A stretch of DNA of 64,000 nt from Litorilituus sediminis (GTDB taxonomy: Bacteria > Pseudomonadota > Gammaproteobacteria > Enterobacterales > Alteromonadaceae): positions 2,542,001 to 2,606,000 of the forward strand of contig NZ_CP034759.1 in NCBI RefSeq assembly GCF_004295665.1, read 5' to 3'. Below, one piece after another: positions 1 to 64,000 of the stretch. The position numbers were made by a program, and so were the translations under genes. The notes under the pieces were generated by a model. The model saw nothing but the letters and a program-made list of their open reading frames with translations. It was not told the DNA's origin and did no database searches. How positions within the stretch are numbered: the first letter of the stretch is position 1; every line of letters begins with the position of its first letter.

Positions 1-601
<601 letters not shown>

Positions 602-791
602 AAAAATCGTTTGTGGAGCGTTCCTTATAAAGAAACGTTCCTGCTCAATGAATTCTGTCGTTTCTTCTCACTAAAAGTGAAAAGAAGCATTACATATATA
701 AGTATATATTTATTTGCGTGACATTCATCAAAGTGCTGTTTTACGTCTTTACTTAAAAAAGTAACGACTTTTGTAAAATCAACATCAATGT

Positions 792-834
792 GAGTGCCCA
801 CACAAATTGCATGATAACTAATTGTTAAAGAATC
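792..834 (-). promoter_or_regulatory. rrn leader antitermination boxA/boxC-like sites
   Basis: On the minus strand, 834-823 reads GATTCTTTAACA, close to the boxA consensus TGCTCTTTAACA. About 20 nt downstream, 804-792 reads TGTGTGGGCACTC, which matches the boxC segment of enterobacterial rrn leaders. Order and spacing are as in E. coli rrn leaders, where boxA recruits the Nus antitermination complex. Confidence 0.8.
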
Positions 835-906
835 TCTTGCGAGAAGATATAAATCGCATTCGTTTATACCTGATGCTTCGTAAGCTTTGCCCCGAAGCGG
901 ATGCGC

Positions 907-934
907 ATTGTACGCCTCCCAGTTTTGATGTCAA
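907..934 (-). promoter_or_regulatory. rrn promoter, gene-proximal
   Basis: The minus strand has a perfect -35 TTGACA (934-929), a 16-bp spacer and -10 TACAAT (912-907), followed by the GC-rich discriminator GCGCATCCGC. The 16-bp spacer and GC discriminator are typical of stringently controlled rRNA promoters. Confidence 0.85.
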
Positions 935-1053
935 CGTTTTTTTTAACTTATTTCAAATTAATTTTTAACGTTATCTTTGCCGTTTTGCTATCAACTTGGA
1001 TAACTAAACTTGCCAAAACTGACTTCTTAAGTCTCCCTGAGAAGTGGATGCGC

Positions 1054-1081
1054 ATTTTAGACACTTTTCTTCTTAGGTCAA
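1054..1081 (-). promoter_or_regulatory. rrn promoter, gene-distal
   Basis: The minus strand has -35 TTGACC (1081-1076), a 16-bp spacer and -10 TAAAAT (1059-1054), followed by GCGCATCC. That discriminator is identical to the one at the proximal promoter 147 bp downstream. AT-rich sequence immediately upstream could act as an UP element. Confidence 0.75.
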
Positions 1082-1327
1082 CCCTTATTTGCAATAAATT
1101 TAATAAAACATGATATTTATTGTTTAATTTGATAACTTTCATACAAAGCGCGTATTTATTAGCCTGTTAAAAGACAAACAAACGCTATTATGTGTAAATT
1201 TTGATAATTGCATATTTAAATTTCACTTTTAGCCAAAATGAAATTAAATATTATGTTTTGCAATTTTCTGCTAAATTTACAAATAGTTTTTTAGATTTAA
1301 TCATTAAATTTTAAGAGTTTTATCATT

Positions 1328-1861
1328 ATGGATCACTTACAACCTTATCAAGGGATACTCCCTTCTGTGGGTAAGCATTGTTATTTAGACCCTTCTGCAG
1401 TTTTAGTTGGTGATATACAAATCGCTGATGAAGTCAGCATTTGGCCGTTAGTTGCTGCACGTGGCGACGTAAATACCATTACTATCGGTGCTCGTACTAA
1501 TATTCAAGACGGTACTGTGCTGCACGTAACTCGTAAGAGCCAAAATAACCCTCAAGGTAATCCGCTGATCATTGGTGAAGATGTTACCGTTGGTCATAAA
1601 TGTATGCTGCATGGTTGCACACTAGGCAATAGAATTCTTGTTGGAATGGGCGCCATTATTATGGATGGAGCTATCATTGAGGACGATGTTTTTATTGGCG
1701 CAGGTAGTTTAGTGCCCCCTAATAAAACATTTGAGAGTGGTTTTTTATATGTTGGTAATCCAGCAAAAAAGGTTAGACCGCTAAAAGAAGCCGAAATGGC
1801 GTTTTTGAAGCAATCTGCAATTAACTATATCGATTTAAAAAATGATTACTTACAAGAGTAG
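1328..1861 (+). CDS. yrdA: gamma-carbonic anhydrase family protein (YrdA-like)
   Basis: A 177-residue hexapeptide-repeat protein predicted to fold as a left-handed beta-helix trimer. The family's metal-site histidines are visible in the LHVTR segment (about residue 67) and in VGHKCMLHGC (about residues 89-98). The ring of G-D/N-x-V-x-I-G type turns runs through the first 140 residues. Biochemical activity in the YrdA family is uncertain; some members bind zinc without measurable anhydrase activity. It lies beside yrdB-aroE as in E. coli and converges on yrdB with a 13-bp gap. An ATG preceded by AAGAG supports the start. Confidence 0.9.
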   Translation: MDHLQPYQGILPSVGKHCYLDPSAVLVGDIQIADEVSIWPLVAARGDVNTITIGARTNIQDGTVLHVTRKSQNNPQGNPLIIGEDVTVGHKCMLHGCTLGNRILVGMGAIIMDGAIIEDDVFIGAGSLVPPNKTFESGFLYVGNPAKKVRPLKEAEMAFLKQSAINYIDLKNDYLQE

Positions 1862-1874
1862 TCATTTTACTTAG

Positions 1875-2105
1875 TTATACATCAATATGTAAGGTGTCGC
1901 CTTCTAGTTCATTAGATTCAAGCCATAACTCAGTTATTTCTTCTAAATCATATTTAGTGCAATTATCAATTTCAGCGAGTTGCTTTAATTGCACTGAATG
2001 AAAATAAATTATAATTCTTTGCCCTGCAATTTGACCCGTAAGTCGCCAAGCATCTTCTTGGCTATCAAATGTTAGGTCGTCATTAAACAAAATTGATTGG
2101 TTCAT
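1875..2105 (-). CDS. yrdB: DUF1488 family protein (YrdB-like)
   Basis: A 76-residue acidic protein of the small YrdB/DUF1488 type, function unknown. It starts with MNQSILFNDD and ends LEGDTLHIDV. It is the last gene of a leftward aroE-yrdB pair with a 5-bp gap, so it is almost certainly cotranscribed with aroE. The same pair occurs in E. coli, which supports the name more strongly than the short sequence itself. Confidence 0.8.
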   Translation of the reverse strand: MNQSILFNDDLTFDSQEDAWRLTGQIAGQRIIIYFHSVQLKQLAEIDNCTKYDLEEITELWLESNELEGDTLHIDV

Positions 2106-2110
2106 AGCGG

Positions 2111-2935
2111 TTACTTAGTCATTTGTGTACGTAAATCTTCCAATACTGGCTCTACCTGTGGCTTAACACCTCGCCAAATTGAAAAGCTTTCTGCTGCTTG
2201 GCCAACTAGCATACCTAAGCCATCAATCAGCTTTTCTGTGCCTTGCTCTGTGGCCCACTGCAAAAACGGCGTTAGCTCACTCGCATAAACCATATCGTAG
2301 CATACCGTATTTGCATCAATGCATGAATTAGGGATACTAGGAATATTTCCAGATAAGCTTGCCGAAGTTGCATTAATAATAACATCGAAGGCTTGCTCAT
2401 TTACATCATTAAAGCCACAAGCACTTAAGTTACTATGTCCTAACGCTGAAAACTGCTGACACAGTTGTTCAGCTTTACTCACAGTACGATTGGCAATAAC
2501 AATTTCTGTAGGTTGCTGCTCTAACAAAGGTAAAATAACACCTTTAGCCGCACCTCCTGCCCCAAGCAATAAGATGCGTGCTTGCTTAAGTGACACTTGA
2601 TGACGCAGCAAATCTTGCACTAAACCTAAACCATCAGTATTGTCGCCATATACCTTGTCATCTATAAAGCTTAAAGTATTTACTGCGCCCGCTAATTTGG
2701 CTCGTTCTGTTAAATGATCCGCTAGCTCTAATGCTTGTTCTTTAAATGGCACAGTAATGTTTGCTCCCTTGCCACCTTGCGCAATAAACTCTTTTACCGT
2801 ACTTGCGAACTGATCAAGTTCAACTAGTTGCGCTTGATAATCTAACTCTTGATTGGTTGATAGGGCGAACTGCTGATGAATAAAGGGAGAGCGAGATTGT
2901 TTAATAGGGTTGCCAAAGACGCGATAGTTGTCCAC
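2111..2935 (-). CDS. aroE: Shikimate 5-dehydrogenase
   Basis: 274 residues, the normal AroE length. It reduces 3-dehydroshikimate to shikimate with NADPH in aromatic amino acid synthesis. The substrate-binding SRSPFIH (residues 14-20) is present, as are the catalytic lysine in NITVPFK (about 65) and DNTDGLG (about 99). The NADPH-binding GAGGAAKG (about 126) and NRT (about 149) complete the Rossmann half. The start is GTG (GTG GAC AAC). It is cotranscribed with yrdB downstream; a bidirectional terminator separates it from ompW upstream. Confidence 0.96.
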   Translation of the reverse strand: MDNYRVFGNPIKQSRSPFIHQQFALSTNQELDYQAQLVELDQFASTVKEFIAQGGKGANITVPFKEQALELADHLTERAKLAGAVNTLSFIDDKVYGDNTDGLGLVQDLLRHQVSLKQARILLLGAGGAAKGVILPLLEQQPTEIVIANRTVSKAEQLCQQFSALGHSNLSACGFNDVNEQAFDVIINATSASLSGNIPSIPNSCIDANTVCYDMVYASELTPFLQWATEQGTEKLIDGLGMLVGQAAESFSIWRGVKPQVEPVLEDLRTQMTK

Positions 2936-2995
2936 AGTAAAAGCTCTTAAATAAAAATTTAACTAAATGCTAGCGAATTATTGTGCTTAATAAAA

Positions 2996-3035
2996 CAAAA
3001 AAGCAGTAACTCTTTGCTATAAGTTACTGCTTTTT
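2996..3035. terminator. Bidirectional intrinsic terminator after ompW
   Basis: A perfect AGCAGTAACT/AGTTACTGCT stem with an 8-9 nt loop has A-runs on the left and T-runs on the right. It lies 26 bp after the ompW stop on the minus strand and upstream of aroE, so its main use should be to end ompW transcription. Confidence 0.8.
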
Positions 3036-3061
3036 GCATTGAAGTGATAAAAGCTAACGAA

Positions 3062-3769
3062 TTAGAATTTATAACCTAACATTACCGAGTAAACCATAGG
3101 GTCGACATCAACGGTAGCGCTGCCCTTACCTTCCAGACCCACATTAAAAGGGTCATTCAAATCAAACGTTGCTTTAGTACCAATATCTATATAACGAGCA
3201 GATACGTTAATTGACCAATTTTTGCTTAGTTCAAAATCAGCACCTATTTGAGCAGATAAACCAAACGAGCCATCTAACTCAAGGTTATCGAAGCCAACAG
3301 AATCTGGCGTAGGGGTGAATTTCTCATCAAAGAAAATAGTATAGTTCACACCAACACCTACATATGGCTTAAATGCTGTACCTGTATTGAAATAATATAA
3401 GGCACTTAATGTTGGTGGTAAGTGAGTAACTTCTGCTAATTTAGCGCCATCTAAATTGGCGCCGTATACAGATTCTGTCACACCAGATGGATCGTGTAAT
3501 ACTACATCATGAGTAAATGGTGTTGCTGCAAGTAGCTCAATCGCCCAGTTGCTATCGAAAAAGTACACTAGGTTTAAACCTAGTTGAGTATTGTCATCAA
3601 CTGAAATTGATAACGGTGTTGCTGCACCATCTAATGCCACACCAGCTTTCGCGCTATCTGGTGATACCATAGTAGCACCGCCACGAACAAGAATATCGCC
3701 CGCTTGATTAGCTAAAACGCCAGTTGAAAGAGTAGATAAAAGAGCAACTGCTAATAATGATTTTTTCAT
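3062..3769 (-). CDS. ompW: OmpW family outer membrane protein
   Basis: 235 residues with a clear signal peptide (MKKSLLAVALLSTLSTGVLA, cut before NQAGD), then a small eight-stranded barrel pattern ending in the aromatic YKF. The sections VRGGATMVSPD, FDSNWAIELLAATPF and FKPYVGVGVNYT are typical of OmpW. OmpW forms a hydrophobic channel for small molecules and in enterobacteria is induced on oxygen limitation. Its upstream region carries FNR-type sites, described separately. It is monocistronic, with a terminator 26 bp downstream. Confidence 0.93.
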   Translation of the reverse strand: MKKSLLAVALLSTLSTGVLANQAGDILVRGGATMVSPDSAKAGVALDGAATPLSISVDDNTQLGLNLVYFFDSNWAIELLAATPFTHDVVLHDPSGVTESVYGANLDGAKLAEVTHLPPTLSALYYFNTGTAFKPYVGVGVNYTIFFDEKFTPTPDSVGFDNLELDGSFGLSAQIGADFELSKNWSINVSARYIDIGTKATFDLNDPFNVGLEGKGSATVDVDPMVYSVMLGYKF

Positions 3770-3798
3770 GGGTTTATTTCCTTATTTAATTTAGGGGT

Positions 3799-3839
3799 AT
3801 AGTAATCCTCAACGCAGGTTAAAACTTGATCTAGCGCAA
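3799..3839 (-). promoter_or_regulatory. Predicted ompW promoter with imperfect FNR-like site near -41
   Basis: On the minus strand a -10-like TACTAT lies at 3804-3799, which would start transcription near 3792; no good -35 is present. A half-conserved FNR-type site, TTGAT-CTAG-CGCAA on the plus strand (3826-3839), is centred about 41 bp upstream, the class II activator position. This is pattern matching only. Confidence 0.45.
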
Positions 3840-3874
3840 AGTTTTTCTGTGATTTTTTCAAAAGGAATTTTTTG

Positions 3875-3888
3875 TTGATTTCGATCAA
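3875..3888. promoter_or_regulatory. Perfect FNR-type box between ompW and haemoglobin gene
   Basis: TTGATTTCGATCAA matches the FNR consensus TTGAT-N4-ATCAA at every defined base. It sits between the divergent ompW (start 3769) and truncated haemoglobin (start 4009), about 90 bp upstream of the predicted ompW start and about 98 bp upstream of the predicted haemoglobin start. Either gene, or both, could be under oxygen control. Confidence 0.7.
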
Positions 3889-3936
3889 GTAATTACTCTA
3901 ATTTCGACTTTTTTACTAACAAAAACACAGGGATAA

Positions 3937-3973
3937 AGTGACATTTATCACAAGCATGGTTCGCTGATATACT
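3937..3973 (+). promoter_or_regulatory. Predicted haemoglobin-gene promoter overlapping a CRP-like palindrome
   Basis: -35 TTATCA (3945-3950), 17-bp spacer and -10 TATACT (3968-3973) lie 36 bp before the ATG at 4009. The palindrome AGTGA-N6-TCACA at 3937-3952 matches the CRP consensus TGTGA-N6-TCACA in 9 of 10 positions and overlaps the -35. A CRP/FNR-family regulator is possible. Confidence 0.45.
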
Positions 3974-4008
3974 AAGCGTGTTAATTTTTTGCAGTACTAT
4001 TTATAAAA

Positions 4009-4446
4009 ATGCTAACTCTATTAAAAAAATTCATGCCCTCTAATCAAAAAGTCACAAAAACAATTTCAGAGCCTAACTCTCTTTATTCTTTAATTGGTGA
4101 AGAACAAGGCACAAGAAAACTGGCTAATGCCTTTTATGATGAGATGGAGTCAAATATTCACTTACAAGAGCTACTAGCCATTCATCCGCAGCCCTTAGAT
4201 AAAATTAGAGAAAAGTTTTTTGAGTTTCTTTCTGGTTGGCTTGGTGGCCCAAGCTTATTTGAGCAAAAATATGGTCACCCACAGTTAAGAGCACGCCATA
4301 TGCCATTTAAAGTCACAGCAAAACAACGAGACTTATGGATGTTATGTATGAACAATGCTATGGATAAAACCATAACGGACAAGCAAGTAAAGCAACTGCT
4401 GCGACAAGCATTTTCTCAGCTTGCCGCACATATGGTTAATAGTTAA
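4009..4446 (+). CDS. Group II truncated haemoglobin
   Basis: 145 residues, with an N-terminal tail of about 25 residues before the globin fold begins at SLYSLIGEE. It keeps group-II features: FYDEMESN, the FLSGWLGGPSLFEQKYGHP segment of the E-F region, the proximal-side LRARHMPF histidine and the tryptophan in RDLWMLCMNNAM. Group II truncated haemoglobins bind O2 or NO and are linked to NO detoxification or oxygen handling. It is divergent from ompW with an FNR-type site between, and convergent with hemF, a haem-synthesis gene. No strong ribosome binding site is visible. Confidence 0.9.
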   Translation: MLTLLKKFMPSNQKVTKTISEPNSLYSLIGEEQGTRKLANAFYDEMESNIHLQELLAIHPQPLDKIREKFFEFLSGWLGGPSLFEQKYGHPQLRARHMPFKVTAKQRDLWMLCMNNAMDKTITDKQVKQLLRQAFSQLAAHMVNS

Positions 4447-4468
4447 CCTAAACTCAGATTGAGTTAAT

Positions 4469-5937
<1,469 letters not shown>

Positions 5938-6014
5938 TACATTTACTCCTCATTATCTACGCTAGTGCTATGTTACCAAAGTACGAATAGCATTTACCAA
6001 TTTTGCTAAGCATA

Positions 6015-6278
6015 ATACCAAGTGAAATAATTATTTGACCAGTTCAGAGCTATGTCAGGAAGGTGAGAATAAAGCAAATTTATGCCGCTGTAGTCATTCT
6101 CCAGCCAAGAAATTTGTAAAATTATCATCTTACTGACAAGCTCCCAAGGGCGAGTTTAAAAGGCTTATATGCCGCGTTATTGATTTTGACAAGGGAATAA
6201 CCATTCTCTGTAATCAATGCCTTGCCTATAAGCCTTTTAACTCTCGCTGAATGATCAAATAGTTAATTCAATTGGTAT
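6015..6278. repeat. MITE-like palindromic repeat with ~31-bp terminal inverted repeats
   Basis: The tsaC-purE gap (5938-6394) is mostly filled by this non-coding element. Its left end (6015-6046, ATACCAAGTGAAATAATTAT...) pairs with its right end (6247-6278), which reads ATACCAATTGAATTAACTAT... on the opposite strand, with about five mismatches and one gap. Inside are two large hairpins: 6048-6085 against 6104-6142, and 6150-6169 against 6227-6247 with further pairing inside. There is no open frame. Parts of the left end recur at 48726-48743 and 63548-63569, which suggests a dispersed family. No clear target duplication is seen. Confidence 0.75.
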
Positions 6279-6394
6279 AACTCATAGAAAAGTCATCATT
6301 CCGTATTGCGCTAAACAAGGTTATAATTGCAGCCCTCTTTACTAATCTTGTTCTACCTTAAAGAACATCACACATTTTCAAAGGGCGAAAATTC

Positions 6395-6877
6395 ATGACA
6401 GTAGGTATCATCATGGGGTCAAAATCAGATTGGCCAACAATGCAACATGCAGCAGAAATGCTTGATTTATTAGGTGTTAAGTATGAAACCAAAGTGGTTT
6501 CTGCTCATCGTACACCTCACCTATTGGCTGAATATGCCGAAAGTGCAAAAGATAGAGGCATTAAGGTAATTATTGGTGGTGCTGGCGGTGCCGCACACTT
6601 ACCAGGCATGACAGCAGCATACACAAGCCTGCCAGTATTGGGTGTTCCGGTGCAATCTAAAGCGCTAAGCGGCCAAGATTCATTACTTTCAATAGTACAA
6701 ATGCCAAAAGGTATTGCCGTAGGTACATTAGCTATAGGTACAGCTGGGGCAGCAAACGCAGGCTTACTTGCCGCACAAATTATCGGCACATTTGATGCGC
6801 AAGTACAAGAAAATGTTGAGCGCTTTAGAAGCGAACAAACACAAACTATTTTAGACAACCCTAACCCAGCAGAATAA
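6395..6877 (+). CDS. purE: N5-carboxyaminoimidazole ribonucleotide mutase
   Basis: 160 residues, class I PurE. It converts N5-CAIR to CAIR in purine synthesis. It has the opening [13 protein letters not shown] (residues 4-16), the catalytic SAHRTP (about 40-45) and [12 protein letters not shown] (about 61-72). It is followed after 9 bp by purK, its usual partner. A -10-like TATAAT at 6322-6327 lies upstream without a good -35. I saw no PurR-type operator. Confidence 0.97.
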
Positions 6878-6886
6878 GCGACACTC

Positions 6887-8038
6887 ATGAATAAAGTTCT
6901 TGTCCTTGGTGCCGGTCAACTTGCTCGAATGATGGAGCTAGCTGGTACACCTTTAAATCTTGATGTCAAAGCATTTGATGTTAGAAGCCACAAAGTGGTT
7001 CAACCTATCAGCCCTGAGCACGAATATGGCGATTTAGCACAAGGTATTGCCAATGCTGATGTGATTACTGCGGAGTTTGAGCATGTTGCTCATGATACTT
7101 TGGCGGAATGTGAGCAATCAGGAAAGCTTTTCCCGAGCAGTAACGCGATAAAAATTGGTGGTGATAGACGCTTAGAAAAAGCACTACTAGAATCAGCTCA
7201 AGCCGCTAATGCCAAACATTGCTTTGTCAATAATAAGGCCGAGTTTGATGCAGCGATTGAAAAACTCTCTCTGCCTATTATTTTTAAAAGCGCACTAGAA
7301 GGCTATGATGGCAAAGGACAATGGCGCTTAAAAGATAAAAGTGATGCCGAAGCGGTTTGGCTAGATATGGCGCAATTTTTAGCTGAAGCAAAAGAGACTC
7401 AAGGTATTGTTGCCGAGCAAATGGTTCCTTTTGATCGCGAGGTATCTTTAGTAGGCGTTCGTAGGAAAAATGGTGATATTGCCGTTTACCCACTCACTGA
7501 AAATCACCACACTCAAGGAATACTCAGTGTTTCAGTTGCAGCACCTGTTAATGAAGCTTTGCAAAAACAAGCTGGCAAGGTATTTAAAGCACTAACAGAA
7601 GAGCTAAATTATGTTGGTGTTTTAGCGATTGAATTTTTCCAAGTAGGTGAGCAATTATTAGTAAATGAAATTGCCCCTCGAGTTCATAACTCAGGTCACT
7701 GGACACAACAAGGTGCTGACACTTGCCAATTTGAAAATCACTTACGTGCTATTTGTGATTTACCTTTAGGCAGTACTGCATTAGTTCGTCCAACAGCTAT
7801 GATTAATATTATCGGCGAAGATTCAGTAGCAAATGACGTACTAGCCATCCCAAGTGTTACCATGCATTGGTATAACAAGGGGAAACGCGCAGGCCGTAAA
7901 ATGGGACACATTAATGTCAGCGCAGATAATAAACAAGAGTTAGCGCAAAGGTTATTGGCAATTGCTGAATTATTACCAAAAGCTGGCTTTCCTGAACTGC
8001 ATGACTTTGCTGTAGAGTATTTAGCTAAACAAAAGTAA
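6887..8038 (+). CDS. purK: N5-carboxyaminoimidazole ribonucleotide synthase
   Basis: 383 residues, an ATP-grasp enzyme that carboxylates AIR with bicarbonate and ATP to make N5-CAIR, the PurE substrate. The N-terminal VLGAGQLARMM (about 5-15) is the PurK signature. ATP-grasp elements include KSALEGYDGKGQW (about 135-147) and NEIAPRVHNSGHWTQ (about 264-278). It forms a two-gene operon with purE and ends 26 bp before a strong terminator. Confidence 0.97.
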   Translation: MNKVLVLGAGQLARMMELAGTPLNLDVKAFDVRSHKVVQPISPEHEYGDLAQGIANADVITAEFEHVAHDTLAECEQSGKLFPSSNAIKIGGDRRLEKALLESAQAANAKHCFVNNKAEFDAAIEKLSLPIIFKSALEGYDGKGQWRLKDKSDAEAVWLDMAQFLAEAKETQGIVAEQMVPFDREVSLVGVRRKNGDIAVYPLTENHHTQGILSVSVAAPVNEALQKQAGKVFKALTEELNYVGVLAIEFFQVGEQLLVNEIAPRVHNSGHWTQQGADTCQFENHLRAICDLPLGSTALVRPTAMINIIGEDSVANDVLAIPSVTMHWYNKGKRAGRKMGHINVSADNKQELAQRLLAIAELLPKAGFPELHDFAVEYLAKQK

Positions 8039-8063
8039 GGCTAAAAGCTATAAAGTAACCACC

Positions 8064-8089
8064 AAAAAGACGCTTTTCGCGTCTTTTTT
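8064..8089. terminator. Bidirectional terminator between purK and yrdD
   Basis: AAAAAGACGC / GCGTCTTTTTT with a 5-nt loop. A-runs and T-runs on both sides allow termination of purK on the plus strand and of the convergent yrdD gene on the minus strand. Confidence 0.88.
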
Positions 8090-8645
8090 ATTTTTGCATC
8101 GCTGAACACTTTTTATTAGCGCACTGATACTTTACGCCAGCAGCCATATTACGTTTCAACAATAAAGGAAAACCACATTGCTGGCACTCCCCTTCGACTG
8201 GCTGGTGATTAACAACAAACTTACACTTGGGATAACAATCGCAAGCATAGAATTTCTTACCAAAGCGGTTATTTTTTTCTTTTAGCTGACCTTTTTTACA
8301 ACTAGGGCAAGCAACTTCTAATTCAGCTTGTGCTTCATCATGCTCTATATAGTCACATTGAGGGAAATTACTACAGCCAATAAACATACCATAGCGACCT
8401 TGCTTAACCGCTAAGTTATGCTGACATTTAGGGCATTCACTGCCAGGAAGCACTTTATCCTCAACCCTCTCATGCTCAACCACTGGACGTGTATATTGAC
8501 AGTTAGGGTAGTTGGCGCAGCCAAAAAATGAACCTGACTTGCCGTGCTTAATTGTGAGCTCAGAGCCACATTCCGGGCACACTTGGTACTCTTTTTCTAA
8601 AGCATGTTCGTGATGACTAAATAAAGGCTTATCTGACTTTGACAT
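8088..8645 (-). CDS. yrdD: Topoisomerase-type C4 zinc-finger protein (YrdD-like)
   Basis: About 185 residues from the methionine at 8645, giving MSKSDKPLFSHHEH. An in-frame ATG at 8702 would add 19 hydrophobic residues absent from YrdD, so I prefer the shorter form. It carries consecutive zinc ribbons like those at the C terminus of topoisomerase I: CPECG...CANYPNC, CPKCQ...CSNFPQC, CPSCK...CDCYPKC and a final CQQCG...C. It is probably a nucleic-acid binding protein, and its role is not established. Neighbourhood (smg, dprA) matches E. coli. Confidence 0.85.
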   Translation of the reverse strand: MSKSDKPLFSHHEHALEKEYQVCPECGSELTIKHGKSGSFFGCANYPNCQYTRPVVEHERVEDKVLPGSECPKCQHNLAVKQGRYGMFIGCSNFPQCDYIEHDEAQAELEVACPSCKKGQLKEKNNRFGKKFYACDCYPKCKFVVNHQPVEGECQQCGFPLLLKRNMAAGVKYQCANKKCSAMQK

Positions 8646-8775
8646 GAACTTAAACAATAGCTCGGACAATAATAACGCTATTATGCCATATCCAATAGCC
8701 AAACAATAAGATCTTAATCAACAGTAATAACAAACCACTGCCGACTAAGAATCAGGAATGTGCAGGTAATGTGAT

Positions 8776-9249
8776 TTAGTGCAATGGGCCTTCTTGCTCT
8801 TCGAATATCAAATCTTCCATTTGCGAATAGGCAGTTTCTTTACCTGGTACATTAAATAGCACCATTAAAATAACCCATTTCAAATCATCCATTGAGAAGT
8901 ATTTGGTATCAAGTTCCATAACTCTATCAATCACCATTTCACGAGTAGTGAAATCAAGCACATTGATTTGCTCTAAGAACAGCAAAAAGCCACGACTTTG
9001 TGTATCAAGCAGCTGCATTTCTTCTGGTGTATAAATACGAACAGAGCGACTGCCAACACGGGTAAGGTAAGGATAGGCATCACTGTCCTGCAATGCAGCT
9101 AACTTTTCAAGCCAGCTTAGTGCCTTATATATTTCATCTTGATGAAATCCAGCGCGGGTCAGTTCATCGGTAAGAACGTCATGATCAACCATGACTTCAG
9201 CTTCACTATGAATATAGTTTTCAAAAAGGTACATCAAGATATCAAACAT
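8776..9249 (-). CDS. smg: Smg/DUF494 family protein
   Basis: 157 residues, the usual length of Smg. It opens [13 protein letters not shown], is predominantly helical and acidic, and has no recognised catalytic motif. Function is unknown; the gene is conserved beside dprA in gammaproteobacteria. It lies 9 bp after dprA on the same strand, so the two are likely cotranscribed. Confidence 0.92.
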
Positions 9250-9258
9250 AACTAGCCC

Positions 9259-10395
9259 CTATTTTACTCTAAGGTAGCCTCCAGGTACCGCAGATACCAG
9301 ACCACTAAGCTCAAGCACTGTTAATCGAGTGAGTACTTCCTCTATGGGAAGCTTACTTCGAGAAACCACTCTATCTACGGGAGTGACTTCAAACCCCACA
9401 CTAGCCAACAATGCATCGTTGCACAAGTCCTTTTGTGGAATTATTTTATCTTCTTCTTTGTTTTGAATTAGTTGCGAATTGAGTTGTTCTTGCCTCTCTT
9501 GCTTTAAGTGTAGACTAGAATTCTCATCGAGGTTTAACTCTTCTAATATATCGGCACAATCCTCAACAAGTTTAGCGCCTTGTTTAATTAACCAATGACA
9601 ACCTTTAGCCTGCTCATTATAAATCGAGTTTGGTACAGCAAAAACGTCTCGATTTTGCTCTAAAGCGCAGCGAGCGGTAATTAATGATCCGCTTTTTAAT
9701 GTTGCCTCTACCACCAAAACTCCTTGGCTCATACCACTAATAATTCGATTTCGCTTTGGAAAGTGCCCTGCCCGTGCTGGTGTGCCCGGGACAAACTCAC
9801 TAATAAGTAACCCCTGCTGTGCCAATATTTGTTTCGCTAAGGGGTTATGTCGAGCAGGATATATACTATCTAAACCTGTCGCGACAACAGCAATAGTGCT
9901 GGCATCATATGTTAACGCGCCCTTATGGGCAGCAGCATCGATACCGAGCGCCAAACCACTGGTGACAACAATATGACTCTGCGCCATACCTTGAGCAAAT
10001 ACACATGCTTGTTCTCTTCCTGATTCAGTTGCATTTCTACTACCAACAATGCCTAACTGAGCTTGATTCAATAACTGAGTATTACCCTGAGCAAAAAGTA
10101 CTAAGGGTGGATCATAAATTTGCTTAAGTAGTTTAGGATAAGCGCTATGGTTGTAACCTATAATTTCACTGCTGCAGTTTTTGCTGGTATCAATAATTTG
10201 CTGAACTTTTTGCCAGTCAGGCTGATGAAACCTTGAGAGTTGTTTAACTGATAAACCATGCGATGAAGTTAATACAGAAGGCTGTTCAAATAGTGTTTCT
10301 AAGCCAAACTTTTTAACTAAAGCTAGCTTTTTATGAACCGCAAGGCGAGGAATTAGCTTTAACGCTAGCCAATAGTGAATATCCGTTTTATGCAC
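9259..10395 (-). CDS. dprA: DNA-processing protein DprA (Smf)
   Basis: About 378 residues from a GTG at 10395 (VHKTDIHYWLALK). That GTG is preceded by AAGGAG at 7-nt spacing; a TTG further upstream lacks such a site. The Rossmann-like core has GIVGSRNATESGRE, VTSGLALGIDAAAH and PKRNRIISGMS, typical of DprA, which loads RecA onto incoming single-stranded DNA. A linker of about 60 charged/polar residues leads to a C-terminal winged-helix domain (TPVDRVVSRSKLPIEEVL). First gene of dprA-smg. Confidence 0.95.
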   Translation of the reverse strand: MHKTDIHYWLALKLIPRLAVHKKLALVKKFGLETLFEQPSVLTSSHGLSVKQLSRFHQPDWQKVQQIIDTSKNCSSEIIGYNHSAYPKLLKQIYDPPLVLFAQGNTQLLNQAQLGIVGSRNATESGREQACVFAQGMAQSHIVVTSGLALGIDAAAHKGALTYDASTIAVVATGLDSIYPARHNPLAKQILAQQGLLISEFVPGTPARAGHFPKRNRIISGMSQGVLVVEATLKSGSLITARCALEQNRDVFAVPNSIYNEQAKGCHWLIKQGAKLVEDCADILEELNLDENSSLHLKQERQEQLNSQLIQNKEEDKIIPQKDLCNDALLASVGFEVTPVDRVVSRSKLPIEEVLTRLTVLELSGLVSAVPGGYLRVK

Positions 10396-10421
10396 TTGTC
10401 TTCTCCTTAAGAACAAGCATT

Positions 10422-10462
10422 AAAAAAGGCTAGCTGTATTTAATACTCGCTAGCCTTTATTT
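10422..10462. terminator. Terminator between LysM gene and dprA
   Basis: An AAAGGCTAGC / GCTAGCCTTT stem with a 14-nt loop, flanked by A-rich and T-rich sequence. It lies 4 bp after the LysM gene stop and upstream of dprA on the minus strand. Confidence 0.78.
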
Positions 10463-10465
10463 AGG

Positions 10466-11599
10466 TTATGGTGCAGTGATTATATCCTTTAATCGTGCCG
10501 GCTTTTCAGTTCGAAGAATTAAGCCCATACTGACTTTATCCAACACTTTAAAAACTATCAGTTCACCCAGTTCTTCTTCGGGCATTTTATAATCTGACTC
10601 ATCACTTAACATGCGGTTCCAACGCGGTGCTTCAGCTTTGTATTTTGGCCCATCTGCCGTTTTTAATACTGCAGGGCTTGGGCGTTTTATTGCCATAACA
10701 TCACCAACAGTGACATCATGATTAGCGCCACGGTTGATCATGACCACTTCTAACTTACCAAACTCTCGGTTATCACTCGACGCTTTTACAATAGCGCCTC
10801 GTAATGAATCATTTGCAGCTTTCATGGTAAAGATAGATGGTAACATCTGTCCTTTATTAACAGGTACTACGTAATCACCAGCATGAATTTCTCTTTTTGC
10901 CGAAGTAACTTTCATGGTAGCAGGTTCACTATCAGCCATATTGCCGGTGCGAATAGCTTGTGCTGTACCAACCAAATTAACATAAAAGCCTAAAGACTCT
11001 TCTGTTTCAGGATCAAATAACTCTTCACCTTGGTCATAAATAGCGTAAGTCTGAGCTAAATCTAAATCACTATTTACATACACTTTAAAGCCATCAATGG
11101 TCATTCGATAACCTTCATCACTGCCAATAATATGCGGAAGTTCACTTAATTGCTGTTCAGTAAATAAATGGTCATATTTAAGGTAAGGGGCAATAACTTC
11201 TAACGGCAATAACTCAACGGCTGATTTGTCCTTCATGGTTTTACGTGCTTTAGGTGACCATTTAAAACTCGCCTTTTCTTTTGGCGTAGCTACTGGCGTG
11301 ACAACTTTATCAGCATCAGTATTGTCAACAATAAGCATTGGCTCACCCTTGTCATCCATTACTAACTTTAATACATCGCCTGGGTAAATTAGGTGTGGGT
11401 TATTTATTTCTGGATTTAAACGCCACAATTGTGGCCATAGCCATGGCTGCTCAAGAAAAACTGCCGAAATATCCCATAATGTATCACCCTTTTCTACCAA
11501 GTAAGTTTTTGGCGCATCTTCATTTAGTTTTATTTGATCAGCTAATGAAAGCAAAGGGCAAGACAATATTGATAGCGATAGTATTATTTTTTTAAGCAT
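10466..11599 (-). CDS. LysM-domain periplasmic protein
   Basis: About 377 residues. The ATG at 11599 is preferred: AGGA lies 9 nt before it, but abuts an in-frame ATG at 11608. A signal peptide (LKKIILSLSILSCPLLSLA) is followed by one LysM domain, YLVEKGDTLWDISAVFLEQP to YPGDVLKLVM (roughly residues 32-80), which would bind peptidoglycan. The rest is a mostly beta region of unknown function with a low-complexity linker. A similar gene commonly lies divergent to def in related gammaproteobacteria, between dprA and def. It shares a ~115-bp upstream region with def. Confidence 0.85.
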   Translation of the reverse strand: MLKKIILSLSILSCPLLSLADQIKLNEDAPKTYLVEKGDTLWDISAVFLEQPWLWPQLWRLNPEINNPHLIYPGDVLKLVMDDKGEPMLIVDNTDADKVVTPVATPKEKASFKWSPKARKTMKDKSAVELLPLEVIAPYLKYDHLFTEQQLSELPHIIGSDEGYRMTIDGFKVYVNSDLDLAQTYAIYDQGEELFDPETEESLGFYVNLVGTAQAIRTGNMADSEPATMKVTSAKREIHAGDYVVPVNKGQMLPSIFTMKAANDSLRGAIVKASSDNREFGKLEVVMINRGANHDVTVGDVMAIKRPSPAVLKTADGPKYKAEAPRWNRMLSDESDYKMPEEELGELIVFKVLDKVSMGLILRTEKPARLKDIITAP

Positions 11600-11714
11600 A
11601 GAGCTCATTCCTTTTTAATGCTTTTACTGTAAAGCACTATGATTAATGTAATTTAATGGCTAAAATTAGAACATAACACTCTAGATGAATTATCGCTAAT
11701 TCTTTTATTAAATT

Positions 11715-12227
11715 ATGACAATTTTAACCGTTTTACGTTTCCCTGACCCTAGATTAAGAACCAAAGCCGAACCCGTCACAGAAATATGCGACGCTACAGC
11801 TACTATTATAGACGATATGTTAGCAACTATGTATGACGAAAAAGGCGTTGGTCTTGCAGCAACTCAGGTGAATATTCACCAACGCATATTTGTAATGGAT
11901 ACCTCAGAAGATGGCAACAGCCCACTGGTCTTTATTAACCCTGAAATTATTGCCAGCAGTGATGACACGCTAATTAATGAAGAAGGCTGCTTATCTGTAC
12001 CCGGCACATACGCCAAAGTTGATCGTCATGAAACATGCACAGTAAAAGCGCTAGATCGAGACGGCAAAGAGTTTACCTTACAAGCTGAAGGCCTACAAAG
12101 CATTTGCGTTCAACATGAAATTGATCATTTAAATGGCGTTTTATTTGTCGATTATTTATCGCCATTAAAGCGTCAACGAATAAAAGCTAAGCTAGAGAAA
12201 GAAGCAAGATTAGCTAAAAACAAGTAA
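11715..12227 (+). CDS. def: Peptide deformylase
   Basis: 170 residues. It removes the formyl group from nascent N-terminal formyl-methionine. All three motifs are present: GVGLAATQ (about 44-51), EEGCLSVP with the metal-binding cysteine (about 92-99), and HEIDHLNG with the metal-binding histidines and catalytic glutamate (about 136-143). It heads the def-fmt-rsmB unit, which is conserved across gammaproteobacteria. Confidence 0.98.
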
Positions 12228-12262
12228 GTGAATGCACACTAACAAAATATAGGATTCCCCTT

Positions 12263-13246
12263 TTGTCTACACCTCTAAATATTATTTTTGCTGGCACCCC
12301 TGATTTTGCCGCCAAGCATTTAGCCGCGCTGATCCAATCTGAACACAATATTGTTGCTGTGTATTGCCCACCAGATAAACCAGCTGGCCGAGGCAAAAAA
12401 CTCACCGCTTGCGCAACTAAGCAATTAGCAATGGAGCATAACCTGCCGGTTGAACAACCTATTAACTTCAAAGAAACTGATTCCCAAGAGATATTGGCTC
12501 AATATAATGCCGACGTTATGGTAGTGGTTGCTTATGGTTTATTACTGCCAGAAGTGATTTTAAATACCCCTAAACTTGGCTGTATCAATGTACACGGCTC
12601 TTTATTACCTAAATGGCGAGGCGCAGCACCAATTCAACGTTCTGTTGAGGCTGGTGATGTAATCACTGGCGTTACCATTATGCAAATGGATAAAGGCTTA
12701 GATACTGGTGCTATGTTGCTTAAAGCAGAATGTGCTATTGAGGACAATGATACCAGTGCCACTATCTATGAAAAGCTTGCCGTACTTGGACCAGAAGCCT
12801 TACTCGATACTTTAGCTATGATGGCTAAAGCTGACTTTAATTCGAAAGAGCAAGCGCAAGTACAAGATAATGAACTAGCTACTTATGCACAAAAGCTTGA
12901 TAAAGCTGAAGCTGAGTTAAATTGGCAACTAAATGCACAACAATTATCACGTAAAGTAAGAGCTTATATACCTTGGCCTGTAGCACAGTTCACTTACCAA
13001 GAAGCAAATGGCAAACAGCACCGTATACGTATTTGGCAAGCTAAAGCCGAAGACAACAAGCACAACCAAGCTGCAGGCACTATTTTATCGGCAGATAAAA
13101 CTGGTATTTTAGTGGCTACGTCATCTGGTGCACTACGGTTACTTGAGCTACAACTACCTGGAAAAAAGCCATTAGCAGTTGCTGATATTCTTAATGGTCG
13201 TGCCGATTGGTTTGTCGCTGGTCAACATATTAACGGAGTGAGCTAA
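12263..13246 (+). CDS. fmt: Methionyl-tRNA formyltransferase
   Basis: 327 residues. It formylates initiator Met-tRNA with 10-formyl-THF. It starts at TTG with AGGAT about 7 nt upstream, and [17 protein letters not shown] matches the family start. Catalytic features are [15 protein letters not shown] (about 109-123) and the following [14 protein letters not shown] (about 134-147). The C-terminal OB-like domain begins near residue 205. It sits 35 bp after def and 7 bp before rsmB. Confidence 0.97.
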
Positions 13247-13253
13247 TAAGCTT

Positions 13254-14549
13254 ATGGCGAAGAATATTAGAGCATTAGCAGCAAAATGTTGCTTTAGTGT
13301 TATTGATCAAGGCCGTAGCTTAAGTGATGAGCTACCTAAAAAACAAGATTTGCTTGAAGGTAAGGATAAAGGACTGCTTCAAGAAATTTGCTATGGGGTA
13401 ATACGTTATTTACCTGAGCTAGAGCATGATGTTCGGCAACTTATGCAAAAGCCACTAACAGGTAAGCAACGAGTTTTTCACTTTCTTATCATAGTTGGCG
13501 TTTACCAAATTAAATATATGCGTGTACCCGATCACGCCGCAGTTAGCGAAACCGTTGCGGCAACATCAGCATTGAAAAATCGTCATATGAAAGCCTTGGT
13601 AAATGGCGTATTGAGAAACTTTGTTCGTCAGCAGCAAAATGAAACACAAGACGAAGCGCTTGCTGATGCAGTACGTTTTAATCACCCCGGTTGGTTTATT
13701 AAAAAGCTACAAGCGGCCTACCCAAAAAACTGGCAAGCAATATTGCAAGCAAACCAGGTAAAACCACCTATGTGGTTAAGGGTTAATCAGCAGGAAAATA
13801 GTTATGAGGATTATCAAGCCTTATTAACCAATGCTGATATAGAAATAAAAAACATTGATAAATTCAGCCAAGCAATTGAATTAACAAAAGCGGTTGAGGT
13901 TACTAAGCTACCGGGCTTTGAACAAGGTTGGGTGTCAATTCAAGATGCTGCCGCACAGCAAGCAGCTCGTCTATTAGATTGCCAAGCTGGCGATGTTGTT
14001 CTTGACTGCTGCGCAGCACCTGGGGGCAAAACTTGCCATATACTTGAACAAACACCGCAAATTCAATCTATGACCGCCATAGATATAGAACAAGACAGGT
14101 TAACACGCGTAAGCGACAACCTAAGCAGGTTGAATTTGAAGGCAAATATTATCGCCGGCGATGCTGCAAGTAAAGATTGGTGGCAAGGTGAAATGTTTGA
14201 TCGCATCTTACTTGATGCCCCCTGCTCTGGCACAGGTGTTATAAGACGTCACCCAGATATAAAGTGGCTGCGAAAAGCATCAGATATCTCTACACTAGTG
14301 GAGTTACAACAGCAAATATTAAAAAACATATGGTCTTTGCTTAAGCCCGGTGGTACTTTGCTTTATGCAACTTGTAGTATTTTACCTGAAGAAAACCGTG
14401 AGCAAATTAAGCACTTTGTTGAACAAACTGCTGATGCCGAATTATTAGCAATTGCTCAAAGTGATGATGACATTGGTTGGCAACTTTTACCTGATGAGCG
14501 CAATATGGATGGTTTTTACTATGCCAAACTCATTAAAAAAGCATCTTAA
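13254..14549 (+). CDS. rsmB: 16S rRNA m5C967 methyltransferase
   Basis: 431 residues. An N-terminal NusB-like RNA-binding domain (about 1-140) precedes a SAM-dependent methyltransferase domain. Motif I is DCCAAPGGKTCH (about 247-258). DAPCSGTGVIRRHPDIKW (about 320-337) carries the motif IV cysteine, and YATCSILPEEN the catalytic cysteine. It modifies C967 of 16S rRNA. Part of the def-fmt-rsmB-trkA run. Confidence 0.97.
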   Translation: MAKNIRALAAKCCFSVIDQGRSLSDELPKKQDLLEGKDKGLLQEICYGVIRYLPELEHDVRQLMQKPLTGKQRVFHFLIIVGVYQIKYMRVPDHAAVSETVAATSALKNRHMKALVNGVLRNFVRQQQNETQDEALADAVRFNHPGWFIKKLQAAYPKNWQAILQANQVKPPMWLRVNQQENSYEDYQALLTNADIEIKNIDKFSQAIELTKAVEVTKLPGFEQGWVSIQDAAAQQAARLLDCQAGDVVLDCCAAPGGKTCHILEQTPQIQSMTAIDIEQDRLTRVSDNLSRLNLKANIIAGDAASKDWWQGEMFDRILLDAPCSGTGVIRRHPDIKWLRKASDISTLVELQQQILKNIWSLLKPGGTLLYATCSILPEENREQIKHFVEQTADAELLAIAQSDDDIGWQLLPDERNMDGFYYAKLIKKAS

Positions 14550-14587
14550 CCATAACCTAAGCATGTAAACGAGTATAAAAATAACAA

Positions 14588-15964
14588 ATGAAAATAATCA
14601 TAGTGGGCGCAGGACAAGTGGGTGGCACCTTAGCTGAAAACCTTGTCGGTGAGAACAATGAAATATCAGTTGTTGATATTGATGCAGAAAAATTGCGCAA
14701 CTTGCAAGATAAAATGGACTTGCAAGTCGTCACTGGTCAAGGTTACTACCCGGAAGTATTACGAAATGCTGGTGGCGAAGATGCCGATATGGTCATTGCG
14801 GTAACCAGTGACGATGCGACCAATATGATCACTTGTCAAATATGCTCTTCTTTATTTAACACTCATAAAAAAATTGCCCGTATTCGCTCAAATCAGGTAC
14901 TTAAGCATTCACAAGCACTGTTTCACAAAAAACACATTCCTGTTGACCATGTTATCGCCCCAGAGCAGCTAGTTACTCGTGATATTGCGCGCTTGATTGA
15001 TTACCCTGGTGCGCTGCAAGTACTTGAATTTGCTGAAGGTAAAGTTAGTTTAGTTGCCGTAAAAGCCTATTATGGTGGTTTACTGGTTGGTCATGCTTTA
15101 TCAACTTTAAAAGATCATATCCCTAATGTTGATACGCGAGTAGCCGCCATTTATCGAAATGGCAAACCTATCAGGCCATTAGGCACTACCGTGATTGAAG
15201 CAGACGATGAGGTATTTTTTATTGCTGCCAGTATTCATATTCGCGCAGTAATGAATGAGCTACAAAAACTCGAGCCTGCTTATAAGCGTATCATGATTGC
15301 CGGCGGTGGTAATATCGGTGCAGGCCTTGCAAGAATATTAGAGAAAAACCATCAAGTTAAACTGATTGAGCGCAATAGCAAACGTGCAGAAAAACTCACT
15401 TCTGAGCTCAATGAAACCTTAGTGTTTCAAGGTGACTCTTCTGATCAAGAGTTACTAACAGAAGAAAACATCGAACAGTTTGATGTCTTTATTGCGGTCA
15501 CTAACGATGATGAAGCTAATATTATGTCATCACTGCTAGCGAAAAGACTTGGTGTACGCAAAACCATGGTACTTATTCAACGCGATGCCTATATCGACTT
15601 AGTGCATGGCAGCACTATAGATATTGCAATATCACCACAACAAGCAACCATTTCAGCCCTGCTTACCCATGTTCGTAGAGGTACTATAGATAATGTTTAC
15701 AGCTTGCGCGGTGGCGCAGCAGAAGCAATTGAAATTGTTGCCAAGGGTGATGAAAAGTCATCAAAAGTAGTTGGCCGAGCAATTAAATCAATTAAATTAC
15801 CACCGGGTACAACCATAGGCGCCATAGTTCGCGGCAGTGAAGTATTAATAGCCCACTCCAACACACTCATTCGTGAAGAAGATCACGTTATATTATTCTT
15901 AGTAAATAAGAAATATATTAGTGATGTAGAAAAGCTGTTCCAAGTTAGCGCAATTTATTTCTAA
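14588..15964 (+). CDS. trkA: Trk potassium uptake regulatory subunit TrkA
   Basis: 458 residues, full length. It has two tandem RCK units, each with an NAD-binding Rossmann fold ([11 protein letters not shown] at about 7 and [12 protein letters not shown] at about 237) followed by a TrkA-C domain. It is the cytoplasmic gating partner of TrkH, encoded about 3 kb downstream on the opposite strand. A stem-loop at 15963-15988 follows the stop but has no T-run. Confidence 0.97.
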
Positions 15965-16085
15965 CAACTAGGGTGCTTATCACCTAGTTCGCCAGACATA
16001 CTTATTTACAGCTAATTGCTTATTTTTAGGTTAGTTAGCTGTAATAATAGTGATTTATACTCATTAAAGTCATGACAGGGATTTT

Positions 16086-18980
16086 ATGAAAATCACTAAC
16101 ACTCTCTCTGCTATTACACTGGCATTATCAGGTTTATCACTTTCATCGCATGCGCAACTCGCCAACAATAGCGATAACTGGCAAACCTTTGAAACCGAAA
16201 ACTTCCGCGTTCATTACACCGAAAATTACAAGCAATGGGCATTATCAAGTGCTCGCGAGCTAGAGCAAGTAAGAAAATTAGTAAAACAGCAACAAGGTCG
16301 AGTGTTACAAGAAAAAGTTGATGCTTATATAATCGACTCCTATAACTCTGCTAATGGTTTTGCTGTACCACTGAGCAATAAGCCTTACATGGCGCTTTTT
16401 ACTACCCCGCCACTGTCTGACAGTATTATTGCCAACGCTACCAGTTGGCAGCAAATATTGGTATTGCATGAATATGTACATCTAGTTCATCTCGCGCAAC
16501 AAAGTCGCTCCAAACTAAGAAATAATATCAGTAACTGGTTTGATATTTACGAAGCTAGCCAGATAAAAGGTGAGCGTTGGGTAGCTGAAGGTTATGCAAC
16601 CTTGCTGGAATCACAAATGACAGGTACAGGCCGATTATTCAATAACCAGGTTGAAGCCATTTTGCAGCAATTTGCCCGCCAAGGCGCTCTGCCCTCATAT
16701 GAGCAACTCAGTAATGCAGACGATAACTTTATGTCAGGCTCAATGGCTTATATAGTTGGTGTACGTTACCTAACATGGCTAGAAGAAAACTACGGCAAAG
16801 AAACACTTGATGCGGTATGGACACGTTGGTCAGCCGTTAAAAATAGAACTTTCCATCAAGCCTTTAACGGTGTTTTTCCTGACTCGGCAAAAAACCTTTA
16901 TCAACGCTTTGTCGCCGAATACACCTATAAAGCCATGACAAAAGAAGCGCAATTCTCCAGCTTAGATTCAAAGCTTTGGATGGATTTAACCGGTTATGTT
17001 GACGCACCAACACTAAACCCTAGCGGAGAGCAATTAGCCGTTGTTGAAACCGAAATTAAAGATGGTAAAGCTAAAGTAACCCTTAACATATATAGCACTA
17101 AAGAAAATACTGAAAAAGCTAAAGAGTTTGAAAAAAACACCAAAGAACTATTAGCCAAAGATCCCCTAGATATTGCTGACAAAGCCCCCGAGGTATTTAA
17201 GCGAAAACAGCTGTTTACGCTTAACCAAACCAACCAACGAGGTATTAAAAACCCACGTTGGCTTAATGATGACACCATTATTTTTGGTTCAACCAGCTTA
17301 AATGGCAAAAATGAGTTTCATAAAGACTTAATTATCTGGCAGTTATCTAATAATCAAGTAACGCAATTAACTCGTGGTGAAAACTTAAGGCGCTTTGATA
17401 TCGCCCCAGATGGTCAATCGATTATTGCTGAGCGTAGTCGTTACGGGCAGTCTCAATTGGTTAGAGTCAGCTTAGCTGATAATAATAAAGGCACGGTAAT
17501 CGAAGAAATCACTAACGCAAGTACTAATCAGGTTTATGATTTTCCACGATTTAAACCAACAAATAAGCCAACTGAAAGCACTGAGCTTGCTTACCTTGTT
17601 AGTACCCTCAATAATAAATGGGCATTGAGAGTTAAAGATCTTAATACAAATGAAGAATTAGCCATACCATTACCAACAGACTACCAGTATTTGTCTTTTC
17701 CTGAGTGGTCTAAAGATGGTGAATATATTTACTATGTTGCTGGTAAACATGGCATGACTAAGCTTTATCAATACCATATCGCTAACAATAACCTATCTGC
17801 CATAAGTTCAGGCGAGCAAGCTGTCACTTGGCCTACTTTAGATAAGCAAAACAACTTACTACATTTAGCTATTTCAGCTAATGGCCCTGATATTTATCAA
17901 GTTAACTTAGCCGAAGTAGAAAAGACTGCAATAACTAACACTACAATTAAAACAAATATTAATAAAAAACAGGCTTCAAAATACCTACTTGCTGATGCTA
18001 GCATGGCAGTAGATGAAACACTTGGTGAAAATTCAAATTACGGTGTTGGCCCACAAGAAGGCACTATTACCTTAGGCGAAAGTTATTATTCAGCAAGTAG
18101 TAGCATGTTTGAGTTAGGCTATAAAAGCGGAGATATATTAGAGCGCTTTGATTGGCAGGTAAATATTAGTCAGGATGTCTTTGATAACATTCTTTCCGGC
18201 TACGCTGGCACAGTACGTTGGCAAGGCTGGCCGGTCAAACTGTTGGCTCATGGCTACCAATTTGACCTTAAAACTGACAAACAATACTCGGATGCATTAG
18301 CGTTTGGCAAAATCAAAGAAAAAGGTCTTTTTGTAGAAGCCAGCTACCCATTCAGCTATGACACCTTTGCTATCGATAGCTTTGTCCAAGCTAAATACCA
18401 AACCTTAGCAAAAGAAGATAGTTATTACCTTTCAGCGGGTTTTAGACAACACTGGTCGCTAGATAAGCAAACTTGGGGAATAAAACAAAGCTTTACTGGG
18501 CAATTTATGCTGGGCGATCAAGATAATCAAGCATCAAGTTATCAAGGGTCAAACGGCTCTATCGATATCAATGGTCACTTTAATAACTTCGGCTTAGGCT
18601 TTAGCTACACTTGGGCTGAACGCTCGAAAGATGCTGGTAATATTTTATCGCTTGGTGGCTACACCTCCACCTTAATGCAAAATAAAGCTCATCTAAATAA
18701 GAAATTAACGCCAGAACTCGCCTTTTATCAACAAATTGGCAATGACTACCAAAGCTATCAGGCCTATATACCCTTTGAGTTTGGCCAGCTATTCTATCGC
18801 CGACATGATATGAATGAGCAAGAACAAATCGACAGCTATGGTATTAGCGGCACAGTTAATGGCAGCTTTGGTTTTACCGGCATCAATAATATTTCACTTA
18901 ACTTAGGTATTGCTCAAGTTAACCCTGAAAATAGTAAGTCAGAAACTCAAGGTTGGATAGGTTTAAGTCACCAATGGTAG
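16086..18980 (+). CDS. Secreted gluzincin-like metallopeptidase/TolB-type propeller/barrel protein
   Basis: 964 residues with a signal peptide (about 1-23, cut after SSHA). Residues ~25-280 resemble a peptidase MA-like domain: HEYVH (HExxH) near residue 136 and a downstream ERWVAEGYATLLES that could supply the third zinc ligand. A middle region (~290-620) has WD/TolB-like propeller repeats such as RFDIAPDGQSI and FPEWSKDGEYIYYV. The last ~300 residues alternate in beta-strand fashion and end in an aromatic (SHQW), as in outer-membrane barrels. It is probably displayed at or anchored in the outer membrane. Substrate is unknown. Monocistronic between trkA and trkH. Confidence 0.7.
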   Translation: MKITNTLSAITLALSGLSLSSHAQLANNSDNWQTFETENFRVHYTENYKQWALSSARELEQVRKLVKQQQGRVLQEKVDAYIIDSYNSANGFAVPLSNKPYMALFTTPPLSDSIIANATSWQQILVLHEYVHLVHLAQQSRSKLRNNISNWFDIYEASQIKGERWVAEGYATLLESQMTGTGRLFNNQVEAILQQFARQGALPSYEQLSNADDNFMSGSMAYIVGVRYLTWLEENYGKETLDAVWTRWSAVKNRTFHQAFNGVFPDSAKNLYQRFVAEYTYKAMTKEAQFSSLDSKLWMDLTGYVDAPTLNPSGEQLAVVETEIKDGKAKVTLNIYSTKENTEKAKEFEKNTKELLAKDPLDIADKAPEVFKRKQLFTLNQTNQRGIKNPRWLNDDTIIFGSTSLNGKNEFHKDLIIWQLSNNQVTQLTRGENLRRFDIAPDGQSIIAERSRYGQSQLVRVSLADNNKGTVIEEITNASTNQVYDFPRFKPTNKPTESTELAYLVSTLNNKWALRVKDLNTNEELAIPLPTDYQYLSFPEWSKDGEYIYYVAGKHGMTKLYQYHIANNNLSAISSGEQAVTWPTLDKQNNLLHLAISANGPDIYQVNLAEVEKTAITNTTIKTNINKKQASKYLLADASMAVDETLGENSNYGVGPQEGTITLGESYYSASSSMFELGYKSGDILERFDWQVNISQDVFDNILSGYAGTVRWQGWPVKLLAHGYQFDLKTDKQYSDALAFGKIKEKGLFVEASYPFSYDTFAIDSFVQAKYQTLAKEDSYYLSAGFRQHWSLDKQTWGIKQSFTGQFMLGDQDNQASSYQGSNGSIDINGHFNNFGLGFSYTWAERSKDAGNILSLGGYTSTLMQNKAHLNKKLTPELAFYQQIGNDYQSYQAYIPFEFGQLFYRRHDMNEQEQIDSYGISGTVNGSFGFTGINNISLNLGIAQVNPENSKSETQGWIGLSHQW

Positions 18981-19080
18981 TTTAATCAACAATATAGATT
19001 AGGTTGTACATACATTATAACCATTTTGTATATACAACTTCTAACTGTTATAAACTAGAAGAAATGCTTACGTTTAACTG

Positions 19081-20532
19081 TTATGAACGCCAGAATGCTG
19101 GCGTAAATAACACCAGTAAAGTGAATATTTCTAAACGACCAAATAACATTGCCATAATAAGTACCCACTTACTCATATCGCTAATGCTAGAAAAGTTAGC
19201 GGCGACTTCTCCTAAACCAGGGCCAAGGTTATTAATACAAGCTGCAACGGCGGTAAAAGCGGTTATATCATCCATTCCTGCGGCTAAAAGCAACAACATA
19301 CAAATAACAAACACCGCTGCATAGGCTGAAAAAAAGCCCCAAACCGCTTCAACTACCCTATCGGGCAACACTTTTTTACCTAATTTAATACTAAATATTG
19401 CCTTAGGGTGAACTAGCTTATTTAACTCACGTAGACCTTGTAAGTACAGCAGTAACACCCGAACAACCTTCATACCGCCACCAGTACTACCAGCACAACC
19501 GCCAATAAAACTAGAAAATATTAATAAAATAGGTAGTAATGTTGGCCAATCAGCAAATGATGTGGTGGCAAAGCCTGCTGTAGTACTTATAGAAACTGAC
19601 TGAAATAACGCCTGATCTAATGCAACATCAGCATCTTGGTAAGTACCAGTCGCCATTAAAACGGTAAAACAAATTAAGGTAAGCACTACTTGGATTGCGA
19701 TAAAAACTTTGAACTCTGGGTCATAAAAATAATTTTTCAATGACTTACTTTGTAAAACCGCATAGTGAAGGGCAAAGTTAACGCCAGCAATAATTAAAAA
19801 GAACACACAAACCAAGTTAATTGTTGGGCTATTAAAATACCCCATACTGGCATCATGGGTAGAGAAACCACCTATAGCCACCGTAGAAAACGAATGACAA
19901 ATAGCATCAAACACTGACATGCCAGCTAACCAGTAAGAAAAAGCACAAGCCACTGTTAGGCCTAAATAAATATACCAGAGGTGTTTTGCCGTATCGGCAA
20001 TCCGCGGCGTCATTTTAGAATCTTTTACAGGGCCTGGCGTTTCAGCACGATAAAGCTGCATACCACCAATACCTAACATAGGTAATACAGCTACTGCTAA
20101 AACGATAATCCCCATACCGCCAAGCCATTGTAGTTGCTGACGATAAAACAATACCGCGTGCGGCAATGCTTCAATATTATTAAGTATGGTTGCCCCGGTA
20201 GTAGTTAAGCCAGAAAATGACTCAAAAAAAGCATCTGTTTTTGATAAATTTGGCTCTTCTAGTAGCATTAACGGGATCGCGGAAAAGCTTGCTAATACTA
20301 GCCAAAACAAGACAACAATTAAAAAGCCTTCTCGTGCTCGTAAGTCTGTTTTTTCATTACGGTTAGGGTACCAAGCAATTAAACCGGTAAATAAACACCA
20401 AAGAAAAGCCATAAGAAAGGGTACACCACCACCATCTCGATAAAGCATAGATATTAATGCTGGCGGCAACATAGTAACGCTCAGTAATGCCACCAGTAAT
20501 CCTAATATTCTTATTATGTTCTTATATTGCAC
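19081..20532 (-). CDS. trkH: Trk potassium transporter membrane subunit TrkH
   Basis: 483 residues, a multi-spanning member of the Trk/Ktr superfamily. The four pseudo-repeated selectivity-filter segments are recognisable: TTTGATIL (about 112-119), HSFSTVAIGGFSTHD, STTAGFATTSF and INNLGPGLGEV. It forms the K+ pore gated by TrkA. The 3' end includes a short inverted repeat (CGCCAG/CTGGCG) in the coding sequence. It lies 24 bp downstream of yigZ on the same strand, so the two are likely cotranscribed. Confidence 0.96.
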   Translation of the reverse strand: MQYKNIIRILGLLVALLSVTMLPPALISMLYRDGGGVPFLMAFLWCLFTGLIAWYPNRNEKTDLRAREGFLIVVLFWLVLASFSAIPLMLLEEPNLSKTDAFFESFSGLTTTGATILNNIEALPHAVLFYRQQLQWLGGMGIIVLAVAVLPMLGIGGMQLYRAETPGPVKDSKMTPRIADTAKHLWYIYLGLTVACAFSYWLAGMSVFDAICHSFSTVAIGGFSTHDASMGYFNSPTINLVCVFFLIIAGVNFALHYAVLQSKSLKNYFYDPEFKVFIAIQVVLTLICFTVLMATGTYQDADVALDQALFQSVSISTTAGFATTSFADWPTLLPILLIFSSFIGGCAGSTGGGMKVVRVLLLYLQGLRELNKLVHPKAIFSIKLGKKVLPDRVVEAVWGFFSAYAAVFVICMLLLLAAGMDDITAFTAVAACINNLGPGLGEVAANFSSISDMSKWVLIMAMLFGRLEIFTLLVLFTPAFWRS

Positions 20533-20556
20533 TTTGCTTTCTTATCTTTTTATTGG

Positions 20557-21171
20557 CTAATCCATTGATGCCAGTGTTAAAGCACCTGATGACATAGTTT
20601 GAATATTTTGCTTAAAAGTCGCTAATTTATCAAACGGTATAGCAAGCTCAAATGTTACCTGCTGTTGATAATCTTGCCTAATAACCTGCCCTTTTACTTG
20701 TGCTAGCAAGTGCAAAATATCATCAACTTGGCTATATTGACACGCTAGCGATTTATGCACCATAGCTATTTTCATTTCTGATTGTAACAGTGTAAGCGCT
20801 TGGCGAACACTTCCAGCATAAGCACGCTGCAAGCCGCCTGTGCCTAGCTTTACACCACCGAAATAACGAACAACCACAGCACAAACCTGGCCAACACCGC
20901 CACCTTGCAATACATTCAGCATAGGCTTACCTGCAGTTCCACTAGGCTCACCATCATCTGAAAAGCCATAACTTTGACTATCATTAACCGAGCCAGTAAT
21001 AAAAGCATAACAATGATGATTCGCTTGAGGATGCAAGACTTGCAGCTCTTTCACTATCTCTTTAGCTTGTGCTGCACTCTCACATGGACGTAGATAACAA
21101 ATAAAACGACTGCGATTAACCAATGTTTCTTCTTCAACTTGATTAATCGCTATCGGGTAGGACTGGGTCAT
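20557..21171 (-). CDS. yigZ: YigZ family protein (IMPACT/DUF1949)
   Basis: 204 residues. The N-terminal UPF0029/Impact domain contains the family signature FSDDGEPSGTAGKPML (about 75-90) and VVRYFGGVKLGTGGL (about 101-115). The C-terminal ~70 residues form the DUF1949 ferredoxin-like domain. Molecular function is unproven, with a translation-related role suspected from the eukaryotic IMPACT relative. The pepQ-yigZ-trkH order is common in gammaproteobacteria. Confidence 0.93.
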   Translation of the reverse strand: MTQSYPIAINQVEEETLVNRSRFICYLRPCESAAQAKEIVKELQVLHPQANHHCYAFITGSVNDSQSYGFSDDGEPSGTAGKPMLNVLQGGGVGQVCAVVVRYFGGVKLGTGGLQRAYAGSVRQALTLLQSEMKIAMVHKSLACQYSQVDDILHLLAQVKGQVIRQDYQQQVTFELAIPFDKLATFKQNIQTMSSGALTLASMD

Positions 21172-21196
21172 AAATTTAACTAAACACTCGCCATAA

Positions 21197-22528
21197 TTAG
21201 CTCAGGCCGAGATCGCGGGTCATGTTTTCATTATGTGACTGATGAACAATAATATTGTCTTCAATGCGAATACCGCCAAATGGACGTAACTCTTCAATAT
21301 TTTGCCAATTAACCTGATCAGAGTTTGACGACACTTTTAAATCAGCAAGCAAGGAGTCAATAAAATATAAACCTGGCTCAATGGTAAATACCTGCCCTGT
21401 TTCTATCACACGCGAAGTTCTTAAGAATGGATGCTCTTGTGGTGCATTAACATGAGTACCACGTTCATCAGCCATAAAGCCACCCACATCATGCGTTTGT
21501 AAGCCAAGGTGATGACCCAAACCATGCGGGAAAAAGCTAGAAACCACACCTGAGGCAACGGCAGTATCAGCATCCACAGTAATTAAGTTAAATTCCCTTA
21601 ATACCTTAGCAATTTCTCTGTGGGTATTAATATGTAAGTCCACATAACTTAATCCTGGTTTTAAGCCATCAACCGCTTTTAGCATCAATTGATCCATACG
21701 GGTAATTAATTCGGCAAACTTATCCCGCCTAAAAGAATAAGTGCGAGTAATATCTGAGGCATAACCATTAAACTGTGCGCCAGCGTCAATCAAAAAAGAC
21801 TGATGATTTTGCGGGGCAACTTTATCTAGCGCGGTGTAATGTAAAATAGAGCAGTTTCGGTTTAAGGCAACAATATTGCCATAAGGAGTATCATTAGTAG
21901 TACAACCAACCGCTTTTAAATATGCATTTTGAATATCAAACTCAGTGTCGCCATTTAAAAATGCTTTTTTCGCCGCTAAGTGACCTAACACCGCGAGTCG
22001 ATTAGATTGTCTTAAACACTCTTGTTCATAAGGCGTTTTATAAGCTCTATGGTAGTGAAAGTAATTCACTAATGGCTCAGGATTAATGTTTTCAAAGCCT
22101 AATGCTCTAGCGACTTCTAAGTGCTCACCTATATAGGCGTAGCCTTTTTTATCATAAGGCAATAACTGATCAACTTCTGTCGCTTTGCTTAGCACCTTAA
22201 TATCAAAAAACTCATTCCAATAACTTTCAGGTAAAGGCGTTACTTTATGCCAAAAGTCTACTGGCTGATAATAAATTAGTGTTGGTTTATCTTCGCCATT
22301 AATAACTAACCATGAATTAGTTACCTCAGTTAAAGGTAACCAATACTTAAAATGTGGATTGACCCTAAATGGATAGCTATTATCATCAAGGAATGCCTTA
22401 AGCTCCTGACCTGAATGAATCACTAAACCTTCAAGGTTTTCACGGGTTAATGCTGTTCTTGCTGTTTTTTGTAATTGTGCGATATGAGCAGGAAATAAGC
22501 TCGCCAACTTATCATTAACTAGTGTCAT
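21197..22528 (-). CDS. pepQ: Xaa-Pro dipeptidase
   Basis: 443 residues, a pita-bread metallopeptidase that hydrolyses Xaa-Pro dipeptides. The dinuclear metal-site residues lie in LIDAGAQFNGYASDITRTY (about 245-263), HGLGHHLGLQTHDVGG (about 336-351), TIEPGLYF (about 383) and RIEDNI (about 420). The ATG is preceded by GGAGAG. First gene of pepQ-yigZ-trkH, 25 bp before yigZ. Confidence 0.96.
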   Translation of the reverse strand: MTLVNDKLASLFPAHIAQLQKTARTALTRENLEGLVIHSGQELKAFLDDNSYPFRVNPHFKYWLPLTEVTNSWLVINGEDKPTLIYYQPVDFWHKVTPLPESYWNEFFDIKVLSKATEVDQLLPYDKKGYAYIGEHLEVARALGFENINPEPLVNYFHYHRAYKTPYEQECLRQSNRLAVLGHLAAKKAFLNGDTEFDIQNAYLKAVGCTTNDTPYGNIVALNRNCSILHYTALDKVAPQNHQSFLIDAGAQFNGYASDITRTYSFRRDKFAELITRMDQLMLKAVDGLKPGLSYVDLHINTHREIAKVLREFNLITVDADTAVASGVVSSFFPHGLGHHLGLQTHDVGGFMADERGTHVNAPQEHPFLRTSRVIETGQVFTIEPGLYFIDSLLADLKVSSNSDQVNWQNIEELRPFGGIRIEDNIIVHQSHNENMTRDLGLS

Positions 22529-22648
22529 GCAGATCTCTCCAAAATTTTTTCGCCATCATAGCATAAACCCTTATGCTGATAACGAAACTAAATCAATCTA
22601 TCTTATCAATGTTGTTCAGAATGCTTTGCAGGGTTTATGCCAGCAGGA

Positions 22649-24631
22649 TTAGTCACCAATATTCATATTGATTACCGTATCAAAAACGCTACTGACCTGC
22701 CCTGGCTTGTGCTGATATATTTCTTGGTAAGCCAACACACTTTTAACGTAATTACGGGTTTCTTTAAACGGTATGGTTTCTATCCATATATCCGCGGGCA
22801 ATGCTTTTACATTTTTAAGCCAACGTTTTACTCGATAAGGCCCAGCGTTATAAGCTGCCGTTGCCAAAACCTGATTACCTTCATTTTTATCAAGTAACTG
22901 CCGTAAATACTTAGTCCCCAATTGAATATTATTCTCGGCATTGAGTAAGTACTTTTTATTAACTTTACCGCGCTTTAAGTTTTTAGCAGTATTTGGCATC
23001 AACTGCATTAAACCACGCGCACCTGCTGATGAGTATGCATCTGTCATAAAAGAGCTTTCTCTACGGGTAATGGCAAACGCCCAAGCAGGATTAATTTGTT
23101 GATTGTTAGCATGGTGATTTATTTTTTTATCAAAGGCTTTCGGAAAGCGCAATTCAACATCATCTAAATAACCTACCTGAGACAAAGTAAAAATTGCTCT
23201 ATCAAACCAATTATTTTCATTAGCAACTTTTGCTGCTACCAGCTTTTCTTTATTACTCAGTTTTGATAACCAGAAATTCCACTCTCTGCGAGCCTGAGTA
23301 AAGCGCTTAAGATAAAATAATTCAAAAGCACGTTTTGCACTTGGATGCGCTAATACCTGTTGTTTCTCCGCTAGAGTTATATTGACAGGTTTATGCTGTA
23401 AACTTACCGGCGCTTGTAGGTAACTTGCCGCTAAAAAGCCATAATAATGCCGCTTATCAGCTAGGTTATCCATAATTTGCTTACCTTGACTAAGCTGGTC
23501 AGTGGCAATTAAGGCTCTGGCGTACCAATATTGCCACTGCAAATCTTGCTGCTGACTTTCAGGTAGCTGTTTTAACTCTTTAATCACTCGATGCCAATCT
23601 TGCTCTTTCAATAGCTCAGTAATACGCCACTGCAGCATATTTTCATTTAGTTGCGCTGGTTGTAATTTATCTAACCAAGTGCGCGCGGCTTTATGATTTT
23701 TATTTGCCAAGGCTAAGGCAAATTTTTCTGTAATTTGCTGATTTTGCTCATCAGTAAGCGGAAATACTTTTAGCGCTTTCTTGTAAGTTTTTATCGCTCG
23801 ATTAGGATCACGCCATACTAAGCGCTTAATGCCATAAGTAAATATTTGTGCTTCTTTAGCAGATTTGTTTGGAAAATACTTTAAGCGACTCACAATGGCG
23901 GGATCTCGGCGCACTTTATGCCATAAACTTGCTAAATATTGCTGCTCTTTCGGTAACAGCTTAGTTAAATATGGAATTAAAGTATGTTTACCACCGTCTG
24001 CTGCCAGCTCTACTCGCTGCCAAACCACATCATCTGTGCGATACCCAGATTTTTGCCAGCGCTCAAATAACGGGTCACAGGCTTTATCTTGTGATTTACC
24101 AACAAGCCATAAAGGCGTTACTTGCGGCAATATATCAGCCTCTTTACTCCCGGTTTTAAGGGCATACTTTAAATGCTGGCAAGTTAATAGCACATTAGAG
24201 GTTGGCTTAAAGAACTGCATAAATAGCAACGGCTGGTTTTTCTTTGCTAAGAACTTTAACCATGCTTTACGCAAAGGCCAATCTAATGGTGAATCTTCAT
24301 ATTTAGTGAGAAAAGCCTTAATTTCGGTTGCATCAGACAACTTCATTTTATCCATTAAACGACGCTGATCTAGATAAGGTTGCAGTGGGTAATAATGCAG
24401 TTGATTATAGTAATCTATATATTGTCTGCTCTGTGATTGCGAAGTTAAGCGCTCAGCTTTTAAAAATAACTGTTGTTGATTTTTATCTGTGGTTACCGCT
24501 AAAGGTTGACTAGCAAAGCCAGGTTTGAAAAAGGCAAGGCTTAAGGCGCTAAGCAGTAATATCGCTTTAACTTTATGCCAACAATATAGCAACTTATCAG
24601 CAAAACCTCTCAAACGCCTATTTACCTGCAT
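22649..24631 (-). CDS. slt: Soluble lytic murein transglycosylase
   Basis: 660 residues. It is a periplasmic exolytic transglycosylase that cleaves peptidoglycan to 1,6-anhydro-muropeptides. A long N-terminal sequence carries the signal segment (KAILLLSALSLAFF, about 22-35), followed by the superhelical U-domain. The C-terminal catalytic domain has the glutamate in TRRESSF (about 526), then SSAGARGLMQLMP, NIQLGTKYL and AAYNAGPYRV, all Slt70 signatures. Monocistronic. Confidence 0.95.
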   Translation of the reverse strand: MQVNRRLRGFADKLLYCWHKVKAILLLSALSLAFFKPGFASQPLAVTTDKNQQQLFLKAERLTSQSQSRQYIDYYNQLHYYPLQPYLDQRRLMDKMKLSDATEIKAFLTKYEDSPLDWPLRKAWLKFLAKKNQPLLFMQFFKPTSNVLLTCQHLKYALKTGSKEADILPQVTPLWLVGKSQDKACDPLFERWQKSGYRTDDVVWQRVELAADGGKHTLIPYLTKLLPKEQQYLASLWHKVRRDPAIVSRLKYFPNKSAKEAQIFTYGIKRLVWRDPNRAIKTYKKALKVFPLTDEQNQQITEKFALALANKNHKAARTWLDKLQPAQLNENMLQWRITELLKEQDWHRVIKELKQLPESQQQDLQWQYWYARALIATDQLSQGKQIMDNLADKRHYYGFLAASYLQAPVSLQHKPVNITLAEKQQVLAHPSAKRAFELFYLKRFTQARREWNFWLSKLSNKEKLVAAKVANENNWFDRAIFTLSQVGYLDDVELRFPKAFDKKINHHANNQQINPAWAFAITRRESSFMTDAYSSAGARGLMQLMPNTAKNLKRGKVNKKYLLNAENNIQLGTKYLRQLLDKNEGNQVLATAAYNAGPYRVKRWLKNVKALPADIWIETIPFKETRNYVKSVLAYQEIYQHKPGQVSSVFDTVINMNIGD

Positions 24632-24811
24632 TATATAACCTTAACACCTTTCATTTTTACGTCGATAATTATAGCTTAACTCATTCACTAGCTGTTGTGC
24701 TAAGCTATTTTCCAGCATACTTACCGCTTTCTATTAAGAAACGTTTATCCCCTTTAATAATCAGGTATAATTTAGCTTCTTTTTATTTTTTTGTAAGCAA
24801 AATACCGCTAT

Positions 24812-25057
24812 ATGACAGCAAATATTTTTCAAAACACAGATCACTCATTAGACGCTATTGGTTTGCGCTGTCCTGAGCCAGTTATGATGGTACGTAAACA
24901 AATTCGAAATATTGCCAGTGGAGAGACGCTTTTAGTGCAATGTGATGATCCTTCAACGACACGAGACATTCCTAGTTTTTGTCGATTTATGGAACACGAG
25001 CTAGTTGCACAACAAACAGCTGAACTGCCCTATTTATATGTGATCAAAAAGAGTTAG
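24812..25057 (+). CDS. tusA: Sulfurtransferase TusA
   Basis: 81 residues. It relays sulfur from IscS toward the TusBCD/MnmA pathway for 2-thiouridine at tRNA position 34. The catalytic cysteine is in [13 protein letters not shown] (about 17-29), the family CPxP motif. A -10-like TATAAT lies at 24766-24771. MnmE/MnmG, which modify the same wobble uridine, are encoded elsewhere in this window. Confidence 0.95.
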
Positions 25058-25060
25058 CTT

Positions 25061-25096
25061 GAGCGTGTTGATAATAACAGCAACACGCTCTGAACT
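25061..25096 (+). terminator. Probable tusA terminator
   Basis: A perfect 10-bp stem GAGCGTGTTG / CAACACGCTC with a 10-nt loop begins 3 bp after the tusA stop. The following T-run is weak (TGAACTTTTC), so termination efficiency is uncertain. Confidence 0.6.
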
Positions 25097-25121
25097 TTTC
25101 AAATAATTATTTCACTTAGAA

Positions 25122-25373
25122 TTAAGCTGTTTCTTTGATTTTTTTAATCATTACAAATAGTTTATCTTTTAATAGTAAACGTTCTTTCTTTTTTGTTTCA
25201 AGATAGTCATCACAGGTATTTTCTACTCCTTGTTCAATGCGATGAACTTCTTGATCGATTTCATGATACTCAGCAAATAAGCGTGCAAAGTGGTTATCAT
25301 TCATTTTTAAGTAATGAATTTCATCATTATATTCTGGGAACTCGTGGTGCAAATCATGTTTTTCTAATGTCAT
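25122..25373 (-). CDS. DUF465 (YdcH-like) small protein
   Basis: 83 residues: charged, helical and probably coiled-coil, with MTLEKHDLHHEFPEYNDEIHYLK at its start and the IDQEVHRIEQGVE core (about 38-50). These fit the DUF465/YdcH family, whose function is unknown. It follows the DksA/TraR-like gene by 9 bp on the same strand, suggesting a two-gene unit. Confidence 0.82.
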   Translation of the reverse strand: MTLEKHDLHHEFPEYNDEIHYLKMNDNHFARLFAEYHEIDQEVHRIEQGVENTCDDYLETKKKERLLLKDKLFVMIKKIKETA

Positions 25374-25382
25374 GCTAATCTC

Positions 25383-25697
25383 CTAATTCGCGCAATCAAT
25401 GCATGTGGTTATGTAAGGCAGCGCTTGTAATCTTTGTGGGTTAATTGCTTCGTTGCAGCCACTACAGTGTCCGTATGTACCTGCGGCTAATCTATTTAAT
25501 GCTTCATTAATAAGGCTAAGTTCGGCTTTTGCTTCATGATGTATTTCATCAAGCACACCATCGTTTTCAGTTTCCGATGCTTGCTCGGCAAAGTCTTGTG
25601 ATCGACCTTTGTGAAAGTCTGCCTCAATCGCCGTAATTCTTTTTCTTAGCTCTTGCTGTTTATTTTTCAGCTGAGTTTCAATTTGTTCAAGTTGCAT
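25383..25697 (-). CDS. DksA/TraR-family zinc-finger protein
   Basis: 104 residues. A coiled-coil N-terminal half (about 1-70) precedes a C4 zinc finger, CSGCNEAI...CIDC (about 78-102). It is shorter than DksA (about 150 residues), so it is probably one of the small TraR/YbiI-like proteins that bind the RNA polymerase secondary channel. The DksA tip motif (DxxDxA) is not clearly present, so DksA activity is not assumed. Confidence 0.85.
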   Translation of the reverse strand: MQLEQIETQLKNKQQELRKRITAIEADFHKGRSQDFAEQASETENDGVLDEIHHEAKAELSLINEALNRLAAGTYGHCSGCNEAINPQRLQALPYITTCIDCAN

Positions 25698-25828
25698 TTC
25701 TCACTCCTTAAGTAGCCTATAATTTTAGAAATTTTTCCCTGTAAAATTGTCTAGCTACAAATTAACCATACTCCTTACAGCTAAAGAGTTTTTGATCCAG
25801 CACAAGCATTTTCACGTTTTTTAGGCAT

Positions 25829-25858
25829 AAAAAAAGAGCATATCGCTATGCCCTTTTT
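25829..25858 (-). terminator. glyS terminator
   Basis: On the minus strand AAAAAGGGCATA...TATGCTCTTTTTTT forms a hairpin 24 bp after the glyS stop, with a good T-run. Confidence 0.8.
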
Positions 25859-25881
25859 CGCCATGATTTAATGATAGTTTT

Positions 25882-27948
25882 TTACTGTAAAAGTGATATA
25901 TCCGCTATATCAAAGAAACAGGCTCTTACTTGATTAAGTAAGGTTAAGCGATTGGTTTTCACCGCTTCATCATCACTCATAACCATGACATTATCAAAGA
26001 AGGTATCAATAGGCGCTTTAAGCTGTGCTAACTCAGTTAACGCTGCTTGATAATCTTTATTTGCCATAAACGGCGCAACCTTTTCACTAATTTCAGCAAA
26101 AGCAGCTGCCAAGGCTTGCTCTTCTGCTTCCGTAGCCAGCTCGCTATTAAAGCTTTGGAATAGCTCACCATCAAACTTAGCGAGTATGTTACCAACACGC
26201 TTATTCGCTGCTGCTAGTGTTTCTGCTTCAGCTAATTGACTAAAGTAGCTTACCGCTTTGATGCGCTTGTCAAAATCTAATGGTGCACTCGGCTTTTTCG
26301 CAAGTACCGCTTGAATAACATCAACATTAATATTTTGCTCTTGATAAAACGCTTTAAAACGTCCCATTACGAAATCTAATACATCACTCGCGGTGTTTTC
26401 ATTACTTAGCTTATCAGCAAATAATTCTATGCTACGAGAAATAAGCGCTGAAAGGTCTAAATTTAGCTGTTTCTCGATTATGATACGGATAACACCAATT
26501 GCAGCTCTTCTTAGCGCAAATGGGTCTTTATCGCCTTTTGGCGGCTGATTAATACCAAAGATGCCAACTAAGCTATCAATTTTATCGGCAATAGCAACCG
26601 CACAACCAATATTAGCTTCAGGCAAGCTATCACCTGAGAATCTTGGGCGATACTGATCTTCTAGTGCTTGCGCAATAGCGGCACTTTCACCATCGTGCTG
26701 AGCATAGTACTTACCCATAGTTCCCTGTACTTGTGGAAACTCAAGTACCATATCAGACATAAGATCGGTTTTACTTAATAAACCTGCTCGATAAGCATCA
26801 GCACTGTTTTCATTTAATTGCTCAGCAATAAACTGACTAAGCTGTGCAATTCGCTCAGATTTATCTTTTAACGTACCTAGCTGCTTTTGGAACAAGACTG
26901 AATCAAGTGTTGTTAATCTTGATTCTAAGCTTTGCTTTTTATCTGTTTTAAAGAAAAACTCAGCATCAGCTAATCGTGGACGAATAACCTTTTCATTACC
27001 AAAAATAACCTGTTGTGGTTCTTTACTTTCAATATTGGCAACAAAGATAAATTTGTTCATTAAGTTGCCGTTATTATCGCGAACAGGGAAGTATTTTTGA
27101 TGATCTTGCATTGAGTAAATTAATGGCTCAGCAGGCACTGATAAAAACTCTTCATCAAAAGTACCAACTAAAGTCACAGGCCATTCATTAATACTGGTAA
27201 CTTCTTCAAGTAAGTCAGCATCGACAATAGCATTACCACCTATATCAGCGGCAACTTTTGCTACTTGTGATTCAATAAGGGCTTTACGTTGCTGATAATC
27301 AGCAATAACAAATGCGCTTTCTAATACGCTTTGATAATTATCCGCATGATCTAAAGTAACTAAGCCTTTATGATGAAAACGGTGCCCTTGTAACTGATTA
27401 CTTGATTGCACACCTAAGGCTTCACCAGCAATAATTTCACTACCGTACATCATAGTTAATGTATGTGTAGGTCGAATAAACTGGATACGCTCTGCTCCCC
27501 AACGCATCGGCTTAGGAATAGGTAATTTGTTTAATGCATTAACGACAATGGCTGGAATCAATTCATGGACAGTTTTACCAGCTTGAACCGCTTTATGTAA
27601 TAACCACTCACCTTTGTCTGTTGTTAATCTATCAGCTTCAGCAACGGTAATACCGTTAGAACGAGCCCAACCTTCAGCAGCTTTGGTAGGATTTCCGTCA
27701 GCATCAAAGGCAACGTTAACCGCAGGGCCACGCTTTTCTACCGCTTTATCAGCTTGCTTAGCCACCAAAGCATTTACTTGAACAGCTAAACGACGTGGCG
27801 AAGCAAACCATTTAATGGTTTCATAACCTAGATCGGCACTTTCTAGTTGTGTTTTAATTTGCTCAAAAAATACCGTAGCCAATTTACTTAGCGCTTTGGG
27901 TGGTAGTTCTTCTGTACCTAATTCAATTAGTAATGTTTCAGTAGTCAT
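25882..27948 (-). CDS. glyS: Glycyl-tRNA synthetase beta subunit
   Basis: 688 residues, the normal size. It opens TLLIELGTEELPPKAL, a diagnostic N terminus for GlyS. HD-domain-like and anticodon-binding parts follow (CAVAIADKIDSLVGIFGI near 451-468 and KDPFALRRAAIGVIR). It pairs with GlyQ in the alpha2beta2 enzyme. Its start overlaps the glyQ stop by one base (TAATG). Confidence 0.97.
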   Translation of the reverse strand: MTTETLLIELGTEELPPKALSKLATVFFEQIKTQLESADLGYETIKWFASPRRLAVQVNALVAKQADKAVEKRGPAVNVAFDADGNPTKAAEGWARSNGITVAEADRLTTDKGEWLLHKAVQAGKTVHELIPAIVVNALNKLPIPKPMRWGAERIQFIRPTHTLTMMYGSEIIAGEALGVQSSNQLQGHRFHHKGLVTLDHADNYQSVLESAFVIADYQQRKALIESQVAKVAADIGGNAIVDADLLEEVTSINEWPVTLVGTFDEEFLSVPAEPLIYSMQDHQKYFPVRDNNGNLMNKFIFVANIESKEPQQVIFGNEKVIRPRLADAEFFFKTDKKQSLESRLTTLDSVLFQKQLGTLKDKSERIAQLSQFIAEQLNENSADAYRAGLLSKTDLMSDMVLEFPQVQGTMGKYYAQHDGESAAIAQALEDQYRPRFSGDSLPEANIGCAVAIADKIDSLVGIFGINQPPKGDKDPFALRRAAIGVIRIIIEKQLNLDLSALISRSIELFADKLSNENTASDVLDFVMGRFKAFYQEQNINVDVIQAVLAKKPSAPLDFDKRIKAVSYFSQLAEAETLAAANKRVGNILAKFDGELFQSFNSELATEAEEQALAAAFAEISEKVAPFMANKDYQAALTELAQLKAPIDTFFDNVMVMSDDEAVKTNRLTLLNQVRACFFDIADISLLQ

Positions 27949-28871
27949 TATGCATCTCCCTTAACATTCACTTGGTCTTTACATAATGGGAAACCCAAAG
28001 ACTCACGAGCATCGTAATAAGCCTGTGCACAGGCCTTTGCTAAAGCTCTAACACGTAAAATATAACGTTGACGTTCAGTAACTGAAATCGCATGACGAGC
28101 GTCTAATAAATTAAAGGCATGAGATGCTTTCATTACTTGTTCGTAGGCAGGTAAAGGTAGACCTTTTTCTATTAAATCTTGTGAAACCTTCTCACATTGA
28201 TCAAATTGATGGAATAAATCTTTCACATCGGCATGCTCAAAGTTATAGGCTGACTGCTCTACTTCATTTTGATGGAATACATCACGGTAGTAAACTGTGC
28301 CCATAGGGCCATCAGTCCAAACAAGATCATAAATGCTATCAACATTTTGGATATACATGGCTAAACGTTCTAAACCATAGGTTATCTCACCTGTAACTGG
28401 CGCACACTCTAAGCCACCTACCTGTTGGAAGTAAGTAAACTGGGTAATTTCCATGCCGTTTAACCACACTTCCCAACCAAGACCCCAAGCACCTAATGTT
28501 GGTGACTCCCAGTTATCTTCGACAAAGCGGACATCATGAACTAAGGTATCAATTCCTAGCTCTTCTAATGAGTCTAAGTAAAGCTGCTGTATATTCTTAG
28601 GTGAAGGCTTCAACATCACTTGAAATTGATAATAATGTTGTAGTCTGTTTGGGTTTTCACCATAACGTCCATCAGTTGGGCGTCGACATGGCTGTACATA
28701 AGCACTACTAATTGGCTCAGGACCAATTGAGCGCAAAAATGTCATCGGATGAAAAGTACCTGCTCCAACCTCTAAATCAAGCGGCTGTACGATAACACAA
28801 CCTTGACGCGACCAATAATCTTGCAACTGCAAGATCAGCCCTTGAAACGTTTTAATATTGAAATTTGTCAT
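27948..28871 (-). CDS. glyQ: Glycyl-tRNA synthetase alpha subunit
   Basis: 307 residues, the class II catalytic core that activates glycine. Signatures include [19 protein letters not shown] (about 9-27), [26 protein letters not shown] and [19 protein letters not shown]. Translationally coupled to glyS. Located next to gyrB, as in several Alteromonadales and Vibrionales. Confidence 0.98.
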
Positions 28872-28961
28872 GGATTTTCAAATTCACTGTTTATTTTCTA
28901 CTTGAGCGATTATAGCGTGTGTAGAGTATTTAATCTAATACACCGACAAAGCGATATATTA

Positions 28962-28994
28962 ATAATAAAAATGCCCGATATGAAGACCGGGCAT
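28962..28994 (-). terminator. gyrB terminator
   Basis: The minus strand reads ATGCCCG-(10-nt loop)-CGGGCAT followed by TTTTTATTATT, located 26 bp after the gyrB stop. A clear intrinsic terminator. Confidence 0.88.
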
Positions 28995-29019
28995 ACAAAT
29001 TATGTTATGTCATTATTTA

Positions 29020-31464
<2,445 letters not shown>

Positions 31465-31481
31465 CTATTTACTTTCCTATA

Positions 31482-32603
31482 CTAAATCGGTGATATTTTT
31501 CCATGTTTCACGTGAAACATATTATAGTTTTCACCTAAGTTACCAGTGTTATCATCACCTGACTCAATGCTAGAAGGCTTTAAAAAGTCTGCTAATACTG
31601 AATTATCAGTCGCGGTGATTAAAATTTGGCAATTTGTTATTTCAATTAAACTAAACAACAAGGCACGAGATTTTACATCGAGTTCTGCGCCTATGTCATC
31701 AATAAGTAAAATTGGTTTTACTCGATTAACTTTAGCTATTAGATTCGCTTGCGCGAAAGTTAACGCCAGTAAAAACAACTTTTGCTGCCCCCTAGACAAT
31801 TGTGTCTCGATAGGCATTTTTCCATATAAAAATTTGACATCAAACTTATGAGCACCATACAAGGTATAACCGTATGAAAATTCGCGCTCATAACTCTCAT
31901 TCAAATACTCAACAAGAGATTTTTTCTGCGACCACCCTCTTGAATAATGAATGCTAACTTTTTCAGCAAGAGTCGGTAATAGAACTTTTAAAGATTCAGT
32001 TAATTGCTCAGTTAATGAAGCAATATATTCTTCACGTAACACAGATACTTGCTCACTATATTGAGCAAATGACTCTGTCCAATAAGCGAGTTCGGCCTTA
32101 TTAACTTTGTTACGAATTAGCGCATTACGCTGTTTTAATAATTTTGCAAAGTCACGCCACAATGATGGAAAAGATTGTTTCACGTGAAACATACCTAAAT
32201 CAACAAAGCGACGACGCTCTTTTGCACCACCAAAAAACAATTTAAAACTTTCTGGGGTAACAATCTGAACAGCAATATTTTGTGCTAAAACAGATAGCCT
32301 ATTCTGATTCTTGCCATTGACTCTAATTTGAGTCGTGCCATGCAAAAAGTTTTTACTGATCCCTAACTGTAAATCATTGTCACTTTTTACATTGATAACA
32401 AATTCATTATTATCATGTGTTACCAAGTGCTCTACTTTGCTGGTTCGAAATGATTTGCCATGACCAACAAAAAAAAGCGACTCTAAAATACTACTTTTAC
32501 CGCTACCATTATCGCCAATAAAGAAATTTAACTTTGGGTGAAGCGGAATACTAGCTGACACCAAATTTCTAAAATTGTGACTAGTTAAACTAACTAGGCT
32601 CAT
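31482..32603 (-). CDS. recF: DNA replication/repair ATPase RecF
   Basis: 373 residues, slightly longer than the ~357 of E. coli RecF. Walker A is GDNGSGKSS (about 30-38), the signature LSRGQQKL lies near 273, and Walker B is ILLIDDIGAELD (about 303-314). RecF helps load RecA at gaps. The extra ~20 C-terminal residues (after the conserved core) include MFHVKH, whose codons are a perfect parS palindrome. A second parS encodes MFHVKQ near residue 140. The gene is 3 bp from dnaN. Confidence 0.97.
   Translation of the reverse strand: MSLVSLTSHNFRNLVSASIPLHPKLNFFIGDNGSGKSSILESLFFVGHGKSFRTSKVEHLVTHDNNEFVINVKSDNDLQLGISKNFLHGTTQIRVNGKNQNRLSVLAQNIAVQIVTPESFKLFFGGAKERRRFVDLGMFHVKQSFPSLWRDFAKLLKQRNALIRNKVNKAELAYWTESFAQYSEQVSVLREEYIASLTEQLTESLKVLLPTLAEKVSIHYSRGWSQKKSLVEYLNESYEREFSYGYTLYGAHKFDVKFLYGKMPIETQLSRGQQKLFLLALTFAQANLIAKVNRVKPILLIDDIGAELDVKSRALLFSLIEITNCQILITATDNSVLADFLKPSSIESGDDNTGNLGENYNMFHVKHGKISPI
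31504..31519. promoter_or_regulatory. parS: parS centromere site 1 (in recF 3' end)
   Basis: TGTTTCACGTGAAACA, a perfect 16-bp palindrome matching the chromosomal parS consensus. It falls in frame in the C-terminal extension of RecF. It is expected to be bound by the ParB encoded at 45443-46339. Confidence 0.95.
32176..32191. promoter_or_regulatory. parS: parS centromere site 2 (inside recF)
   Basis: A second perfect TGTTTCACGTGAAACA, 672 bp from the first and also inside recF. Two copies this close would favour ParB nucleation and spreading beside the origin. Confidence 0.95.
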
Positions 32604-32606
32604 TTA

Positions 32607-33710
32607 TTAAAGGCGCATAGGCATAACAACATATAAAGCTTCACCTAAGCCACAACCTTCAATAACGACACTACTATTGGCATCTGCTAATGTGAACTTA
32701 ACCTGCTCGTCCTTAATGGCAGATAAAACATCCAAAACATAACTTACGTTAAAGCCAATTTCCAAGTCATCGTAAGGGAAGTTGATTTCTAACTCTTCTT
32801 CCGCTTGTTCCTGTTCTGGGTTATTTGCCGTAATACGCAGCAAAGAATTAGAGAAATTTAAACGTACTCCTTTGAACTTCTCATTTGATAAAATTGATGC
32901 TCTAGACAAAATCTGCTTAAGATGATCTTTATCTGTCTCAAAAACCTTATCACCATTTCTTGGTAAAACTCGACGGTAGTCAGGAAAACGACCATCAACC
33001 AATTTACTGGTAAAAGAAAACTCACTATCAATAATACGAATGTGGTTAGAGCCTAGGAATACTTGAACCTCTTCATCAACAGGGCTAAGTAAACGAATAA
33101 TCTCTAAAATTCCCTTTCGCGGTACAATAACTTGACGTGCAGGTAGGGCTAAACTGTCATTAACAATCTTACAAATGGCTAATCTATGACCATCAGTGGC
33201 AACAGAACGAATTTCATTGCCTTCAGATTCAATTGACATACCATTTAAGTAATAACGAACATCTTGGTTGGCCATAGAAAAGTGAGTACTTTCAATTAAA
33301 CGAAGTAGCTCTGATTTAAGAAGTTTAAACTCTACATCCCCTTTCCACTCTTCAATATTTGGAAAATCTGTGGCAGGTAATGTAGATAAAGAATATTTAC
33401 TACGACCAGAAGCAAGCTTAACCGTATCTTCTTCGGCTGCAAAGCTGATCAAAGAGTTCTCAGGTAGGCTTTTACAAATATCAAGAAGTTTACGTGCAGG
33501 AATTGTTAACTTGCCATCAGGCCCTTGGTTGTCAATTTCAGCATGAGAAACCATTTCTAGTTCTAAATCTGTGGCTGTTAGGGTAAGTGATTGCCCACTT
33601 ACATCAAATAAAATATTACCAAGAATGGGTAACGTACTTTTTCTCTCAACAGCACCAGAAACCAAAAGCAAAGGTTTGAGCAACAATTCCCTATTTAGTG
33701 AAAACTTCAT
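32607..33710 (-). CDS. dnaN: DNA polymerase III beta sliding clamp
   Basis: 367 residues with three clamp domains and the typical opening MKFSLNRELLLKPLLLVSGAVERKS and C terminus EALYVVMPMRL, whose MPMRL pentapeptide is the conserved clamp end. It forms the ring that tethers the replicase. It lies between dnaA (33-bp gap) and recF (3-bp gap), all leftward. Confidence 0.98.
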   Translation of the reverse strand: MKFSLNRELLLKPLLLVSGAVERKSTLPILGNILFDVSGQSLTLTATDLELEMVSHAEIDNQGPDGKLTIPARKLLDICKSLPENSLISFAAEEDTVKLASGRSKYSLSTLPATDFPNIEEWKGDVEFKLLKSELLRLIESTHFSMANQDVRYYLNGMSIESEGNEIRSVATDGHRLAICKIVNDSLALPARQVIVPRKGILEIIRLLSPVDEEVQVFLGSNHIRIIDSEFSFTSKLVDGRFPDYRRVLPRNGDKVFETDKDHLKQILSRASILSNEKFKGVRLNFSNSLLRITANNPEQEQAEEELEINFPYDDLEIGFNVSYVLDVLSAIKDEQVKFTLADANSSVVIEGCGLGEALYVVMPMRL

Positions 33711-33743
33711 TTTTATACCTATCTTAAGCTTTAAACATTATTA

Positions 33744-35138
33744 TTATGATGAAAGTGTTCTGATTAAATTTGAATAATCTTCTTTAATATCATGCGTTTC
33801 TTCACGCAATGACTTGACCTTACGACAAGCATGTAAAACCGTAGTGTGATCACGACCACCAAAAGCGTCACCTATCTCAGGTAAACTATGGTTTGTTAGC
33901 TCCTTAGATAATGCCATGGCAATCTGCCTTGGTCTAGCAACAGAACGATTTCTACGCTTAGATAATAAATCTGCCACTTTAATTTTATAATACTCAGCAA
34001 CAGTCTTTTGAATATTATCAATAGTGACTAGCTTATCTTGCAAAGCAAGTAAGTCTCTCAGCGCTTCTCTGACAAAATCTATGGTAATTGCACGACCTGT
34101 AAAGTTAGCATTAGCGATAACACGGTTTAATGCGCCTTCTAACTCACGAACGTTAGAACGTAAACGTTTGGCAATAAAAAAGGCAACTTCATCGGCTAGA
34201 TTAATCTGACTTTCTTGAGCTTTTCGTTTTAATATGGCGACTCGTGTTTCAAGCTCAGGCGGTTCAATGGCTAACGTTAAACCCCAACCAAAACGCGACT
34301 TCAAACGATCATCTACGCCATCAATTTCTTTAGGATAACGATCACTGGTCAAAATTATTTGTTGATTACCTTCAAGTAAGGCATTAAAGGTATGGAAAAA
34401 CTCTTCTTGCGTGCGCTCTTTACCAGCAAAAAATTGAATATCATCTATGAGTAAAGCATCCACACTACGGTAATAATGTTTAAACTTTTCCATCGCATTG
34501 TTTTGCAGCGCCCTTACCATATCTTGGACAAAACGCTCGGAATGCATATAGGCAATCTTGGCATTAGGCTTATTCAGTAAAATACCATTACCAACTGCAT
34601 GCAATAAATGGGTTTTACCTAGGCCGGTACCACCATAAATAAATAAAGGGTTATATGCAGCACCTGGATTATCTGCAACTTGTGAAGCAGCAGCTCTTGC
34701 CAATTGGTTAGATTTACCTTCAACAAAATTATCGAAAGTATAATTAACCCTGACATTGGTCTTTTTAGGTAGATTAGATTCTGTCTCTACAGGTTTACTA
34801 TCAGAAGATGTTTTAGAGAAAATATTAGTAACATTGGTACTAGAGCCATCACGCCTATCTGGAGCTTGCTCAGCATTATTTTGTTCGAAAATAGGCTTGC
34901 TACCAACATCAAAACGTAATAGTAATGGATTTTCTGTTTCGTTAAGCGTTACTAACTCATTAATTCTATTAACATATTTATCTCTAACCCAATCTAAAAC
35001 AAACCGATTTGGCGCATAAAGCGTCATTACATTATCTGAAATAACGCATTGCAGTGGTCGGATCCACATACTAAATTGCTGCGCTGGCAACTCTTCTTGC
35101 AAAACGGAAAGGCAACGTTGCCAAGGTGACTGATCCAA
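33744..35138 (-). CDS. dnaA: Chromosomal replication initiator DnaA
   Basis: 464 residues. Domain I starts [19 protein letters not shown], and a variable linker (about 85-130) follows. AAA+ domain III has Walker [10 protein letters not shown] (about 169-177) and Walker B LLIDDIQF (about 232). The C-terminal HTH has the DnaA-box signature [13 protein letters not shown] (about 425-437). The start is TTG, supported by GGAG about 8 nt upstream and by alignment with the E. coli N terminus. The predicted promoter contains a DnaA box, suggesting autorepression. Confidence 0.98.
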
Positions 35139-35248
35139 CCGGACGCTCCAAAATTTTAATAATTTTTAGTAACTAAGGTTTTGCTTACAAGCAAATACCA
35201 ATTAGAAAAAGGAAATGCACAATAGAGTTATTTCTTCTTAATTAGGCT

Positions 35249-35277
35249 ATTATCTAACTACTTATCCACAAGTTCAA
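35249..35277 (-). promoter_or_regulatory. Predicted dnaA promoter with DnaA box in spacer
   Basis: Minus strand: -35 TTGAAC (35277-35272), 17-bp spacer, -10 GATAAT (35254-35249). The perfect DnaA box at 35262-35270 fills the spacer, so DnaA binding would block RNA polymerase. This arrangement implies direct autorepression. Confidence 0.7.
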
Positions 35278-35522
35278 TATTGACTTTTGCTTAATGAAGA
35301 TAAAAAAAGCAACAATATATATAACCAACTGTAATTATTAAATTTAATATTAATAATTTACTGTGATAAAAGCGATAAACAACGAACGATTTGTCTAGAG
35401 AGTCTGACTATTAATAGCGAAATGTTATAAAACTGTGGATAGCTAAAAATAAAATAGCGATCAAAAACGATCCTTTTGTCATGATCATGATCCCTATATA
35501 AAAATTTAGCTTGGATAAATGA

Positions 35523-35551
35523 TTGACAATTAGTCAACGAAGCTTTAATAT
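35523..35551 (+). promoter_or_regulatory. rpmH promoter
   Basis: -35 TTGACA (35523-35528), 17-bp spacer, -10 TAATAT (35546-35551), about 75 bp before the rpmH ATG. Strong consensus, suitable for a ribosomal protein operon. Confidence 0.82.
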
Positions 35552-35625
35552 TCGGCCTCTTTTTTTAGACCAGTGTGCTCAAACGGCTGTTTTGCCAGGG
35601 CAACAACAACCGACGGATTAGCGTA

Positions 35626-35760
35626 ATGAAAAGAACATTTCAACCTAGCGTATTAAAACGTAAGCGTAACCACGGATTCCGTGCTCGCATGGCTACTAAA
35701 AACGGTCGTGCTGTATTAGCTCGTCGCCGTGCTAAAGGCCGCGCAAGCCTTAGCGCTTAA
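35626..35760 (+). CDS. rpmH: 50S ribosomal protein L34
   Basis: 44 residues starting [18 protein letters not shown], the universal L34 N terminus, and ending GRASLSA. An upstream in-frame TTG/GTG extension was rejected because L34 always begins at this methionine. Highly basic protein of the large ribosomal subunit. It heads the rpmH-rnpA-yidD-yidC unit behind a strong promoter. Confidence 0.98.
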
Positions 35761-35797
35761 TATATTCTGCAAAGAATATCATAAGATAGCCTAAATA

Positions 35798-36169
35798 ATG
35801 GTTTCTTATAAATTTAATCGGGAGTCACGTTTGTTGACTCCCGGTCAATTCCAAACAGTGTTTTCTAAACCTGTTAGATATAGCTCACAACACTTCACCA
35901 TTCTAATATCACCTACTACTTTAGATAACGATTCCACCAGTAAAAATCGTTTAGGCTTAGCTATAGCTAAAAAACGAGTCAAACTTGCTGTTCAGCGTAA
36001 CCGCATGAAACGATTAGTTAGGGAAAGTTTTCGCTTAAATCAGCATAAACTACCTGCTATCGATATGGTGGTTATGGTAAAGTCTGGCATTGACCAATTA
36101 GATAACACACAAATAAATAAACAATTAGAAAAAATATGGCGAAAAATAATTCAGCGCCACAAAAATTAA
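35798..36169 (+). CDS. rnpA: Ribonuclease P protein component
   Basis: 123 residues, basic. The family signature [21 protein letters not shown] (about 52-72), containing the RNR motif that contacts RNase P RNA, is complete. RnpA assists tRNA 5'-end processing. Its 3' end overlaps yidD by 34 bp in another frame, the usual arrangement. Confidence 0.96.
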
Positions 36170-36384
36170 TCATAGCCTTAATTAAAGGTTATCAAAAATT
36201 TATCAGCCCTTTATTGGGTTCTAATTGTCGCTTTCAACCAACCTGCTCTTCCTATGCTATTGAAGCTGTTAATCGCTTTGGAGTATTAAAAGGGACTTGG
36301 TTAGCAAGCAAACGTATATTAAAATGTCACCCACTCAACGCAGGGGGTGAAGATCCCGTGCCAACACAAAAAAAAGAGAAATAA
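36136..36384 (+). CDS. yidD: Membrane protein insertion efficiency factor YidD
   Basis: 82 residues with the hallmark [18 protein letters not shown] (about 24-41) and [18 protein letters not shown]. The conserved cysteines and the amphipathic N-terminal helix are present. It promotes YidC-dependent membrane insertion. It overlaps rnpA and lies 5 bp before yidC. Confidence 0.95.
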
Positions 36385-36389
36385 ACCTT

Positions 36390-38018
36390 ATGGAATCCCA
36401 ACGTAGTCTGCTCTTTATTGCGCTAGCGGTAGTAACATACTTGTTATTTAGCCAATGGCAGCAAGATCAAGCGCCAAAAACAGACCCCGTCACTGTAAGC
36501 CAAACAGCTCAAGGTGAAAATTCTGACTTTGTTCCTGAGTCAAGCGAGCAAGCAACTGTTGTTAGCGAATTAAAAGCAGCAAGTGCAGCCAAAGTTATTA
36601 CTGTAACTACAGATACATTAGCACTTAAAATCAACACGCAAGGTGGCGATATTGTTGAAGCTAAGTTACATCACTTTGATACAGAACAGGGTAACGGTAT
36701 TCCATACACCTTAATGCAAGACGGCGCTCGTAAGTACATAGCGCAAAGTGGCTTAACAGGTGCTAATGGTGTTGACCGAGTGGTAAAAGGCCGCCCAATT
36801 TATAGCAGCGCACAAAGCAACTATGATATGGCAGGCAATGAAAGCTTAGTGGTTGATTTAACCTACCAAGGTGACAATGCACTTAATGTCACTAAGCGTT
36901 TCACCTTCACAGCTAATAGCTATAGCATAGGGGTTGAGTATATAGTTGAAAACAACACCAGTAATACTGTTTCTGTACAAATGTACGGTCAATTAAAGCA
37001 ATCTACCGTTGTTGATACTTCAACAGGCATGCTACCAACCTATCGTGGCGCGGCATACTCAACCACTGAAGAACGTTACGAAAAATACGATTTTGAAGAT
37101 ATCGCTGAAGCTAACTTAACGAAAGCTACTGCGGGCGGTTGGGTTGCTATGTTAGAGCACTACTTTGTTTCTGCTTGGGTGCCACAAGCACAAGATACTA
37201 ACCAAATTTATACCAGTTACACCAACAACTATGAAGCGGTTATCGGTTATAAAGCTCCTGCTGTTAACATAGATGCTGGCCAAACAGGTACCACGGCCGC
37301 CATTTTTTATGTGGGTCCAAAAGATCAAGCAGCATTAGAAAAAATAGCGCCGAACTTAGATTTAACTATCGATTACGGTTTCTTGTTTATGATAAGCCAA
37401 CCGTTATTCTGGCTATTAGTTCAAATTCAAGCACTTGTTGGTAACTGGGGTGTGGCAATTATCATCATTACTTTAATTGTTAAAGGTGTTATGTATCCGC
37501 TTACCAAAGCACAATACACCTCTATGGCAAAAATGCGTGATTTAGCACCTAAAATGCAACAATTAAAAGAGCGCTACGGTAACGATAGACAAAAAATGTC
37601 ACAAGCTACCATGGAAATGTACCGTAAAGAGAAAGTAAACCCTGCTGGTGGTTGTTTACCTTTACTATTACAAATGCCTATTTTCTTAGCGCTATACTGG
37701 GTGTTCTTAGAAAGTGTTGAGCTACGTCATGCGCCATTTGTATTATGGATTCAAGATTTATCTGCCATGGACCCATTCTTCGTACTACCTATTTTAATGG
37801 GTGCAAGTATGTATGTAATGCAAAAAATGCAGCCAATGACTATTCAAGATCCAATGCAGCAAAAGATCATGCAATATATGCCAGTAGTGTTCTCTATCTT
37901 TATGGCATGGTTCCCATCAGGTTTAGTTTTATACTGGTTTATCAGTAACGTGGTTTCTATTGTGCAAATGAAGATCATCTTTGCCGATATGGCCAAGCAA
38001 AAAGAAGCAAAAAGCTAA
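36390..38018 (+). CDS. yidC: Membrane protein insertase YidC
   Basis: 542 residues. An N-terminal transmembrane segment (SLLFIALAVVTYLLF) and a large periplasmic beta domain (about 55-340) precede the five-helix insertase core. The core contains WGVAIIIITLIVKGVMYPLT (with the functional arginine replaced here by K in the VKGVMYPL segment) and NPAGGCLPLLLQMPIFLALY. It inserts inner-membrane proteins alone or with Sec. Followed by a terminator at 38037. Confidence 0.97.
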   Translation: MESQRSLLFIALAVVTYLLFSQWQQDQAPKTDPVTVSQTAQGENSDFVPESSEQATVVSELKAASAAKVITVTTDTLALKINTQGGDIVEAKLHHFDTEQGNGIPYTLMQDGARKYIAQSGLTGANGVDRVVKGRPIYSSAQSNYDMAGNESLVVDLTYQGDNALNVTKRFTFTANSYSIGVEYIVENNTSNTVSVQMYGQLKQSTVVDTSTGMLPTYRGAAYSTTEERYEKYDFEDIAEANLTKATAGGWVAMLEHYFVSAWVPQAQDTNQIYTSYTNNYEAVIGYKAPAVNIDAGQTGTTAAIFYVGPKDQAALEKIAPNLDLTIDYGFLFMISQPLFWLLVQIQALVGNWGVAIIIITLIVKGVMYPLTKAQYTSMAKMRDLAPKMQQLKERYGNDRQKMSQATMEMYRKEKVNPAGGCLPLLLQMPIFLALYWVFLESVELRHAPFVLWIQDLSAMDPFFVLPILMGASMYVMQKMQPMTIQDPMQQKIMQYMPVVFSIFMAWFPSGLVLYWFISNVVSIVQMKIIFADMAKQKEAKS

Positions 38019-38036
38019 TCTGTATAAAATCATTTT

Positions 38037-38062
38037 AAAAGCGACCTAGGGTCGCTTTTTTT
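38037..38062 (+). terminator. yidC operon terminator
   Basis: AAAAGCGACC / GGTCGCTTTT stem with a 3-nt TAG loop and a continuous T-run, 18 bp after the yidC stop. Confidence 0.9.
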
Positions 38063-38140
38063 ATGCCTGAGTAACTGTATAAGAATCAGATAAAATCGAG
38101 TAAAATAACTAGACTTTGACATGATTAAGATGACTAACCT

Positions 38141-39544
38141 ATGAGTGCTTTTTCTCAACAAACAACAATAGCCGCACAAGCTACAGCGCCAGGACGTGGT
38201 GGTGTAGGTATTATTCGCGTATCAGGCCCAGAAGCCAAAAATGTAGCGCAAGCGATACTTGGAAAAGTACCAGAGGTTAGAAAAGCAGAATATCTACCAT
38301 TTTATGATCAAAATCAGCAAGTGTTAGATCAGGGAATAGCACTTTACTTTAAGGCTCCTAATTCTTTTACTGGTGAAGATGTGGTTGAATTTCAAGGTCA
38401 TGGTGGCCCAGTTATACTGGATATGCTGCTCAAAGCCATCTTAACGCTACCCAAAGTACAAATGGCAAAACCGGGTGAGTTTAGCGAACAAGCTTTTTTA
38501 AATGACAAGCTAGATCTCACCCAAGCAGAAGCAATAGCCGATCTTATCAACTCAAGCTCAGAGCAAGCGGCTCGCTCTGCCCTGCACTCACTACAAGGTG
38601 ACTTTTCAAAACTAGTTCACCAAATGGTAGATAGCATTATACATCTAAGAATGTATGTTGAAGCGGCCATAGATTTTCCCGAAGAAGAAATTGACTTTTT
38701 AGCAGATAAAAAAGTGGTTAGCGACCTAAAAGCCATTATCGAGCAGGTCGCTAATGTACGTAAACAAGCACAGCAAGGCAGTATCATTCGTGAAGGTATG
38801 CGAGTAGTTATTGCTGGTAAACCCAACGCCGGTAAATCAAGCTTGCTTAATGCGCTGAGCGGTAAAGAAAGTGCCATAGTTACCGATATTGCAGGTACTA
38901 CGCGCGATGTACTAGCTGAGCAAATTCATATTGATGGTATGCCACTACATATTATAGATACTGCAGGACTAAGAGAGAGTGATGATACCGTTGAGCAAAT
39001 AGGCATAGAGCGCGCATGGCAAGAGATCAATCAAGCTGATCGAGTACTGTTAATGGTAGATGCCAGCCAAAAACACACCGTACTTGAAGATGAGCAAGAT
39101 ATTAAAGATTTCTACCCAGAGTTTTTTGCCAAACTCCCAGAAAATATCGGTTTAACACTGATTCGCAATAAAGCCGATATCAGCAAGATGACAACGGGAT
39201 TAGATGAGTTTACCGACCAAGCCCAACAAACCCATACCGTAGTCACCTTGTCAGCAAAAACGGGCAGTGGCGTAGAGAGTCTTAAAGAACACTTAAAGGC
39301 CATCATGGGCTATCAAGGCGGTACTGAAGGTGGTTTTATGGCGAGAAGACGCCATTTAGTCGCCTTAGATAACGCCTATCAGCACCTGCTAACAGGTTTA
39401 GAGCAGCTTGAATCTTACATTGCTGGTGAGATCCTTGCGGAAGAACTACGCCTTTGCCAACAAGAATTAGATCAAATAACAGGTGAATTCACTAGTGATG
39501 ATCTACTAGGTAAGATCTTTACCTCATTTTGTATTGGTAAATAA
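38141..39544 (+). CDS. mnmE: tRNA-modifying GTPase MnmE
   Basis: 467 residues. The N-terminal folate-binding TrmE domain opens [21 protein letters not shown]. The G domain has GKPNAGKSS (about 226-234), the TTRD switch, DTAG and NKAD. The C-terminal C-I-G-K, with the catalytic cysteine, is intact at the last four residues. With MnmG it makes the cmnm5U34 modification. The last 16 bp of the gene (39529-39544) are the left direct repeat of an inserted island, so the insertion restored the stop codon exactly. Confidence 0.97.
39529..39544 (+). repeat. Left direct repeat (attL-like) of mnmE island
   Basis: TTGTATTGGTAAATAA, the final bases of mnmE including its stop. Identical to 40923-40938. 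It resembles the attachment site reported for SGI1-type islands at the 3' end of mnmE/trmE (CTGTATTGGTAAGTAA, from memory), differing at two of 16 bases. Confidence 0.9.
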
Positions 39545-39649
39545 ACTAGTAAAAAAATTGACTCTCAACCAGTCTGGTTTCTTACAAAAGAGGCATTTAA
39601 AGAAGAGCTAAATATCTAAACAAAAAAGCAACTATTGATTTAATCAAAA

Positions 39650-39755
39650 TGAAAAAGGCTGCCATAAGGCAGCCTTCTCAAGATACTTTGCTGCTTGCAG
39701 CCCTACAAACCTGCTATTAGAGGTGGTTTATAAGTTATCACTACAAGCGCTTACG
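39650..39755 (-). ncRNA. Predicted structured small RNA divergent from the Abi-like gene
   Basis: Inferred from a promoter (39762-39790) and an intrinsic terminator facing the same way, giving an RNA of about 105 nt with no plausible ORF. In transcript order the foldable segments are CTACGTAAGCGCTTGTAG (~39756-39739), ACCTCTAATAGCAGGT (~39726-39711), GCTGCAAGCAGC (~39701-39690), then the terminator stem GGCTGCC-TTAT-GGCAGCC with TTTTT (39674-39652). Some Abi-like (AbiF-type) toxins are known to be associated with a non-coding RNA. Whether this RNA belongs to that class is conjecture. Confidence 0.55.
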
Positions 39756-39761
39756 TAGTAA

Positions 39762-39790
39762 ATTTTGGCCAATTACAACATTTTTGTCAA
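39762..39790 (-). promoter_or_regulatory. Promoter of the predicted small RNA
   Basis: Minus strand: perfect -35 TTGACA (39790-39785), 17-bp spacer, -10 CAAAAT (39767-39762). It lies 45 bp upstream of the Abi-like start codon on the opposite strand, so transcription of the two could interfere. Confidence 0.6.
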
Positions 39791-39834
39791 CTGTTATTTT
39801 TATTTTGTGGTAGTGTTGAACACATAGTTTTCTA

Positions 39835-40860
39835 ATGGATGTGAAAAATAAATTGAGACCAAATGACCTAGCCATTGTTTTTGATTCCTTGTCTCAGCCA
39901 AGAATTAATGCATATAAACGTTACTTTGGGAGTCACTTATCTGATGATGAGGTTTATAACTGCTATTTATGGAACGACGCAATAAGTAAGGCATTATTTA
40001 ATGTCATAACTCAAATCGAAATTACTTTACGAAACAGGACGCATGTAAGTCTAAGTAGTCAATTGTATCATTCACAAAAAAGAGTTGTGACTCGTTGCAG
40101 TGGCAACCCAAGAAATTGGAATACTTCAAATACAAATACGATAGGTACAACATCCTCATGCAACTGGTATGAAGCAGGATTACTTGAAAATAAGTCGCTT
40201 TCTAAAATACATACCACTACTCACCATTATCGCAGTAAGACTCCCCTGCAAGGAAGGGTAAGACCCTCTCCCGATGATGTAGTATCAAGTCTACATTTTG
40301 GTTTCTGGTCATCCCTTATTGATAAAAACCCTCTTGTTCAATGGGGTAACGTACTAGCTCATATATTCCCAAAACACAGAGCCTCAAACAGTAACCAATG
40401 GAATGTCGCAACCCAGCAGAAAAGATTGACATATCGTTTAGAACTGGTAAGAGATATTCGCAACAGGATAGCTCACCATGAACCCCTATGGAAGACACCA
40501 AAAATATTAGATGAAACTCCACCTGCACAAGGCTCCAATAGAGCAGTGTTACATCCACCAAGCTCAACCCCTACTGAAAGTATCCAACGTTTGAGAATCA
40601 TATATTCTAAAATAACAGAGTTGTTGAGATGGATGTCACAGGAACTTTACGATGACTTGGTGGCTTCAGCAACTCACACTCATTTCCTCTGGTTATGCTC
40701 AACACGTGGGCTAGATTTCTACATAAAACACCACGAAATAGCGAGTAGTCATATTAAAAGCTGTAAATTCAAGCGAGAATTAGGCTCCATAATAAAGATG
40801 AAAAAGAGCGTGTTTCTGGTTCATGGTAAGAGAAGTATATCAGCACTGCACCCGATTTAG
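39835..40860 (+). CDS. Abi-like (Abi_2 family) protein with HEPN RNase motif
   Basis: 341 residues. The segments SLHFGFWSSLIDKN (~152-165), WGNVLAHIFP (~170-179) and RDIRNRIAHHEPLW (~206-219) match the layout of Abi_2/AbiD/AbiF-type abortive-infection proteins. RNRIAH (209-214) fits the HEPN nuclease motif R-x4-6-H. These proteins are thought to act as RNases that halt growth on phage infection; that role here is inference. No signal peptide or membrane segment. The ATG lacks a visible Shine-Dalgarno site, so expression may be low or controlled. It is the only protein gene of the mnmE island and diverges from the predicted small RNA. Confidence 0.75.
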   Translation: MDVKNKLRPNDLAIVFDSLSQPRINAYKRYFGSHLSDDEVYNCYLWNDAISKALFNVITQIEITLRNRTHVSLSSQLYHSQKRVVTRCSGNPRNWNTSNTNTIGTTSSCNWYEAGLLENKSLSKIHTTTHHYRSKTPLQGRVRPSPDDVVSSLHFGFWSSLIDKNPLVQWGNVLAHIFPKHRASNSNQWNVATQQKRLTYRLELVRDIRNRIAHHEPLWKTPKILDETPPAQGSNRAVLHPPSSTPTESIQRLRIIYSKITELLRWMSQELYDDLVASATHTHFLWLCSTRGLDFYIKHHEIASSHIKSCKFKRELGSIIKMKKSVFLVHGKRSISALHPI

Positions 40861-40922
40861 TTTACTTACACTATAGCGCCTTCACTCCAATTAGAAAAAG
40901 ATAAACACTTTGTTTTTATTTA

Positions 40923-40938
40923 TTGTATTGGTAAATAA
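40923..40938 (+). repeat. Right direct repeat (attR-like) of mnmE island
   Basis: TTGTATTGGTAAATAA, exact copy of the mnmE end at 39529-39544. The preceding base differs, so the duplication is exactly 16 bp on the left side. Confidence 0.9.
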
Positions 40939-40962
40939 TTCAGCTCAAGCTTGTTCCATAAC

Positions 40963-40992
40963 AAAAATAGCCTACCTTTAGGCTATTTTTAT
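40963..40992. terminator. Bidirectional terminator, probably native to mnmE
   Basis: AAAAATAGCC / GGCTATTTTT stem with an 8-nt loop. It is separated from mnmE by the island but would lie about 24 bp after the mnmE stop if the island were removed. Confidence 0.85.
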
Positions 40993-41045
40993 ATCGGCCA
41001 TTAAATACTACAATAACGCTTCTATTTCCCCATTTAGGAGCCATT

Positions 41046-41504
41046 ATGAGTTCATTTCAAATAATTGTTGGCAGTATGTTAGGCGGTACAGAATATGTCG
41101 CTGAAGCCTGCGAAGAAACATTAGAATCCCTTAATCAACAGGTAGCTTTACACCTAAAACCTAACTTTTCTGACATAGTCTCTGCTACTAATTCGAGCGA
41201 AAATCCAGTTTGGCTTATCTGTACCTCAACTCATGGTGCCGGTGACTACCCTGACAATTTTATCGACTTTGCTCGTGATCTTGAAAATTGTGATCAAGAT
41301 CTATCCACAGTACGCTTTTTAACGATCGGTGTTGGTGATTCTAGCTATGATACTTTCTGCCAGGCAGCAAAAAACATATCAAAGCTATTAAAATCAAAAG
41401 GTTCTAAAGAAATAGTAGATTTATACACCCTAGATATGTCTCAAGAAATAGATCCAGAAGAGCTTAGCCAAGCGTGGATAAGACAACATAGCGATCTGTA
41501 TTAG
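41046..41504 (+). CDS. mioC: Flavodoxin-like protein MioC
   Basis: 152 residues, a single flavodoxin domain. The FMN phosphate loop is GSMLGGTEYVAE (about 8-19), with further flavin contacts in TSTHGAGDYPDN (about 60-71) and GVGDSSYDTFC (about 99-109). MioC is linked to biotin synthase electron supply. Transcription runs toward the origin as in E. coli, where mioC transcription influences oriC. A near-consensus DnaA box (41473-41481) lies inside its 3' end. Confidence 0.93.
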   Translation: MSSFQIIVGSMLGGTEYVAEACEETLESLNQQVALHLKPNFSDIVSATNSSENPVWLICTSTHGAGDYPDNFIDFARDLENCDQDLSTVRFLTIGVGDSSYDTFCQAAKNISKLLKSKGSKEIVDLYTLDMSQEIDPEELSQAWIRQHSDLY

Positions 41505-41945
41505 ATCGCTTACCCATAAGTTATCAACATTTACAAACTAAAAAAACACCATCTGTGGATAAAACCTTTAATAAGCTATTAATTTTCTATTATTATTCAG
41601 TTAACTAAAAACAAACTATTTTAGCTTGTGTATAACTAAGGCTTTTGATCAAAGGTTATTTGGCGATAGATCAATGTTTGATCACAAAGTTATATCTTTC
41701 ATTAACTATTAAAAAATAAAGAGAAAAAAGCCTTATCCACAGAAAAACAGGATCTTAATAAAGTATAATAACAAGATCTTTATATAGATCTCTTTTTATA
41801 TATTAAGGATCTGCCTAGATCTTTTTTACGTATTTGATCGTATCTCTTTCGCTAAAAAAGCGCTAAAATATGCCTCCTTATTTTTTAGATAGATTCTTTT
41901 TGTAAGAAATTATCGATTAGTTTTTTGTTTAGTAGGTTTTAATTT
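41505..41945. other. oriC: Chromosomal replication origin oriC
   Basis: The mioC-mnmG gap has the E. coli oriC arrangement. DnaA boxes: TTATCAACA at 41521-41529, TTATCCACA on the minus strand at 41554-41562, TTATACACA on the minus strand at 41627-41635, and TTATCCACA at 41733-41741. On the mnmG side, AT-rich 13-mer-like repeats start with GATC at 41775, 41787 (GATCTCTTTTTAT), 41808 and 41818 (GATCTTTTTTACG), a DNA-unwinding element. GATC (Dam/SeqA) sites are dense throughout. Origin function is inferred from position and motifs. Confidence 0.9.
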
Positions 41946-43835
41946 ATGTGGTATCAAGAGTCTTATGACGTAATTGTTGTTGGTGGCGGTCATGCAGGAA
42001 CAGAAGCATCTTTAGCTGCTGCACGCATGGGCTGTAAAACGCTTTTACTGACCCATAACATTGATACATTAGGACAGATGTCATGTAACCCAGCTATTGG
42101 TGGTATTGGTAAAGGTCACTTAGTAAAAGAAATTGATGCCCTTGGCGGTTTAATGGCAACAGCCATTGATCATAGTGCTATTCAATTTCGAACACTTAAT
42201 GCCAGTAAAGGACCTGCTGTACGTGCAACAAGAGCTCAGGCTGATCGCGTTTTATATCGTTCATTTGTTCGTAACACCTTAGAAAACCAAGAAAATTTAA
42301 CTATTTTTCAACAGCCTTGTGATGACTTGATCTTAGAAAACGATCATGTTGTTGGTGTATCAACACAAATGGGCTTAAAGTTTAAAGGCACTACCGTTGT
42401 TTTAACTGTAGGTACTTTCCTTGCAGGTCAGATTCATATTGGCTTAAACAACTATCAAGGTGGTCGTGCAGGTGATCCTGCTAGTATGAATTTAGCGGCA
42501 AAATTAAAAGATATGCCATTTAGAATGGATCGTTTAAAAACAGGTACGCCACCAAGACTTGATGCCAGAACACTTGACTTTTCAGTGATGGAAGAACAAC
42601 CTGGCGATACACCGCGTCCGGTATTTTCTTTTATGGGATCACTTGATGATCACCCAGAGCAAATTTCCTGTTATATCACTCACACTAACGAGCAAACTCA
42701 TCAATTTATTCGTGATGGTCTTGATCGTTCGCCTATGTACACAGGCGTTATTGAAGGTGTAGGCCCTAGGTATTGCCCATCTATCGAAGATAAAATCACG
42801 CGTTTTGCTGATAAAGACTCTCATCAAATATTTGTTGAGCCTGAAGGTTTAACTACCAATGAAGTCTACCCTAACGGTATTTCGACTAGCTTACCGTTTG
42901 ATGTACAAATGAACTTAGTGCGCTCAATTAAAGGGTTTGAAAATGCCGTGATCACTCGCCCTGGTTATGCCATTGAATATGACTATTTTGATCCAAGGGA
43001 TCTGAAACAGAGTTTAGAAAGCAAATTTGTTAGTAACTTGTACTTTGCTGGACAAATTAACGGCACTACTGGTTATGAAGAAGCCGGCGCGCAAGGCTTA
43101 ATTGCCGCAACAAATGCGGCAAATAGAGTAAAAGGCCGTGATGAATTTATTCTAGGTCGTGATCAAGCTTATATGGGCGTGTTAATTGATGATTTAGCTA
43201 CATTAGGCACTAAAGAACCGTATCGTATGTTTACTTCTCGTGCTGAATACCGCTTATTGTTACGTGAAGATAACGCCGATATTCGCTTAACTGAAAAAGG
43301 CCGAGAAGTTGGTTTAGTCGATGATCTTCGTTGGCAACGTTTTAATGAAAAAATGGAAAATATCGAGCTTGAACGCCAACGTTTACGATCAACTTGGGTA
43401 CAAAAAGATCACCCTGCCGTGACAAAAGTTAATGAACTTGTAAAAACACCTATGAGCAAGGAAGCAAGTTTAGAAGATTTAATTCGTCGACCTGAAGTTA
43501 AATACGATGATTTAATCAACATTGAAGGCCTAGGCCCTGCCCTTGCGGATAAACAAGCTGCTGAGCAAGTTGAGATCCAAATTAAGTACGCCGGTTATAT
43601 TGATAGACAACTTGAAGATATTGCCAAGAAAAAGCGTAATGAAGATACTTTAATCCCAACAGACTTTGATTATCAGCAAATTTCAGGTTTATCTAACGAA
43701 GTTGTAGCAAAGTTAATGGATGCTAAGCCGGAAACTATTGGTAAAGCGTCGCGAATTTCTGGTATTACTCCGGCAGCAATTTCGTTATTATTGGTATATC
43801 TAAAAAAACATGGTCTATTGCGTAAACACGCATAG
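41946..43835 (+). CDS. mnmG: tRNA uridine-5-carboxymethylaminomethyl enzyme MnmG
   Basis: 629 residues. FAD-binding GGGHAGTEA (about 13-21) is followed by the family signatures [19 protein letters not shown] (about 47-65) and [17 protein letters not shown] (about 365-381). The C-terminal helical domain binds MnmE. It works with MnmE on tRNA wobble uridine and runs away from oriC as in E. coli. It is the first gene of mnmG-rsmG-parA-parB. Confidence 0.98.
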
Positions 43836-43891
43836 CCGTACACATTAGGGGCGAGCTTTTATTTCAAGCGATAAAAGCCGCCTAATTTACC

Positions 43892-44521
43892 ATGACATTA
43901 AGACAAGAATTAACTTCACTGATAAGCAAAACCTCACTTCAAGTTACCGAAACGCAAATTGAACAACTTGTTCAATATGTTGAATTACTGCATAAATGGA
44001 ACAAAGCCTATAACTTAACTTCGGTTCGCAATCCTAGCGAAATGTTAGTTAAGCATATTATGGATAGTTTAATGGTGGGAGAAGTTTTAACCGGCAATCG
44101 TTTTATTGATGTAGGCACAGGTCCTGGCTTACCGGGGATCCCACTTGCTATTTTGTATCCTGAGCGAAATTTTGTATTATTAGACAGCCTAGGAAAACGC
44201 ATTACTTTTTTACGACAAGTTGTTTTTCAATTAAAGCTAACTAACGTGCAACCCGTTAAATCTAGGGTTGAAGAGTATCAGGTTGAACAAGCGTTTGATG
44301 GTGTGTTAAGTCGTGCTTTTTCATCATTAAATGACATGGTATCTTGGTGTAATCATTTAATTGCTGCAGAGCAAGGACGTTTTTTCGCTTTAAAGGGGCA
44401 ATTTCCTCATGAAGAAATGACACAATTGCCAGCGCATATTGAACTGGTAAAAAGCTATGAAATTCACGTGCCTGATTTAGTTGGTGAAAGGCACGTTTTA
44501 GAGTTGAAAAAAAGTAAATAA
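43892..44521 (+). CDS. rsmG: 16S rRNA m7G527 methyltransferase
   Basis: 209 residues. SAM-binding motif [15 protein letters not shown] (about 72-86) and the surrounding [12 protein letters not shown] and HIMDSL are typical of RsmG (GidB). It methylates G527 of 16S rRNA; loss often gives low-level streptomycin resistance. 56 bp after mnmG. Confidence 0.97.
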
Positions 44522-44575
44522 GTTAAATATAGCAATAAAATTAACAAATAAATCAATACTATATTCGAGGCGCTT

Positions 44576-45394
44576 GTGGGAAAAATAATAGCTGTAGCAA
44601 ATCAAAAAGGTGGGGTAGGAAAAACCACCACTGCTGTTAACTTAGCGGCATCATTAGCGGCGACAAAGCGAAAAGTACTACTGATAGACTTAGATCCGCA
44701 AGGCAATGCCACTATGGCCAGTGGTGTTGATAAATATCAGGTGCATGCAACCTGTTATGAACTGCTAATTGAAGAGCAAAGTGTTGAAGAAGTTGTTGTT
44801 AAAGAAACTTCTGGCCTATATCACTTATTAGCAGCAAATACTGATGTTACTGCGGCAGAAATAAAGTTAATGGAAGTGTTTGCCCGCGAGCAACGCTTAA
44901 AAACTGCTTTAGCGCCGGTTAAAGACTACTACGACTATATTATTATCGACTGTCCACCATCGCTGAACATGTTAACCGTAAATGCCATGACAGCAGCAGA
45001 TTCTGTACTAGTGCCTATGCAATGTGAATACTATGCCCTAGAAGGCTTAACGGCGTTAATGGATACTATTTCCAAGTTAACTTCGGTGGTAAATGAAGGG
45101 CTACATATTGAGGGAATATTACGTACTATGTACGATCCTCGAAATCGCTTAGCTAATGACGTTTCTGAGCAGCTTAAACGCCATTTTGGTGATAAGGTTT
45201 ATCGCAGCGTTATTCCACGTAATGTTCGTTTAGCTGAGGCGCCAAGCTTTGGTGCGCCAGCTATGTATTATGATAAATCATCTACAGGTGCTAAAGCCTA
45301 TTTAGCATTAGCCGGGGAAGTATTGCGCAGAAATGATCCAACTAAACAGGCAAAAGCAAATAAAGCGCCTGCGGATGTTAATATTGCTGAATAA
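44576..45394 (+). CDS. parA: Chromosome-partitioning ATPase ParA (Soj)
   Basis: 272 residues with a deviant Walker A KGGVGKTTT (about 11-19), LLIDLDPQGNAT and the Walker B IIIDCPPSL (about 122-130). No N-terminal HTH, so it is the chromosomal Soj-type. It starts at GTG preceded by GAGG. It moves ParB-parS complexes during segregation. Its partner is 48 bp downstream, and two parS sites lie in recF. Confidence 0.97.
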   Translation: MGKIIAVANQKGGVGKTTTAVNLAASLAATKRKVLLIDLDPQGNATMASGVDKYQVHATCYELLIEEQSVEEVVVKETSGLYHLLAANTDVTAAEIKLMEVFAREQRLKTALAPVKDYYDYIIIDCPPSLNMLTVNAMTAADSVLVPMQCEYYALEGLTALMDTISKLTSVVNEGLHIEGILRTMYDPRNRLANDVSEQLKRHFGDKVYRSVIPRNVRLAEAPSFGAPAMYYDKSSTGAKAYLALAGEVLRRNDPTKQAKANKAPADVNIAE

Positions 45395-45442
45395 CTCAGT
45401 ATAATAACGCGAAAATAACAACAGATAAGTGCAAGGAATATT

Positions 45443-46339
45443 ATGAGTCCAGCAAAACGAAAAGGTGGAAGCCGTTTAGGCCGAGGTTTAGATGCCTTAT
45501 TAACGCCTGCTGCAAGTCCAGTGAAAGAAAGTTCTGCTGAGGAGGCTCATGCAGGTAAAGCTATTGATAGTGAGTTACAAAAGCTGCCTATTGAGCAATT
45601 ATCGCCGGGTAAATATCAGCCTCGTCGTGATATGTCTGATGCTGCACTTGAAGAGTTATCTTTATCTATTCAATCTCAAGGTATTATTCAACCCATTGTG
45701 GTTCGCTTGGTCTCAGAAAATCGCTATGAGATTATTGCCGGTGAACGTCGTTGGCGTGCAGCAAAGCTTGCACAGTTGGATGTTGTGCCTTGTTTAGTTA
45801 AAGACGTACCTGATGAATCAGCGGTAGCGATTGCTTTAATAGAAAATATTCAGCGTGAAGACCTTAATGCCATGGAAGAGGCGATAGCATTAGAGCGCTT
45901 ATTAAATGAGTTTGATTTAACTCACCAAGAAGTGGCTATTGCTGTGGGTAAATCACGTACCACGGTAAGTAATTTATTACGCTTAAATAATCTTAACGAT
46001 GAAGTTAAAACTTTCTTGGAAAATGGTGATATAGAAATGGGCCATGCTAGAGCTTTACTTGCTTTAGAAGGTGATTTACAAACATCGGCGGCACAAACGG
46101 TCGCCACCAAAGAGTTAACGGTTCGCGAGACTGAAAACTTAATTAAGAAAATTCAAAACCCAGTCGCTGAAAAAGAAGCGGTAGAAAAAGATATTAAAAC
46201 CTTAGATTGGGAGCAAGGTTTAGCTGACAAGCTCGGCGCTAAGGTGGCAATTAGCCACAATAAAAAAGGTAAAGGCAAGTTAGTGATTTCGTATGCTAAC
46301 CTAGAAAAATTAGAAGAGATTTTAGCTAAGATTAACTAG
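45443..46339 (+). CDS. parB: Chromosome-partitioning protein ParB (Spo0J)
   Basis: 298 residues. The N terminus KRKGGSRLGRGLDALL is the ParA-interacting segment. The CTPase-type ParB/Srx domain includes QPRRDM, SIQSQGIIQPIVV and GERRWRAA (about 98-105). The HTH follows (VAIAVGKSRTTVSNLLRL). The C-terminal dimer domain ends ILAKIN. An IS5-family element begins at the third base of the stop codon, but the TAG stop is kept, so the protein is intact. Confidence 0.97.
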   Translation: MSPAKRKGGSRLGRGLDALLTPAASPVKESSAEEAHAGKAIDSELQKLPIEQLSPGKYQPRRDMSDAALEELSLSIQSQGIIQPIVVRLVSENRYEIIAGERRWRAAKLAQLDVVPCLVKDVPDESAVAIALIENIQREDLNAMEEAIALERLLNEFDLTHQEVAIAVGKSRTTVSNLLRLNNLNDEVKTFLENGDIEMGHARALLALEGDLQTSAAQTVATKELTVRETENLIKKIQNPVAEKEAVEKDIKTLDWEQGLADKLGAKVAISHNKKGKGKLVISYANLEKLEEILAKIN

Positions 46340-47222
46340 GGGCTGTTGATCTTTCGCGAGTGTTTTTTGAGCGGCATGGTAAAGCGTTATAATTTGCTTC
46401 GCCAAAAGTAAACTAACAACTCAATACCATGCCTAGACTAATGCTAACTGATAAGCGGTGGTTAAAGCTACTTCAAGTAATGAAGAGCACTGGCCGCATA
46501 TACAACAAACCAAAACACAGAATGACGTTTGAGGGGATATTATATCGACTGAGAACAGGCATCCCGTGGCGCGATTTACCAACAGAGTTTGGCGGCTGGA
46601 GTAGCATTTATCGTCGCTTTAATTTGTGGTCGAAGAAAGGCTTATTGAATATGCTATTCAATGAGTTAGCCAAACTTTCAGATTATGATTGGGTCTTTCT
46701 TGATGGTTCTATAGTTCGAGCACACCAACACAGTACAGGGGCTGCTACTGACAATTCTGAACAAATAGGAAAAAGTCGAGGGGGAAATTCAACTAAAATT
46801 CACTTGGCAGTGGATAGTGGTGGTTTGCCAATTTGCTTTGAGCTATCAGAAGGTCAACGACACGACATCGTTCATGCAGAAAGTTTGGTAGCGCAGTTAG
46901 ATGATGTAAATACCGTAGTTTGTGATAAAGGGTATGACAGTGAGCCATTTCGCAAATTTGTTCGAGAGCTGGGCGGGGTAACGGTTATTGCCAAACGTAA
47001 TTACGGACAAGACATAGATAAAACAAGCATGGATTGGTGCTTATACAAATATCGTCATTTGGTTGAAAATGCATTTGCGAGAATCAAGCATTTTAGAGCT
47101 ATTTCAACGAGATATGATAAATTAGGAAGGAATTATGCCAGCATGGTATCGCTGGCATTTATGTTAATGTGGCTACCGATGTACTGCTGAACAAGATATG
47201 TACAGCAAAGATCAACAACCCC
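46339..47222 (+). mobile_element. IS5-family insertion sequence (884 bp)
   Basis: Terminal inverted repeats GGGGCTGTTGATCTTT (46339-46354) and GGGGTTGTTGATCTTT (complement of 47207-47222) differ at one base. A TA target duplication flanks it (46337-46338 and 47223-47224). It contains one full-length transposase ORF and looks intact and potentially active. The insertion point is inside the parB stop codon. Confidence 0.93.
46429..47190 (+). CDS. IS5-family transposase
   Basis: 253 residues. An N-terminal DUF4096-like segment (LTDKRWLKLLQ...GIPWRDLP) precedes the DDE domain. The catalytic acids are in VFLDGSIVRAHQH (about 89), VVCDKGYDSE (about 164) and the glutamate of VENAFARIKHFR (about 216). 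It is uninterrupted, unlike many IS5 relatives that need a frameshift. Confidence 0.93.
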   Translation: MPRLMLTDKRWLKLLQVMKSTGRIYNKPKHRMTFEGILYRLRTGIPWRDLPTEFGGWSSIYRRFNLWSKKGLLNMLFNELAKLSDYDWVFLDGSIVRAHQHSTGAATDNSEQIGKSRGGNSTKIHLAVDSGGLPICFELSEGQRHDIVHAESLVAQLDDVNTVVCDKGYDSEPFRKFVRELGGVTVIAKRNYGQDIDKTSMDWCLYKYRHLVENAFARIKHFRAISTRYDKLGRNYASMVSLAFMLMWLPMYC

Positions 47223-47268
47223 TAGATATTTTTCACTATAATCTTCCCTTAAAAGCCAGCATATTGCT

Positions 47269-48700
47269 TAACACCGATCAGTTAAGAAAATTATTATGAT
47301 CGGTTGAACGATCTTTACAATCTGTCAAAATCCAGTGATCACAAGTCACTGGATTTTTTTTATGCTTTCAAATTGGTTACTCGATACAGACACTTTTGCT
47401 GCTCCCGAAGATTTATCTGTTTTCCAAAAACATTTGCCAATGGAATGGATAGAGAAGGTACTCGTTGAAACGGATAAAGCCAGTATGAGAAGGCGCAAAC
47501 TACCAGCTGAGCTTGTTGTCTGGCTCATCGTGGGAATAGGCCTTTATCGTAATCGCCCTATTACCGAGGTTGTTGATAAACTTGACCTAATACTGTCAGA
47601 TAAACTGGGTGAAACACTTGCTCCCAGTGCAATCCCGCAAGCACGAAAGCGCTTAAGTGACACTCCATTAGCTGAACTATTTAAATTGACGGCGACACAT
47701 TGGTCACAACAACAAGATGGGGATGATACTTGGTGTGGGCTATCACTTTTTTCAGTGGATGGCACACAGCTTCGTTGTGCAGACACGCCAGAAACTGCAA
47801 GCGAGTTTGGGTATATCAAGCACCGCCAAGATAAGCACCTTGAATATCCAGTAGTACGATTATGTGCATTAATGTCATTGCGTAGTCGCCTAATAAAAGA
47901 TGTCGCATTTGGCTCAAGCCGAGTTGGCGAGGTTAATTATGCGAAACAGTTAATTTCATCAGCATCAGCAAATTCACTCACTATTTTTGATAGGTGCTAC
48001 CTAAGCGCAGAACTTATGATGAATTGGCAACGGCATAACCAAGAGCAGCACTGGTTAACCCCCATAAAAAGTAATACCAAATACCGTGTCATTGAACAGT
48101 ACAGTGAACATGATTTTCTCATTGAAATGTCAGTATCAAATCATGCCAGAAAACAAGACCCGAGTTTACCTGAAGTTTGGCAAGCTCGCCTCGTTACTTA
48201 CCCAGAAAACAAACAAAGTAATCATATTAAAGGGCTCCTGAGCTCTTTAACTGACATTAATAAATACAAAGCAGAAGATATTCTGGCAGTGTACTTCGAG
48301 CGTTGGGAGATAGAAAATGGCTATGGGGAGTTAAAGCAATTTCAACTTGATAATGCAATATTGCTTAGAAGCCAAACAGTTCAGGGCGTAAAGCAAGAAA
48401 TATGGGGATTATTAATTGCGTATAACCTAATTAGAGCCGAGATAAGCCAAATAGCGACAGAAGCACAAGTCTCTCCGTTACGCATAAGCTTTGTGATGGC
48501 AATGCGATTTATCCAAGATGAGTTTATGTGGTGTGCAATAGCCTCACCAGGTAGTATTCCTAAAAAGTTGAGGGCGATGCGGGAAAACGTAAAACAATTT
48601 ATATTGCCAGAGAAACGAAAACGGCCCAAAGCCCGGACCGTTCGTATTTCTAAAACCCGCTACCCTGTCAAATCAAAACATGCTTAATTGACATGTGTTA
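47269..48700 (+). mobile_element. IS4-family insertion sequence (1432 bp)
   Basis: An 11-bp target duplication AGCATATTGCT (47258-47268 and 48701-48711) brackets 18-bp inverted repeats: TAACACCGATCAGTTAAG on the left and TAACACATGTCAATTAAG as the complement of the right end. Length and duplication size fit IS4. A single intact transposase is inside. A hairpin with a T-run just inside the left end (GATCACAAGTCACTGGATTTTTTT region, 47336-47360) could shield the transposase gene from read-through transcription. Confidence 0.92.
47362..48687 (+). CDS. IS4-family transposase
   Basis: About 441 residues from the ATG at 47362 (MLSNWLLDTDTF). A TTG 27 bp upstream is also in frame, but lies within the left-end hairpin. 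The DDE acids are in FSVDGTQLR and TIFDRCYLS, and in YFERWEIENGYGELK, which fits the IS4 signature Y-x2-R-x3-E-x6-K exactly. The N-terminal domain with AIPQARKRL is also typical. The basic C terminus ends KSKHA. Confidence 0.93.
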   Translation: MLSNWLLDTDTFAAPEDLSVFQKHLPMEWIEKVLVETDKASMRRRKLPAELVVWLIVGIGLYRNRPITEVVDKLDLILSDKLGETLAPSAIPQARKRLSDTPLAELFKLTATHWSQQQDGDDTWCGLSLFSVDGTQLRCADTPETASEFGYIKHRQDKHLEYPVVRLCALMSLRSRLIKDVAFGSSRVGEVNYAKQLISSASANSLTIFDRCYLSAELMMNWQRHNQEQHWLTPIKSNTKYRVIEQYSEHDFLIEMSVSNHARKQDPSLPEVWQARLVTYPENKQSNHIKGLLSSLTDINKYKAEDILAVYFERWEIENGYGELKQFQLDNAILLRSQTVQGVKQEIWGLLIAYNLIRAEISQIATEAQVSPLRISFVMAMRFIQDEFMWCAIASPGSIPKKLRAMRENVKQFILPEKRKRPKARTVRISKTRYPVKSKHA

Positions 48701-48725
48701 AGCATATTGCTGGTTTTTTTGTTTA

Positions 48726-48743
48726 TATTTCACTTGGTATTAT
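48726..48743 (-). repeat. Solo end of the MITE-like repeat
   Basis: The complement reads ATAATACCAAGTGAAATA, identical over 18 bp to 6012-6029 at the left end of the element near purE. It lies 15 bp beyond the IS4 target duplication. Its TTGGTA (48734-48739) could serve as a -35 with TATAGT at 48756-48761 (16-bp spacer), 39 bp before the next gene. Confidence 0.6.
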
Positions 48744-48799
48744 ATCTTAGCTTGTTATAGTAACTGACGTACATTTTTTGAAAGCTTAAGGACAAGGTT

Positions 48800-49540
48800 A
48801 TGGCTAAGCGATTATTCCACATAATATTTATATTCTTACACCTTATTGCTAGCTTTGTCGTTGCTGCTGATGATGGCGTTGCGCTATTAAAAAAAATTGA
48901 TCAGCTGTATCGCTCAGACACTTCTATTGCCAGCATGAAGATGCAAATTATCACACCCAATTGGCAACGCACCTTAGAAATGCAAAGTTGGACTCGCGGC
49001 ATGGATGACACCTTTATTCGCGTGTTATCACCAAGAAAAGATCGCGGTGTTGCCACCTTAAAAAAAGATAAAGAAATGTGGAATTACTTTCCTAAAATCA
49101 ACAAGGTCATTAAGGTGCCACCTTCAATGATGATGGGCTCTTGGATGGGCTCTGACTTTACCAATGATGATTTAGTACGAGAAGTATCACTGGTGGAAGA
49201 ATATCATGTAGATAAAGCGACAGACGGTGATAACTTTCGTTTAACGTTAAAGCCTAAACAAAATACGGTGACCGTATGGGGAAAAATTGAAATAGTTGTT
49301 AATCAACAAAGTCTATTACCGTTAGAGCAAAGTTATTTTAATGAAAAAGGCGAAAAGGTTCGTATCATGACCTTTAGCGAAATTCGTGAGTTTTCTGGTA
49401 AAAAAATGCCGGCGATCATGACGATGCAGCCATTAAATAAATCCGGCCATAAAACTGTGATTGAATATGTTGATGCGCAGTTTGATGTTGAGTTAGACAA
49501 AAATGTCTTTACCCTACGGAATTTACAAAAGCGTTTTTAA
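48800..49540 (+). CDS. Outer membrane lipoprotein-sorting family protein (LolA-like)
   Basis: 246 residues with a signal peptide (about 1-22, ending SFVVA). It has the LolA-like beta scaffold seen in COG2834-type proteins: SMKMQIITPNWQRTLEMQSW, YFPKINKVIKVPPSMMMGSWMGSDFTNDDLV split over residues ~97-130, and a hydrophobic groove-forming C terminus. It presumably accepts a lipid or lipoprotein from the adjacent ABC permeases in the periplasm. It is first in a run of closely packed genes to 57146, and 15 bp precede the next gene. Confidence 0.8.
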   Translation: MAKRLFHIIFIFLHLIASFVVAADDGVALLKKIDQLYRSDTSIASMKMQIITPNWQRTLEMQSWTRGMDDTFIRVLSPRKDRGVATLKKDKEMWNYFPKINKVIKVPPSMMMGSWMGSDFTNDDLVREVSLVEEYHVDKATDGDNFRLTLKPKQNTVTVWGKIEIVVNQQSLLPLEQSYFNEKGEKVRIMTFSEIREFSGKKMPAIMTMQPLNKSGHKTVIEYVDAQFDVELDKNVFTLRNLQKRF

Positions 49541-49555
49541 TAGCGTTACTAGCTT

Positions 49556-50812
49556 ATGTTGATACTCAAGTTAGCGTTTCGAAATATTTTGCGTAATAGA
49601 CGGCGCTCATTGCTGACACTGCTCAGTATGGGCGGCGGCTTTTTTCTACTATGTATAACACTATCTATGTCAGAAGGTAGTTATAGCAATATTATTAATA
49701 TTTTTACCCAAGATCATACTGGCCATGTACAAATTCATCAGCAGGATTATTTAGAGCGCCCTTCGCTATATAAAACCATTAATACCGCCAATGCATTGCT
49801 CGAGCTGCTTAGTGAAAATCAACAAGTGGTTGCAGCTGCGCCGCGAGTGTATGGACCTTCACTTGCCTATGGCAAAAACAAAACCTTTCCCGCGCAAGTT
49901 ATTGGTATCGATCCGATCAAAGAAGCACAAACAACGCGATTAAAAAGTAAGGTTAATCAAGGTGAATACTTAACGATTGGCATGACTGAAGCAGGCTATT
50001 TTCCTGCCATGATAGGTTATAGCTTAGCTAAAAACTTGAGTTTGTCGTTAGGCGATGAACTGGTACTTATATCACAAGGTATAGATGGCTCTATAGCCAA
50101 TGATATATTTATTGTTAGTGCCATTGTTGGTGACGAAAGCTCATATGAAAAAATGAATGTTTATCTGTCTTTACCAGCAATGCAGGAATTTTTGACCATG
50201 GGGCAAGGAGATAATAGCCAGGTGCATCAAGTTGCTATTCGTTTGCAACACCAAAGCTTAGCGCGAACATTTGCTGACGCTATGCAAAAGCAGTTTGCAG
50301 ATAGTGAATTATTTACAGGCAATGAATTTAGGGTTTCGCCATGGCAAGTGGTTGAGTCTGCGTTTTATAACAGTATGCAGGCAGATAAAAAAGGTAGTTA
50401 TGTCTCGATGGGCATTATTATTTTTATTGTCTCAATTGGCGTATTAAATACTATCTTAATGGGCACATTAGAGCGTACTAGAGAGTTTGGTGTGCTTAAA
50501 GCCATTGGCACAAGGCCAGCGGCTGTGTTTATGCTAATCATGTTAGAGTCGCTTGCTTTGGCTATGGTCAGTTGTATTTTAGGGCTACTGTTGTCATTGC
50601 CTGTATGTTTTTGGTTAGCAAGTCAGGGGATTGCTATGCCTGAGCCTATTGATATGGGCGGTATCGTTTTTGATACCATGCTAGGTGAAGTAAGTTGGTA
50701 CATTATCTGGGTACCTAGCTTAGTAGTCATTATCAGTACTTTATTGGTGAGTTTTATTCCGGCAATAAGAGCTGCACAAATATCACCGCTGAAAGCGTTA
50801 CAGGCGGTGTAA
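49556..50812 (+). CDS. ABC transporter permease, FtsX/LolC type
   Basis: 418 residues in the MacB/FtsX layout. An N-terminal transmembrane helix after the basic FRNILRNRRRSLLTLLS is followed by a periplasmic domain (about 45-265) and three C-terminal helices. These include FIVSIGVLNTILMGTLERTREFG and the coupling-helix region LKAIGTRPAAVF. It resembles LolC/LolE rather than a solute importer. It is paired with a second permease 2 bp downstream and an ATPase, so a heterodimeric LolCDE-like complex is likely. Confidence 0.85.
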   Translation: MLILKLAFRNILRNRRRSLLTLLSMGGGFFLLCITLSMSEGSYSNIINIFTQDHTGHVQIHQQDYLERPSLYKTINTANALLELLSENQQVVAAAPRVYGPSLAYGKNKTFPAQVIGIDPIKEAQTTRLKSKVNQGEYLTIGMTEAGYFPAMIGYSLAKNLSLSLGDELVLISQGIDGSIANDIFIVSAIVGDESSYEKMNVYLSLPAMQEFLTMGQGDNSQVHQVAIRLQHQSLARTFADAMQKQFADSELFTGNEFRVSPWQVVESAFYNSMQADKKGSYVSMGIIIFIVSIGVLNTILMGTLERTREFGVLKAIGTRPAAVFMLIMLESLALAMVSCILGLLLSLPVCFWLASQGIAMPEPIDMGGIVFDTMLGEVSWYIIWVPSLVVIISTLLVSFIPAIRAAQISPLKALQAV

Positions 50813-50814
50813 TT

Positions 50815-52077
50815 ATGGCTTCCTCCAATAGCAATTTATCTGCACATAGTCAAACAAGGTCTTTGGTTGCCAGATTGGCTAAGCGCAGCGTTTTTCGTAA
50901 TACTCGCCGGACATTACTAACCATTTTTCTGATCTCTTGTAGTTTAACCGCCATCCTTTTCACCGATGCTTTTGTTCGCGGTATGGTTGATACTATGGTG
51001 AAAATTTCTACGCAAACCTTTTTAGGTGAGGCGCAAATTCACCAAAAAGGCTTTAGAGAAGCGAATGATATTGATTTATATATAAAAAATGAAAATAAAC
51101 TCTATCAGCAGCTTAGCCATATTCAAGAGATATCAGCCTTTGCACCGCGTGTTATCACAGGAGCTATGGCTTCTTCGTCAGAAAATGTTGCTTCTGCCAT
51201 TGTTTATGGTGTTGATGCTGAAAAAGAAGCTCAAGTAAGTAAATTGAAGCAAGCTGTGCTTAAAGGAAGTTACCTAACAGGCAAAGATGGCGAGATCTTG
51301 TTAGGCGATCGTTTAGCTGAACTTCTAGAAGTTAACTTAGGTGATCGTATTGTTATCACTGTATCTCAAGCCGAGGGCGGAGATTTATCACAAGCCTTAT
51401 TTCGCGTGTCGGGTTTATTTAGCTTTAACGAAAGAAATATGGATAACGCCATCGCCTTTGTTAATTTAAAGCAAGGTCAGGAGATACTTAATGTTCAAGG
51501 AGTTCATCAAGTTGCCCTGCGTTTGCAAATGTTAGCGCAAGCTGATGATAATACATTACCTTTTTGGCAAACATTAAATAACACAGAGCTAGAGACCCTA
51601 TCTTGGCAAGAGTTAGTGCCGCAGCTAAGCAGTATGCTTGCCATGACCGAGTACTCAACCTTAGTTGTTTCCAGCATTCTTTATATTCTGGTCTGCCTTG
51701 GCTTAATTAATACCATGTTTATGTCTATATTTGAGCGCCATACCGAGTTTGGTATTTTGCTGGCAATAGGCACTCAGCCTAAGCAATTATTCAAACAAAT
51801 ACTGTTAGAAGGTTTCTTTATTGGCCTGTTAAGTGTAGCCCTTGGTTTATTGTTAGCCTTTTTAGTTTGTTATTGGGGCTCTGTGGTAGGGATTGATTAT
51901 ACCGATCTTGAAATGACAGGTATGACGCTGAATGAACCGATTTATTTGCTGATTAATGGCGTCAGTTTTATGCAAATGGCTTGTGCTACTTTAGTGGTTG
52001 TTGTGCTTGCCTGTTTATATCCAGCCTTGCATGCTGCAAAACTACAACCTTCTTTTGCTATGCGAAAAACCCTTTAA
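50815..52077 (+). CDS. ABC transporter permease, FtsX/LolE type
   Basis: 420 residues with the same topology as its upstream neighbour: basic start LAKRSVFRNTRRTLLTIFL, periplasmic domain, then FMSIFERHTEFGILLAIGTQP and two further helices ending ALHAAKLQPSFAMRKTL. The two permeases are paralogous but clearly diverged, as LolC and LolE are. Likely the second half of the membrane complex with the ATPase at 52105. Confidence 0.85.
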   Translation: MASSNSNLSAHSQTRSLVARLAKRSVFRNTRRTLLTIFLISCSLTAILFTDAFVRGMVDTMVKISTQTFLGEAQIHQKGFREANDIDLYIKNENKLYQQLSHIQEISAFAPRVITGAMASSSENVASAIVYGVDAEKEAQVSKLKQAVLKGSYLTGKDGEILLGDRLAELLEVNLGDRIVITVSQAEGGDLSQALFRVSGLFSFNERNMDNAIAFVNLKQGQEILNVQGVHQVALRLQMLAQADDNTLPFWQTLNNTELETLSWQELVPQLSSMLAMTEYSTLVVSSILYILVCLGLINTMFMSIFERHTEFGILLAIGTQPKQLFKQILLEGFFIGLLSVALGLLLAFLVCYWGSVVGIDYTDLEMTGMTLNEPIYLLINGVSFMQMACATLVVVVLACLYPALHAAKLQPSFAMRKTL

Positions 52078-52104
52078 GAGATTAATTTAAGTGAGCTTAT
52101 TTTC

Positions 52105-52842
52105 ATGGTGTTAACGACAAATAATAACTGTGCTATTGCACAAGGTGATAGCAAGGCGATAGTGATTGAAACTAAACAGCTATGTCGTCATTTTGGTCAA
52201 GGAGACACTTTAGTTAAAGCCCTGTCTAATGCTAATTTAACAATAAATAGAGGGGAGTTTACCGCGATTATTGGCCCTTCAGGCTCAGGCAAATCAACCT
52301 TATTGCAACTTATTGGCGGTTTAGATACTCCTAGCTCTGGTGAGGTACTTTTAGATAATCGACATATTAGCCAAATGACAGGAACAGAGTTATCTGACTT
52401 TAGGCGCGATCATATAGGTTTTATTTTTCAAGCGTATAATCTGATCCCCGTGCTAAGTGCGAAAGAAAACATCGAATATATTATGTTGCTACAGGGGATA
52501 TCGCCTGCCGAGCGAAATAAGCGAGTTAAACAAATACTGCATGCGGTTGGTTTAGAAGGGCTGGAAAACAGACGCCCTGCTGAGCTTTCTGGTGGACAGC
52601 AGCAACGTGTCGCGGTAGCACGAGCTATGGTATCCAAACCAAGTATTATTTTAGCGGATGAGCCAACCGCTAACTTAGACTCTAAAACAGGCGCAGACTT
52701 ACTCGAAATGATGAAAACGCTCAATGAAGAGCAAAATATGACCTTTGTTTTTTCTACTCATGATCCAAAAATTATGGAGCGTGCTCGGCGTATCATTCGT
52801 TTAGTTGATGGCTGTATTGTTGATGATGAGCGCCGTGATTAA
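52105..52842 (+). CDS. ABC transporter ATP-binding protein, LolD/MacB type
   Basis: 245 residues with a ~20-residue N-terminal extension. Walker A GPSGSGKST (about 52-60), Q-loop FIFQAYNLIPVLSAKEN (about 110), signature LSGGQQQRVAVARA (about 155) and Walker B ILADEPTAN (about 178) are intact. The Q-loop wording and length are those of LolD/MacB-class ATPases working with FtsX-type permeases. Its stop overlaps the following barrel gene by one base (TAATG). Confidence 0.9.
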   Translation: MVLTTNNNCAIAQGDSKAIVIETKQLCRHFGQGDTLVKALSNANLTINRGEFTAIIGPSGSGKSTLLQLIGGLDTPSSGEVLLDNRHISQMTGTELSDFRRDHIGFIFQAYNLIPVLSAKENIEYIMLLQGISPAERNKRVKQILHAVGLEGLENRRPAELSGGQQQRVAVARAMVSKPSIILADEPTANLDSKTGADLLEMMKTLNEEQNMTFVFSTHDPKIMERARRIIRLVDGCIVDDERRD

Positions 52843-54128
52843 TGGCTAATAAAACATTATGCTTGGTTTGCGCCCTGCTCTACAGTCAAACTTGTTTTGC
52901 AGACAATACCGTGTTTACTGGCTATTTAAAAAGCTATGCGCTTGGCCAAGATAGCATCACCATTGATGCCAGTGATGGACTAAGTGAGCAACAAGCAATC
53001 TCGGGAAATTTTCAATCGCAAAATGCGCTTAGGTTAATGGGCTCATACCTGTCACCTTCAGTAGGAAATTTTGAGCTACATTATGAACTACAACCCTTGT
53101 ACTTTTCTAATACGGACTTTGCCAAAAATTCCGGTGGTTTAGGCGCAACCATAGCAACGTCTGAAACCCAGTATCGTTACAAAGACTTTGATACTGTGAT
53201 GACTGAAGTGGGTAATCATGGCGTAATTTTGCAAAACCTAGATAGAGCGAATTATCAATACAGTCATAAGTATGGCGATTTAACTATTGGCCGACAGGTA
53301 GTTTCCTTTGGCTCTGCGCGTTTTATTAACCCAACCGATATCTTTTTACCTTTTGCTATTCAAACCTTAAATCAAGAATATCGAGTAGGTATTGATGCTA
53401 TTCGATTTAAGGCCGATGTTGGTGATTTCGCTATGATTGATGCCGGCGTTATTATTGGCAAAGATGCTAACAAAGCCAATAGCGCCGCATTTTTACGTGG
53501 TAAAAATTCTATCGCTGGCAATGATATTGAGTTGATGATGGTAGCTCTTGATGATGCTTGGCTTGTTGGTGGTGGTATAGAGCGAGCTATTGCTGATTTT
53601 GGCTTTTGGTTTGAAAGTGCTTATATGAGCTGGCATCAAGATGCGCAACTGCCAACCAAGCCCTCAGAAACGGTACAGGCGTATACTAATAATTATTGGC
53701 GTGCTTCTATCGGCAGTGATTACGCGATAAATGAAGATATTATCGCTATGTTTGAATATCATTATAATGGTGCAGGAAGCGCTAATGCGCATAACTACCA
53801 TCAACTGCCACAGCAAGCACCTTATCAAAAAGCTGGCGTGTTTTTATTGGGACAACACTATTTGATTCCTGCTGTTACTTGGTTAGCCTCACCATTGATT
53901 TCTGTAAGCGCTAGTGCCTTTTATAACCTTGATGATCACTCTATATTTATCAATATTAGTAGTGAAACCAGTTGGACGGATAACCTATATTCTGATTTTG
54001 GTGTATTTTTAACTCATGGTGAAAATATGCAATATCAGTCAAATTTAGCCATGGATAATTATCGCTTTGCCTCAGAATTTGGTGCTTATCCATTGAGTAT
54101 TTTTGCCAGCGTACGTTATTACTTTTAG
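52842..54128 (+). CDS. Predicted outer-membrane beta-barrel protein
   Basis: 428 residues with a signal peptide (about 1-20, CALLYSQTCFA/D). The body alternates polar and aromatic residues in beta-hairpin fashion and ends SVRYYF, a terminal phenylalanine typical of barrels. It loosely resembles DUF1302-type outer-membrane proteins found with lipid-transport systems; that family assignment is tentative. Its overlap with the ATPase gene argues that it is the outer-membrane element of the same system. Confidence 0.7.
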   Translation: MANKTLCLVCALLYSQTCFADNTVFTGYLKSYALGQDSITIDASDGLSEQQAISGNFQSQNALRLMGSYLSPSVGNFELHYELQPLYFSNTDFAKNSGGLGATIATSETQYRYKDFDTVMTEVGNHGVILQNLDRANYQYSHKYGDLTIGRQVVSFGSARFINPTDIFLPFAIQTLNQEYRVGIDAIRFKADVGDFAMIDAGVIIGKDANKANSAAFLRGKNSIAGNDIELMMVALDDAWLVGGGIERAIADFGFWFESAYMSWHQDAQLPTKPSETVQAYTNNYWRASIGSDYAINEDIIAMFEYHYNGAGSANAHNYHQLPQQAPYQKAGVFLLGQHYLIPAVTWLASPLISVSASAFYNLDDHSIFINISSETSWTDNLYSDFGVFLTHGENMQYQSNLAMDNYRFASEFGAYPLSIFASVRYYF

Positions 54129-54136
54129 GGATTGTT

Positions 54137-55081
54137 ATGAATAAAGTGCTTATTTGTTTAATGGTTATTCTGCTAACAGCATGTGATAAGGCAACGGATA
54201 ATAAATTGGCGTTGGGAACCTTAGAGCGTGATCGTATTGCTCATACGGCGACCGTTAATGAAGTTATTGTGCAGCTGCCTGTACAGCCTGGCTCTCAGGT
54301 GAAGCAAGGTGATATTTTAGTGGTGCTAGATACGCGTTTACAAGAGGCAGCGTTAGCCAAGGCTCAGGCTGAGCTAGGACAAAGTCAGGCACATCTAGAA
54401 AAATTGCGACGTGGCGCGCGCGAAGAAGAAGTGGCTCAAGCCAGTGCTAATGTTGCTGGCGCAAAAGCAGCTCTCATTGAAAGTGAAGCTAACTATAAAC
54501 GTGTAAAAAATCTAGCCGAGAATAATTTAACCAGTGAAGCTAACCTAAGCCGAGCATTAGCGTCGCGCGACAAAAAGCTAGCGGCCTTGCATGCATACGA
54601 AGAAGCGCTTCGCCAATTAACAAGCGGTACACGGATTGAAGATCTCAATATGGCTGAAGCTAATTTACAGGCCGCCAAAAGTGTTGTTATCAGCGAGCAA
54701 AAGAAGTTGTCTGATTTAACTATTAGAGCAACACGTGATGGCATACTTGATAATCTACCTTGGAATTTAGGTGAAAGAGCCACTCAAGGCAGTCCATTAG
54801 CCATTGTTTTGGCTGGTAAAGCACCTTATGCCCGTGTTTATATACCTGAGCCATATCGTGTTGCTATTAAGGTGGGAGATACTTTAAAGGTGCGCGTTGA
54901 TGGTTTAACAGAAAAGTTCACAGGAAAAGTGCGCTGGATAGCGCATGATCCTGCTTTTTCGCCTTATTATGCGTTAAACCAGCAAGAGCGTGCTAGGTTA
55001 ATGTACTTAGCAGAAGTGCAATTACCTGATACAGCCTTTGATTTGCCTAATGGTTTACCAGCACAAGTAGAATTGCCATGA
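54137..55081 (+). CDS. HlyD-family membrane-fusion lipoprotein
   Basis: 314 residues. A lipoprotein signal MNKVLICLMVILLTAC places the modified cysteine at 16. It has the biotinyl-lipoyl half-motif VQLPVQPGSQVKQGDILVVL (about 48-67), a long alpha-hairpin rich in Ala/Glu/Lys (about 70-190), and the second lipoyl/beta-barrel half. It resembles YbhG/HlyD periplasmic adaptors. Its stop overlaps the next ATPase gene (ATGA), so the three genes 54137-57146 form a tight export unit of the YbhGFSR kind. Confidence 0.87.
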   Translation: MNKVLICLMVILLTACDKATDNKLALGTLERDRIAHTATVNEVIVQLPVQPGSQVKQGDILVVLDTRLQEAALAKAQAELGQSQAHLEKLRRGAREEEVAQASANVAGAKAALIESEANYKRVKNLAENNLTSEANLSRALASRDKKLAALHAYEEALRQLTSGTRIEDLNMAEANLQAAKSVVISEQKKLSDLTIRATRDGILDNLPWNLGERATQGSPLAIVLAGKAPYARVYIPEPYRVAIKVGDTLKVRVDGLTEKFTGKVRWIAHDPAFSPYYALNQQERARLMYLAEVQLPDTAFDLPNGLPAQVELP

Positions 55082-56004
55082 GCGAATTAGCCATTAACGC
55101 AAGACAACTAAGTCGTAATTTTGGCTCGTTAAAAGCGATCCAATCATTAGACTTAGCTGTTGAAAAGGGCTGTATTTATGGCTTTTTAGGGCCAAATGGT
55201 TGTGGTAAAACCACCGCCATTCGTTTACTTACCGGTTTGTTAAGGCCAAGTTCTGGCAGTGTTGAAGTATTAGGACAGCAATTGCCTAAATCAGCAAATA
55301 AATTGCGTATGGAAATTGGTTATATGACGCAAAAGTTTTCTTTATATGATGATCTTACTGTAAAAGAGAACTTGTTATTTTTAAGTAAAATATTTGCCAT
55401 TCCAGCTAAACAGCAAAATAAGCGTATTCAAGCCTTGTTATCTCTATATGAGTTAGATACCAAAGCTAACCAAATGGCTGGCAGTATGAGTGGCGGACAA
55501 AGGCAAAGACTCGCACTTGCTGGCGCAACAATTCATCAGCCTAAATTATTGTTTTTAGATGAGCCTACCTCGGCGGTAGATCCTGAAAATCGCCGTAATT
55601 TTTGGGAAAAGCTGTTTGAACTCTCGGATCAAGGCACCACTATTTTGGTATCAAGCCACTATATGGATGAAGCTGAACGATGCCATAAACTGGCAATATT
55701 AGAAGCAGGTATCAAACGAGCGGATGGTAAGCCTCAACAGCTTATGGAAGATATGAATGCGCATATTGTTGAAGTGATGGCCGATGATTTAAGAACGTTA
55801 AAGCAGGAACTTATGCATTTGCCTGAGGTTATTTCTGCGGCTCAATTAGGGGCAAGGTTGCGAGTGCTAGTGAGTAAACAAGTAAAGGATGTGAAGCAGT
55901 TTATGTTAGCGCAGCCAAGTGTGAAAGCGACAGATGAATTGGCTATTGTTAGGCCAAGCTTGGAAGATGTTTTTGTTACCTGTACTGGACAGGGACGACA
56001 ATGA
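55078..56004 (+). CDS. ABC exporter ATP-binding protein (YbhF/CcmA-like)
   Basis: 308 residues: an ATPase domain plus a ~90-residue C-terminal DrrA/YbhF-like tail. Walker A GPNGCGKTT (about 34-42), signature MSGGQRQRLAL (about 139) and Walker B LLFLDEPTSAVDP (about 159) are complete. YbhF of E. coli carries two nucleotide-binding domains; here there is one, so the enzyme would act as a homodimer. Start and stop both overlap neighbours by 4 bp. Confidence 0.9.
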   Translation: MSELAINARQLSRNFGSLKAIQSLDLAVEKGCIYGFLGPNGCGKTTAIRLLTGLLRPSSGSVEVLGQQLPKSANKLRMEIGYMTQKFSLYDDLTVKENLLFLSKIFAIPAKQQNKRIQALLSLYELDTKANQMAGSMSGGQRQRLALAGATIHQPKLLFLDEPTSAVDPENRRNFWEKLFELSDQGTTILVSSHYMDEAERCHKLAILEAGIKRADGKPQQLMEDMNAHIVEVMADDLRTLKQELMHLPEVISAAQLGARLRVLVSKQVKDVKQFMLAQPSVKATDELAIVRPSLEDVFVTCTGQGRQ

Positions 56005-57146
56005 TTTCTTGGCAACGAGTACAAGCGATTTTTTCAAAAGAGCTTACCCAGTTAAAGCGCGACAGAATGACCTTTGGCATGGTGATAATGATCCCCTTGA
56101 TTCAATTGTTATTATTTGGTTTTGCTATCAATACCAATATTCGCCATATCCCTGTTGGTGTTATAGATCATAGTCAGTCTGGTTTAAGCCGGGTACTGAT
56201 ACAAACAATTTCTGCAACGCAAGTGGTTAGTTTTGTTGAGCATTATACTAGCCAAGCGGCTGCGGAACAGGCCTTAGCGAGTGGTAATGTTCGTGCGATT
56301 CTTATTATTCCTCAAGATATAAGTCAGCGTTTGGTTCGCCATCATACTGTTGGCTTGGCATCACCAGCAGCGACAGATGAAGAAACTAGCCGACCTATAG
56401 CTCAGTGGTTAGTCGATGGTGCTGATACTATGATTGCTGGCGCAATTAAAAGCTTACGAGCTATGCCATTGAGTGAATTGTTAGATAAACCAGCAAACAG
56501 GCAAATACCCACTTTTGAAGTGGCCTTGTTCTATAACCCAGAACAAAGAACTGTGGTAAATATTGTACCTGGTTTAGTTGGCGTTATTTTAACTATGACC
56601 ATGATAATGTTTACTTCAGCCGCCATTGTTAGAGAAAGAGAGCGTGGTAACTTAGAAATGTTAATTACTACGCCTGTTAAGTCATATGAGCTGATGCTAG
56701 GTAAGATCATTCCCTATATATTTATAGGCTTAGTGCAAGTCACTATTATCTTAGGTTTAGGTTACTGGGTCTTTTCTGTGCCAATTAACGGGGATATGTT
56801 AGCACTGCTAGGTATTACGCTGCTATTTATTGCCGCGAGTTTAGTGCTTGGTTTAGTGATTTCAACCATAGCGAAAAACCAATTACAGGCGATGCAGATG
56901 ACAGTGTTTATATTGTTACCATCAATTTTGCTGTCCGGGTTTATGTTCCCCTATGAGGGCATGCCAGCTATAGCTCAGTATATTGCTGAAGCCTTGCCCG
57001 CTACCCATTTTATGCGCTTGATTAGAGGAGTGGTATTACGCGGCGTTGATATGTTTGATATGAGCTTTGATGTTTATTGGTTGATGGCTTTTACACTAAT
57101 AGGCTTGCTTGTTGCTTCACTGCGCTTTAAAAAACATTTAGATTAA
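56001..57146 (+). CDS. ABC-2 type permease (YbhS/YbhR-like)
   Basis: 381 residues. An N-terminal membrane helix (MIPLIQLLLFGFAI) and a periplasmic domain (about 50-185) precede five C-terminal helices. The ABC-2 signature region RERERGNLEMLITTPVKSYE (about 213-232) is present, as is LLSGFMFPYEGMP. Only one permease gene is present, where E. coli has two (ybhS and ybhR), which implies a homodimer. Last gene of the export cluster. Confidence 0.88.
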   Translation: MISWQRVQAIFSKELTQLKRDRMTFGMVIMIPLIQLLLFGFAINTNIRHIPVGVIDHSQSGLSRVLIQTISATQVVSFVEHYTSQAAAEQALASGNVRAILIIPQDISQRLVRHHTVGLASPAATDEETSRPIAQWLVDGADTMIAGAIKSLRAMPLSELLDKPANRQIPTFEVALFYNPEQRTVVNIVPGLVGVILTMTMIMFTSAAIVRERERGNLEMLITTPVKSYELMLGKIIPYIFIGLVQVTIILGLGYWVFSVPINGDMLALLGITLLFIAASLVLGLVISTIAKNQLQAMQMTVFILLPSILLSGFMFPYEGMPAIAQYIAEALPATHFMRLIRGVVLRGVDMFDMSFDVYWLMAFTLIGLLVASLRFKKHLD

Positions 57147-57210
57147 TTTTCGACTATAATTAACCAACATATCTTTCATTATCAGTTAATAAATTAGCAA
57201 CTTCGGCAGT

Positions 57211-58017
57211 ATGATAAATAAAATACTTCACTTTACAGTGCTTTTGGCATTCGCGCTCTTGGCGTGTCAGCGAATGGCATTAGCTGAAGGTAGTGATTAT
57301 CATTTACATATTAATAGCGAAATTATGGTGCCTTATAACTTTTATGACAATAACGACAAAGTTATAGGTATTAATATTGAAATTGTTAAAGCTTTACTGG
57401 AACGTACCAATATTAGTGCAGATATTAATATTTACCCTTGGGTGCGTTCATATCAACTTACCTTAAAGCAAGGCAATGCGGGGTTAATGTCGACCGCGAG
57501 AACTATTGAGCGAGAATCACAATTTAAATGGGTTGGTCCGTTAGCCTCTGGTGAGGGCTATTTGTATCAATTAAGATCTCGCACCGATATAAAAATCAAT
57601 TCGTTACAAGAAGCGCAAAATTATTTAGTGGCTGTTGTGCGTGGTGATGTTTATCAAGATATTTTTGAAAAACTAAACTTTCAGGTTAACAAAAATCTGA
57701 TGTTATTTAGTTACAATGCCGAATATATTAAGCCGTTTTTAGCGGGCAAGGTTGACTTGATATTGGGATCAGATATTGTCTTACCTTATATGCTAGCAGC
57801 GGGTGGTAGCAATATTGATGCGGTGAAAGCCGTGGTAAAGATACCTGATACGCAAGGCAATTATTTAGCCTTGAATAAGAATGTTCCTGATGATGTTGTA
57901 AAAAAACTCAATAACGCTTTGGTTGAGCTTAAACAAAGTGAAGAGTACGATAAGATAATTAATAAATATAAGCGCTTGGCAAATACTTATTCAACCTTAG
58001 GTTTGTATAAGAAATAG
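57211..58017 (+). CDS. Family 3 extracellular solute-binding protein
   Basis: 268 residues. A signal sequence ends either at ALA/EG (about 25) or as a lipoprotein at FALLAC; the AxA site looks better. The SBP_bac_3 fold shows in EIMVPYNFYDNNDKVIGINIEIV, FKWVGPLASGEGYLYQL and LKQSEEYDKIINKYKR. Ligand is unknown, likely a polar amino acid or related molecule. No transporter lies next to it; the following gene is a diguanylate cyclase, so a sensory role is plausible. Confidence 0.85.
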   Translation: MINKILHFTVLLAFALLACQRMALAEGSDYHLHINSEIMVPYNFYDNNDKVIGINIEIVKALLERTNISADINIYPWVRSYQLTLKQGNAGLMSTARTIERESQFKWVGPLASGEGYLYQLRSRTDIKINSLQEAQNYLVAVVRGDVYQDIFEKLNFQVNKNLMLFSYNAEYIKPFLAGKVDLILGSDIVLPYMLAAGGSNIDAVKAVVKIPDTQGNYLALNKNVPDDVVKKLNNALVELKQSEEYDKIINKYKRLANTYSTLGLYKK

Positions 58018-58065
58018 TGCTAAATCTAACCAAGCAATAACAGTAAGATTATTTAGGGAAAAATA

Positions 58066-59160
58066 GTGCTCTTACTTAAAGATAAATTTATAAAATACTT
58101 ACAAGTTGGAACTAGCAGATATTTAGACAGTGAGCGAAATAGAACCATTTTTATGGTGAATTTATTTAGCTTCGTTGGCTCTTCTATTACTGGTGCGCTT
58201 GCTCTGGTGGCTCTTCTTGATAGTAACTACTTGCTATCAAGTGTATTGATTGTGTCTAGTGTTTCTTTTTATCTAGGTCGATTTTTACAGCTGGCTAATT
58301 ACAGTAGCTATTTATCTTCTGCTGTTATTTTATTTTCTTTATATATATTAATGTTTTACCTTGTGCAGTCAGGAGGAGTTAATAATACCGGGCCTTTGTG
58401 GATTTTTATTGTTGCCCCGGTAACCTTTTTTATTAAGGGCTTAAAATATGGCTTAGTTAGCTTACTTTGCTTTATTTTTGTTATCTTGATACTGCTCTTT
58501 TATCAAGATGGTCAACTGCTTAGTACTGAGTATTCAACAGATTTTAAATTACGCTTGATATATTCTTTCGCAACTACCTCTTTCCTATCTGCATATTATG
58601 AATATTCAAGGCAGCAATCTTATGATCATTTACAGCAACTCTCTAAGCGCTACAAACGTTTAGCGCGTATTGATCCGCTAACTGGGCTATCAAACCGTCG
58701 AGATGCTTTAGCGGCACTAAACTATGAGCAGATGCGGATGGCAAGAGACAAGCAACAGCTGGCTATTATATTATGTGATATCGACTTTTTTAAGCGAATA
58801 AATGATAGCCTTGGCCACGATGCTGGCGATAAAGTCTTGATAGAATTATCTAAAATGTTTGAAAATTTAGGTAGAAATCAAGATCTAGTAGCCAGATGGG
58901 GCGGCGAAGAATTCTTGTTTATGCTACCGGCAACACAGCTAGAGGGAGCGTTACATTTTGCCGAGAGTATTCACCAAAGCTTAGCTAAAAAGGTTATCAC
59001 CTATCAAGAACACGAAATTAACTTAACGGTCAGTTTAGGTGTGGCAATGCTTGATAATGATACTGATATTAAATCAGCTATAAGTGAGGCTGATAGTAAC
59101 CTTTATAAAGCAAAGTATGCTGGTAGGAATCAAACTTGGCATAGTAATAAGGTGACTTAA
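58066..59160 (+). CDS. Membrane diguanylate cyclase (GGDEF)
   Basis: 364 residues. Several hydrophobic helices occupy about 25-175, then a GGDEF domain follows. The active site reads RWGGEEF (GGEEF, a functional variant) near residue 286. RNQD, an RxxD product-inhibition site, lies five residues before GGEEF. DPLTGLSNRRDAL and CDIDFFKRINDSLGHDAGD (metal-binding region) are intact, so c-di-GMP synthesis is likely. The start is GTG with AGGGA upstream. It follows the solute-binding gene by 48 bp. Confidence 0.93.
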   Translation: MLLLKDKFIKYLQVGTSRYLDSERNRTIFMVNLFSFVGSSITGALALVALLDSNYLLSSVLIVSSVSFYLGRFLQLANYSSYLSSAVILFSLYILMFYLVQSGGVNNTGPLWIFIVAPVTFFIKGLKYGLVSLLCFIFVILILLFYQDGQLLSTEYSTDFKLRLIYSFATTSFLSAYYEYSRQQSYDHLQQLSKRYKRLARIDPLTGLSNRRDALAALNYEQMRMARDKQQLAIILCDIDFFKRINDSLGHDAGDKVLIELSKMFENLGRNQDLVARWGGEEFLFMLPATQLEGALHFAESIHQSLAKKVITYQEHEINLTVSLGVAMLDNDTDIKSAISEADSNLYKAKYAGRNQTWHSNKVT

Positions 59161-59164
59161 GTTA

Positions 59165-59241
59165 TGGCCCACCCTGCAGGAGTCGAACCTGCGGCCTTCG
59201 CCTCCGGAGGGCGACGCTCTATCCAGCTGAGCTAAGGGTGG
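59165..59241 (-). tRNA. tRNA-Arg (anticodon CCG)
   Basis: Complement: acceptor CCACCCT pairs with AGGGTGG, and the D stem is GCTC/GAGC. The anticodon loop is CTCCGGA with anticodon CCG (reads CGG), and the T arm is GCAGG-TTCGACT-CCTGC. Discriminator G is followed by an encoded CCA (59167-59165). 77 nt, standard cloverleaf. It is a common integration target type, but I see no duplicated 3' end nearby. Confidence 0.96.
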
Positions 59242-59305
59242 TTAATAAGCCTTGTTTTTAGGCTCTTTTTGCTAAGAGCACTTACGCTGAAGGCAGGCGC
59301 GGCAA

Positions 59306-59334
59306 ATACTATAGTTAATGGTTAAATTTGTCTA
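59306..59334 (-). promoter_or_regulatory. Predicted tRNA-Arg promoter
   Basis: Minus strand: -35 TAGACA (59334-59329), 17-bp spacer, -10 TAGTAT (59311-59306), followed by a GC-rich discriminator region (GCCGCGCC) as in stable-RNA promoters. A GCCT...AGGC hairpin lies between it and the tRNA. Confidence 0.55.
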
Positions 59335-59450
59335 GCGAATAAAAGCAAATACTCACGATAAAAAAGGCTAGTTCACTGATAAAAGTGTACTTTATTGGTA
59401 AAACTGCCTAAAGTTAGCAATACATATTTCTTTTATAATAATAGCTTATC

Positions 59451-60488
59451 ATGATGAAAGCTTTGCTCGGTATTTCTATAACACAAGCGTTGATGCTGTC
59501 GATGTCGACCTTGTTGTTATTGTCTTCCTTTTCTGCTGATGCTCAACAAGCGAAAGTTGAGCAAGTTACTCCGCAGCTATATGTTAAAAATGTCTCACGT
59601 ACAGGAAAAGTAGCCTTTAGGCGCACGCAAAATTTATCTTTTAAAACTTCTGGCTATTTAACACGCCTTAATATTGATGAGGGGCAAGTTTTTAAACAAG
59701 AGCAAGTGCTGGCATCATTAGATATTACAGAGTTGCGAGAAGAAAAGAACGCAACTTATGCTCGACTGCTGCAAGCTAAACGCGAAGTAAATCGTGTTAC
59801 TGCATTGCTATCTAAAAACTTAAGCTCTGAAAAAGAGTTAGATTTAGCTAAAACGGAAGTTGAGACAACGCGTGCAGCGTATAAAGTTGCTTATTATAAT
59901 TTGGAAAAATCACAAGTTGTTGCGCCATTTGATGGTGTTGTGGTTAAGCGCTATTCAGACCTTAACGAATTACAATCTCCTGGTCAGCCAATATTACAAG
60001 TTGCAGCATTAGAAAATAACCTTATTGTCAATTTAGCGCTTACTGCGGAAGAAATGGCATTAGTGAATTTAAAGCAAGCGGCTAGAGTCAATATTTCCGG
60101 CGTTGGCGTAATAACAGGCTGGGTAAGTAAAGTGCCAGCTAGTGCCGATCAGCAAAGTAATTTATTTTGGGTTGAAGTATTACTGCCTGCACTTGAGCAG
60201 CGAAAACCTATTGTTATCGGGCAACTTGTCGAAGTTAATTTAGCTTTAACTGCGAATGAATATGTTTATCCTCTACCTATTGCAGCTTTAACCAGTATGG
60301 ATGATAGAGGTAATGCTCAGATTGTTGTTCAGCAACAAGGGGAGTTTGCATTACAAAGTTATACTGTGGAATATTTATCAAATGATGTGATTTATTTATC
60401 TGCTCAAGCAGCCTCCCCTGCACTTAATGTGGTTACTCAAGGATGGCAACATTTAACCTATAAGTCGCAACCACAAAATAACGAGTAA
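59451..60488 (+). CDS. RND efflux periplasmic adaptor subunit
   Basis: 345 residues with an N-terminal signal segment (about 1-31, ending SADA). The lipoyl half LSFKTSGYLTRLNIDEGQV (about 62-80), a short alpha-hairpin, VVAPFDGVVVKRY (about 161-173) and the beta-barrel part mark it as a membrane-fusion protein of the RND class. The residue before the mature start is not a lipobox cysteine, so it is probably anchored by an uncleaved helix or soluble. 5 bp before the pump gene. Confidence 0.93.
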   Translation: MMKALLGISITQALMLSMSTLLLLSSFSADAQQAKVEQVTPQLYVKNVSRTGKVAFRRTQNLSFKTSGYLTRLNIDEGQVFKQEQVLASLDITELREEKNATYARLLQAKREVNRVTALLSKNLSSEKELDLAKTEVETTRAAYKVAYYNLEKSQVVAPFDGVVVKRYSDLNELQSPGQPILQVAALENNLIVNLALTAEEMALVNLKQAARVNISGVGVITGWVSKVPASADQQSNLFWVEVLLPALEQRKPIVIGQLVEVNLALTANEYVYPLPIAALTSMDDRGNAQIVVQQQGEFALQSYTVEYLSNDVIYLSAQAASPALNVVTQGWQHLTYKSQPQNNE

Positions 60489-60493
60489 TTATT

Positions 60494-63400
60494 ATGAAAT
60501 TGCCAAGGCTTGCGATTAATAATAGCCAATTTACCTTAACCATTGCCCTACTTATGGTGTTAATTGGTGTTGTGTCATATTTTCATATGCCGCGCTCTGA
60601 AGATCCTCAATTTGACTTGCCTATTACTTTAATTGAAGTGGTTTATCCTGGCGCCTCTCCTAGTGATATGGAAACTTTAGTGGTTGACCCGCTTGAGCAA
60701 GAAATAACCGATATTGAAAGTATTAAAAAAATAGAGTCAGAAATACATAATGGCTCGGTAAGGATCACTATAGAGTTTCTTTATGGTACTGATGCTGATG
60801 CTGAAGCTGCTTTTAATAAGGTTAAACAAGCGGTATCTACAGTAAAACCTAACCTTCCTGCGGGTATAGAACAGCTATTGGTACTTAAAGCAACGCCTAC
60901 GAGTGTTGCTATTATGCAGTTAGCATTATGGACAGAGCCAACTGATTATAAAACCATGGAGCTGCATGCAAAGCTTCTGGCTAAGCGTATTGAAACCATT
61001 GCTAGTGTCCGCCAAGCAGATATTTGGGGTTACCCAAGACAAGTGGTTGCCGTTGATGTTGATTTAGCTAAATTGAAGCACTATGGCATAGCATTAACTG
61101 AACTGACGCAAGTGCTACAAGGGCGAGCATTAAATATCACGCCAGGGTTTGTTGATGCCAATATAAGACGTTTTAATGTTAAAGCCAGTGGCAACTTTAC
61201 CAAAATCGCCGACATTGAAAATACCGTGATTAAAACCTCTGCTGATGACGAACAGCAAAATTATGCCGTGTTACGGGTAAAAGATATTGCTAAGGTCAGT
61301 TTTGCCGATGCACACCCTAGCTATTTAGCTTATTACCAAGAAAAGCCAGTGATTTTTCTTACCGTGCAACAGCGAAAAGGTAGCAATATATTTGATCTTA
61401 CAAAGAGCATTAATAAGGAAATAGCTGAATTTGAGCAAAATTTAGCGGTAGATCTTAAGGTTGCTAAGTTATTTCAGCAAAGTGATAGCGTTGAAGTCAG
61501 AGTCAATGGTTTCTTTAATAACTTGATGCAAGGCTTAGTTATTGTCGGGCTGATGGCGTTATTATTTTTAGGGTTTAGGGAATCTATTGTTGTTATTACC
61601 GCTATTCCAATTTCTTTTTTAGTGGCAATTGGTTGGTTAGATTTCACCGGTTTTGGCTTACAGCAAATGTCGATTGTTGGCTTAATCATAGCGTTAGGTT
61701 TATTGGTTGATAATGCCATTGTAGTAACCGAAAGCATTCATAGAGAAAAAGCACAGGCAAGTACTATAGCGCAAGCCGCTACAGTCGGTACCAGTAAAGT
61801 CGCTTGGGCAATTTCTAGTGGTACAATCACAACCATGTTGGCATTTTTACCTATGCTAATGCTTAACAGTAGTACTGGTGACTTTATTCGCTCTATGCCT
61901 ATTACTGTGGTTTTGGTGCTATTGGCATCACTGTTTGTTGCTTTAACGCTAACACCTTTGTTGGCAAGTAAATTATTTAATCTCTCTGACGATGATAAAA
62001 CAGCTAAGTTAAAATCTTTGCAGCATTACTTAAATGCTTTTGCTGAGCGATTTTATCTCGCATTGGTGAAAAAACTGATGACAATACGTGTTGTCGTTAT
62101 TGCCATTGCACTTGCTTGTTTGCTTGCCACGCTATCCTTATTTGAACAAGTGGGCGTTAGCTTATTTCCTAAAGCGGAAAAGCCAATGATTTTGCTTGAT
62201 GTAACCACACCAGCAAACTCTTCTCTTGCTTATACAGACTCTGTTATGCAGGAAGTCAGCCAGCACTTGAAACAGTTTTCACTTATCAGTGAAGTCGCGT
62301 TGAATGTTGGTAATTCTAACCCAAGAATTTATTATAATGAGATCCCTAAGCGGGGCATGATACGTTTAGGGCAAGCATTAGTTATTTTGTCTGAATATGA
62401 TGAAGCTAAAATTAAAGCGCTTGTCTCGCAATTACGCCAAGATTTTAGTCAGTGGCAGCAAGCCAAAATAACCGTCAAAGAATTTACCCAAGGCCCAGTA
62501 ACGGACCAACCCATTGCTATTCGATTAATTAGTGAGTCGTTACCTGATTTAGCTAAGGTCGCTAATGACTTAGCGAAAAAAATGCGCTCAACAACAGGGG
62601 TAATTAATATTGATAACCCTATTGGTATGGCTAATACCGAGTTAAGTTTAACCATAGATTATGATAAAGCAGCGCTAAATTATATTGATATAAATCAGCT
62701 AGATAATACGGTAAAGACTATTTTATCCGGCACGAGTGTTGGCAATTTTAATCATGACAATGGTGAAGACTACCCTATTCTGGTTCGCAGAGATTCGCCA
62801 GAGCTTGAGCGCTTTGCCAATATAGAAATAACCAATAAGTTAGGTGATTCAATTCCATTATCACAGGTAGCTAAATTAACCTTAAGCCAAGGTGATACGG
62901 ATTTCTTTCATTATCAAAAGTTGCGTATGGCTAAAGTGTCAGCAGATGTTGATATTGGTCACTCGGTTGGTGAAGTAACGCAGCATTTAGTTGATTATAT
63001 TAATGACTATCAATTACCTCAAGGCATGTATTTTACCTTAGGCGGTGAAGAAGAGTCTCGGCAAAACTCTTTTGCTGGCTTAACTAAAATAATGTTGATA
63101 ACAGCTATAGGAATTTTTGCCGTGCTGGTACTGCAATTTAACTCTATTTTACAGCCAGCAATTATATTTACTTCTATTCCGTTTGCTATGGCTGGTTCTA
63201 TTATTGGCTTGTATTTAACTGGCTTGTCTTTTTCTATGATGGCATTTGTCGGTTTAATTAGCTTGTTTGGTATTGTGGTAAATAATGCCATTATCTTAAT
63301 TGATACCAGTAATCGTAATATTAAGGCTGGTATGGCAAAACGTCAGGCAATATTGGCAGCAAGCAGTACTCGCTTTACGCCAATATTGCTAACAACGTTA

Positions 63401-63553
63401 ACAACCATAGGTGGTTTAATTCCATTAACCTTATTTGGCGGCTCGTTGTGGCAACCTTTAGGTGTGGTATTAATTTCGGGCTTGTGTGTTTCAGCGCTGT
63501 CGAGCTTTTTACTGGTACCTATTTTAACTGAGCTATTTACTCGTCATAAATAA
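60494..63553 (+). CDS. RND family efflux permease
   Basis: 1019 residues, the usual size for HAE1-like pumps. It has twelve predicted helices with two large periplasmic loops, and the N terminus includes RSEDPQFDLPITLIEVVYPGASPSDME. The proton-relay region in TM4 reads GLLVDNAIVVTES, so the second aspartate of the AcrB-type DD pair is Asn. Substrate is unknown. No outer-membrane factor is encoded beside it, so a TolC homologue elsewhere would be needed. Confidence 0.95.
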   Translation: MKLPRLAINNSQFTLTIALLMVLIGVVSYFHMPRSEDPQFDLPITLIEVVYPGASPSDMETLVVDPLEQEITDIESIKKIESEIHNGSVRITIEFLYGTDADAEAAFNKVKQAVSTVKPNLPAGIEQLLVLKATPTSVAIMQLALWTEPTDYKTMELHAKLLAKRIETIASVRQADIWGYPRQVVAVDVDLAKLKHYGIALTELTQVLQGRALNITPGFVDANIRRFNVKASGNFTKIADIENTVIKTSADDEQQNYAVLRVKDIAKVSFADAHPSYLAYYQEKPVIFLTVQQRKGSNIFDLTKSINKEIAEFEQNLAVDLKVAKLFQQSDSVEVRVNGFFNNLMQGLVIVGLMALLFLGFRESIVVITAIPISFLVAIGWLDFTGFGLQQMSIVGLIIALGLLVDNAIVVTESIHREKAQASTIAQAATVGTSKVAWAISSGTITTMLAFLPMLMLNSSTGDFIRSMPITVVLVLLASLFVALTLTPLLASKLFNLSDDDKTAKLKSLQHYLNAFAERFYLALVKKLMTIRVVVIAIALACLLATLSLFEQVGVSLFPKAEKPMILLDVTTPANSSLAYTDSVMQEVSQHLKQFSLISEVALNVGNSNPRIYYNEIPKRGMIRLGQALVILSEYDEAKIKALVSQLRQDFSQWQQAKITVKEFTQGPVTDQPIAIRLISESLPDLAKVANDLAKKMRSTTGVINIDNPIGMANTELSLTIDYDKAALNYIDINQLDNTVKTILSGTSVGNFNHDNGEDYPILVRRDSPELERFANIEITNKLGDSIPLSQVAKLTLSQGDTDFFHYQKLRMAKVSADVDIGHSVGEVTQHLVDYINDYQLPQGMYFTLGGEEESRQNSFAGLTKIMLITAIGIFAVLVLQFNSILQPAIIFTSIPFAMAGSIIGLYLTGLSFSMMAFVGLISLFGIVVNNAIILIDTSNRNIKAGMAKRQAILAASSTRFTPILLTTLTTIGGLIPLTLFGGSLWQPLGVVLISGLCVSALSSFLLVPILTELFTRHK

Positions 63554-63569
63554 TTATTTCATTTGGTAT
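63548..63569 (-). repeat. Solo end of the MITE-like repeat, overlapping the RND stop
   Basis: The complement reads ATACCAAATGAAATAATTAT..., matching 6015-6036 at 21 of 22 bases. It begins at the RND pump stop codon. Confidence 0.6.
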
Positions 63570-63643
63570 AAAGCTAGTTTTGGCTTTGGCAATACGCTGT
63601 TATTTCGTTATATAATGGCTAAAAAAGCAAAGGGTAAATAACA

Positions 63644-64000
63644 ATGGAAGTCATAGGCTCAACGGGTTACTTTATAGCAGCCTTTGCATATCTCATCTTT
63701 ATTTTATTGTTGTTAGCTGCGCGCAATAGCATGCTAACAGGTCGGTTATTATTACTCGCTTCGTCTTTAATGCTGGTTTCAGCCGTTGCCGCAGGGTTTC
63801 AACCGAAACAAGGCTTTTCCCTCTTACCTGTACTTGCGCTAGAAACGGTAAAATTACTGACTTGGTCGGTATTAATTTTATGTACACAAGCCAATATACA
63901 TACATTTAGTGAATTAATTCGCCACGAAAAAATTAAAAAGTATTTAGCTATTACCTTAGGTTTATCTGTGCTTTGCTGGCTGTTAGCTATGACAAGCTCG
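63644..64000 (+). CDS. prsK: Probable PrsK-type sensor kinase, N-terminal part (cut by window end)
   Basis: The open frame runs from the ATG at 63644 off the right end, giving 119 residues. It is very hydrophobic with at least three helices (GYFIAAFAYLIFILLLLAA, then ALETVKLLTWSVLIL, then KYLAITLGLSVLCWLLAM). The opening and the AARNSMLTGRLLLLASSLML segment recall the membrane-sensor part of PrsK, the histidine kinase of the XrtA/PEP-CTERM exosortase system. The kinase domain is outside the window, so the call is tentative. A TATAAT (63610-63615) precedes it. Confidence 0.5.
   Translation, partial: MEVIGSTGYFIAAFAYLIFILLLLAARNSMLTGRLLLLASSLMLVSAVAAGFQPKQGFSLLPVLALETVKLLTWSVLILCTQANIHTFSELIRHEKIKKYLAITLGLSVLCWLLAMTSS

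Follow-up and report, generated by a model that had tools for sequence, protein, structure and literature searches.

A 1.4-kb island at the 3' end of mnmE in Litorilituus sediminis carries a cargo that, as read from its sequence, consists of a protein gene of the Abi_2 HEPN family and a conserved structured RNA gene. The island itself is an integrase-less, CIME-like unit. We think it probable that it bears an RNA-antitoxin/HEPN-RNase Abi module related to AbiF-AbiFr, in which the RNA is an independent gene on the opposite strand. On balance, we also lean toward a broader proposition, namely that a new RNA family and the proteobacterial PD-T4-5/Abi_2 HEPN proteins constitute an immune module with a free-standing opposite-strand RNA, which here makes up the whole cargo of an att-bounded island of 1.4 kb that integrases move in trans.

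The island and its att-like ends

The features discussed below lie in the window, i.e., the whole 64,000-nucleotide stretch that was analysed:

38141..39544, forward strand: mnmE, intact, its last 16 bp being the left repeat (Pfam MnmE_helical and TrmE_N; ORF)
39529..39544, forward strand: left direct repeat, attL core (exact repeat, genome search, shuffles)
39545..40922, no strand: island interior, whose joined ends read TTTATTTAT-TGTATTG-GTAAATAAA
39652..39679, reverse strand: terminator-like hairpin and T-run closing the RNA gene (scan: 1 found, 1.0 expected in shuffles)
39686..39757, reverse strand: predicted structured RNA core, GTAAGCGCTTG..., with P1 (one bulged base), P2 and P3 (R1 match, fold, z-score)
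39762..39790, reverse strand: sigma-70-like promoter TTGACA-17-CAAAAT, placed for the RNA gene (position; relatives' boxes by eye)
39835..40860, forward strand: abi, coding for an Abi_2/PD-T4-5-like HEPN protein of 341 aa (Pfam, PADLOC, homolog alignment)
40459..40476, forward strand: HEPN RNase motif R209-N210-x-x-x-H214 (homolog alignments)
40923..40938, forward strand: right direct repeat, attR core (16/16 identical copy, genome search, shuffles)
40963..40990, forward strand: inverted repeat I6, the probable native mnmE terminator, now 3' of the island
41046..41504, forward strand: flavodoxin gene (Pfam Flavodoxin_1), the right neighbour, which by its position we take to be mioC

A sequence-only reading of this DNA had proposed a site-specific insertion at an SGI1-type mnmE site, bounded by an exact 16-bp direct repeat that leaves mnmE and its stop intact, with a terminator just outside the right repeat. 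All of this is borne out: the repeat, TTGTATTGGTAAATAA, is exact and bounds a unit of 1394 bp, its left copy supplies the last codons and stop of an mnmE that is whole at 467 aa, and a terminator-like hairpin follows the right copy. These two are the only exact copies in the 4,275,717-bp genome, with one-mismatch matches at 4 further places. Dinucleotide-shuffled versions of 39545-41045 held copies of the mnmE end of at most 13 bp, and 0/2000 reached 16 bp, which rules out a chance repeat in AT-rich DNA. Once the island ends are joined, the arms around TGTATTG are complementary at 8/9 positions, against 2/9 in the rebuilt empty site, and symmetry this high occurs at a fraction of 2.3e-4 of shuffled positions. 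By sequence, the joined ends form a recombinase-like site and, given the identical repeats and the symmetry of the arms, this att site looks functional. The 13 other repeat-bounded mnmE islands among the matches listed follow the same pattern, with 5-8/9 complementary positions when joined and 3-6/9 when empty, the joined value being higher in each.

That the insert is instead an integron-type cassette, or a fortuitous repeat, is very improbable. Two integrases of the same genome are integron-like by eye (L007 and L008), and the context of an Abi relative in Vibrio fujianensis (L228) presumably resembles a cassette; however, the repeat is the mnmE core that other islands use, and the shuffles exclude chance. 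A possible cassette array 3' of mnmE in another locus (L117) was rejected, only one two-copy 39-nt repeat being present there.

Comparison of the mnmE-mioC gap across relatives, a check that the sequence-only reading had called for, recovered a second core in none of the 30 relatives of the genus whose interval is complete, and thereby rules out an ancestral insert. Without the island, the gap would measure 107 bp, while the plain gaps of 20 relatives are longer, at 190-828 bp; this shortness is a point that we count against our best explanation. The right-end pattern of the island has no second exact copy in 39 genomes of the genus, and the island DNA has no useful match among plasmids. Comparison of its left 290 bp with 394 genomes recovered, apart from the island, 27 short matches and no parent element; the terminator accounts for 17 of these matches.

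Mobility and possible decay

The island contains neither an integrase ORF nor a remnant of one, the best tblastn match (E 0.27) falling within the abi ORF; in this the earlier reading is supported. The 16-bp attL and attR are both retained, as in a CIME, and the integration and transfer genes are gone, the sole protein ORF with a family match, among the longer ORFs compared, being that of Abi_2. A matching integrase had been expected elsewhere in the genome, an expectation that found no support: none of its 10 PF00589 matches belongs to the mnmE-island integrase family. With that family, rather than the Int of SGI1, as the query and a threshold of E<=1e-30, no mnmE-type integrase was found in this genome or in 38 congeners; the best match in the genome itself (E 8.3e-12 over 60 residues) was rejected on this threshold. 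A tyrosine recombinase acting from elsewhere would place the island at the mnmE 3' end, and its excision would likewise occur in trans.

Two other mnmE islands among the matches listed, both from one genus, also lack an integrase and carry defence-type cargo. The census from which they come is a lower bound, which includes 32 further genomes that were re-listed and misses right cores deviating from the pattern, the window's own included; one genome (G364) was left out, its second core lying 29 kb off, past mioC and mnmG.

The island might alternatively be immobile and all that is left of a larger mnmE island that has decayed, a reading that we take seriously while holding it somewhat doubtful. 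Decay is seen at this site: pieces of an integrase persist beside the core in G091 (96 residues) and G044 (36 residues), the latter having its left end and cargo in common with longer islands, and CIMEs arising by decay are reported in PMC5704250. A 24-codon open stretch directly after the left repeat could be read in the same way, but the 24-residue peptide has no convincing tblastn match in the loci compared. Also against decay stand the lack of any integrase remnant in the window and an att site that, by its identical repeats and symmetric arms, looks functional.

The abi gene and its structured RNA partner

Abi is encoded by the one complete ORF of the island with a family match, 39835-40860. 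It matches Pfam Abi_2 (PF07751) with E 1.1e-12 and 49 bits, the cut-off being 25.6, and the PADLOC PD-T4-5 model with E 6.4e-23 and 79.5 bits, over residues 14-226 only; plasmid homologs reach up to 39% identity over 98%. R209, N210 and H214, the residues of the R-N-x3-H HEPN motif as defined in PMC12373285, are invariant in both alignments (9 and 16 sequences). The true start may be a TTG at 39853, where most homologs begin to align. No promoter was found upstream of abi. As a protein query alone, Abi retrieved no relative from viral_contigs and genome_contigs, and by sequence it has no useful match among solved structures. The claim that the insert carries a single defence-like module holds for the defence-like nature of the cargo and fails as regards a single gene, for a conserved structured RNA gene adjoins abi.

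This predicted gene of ~105 nt occupies 39652-39757 on the minus strand, opposite to and just upstream of abi. The covariance model R1, built from 11 sequences that exclude the window, finds one match only in the window, with a modest 23.1 bits (E 0.0012). The fold of the window RNA has a z-score of -5.4 with the terminator and -3.0 without it, and the 11 model cores and the window core, each folded alone, adopt largely one shape; L201 and L211 take different best folds once flanks and terminator are included. Promoter scanning of the region yields 3 sites against 5.4 expected in shuffles, which is not above chance; by eye, -10-like boxes occur at the matching place in relatives, and a hairpin is found at a place comparable to that of the terminator. 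The RNA is not listed in Rfam. The known abiF RNA was rejected as its identity, since a search for RF03085 leaves the window unmatched up to E 5 and finds nothing in relatives at the gathering score or, for five relatives, up to E 10.

Searching 98 loci that had been chosen for abi, R1 produced 19 matches in 18 loci, 7 of which, the window's own copy among them, lie outside the model. All 19 matches are on the strand opposite to abi and 17 are within 80 nt of it; the others are one that overlaps the start of the abi frame (L225) and a second copy ~1.2 kb off (L216). Over 197 whole genomes, R1 returned 0 matches, a figure that carries no weight, since the window's own genome, which holds the RNA, went unmatched as well. 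Sixteen of 20 pairs have changed on both sides, with a covariation score of 0.618 against 0.275 in shuffles. In an alignment not fitted to R1, from which the structure compared was itself derived, the count is 15/20, and one of five measures (further pair types) is not above shuffles (161 of 500).

Beyond the reach of the model are 8 of the 25 homolog loci whose A1-profile score is 190 or more; in these, R1 has no match. By eye, L206, L220, L221 and L223 possess a similar or shorter version and L208 the hairpin only, and no RNA is visible in L202 and L228; L222 was left out of this inspection. Six loci of the PD-T4-5 clade likewise have no R1 match, and by eye these relatives display an opposite-strand RNA with a GTAAGC motif, promoter-like boxes and a terminator. 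Among viral-contig loci, 12/14 have no match, and L308 and L309 have weak ones (E 0.16 and 0.05), ~1 kb from abi and on the same strand.

The structured RNA probably controls the adjoining abi RNase gene. In three relatives (L205, L214 and L215) it lies downstream of abi, and it is therefore not merely a 5' leader. We propose that the minus-strand gene is transcribed from its own promoter-like to its terminator-like signal, and that the transcript would form a stem with a bulge, another stem and a loop. By analogy with the action of AbiFr/RCd22 on AbiF, it would most likely bind Abi and keep it inactive; phage infection would then upset the balance, and the freed Abi would cleave RNA and stop growth. 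It is in our estimate unlikely that the RNA acts as a type I-like antisense regulator, with the abi mRNA and not the protein as its partner. In favour of this stand its place on the opposite strand and its closeness to abi: measured from the start codon, the 19 excised stretches begin 10-84 nt away, and if the abi mRNA began within the RNA gene, the two transcripts would be complementary. However, what is conserved is the fold, kept up by compensatory changes in both halves of its pairs, which an antisense RNA does not need, and in L205, L214 and L215 the RNA sits past the abi stop. Still less likely is an sRNA aimed at phage or host that accompanies abi and exerts no control over it: the second copy in L216, past abi and with no abi-profile match adjoining, would fit such a role, but 18/19 R1 matches overlap the abi frame or lie no more than 80 nt from the gene, in loci chosen for abi.

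If protein-binding control by the RNA is correct, it bears on how these genes are studied. Proteobacterial Abi_2 genes, e.g., PD-T4-5, are annotated as single genes; were many to require a partner RNA, cloning of the ORF only would misjudge both toxicity and defence. AbiF-AbiFr is a proposed ancestor of Cas13, whose guides are thought to derive from AbiF RNAs, and the island RNA would be a testable cousin of the latter. The island also illustrates how short a piece of DNA may be enough to move such a module, holding one RNA and one ORF between two att cores.

Relationship to known islands and Abi systems

The attB of SGI1 is given in PMC2297512 as the last 18 bp of thdF (= mnmE), and related islands at trmE, yicC or dusA carry phage-resistance cargo, according to PMC7449626. 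The present island has the target, the mnmE/trmE 3' end, in common with SGI1/MGIVchHai6-type islands and is inserted there with exact 16-bp direct repeats. It differs from SGI1, which measures 42.4 kb, in its 1.4-kb size, 16-bp core and lack of an integrase of its own or of any transfer gene among its ORFs. CIMEs are defined, in PMC5704250, by kept attL and attR and absent integration and transfer genes, and the island is alike in both respects; it is, however, below the size of all 13 other mnmE islands examined, has one module as its sole cargo and is only putatively mobilised.

PD-T4-5, a plasmid-borne distant relative of AbiF/D from E. coli, confers Abi defence, and the text of PMC9519451 that was available describes it with no mention of an RNA, the term 'noncoding RNA' being absent there. 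The island Abi matches the PADLOC model of this system, over its residues 14-226 only, and its anti-phage activity is putative.

The closest parallel is with the type III toxin-antitoxin systems AbiF-AbiFr (reviewed in PMC12737573) and AbiFCd-RCd22, where RCd22 neutralises AbiF through direct binding (PMC12373285). The putative module is similar to these in its Abi_2 HEPN protein with R-N-x3-H and in the structured RNA next to it, which has promoter-like and terminator-like signals. In AbiF systems, however, the RNA is a co-transcribed leader on the same strand and corresponds to RF03085, whereas the RNA of the island is on the opposite strand, as in 19/19 matches, falls outside RF03085 and in relatives lies upstream or downstream of abi. 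If our reading is true, the module would stand beside AbiF-AbiFr as a second branch with an arrangement of its own.

The mnmE island and its recombination site

The island that the sequence-only reading placed at the 3' end of mnmE is real, bounded by two repeat copies:

39529-39544 and 40923-40938: direct repeat TTGTATTGGTAAATAA, exact 16-bp identity

The left copy is the terminus of mnmE with its stop codon, and mnmE itself is complete. These are the only exact copies in the 4.28-Mb genome, and when the 1501-bp mnmE-mioC interval was shuffled 2000 times with dinucleotides preserved, no match to the mnmE end exceeded 13 bp. The earlier description of a minimal integrase-less unit at an SGI1-type site also holds, as a CIME-like element (att-bounded, without its own integrase). 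Fusing the right and left island ends gives TTTATTTAT-TGTATTG-GTAAATAAA, with arm complementarity of 8/9, a symmetry equalled by a fraction of 2.3e-4 of shuffled island positions; the rebuilt empty site reaches 2/9. This layout is that of a crossover site for a tyrosine recombinase, the centre being 7 bp long.

Larger islands on this core, which the same reading had proposed to look for, do occur. They were sought by the mnmE 3'-end pattern in 394 genomes of the order, as core pairs on the same contig within 30 kb. At least 12 pairs were recovered; these pairs after removal of G364, together with G259 and G191 (the two found via the integrase), make up the 13 other repeat-bounded islands examined, of 4.5-29 kb. 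All 13 have the mnmE end as their first core, and in every one the joined site is more symmetrical (5-8/9) than the empty site (3-6/9).

The proposed comparison with relatives drew on 30 of 38 genus relatives with a complete mnmE-mioC interval (three others are broken by contig ends and five were left out); none of the 30 holds a second 16-bp core, judged against its own mnmE end with up to three mismatches. Plain gaps of 190-828 bp are found in 20, and intervals of 1.2-11 kb with other genes in 10. Removing the island from the window leaves a gap of 107 bp, below all 20 plain gaps, which counts against a tidy picture. Among the ten occupied gaps without a second core (L117-L126), L119 holds what by eye is a methylase-like pair and L117 what looks like an RHH/RelE-like pair; this interval seems to act as an insertion hotspot in general. 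Directly after the left repeat, a 24-codon open stretch in the mnmE frame (39545-39619) may represent the end of a gene since lost; its product has no convincing match among the loci collected in this analysis.

The integrase of mnmE islands

Members of P0001, the integrase family of mnmE islands, were detected at E<=1e-30 in 10 of the 394 order genomes, in each case starting no more than about 220 nt from the mnmE core. The gene is apparently complete in seven (G045, G160, G399, G378, G342, G259, G191) and split or altered in G073 and G226; the complete copy in G160, the 96 residues left in G091 and a 36-residue remnant in G044 represent stepwise decay. The islands of these last three genomes (L136, L135 and L137, respectively), all of one genus, have a common right-hand cargo including a 1030-aa protein, RND pump-like by eye. 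By tblastn, P0001 was not detected in the islands of G422 and G379 or in the window (best matches E 0.27-0.78); those of the window sit within the abi ORF. G422 and G379 belong to the same genus; the G422 island carries a TOTE primase-helicase together with HipA, that of G379 a DSR2-like SIR2 protein adjoining an NTPase-like protein.

Some P0001 match at E<=0.001 occurs in 37 of 39 genus genomes, the window's included, as expected of tyrosine recombinases. The best reaches only E 8.3e-12 over 60 residues and belongs to an IntI-like protein encoded in the genome of the window; therefore, a cognate P0001-family integrase is missing from this genome and the genus sample, and the recombinase search suggested by the sequence-only reading, made here with P0001, came out negative. 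Unrelated integrase families inside the island were probed with seven own-genome integrases only. Two integrases of integron-like appearance lie elsewhere in this genome, at G000:C1:473455-477051 (L007) and 742178-745786 (L008).

The Abi protein and its opposite-strand RNA

The island carries two genes (the third line gives the model match within the second):

39835-40860, plus strand: abi, encoding a 341-aa protein
39652-39757, minus strand: structured RNA gene
39686-39757, minus strand: match to R1, the covariance model of this RNA (23.1 bits, E 0.0012, sole match in the window)

The Abi product matches Pfam Abi_2 (E 1.1e-12) and PADLOC PD-T4-5 (E 6.4e-23), and its HEPN motif, R209-N210-x3-H214, is unchanged across both alignments (9 and 16 sequences). 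Homologs occur in 532 of 72,556 plasmid records, 435 covering at least 80% of the query, with a top identity of 39%. Most homologs in the 9-sequence alignment begin at window residue 7, a TTG at 39853.

The RNA gene is the most interesting component of the island. R1, trained on 11 sequences excluding the window, gave 19 matches in 18 of 98 loci (0.94 Mb, all gathered through abi-homolog searches), every one on the strand opposite to abi and 17 within 80 nt of it. Seven matched loci lie outside the training set (L205, L214, L215, L216, L219, L225 and L047, the window's own copy); the L225 match overlaps the start of the abi frame. A second copy in L216 (8161-8244, minus, E 6.1e-8) sits about 1.2 kb beyond abi and adjoins no match to the abi profile; it is possibly a solitary antitoxin-like RNA. 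Of the 25 homolog loci with a score of 190 or more against the Abi profile A1, 17 have an R1 match and eight have none (L202, L206, L208, L220, L221, L222, L223, L228); no RNA was seen beside the abi homologs of L202 (Vibrio tapetis plasmid) and L228 (Vibrio fujianensis), the latter with an upstream region presumably resembling a Vibrio integron cassette repeat. R1 is unmatched in 12 of 14 viral-contig loci, the other two giving weak same-strand matches, and a genome-wide search left even the window's own copy undetected. In L205, L214 and L215, the RNA follows the abi stop at a distance of about 50-80 nt; therefore, it is a gene in its own right.

In the R1-fitted alignment, both partners vary at 16 of the 20 pairs, paired cells make up 89.9% versus 71.6% in shuffles, and pairing is lost when partners are slid; in a MAFFT alignment not fitted to R1, 15/20 vary on both sides and four of five measures exceed shuffles. 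The common opposite-strand layout consists of a -10-like box (by eye), GTAAGCRC and then three stems: the first is long-range and bulged by a single base on its 3' side, the second comes after an asymmetric loop, and the third carries a small loop. GCAA and a terminator come last. The 19 excised cores measure 69-72 nt (13), 44-51 nt (five) or longer (one). Folded alone, the 11 model cores and the window core adopt largely similar shapes; L201 and L211 have different best folds once flanks and terminator are included. The window RNA has a fold z-score of -5.4 with its terminator and -3.0 without.

A scripted search found a strong hairpin 5' of abi in the window and 6/8 plasmid or phage homologs; that of L207 was picked up in a separate reading, and L202 has none. 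Its T-run is clearly opposite-strand to abi in L203, L204 and the window and reversed in L205, where the hairpin belongs to something else because the RNA sits downstream of abi. Promoter-like (3 versus 5.4) and terminator-like (1 versus 1.0) sites near the RNA do not exceed their frequency in shuffled sequence, so these signals are supported by position and relatives.

Comparison with known RNA families and RNA antitoxins

Rfam returned nothing at or above gathering score at the RNA position in 18/18 loci; overlaps far below it were Trp_leader (L203), Ysr49 and Atu_C8 (L220), and Phe_leader, ctRNA_p42d and MicX (window). In six PD-T4-5-clade relatives (L237, L243, L049, L251, L252, L245; the two scanned score 103-111 bits against PD-T4-5), an opposite-strand RNA can be made out by eye; it has the GTAAGC motif, a terminator and an extra 5' hairpin, and is matched by neither R1 nor Rfam. 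In L243, L251 and L049, abi has a C4 antisense RNA nearby, hinting at P4-like elements.

In the accessible text of the open-access literature, we found no published RNA partner of PD-T4-5 or opposite-strand Abi_2 RNA. By analogy with AbiF systems, we propose an RNA-antitoxin role, in which the window RNA would hold Abi inactive. Clostridioides difficile RCd22 neutralises AbiF via direct RNA-protein interaction (PMC12373285), and AbiFr complexes with AbiF, inhibiting its RNase (review, PMC12737573). RCd22 is located upstream of abiF; the window RNA is placed on the strand opposite to abi.
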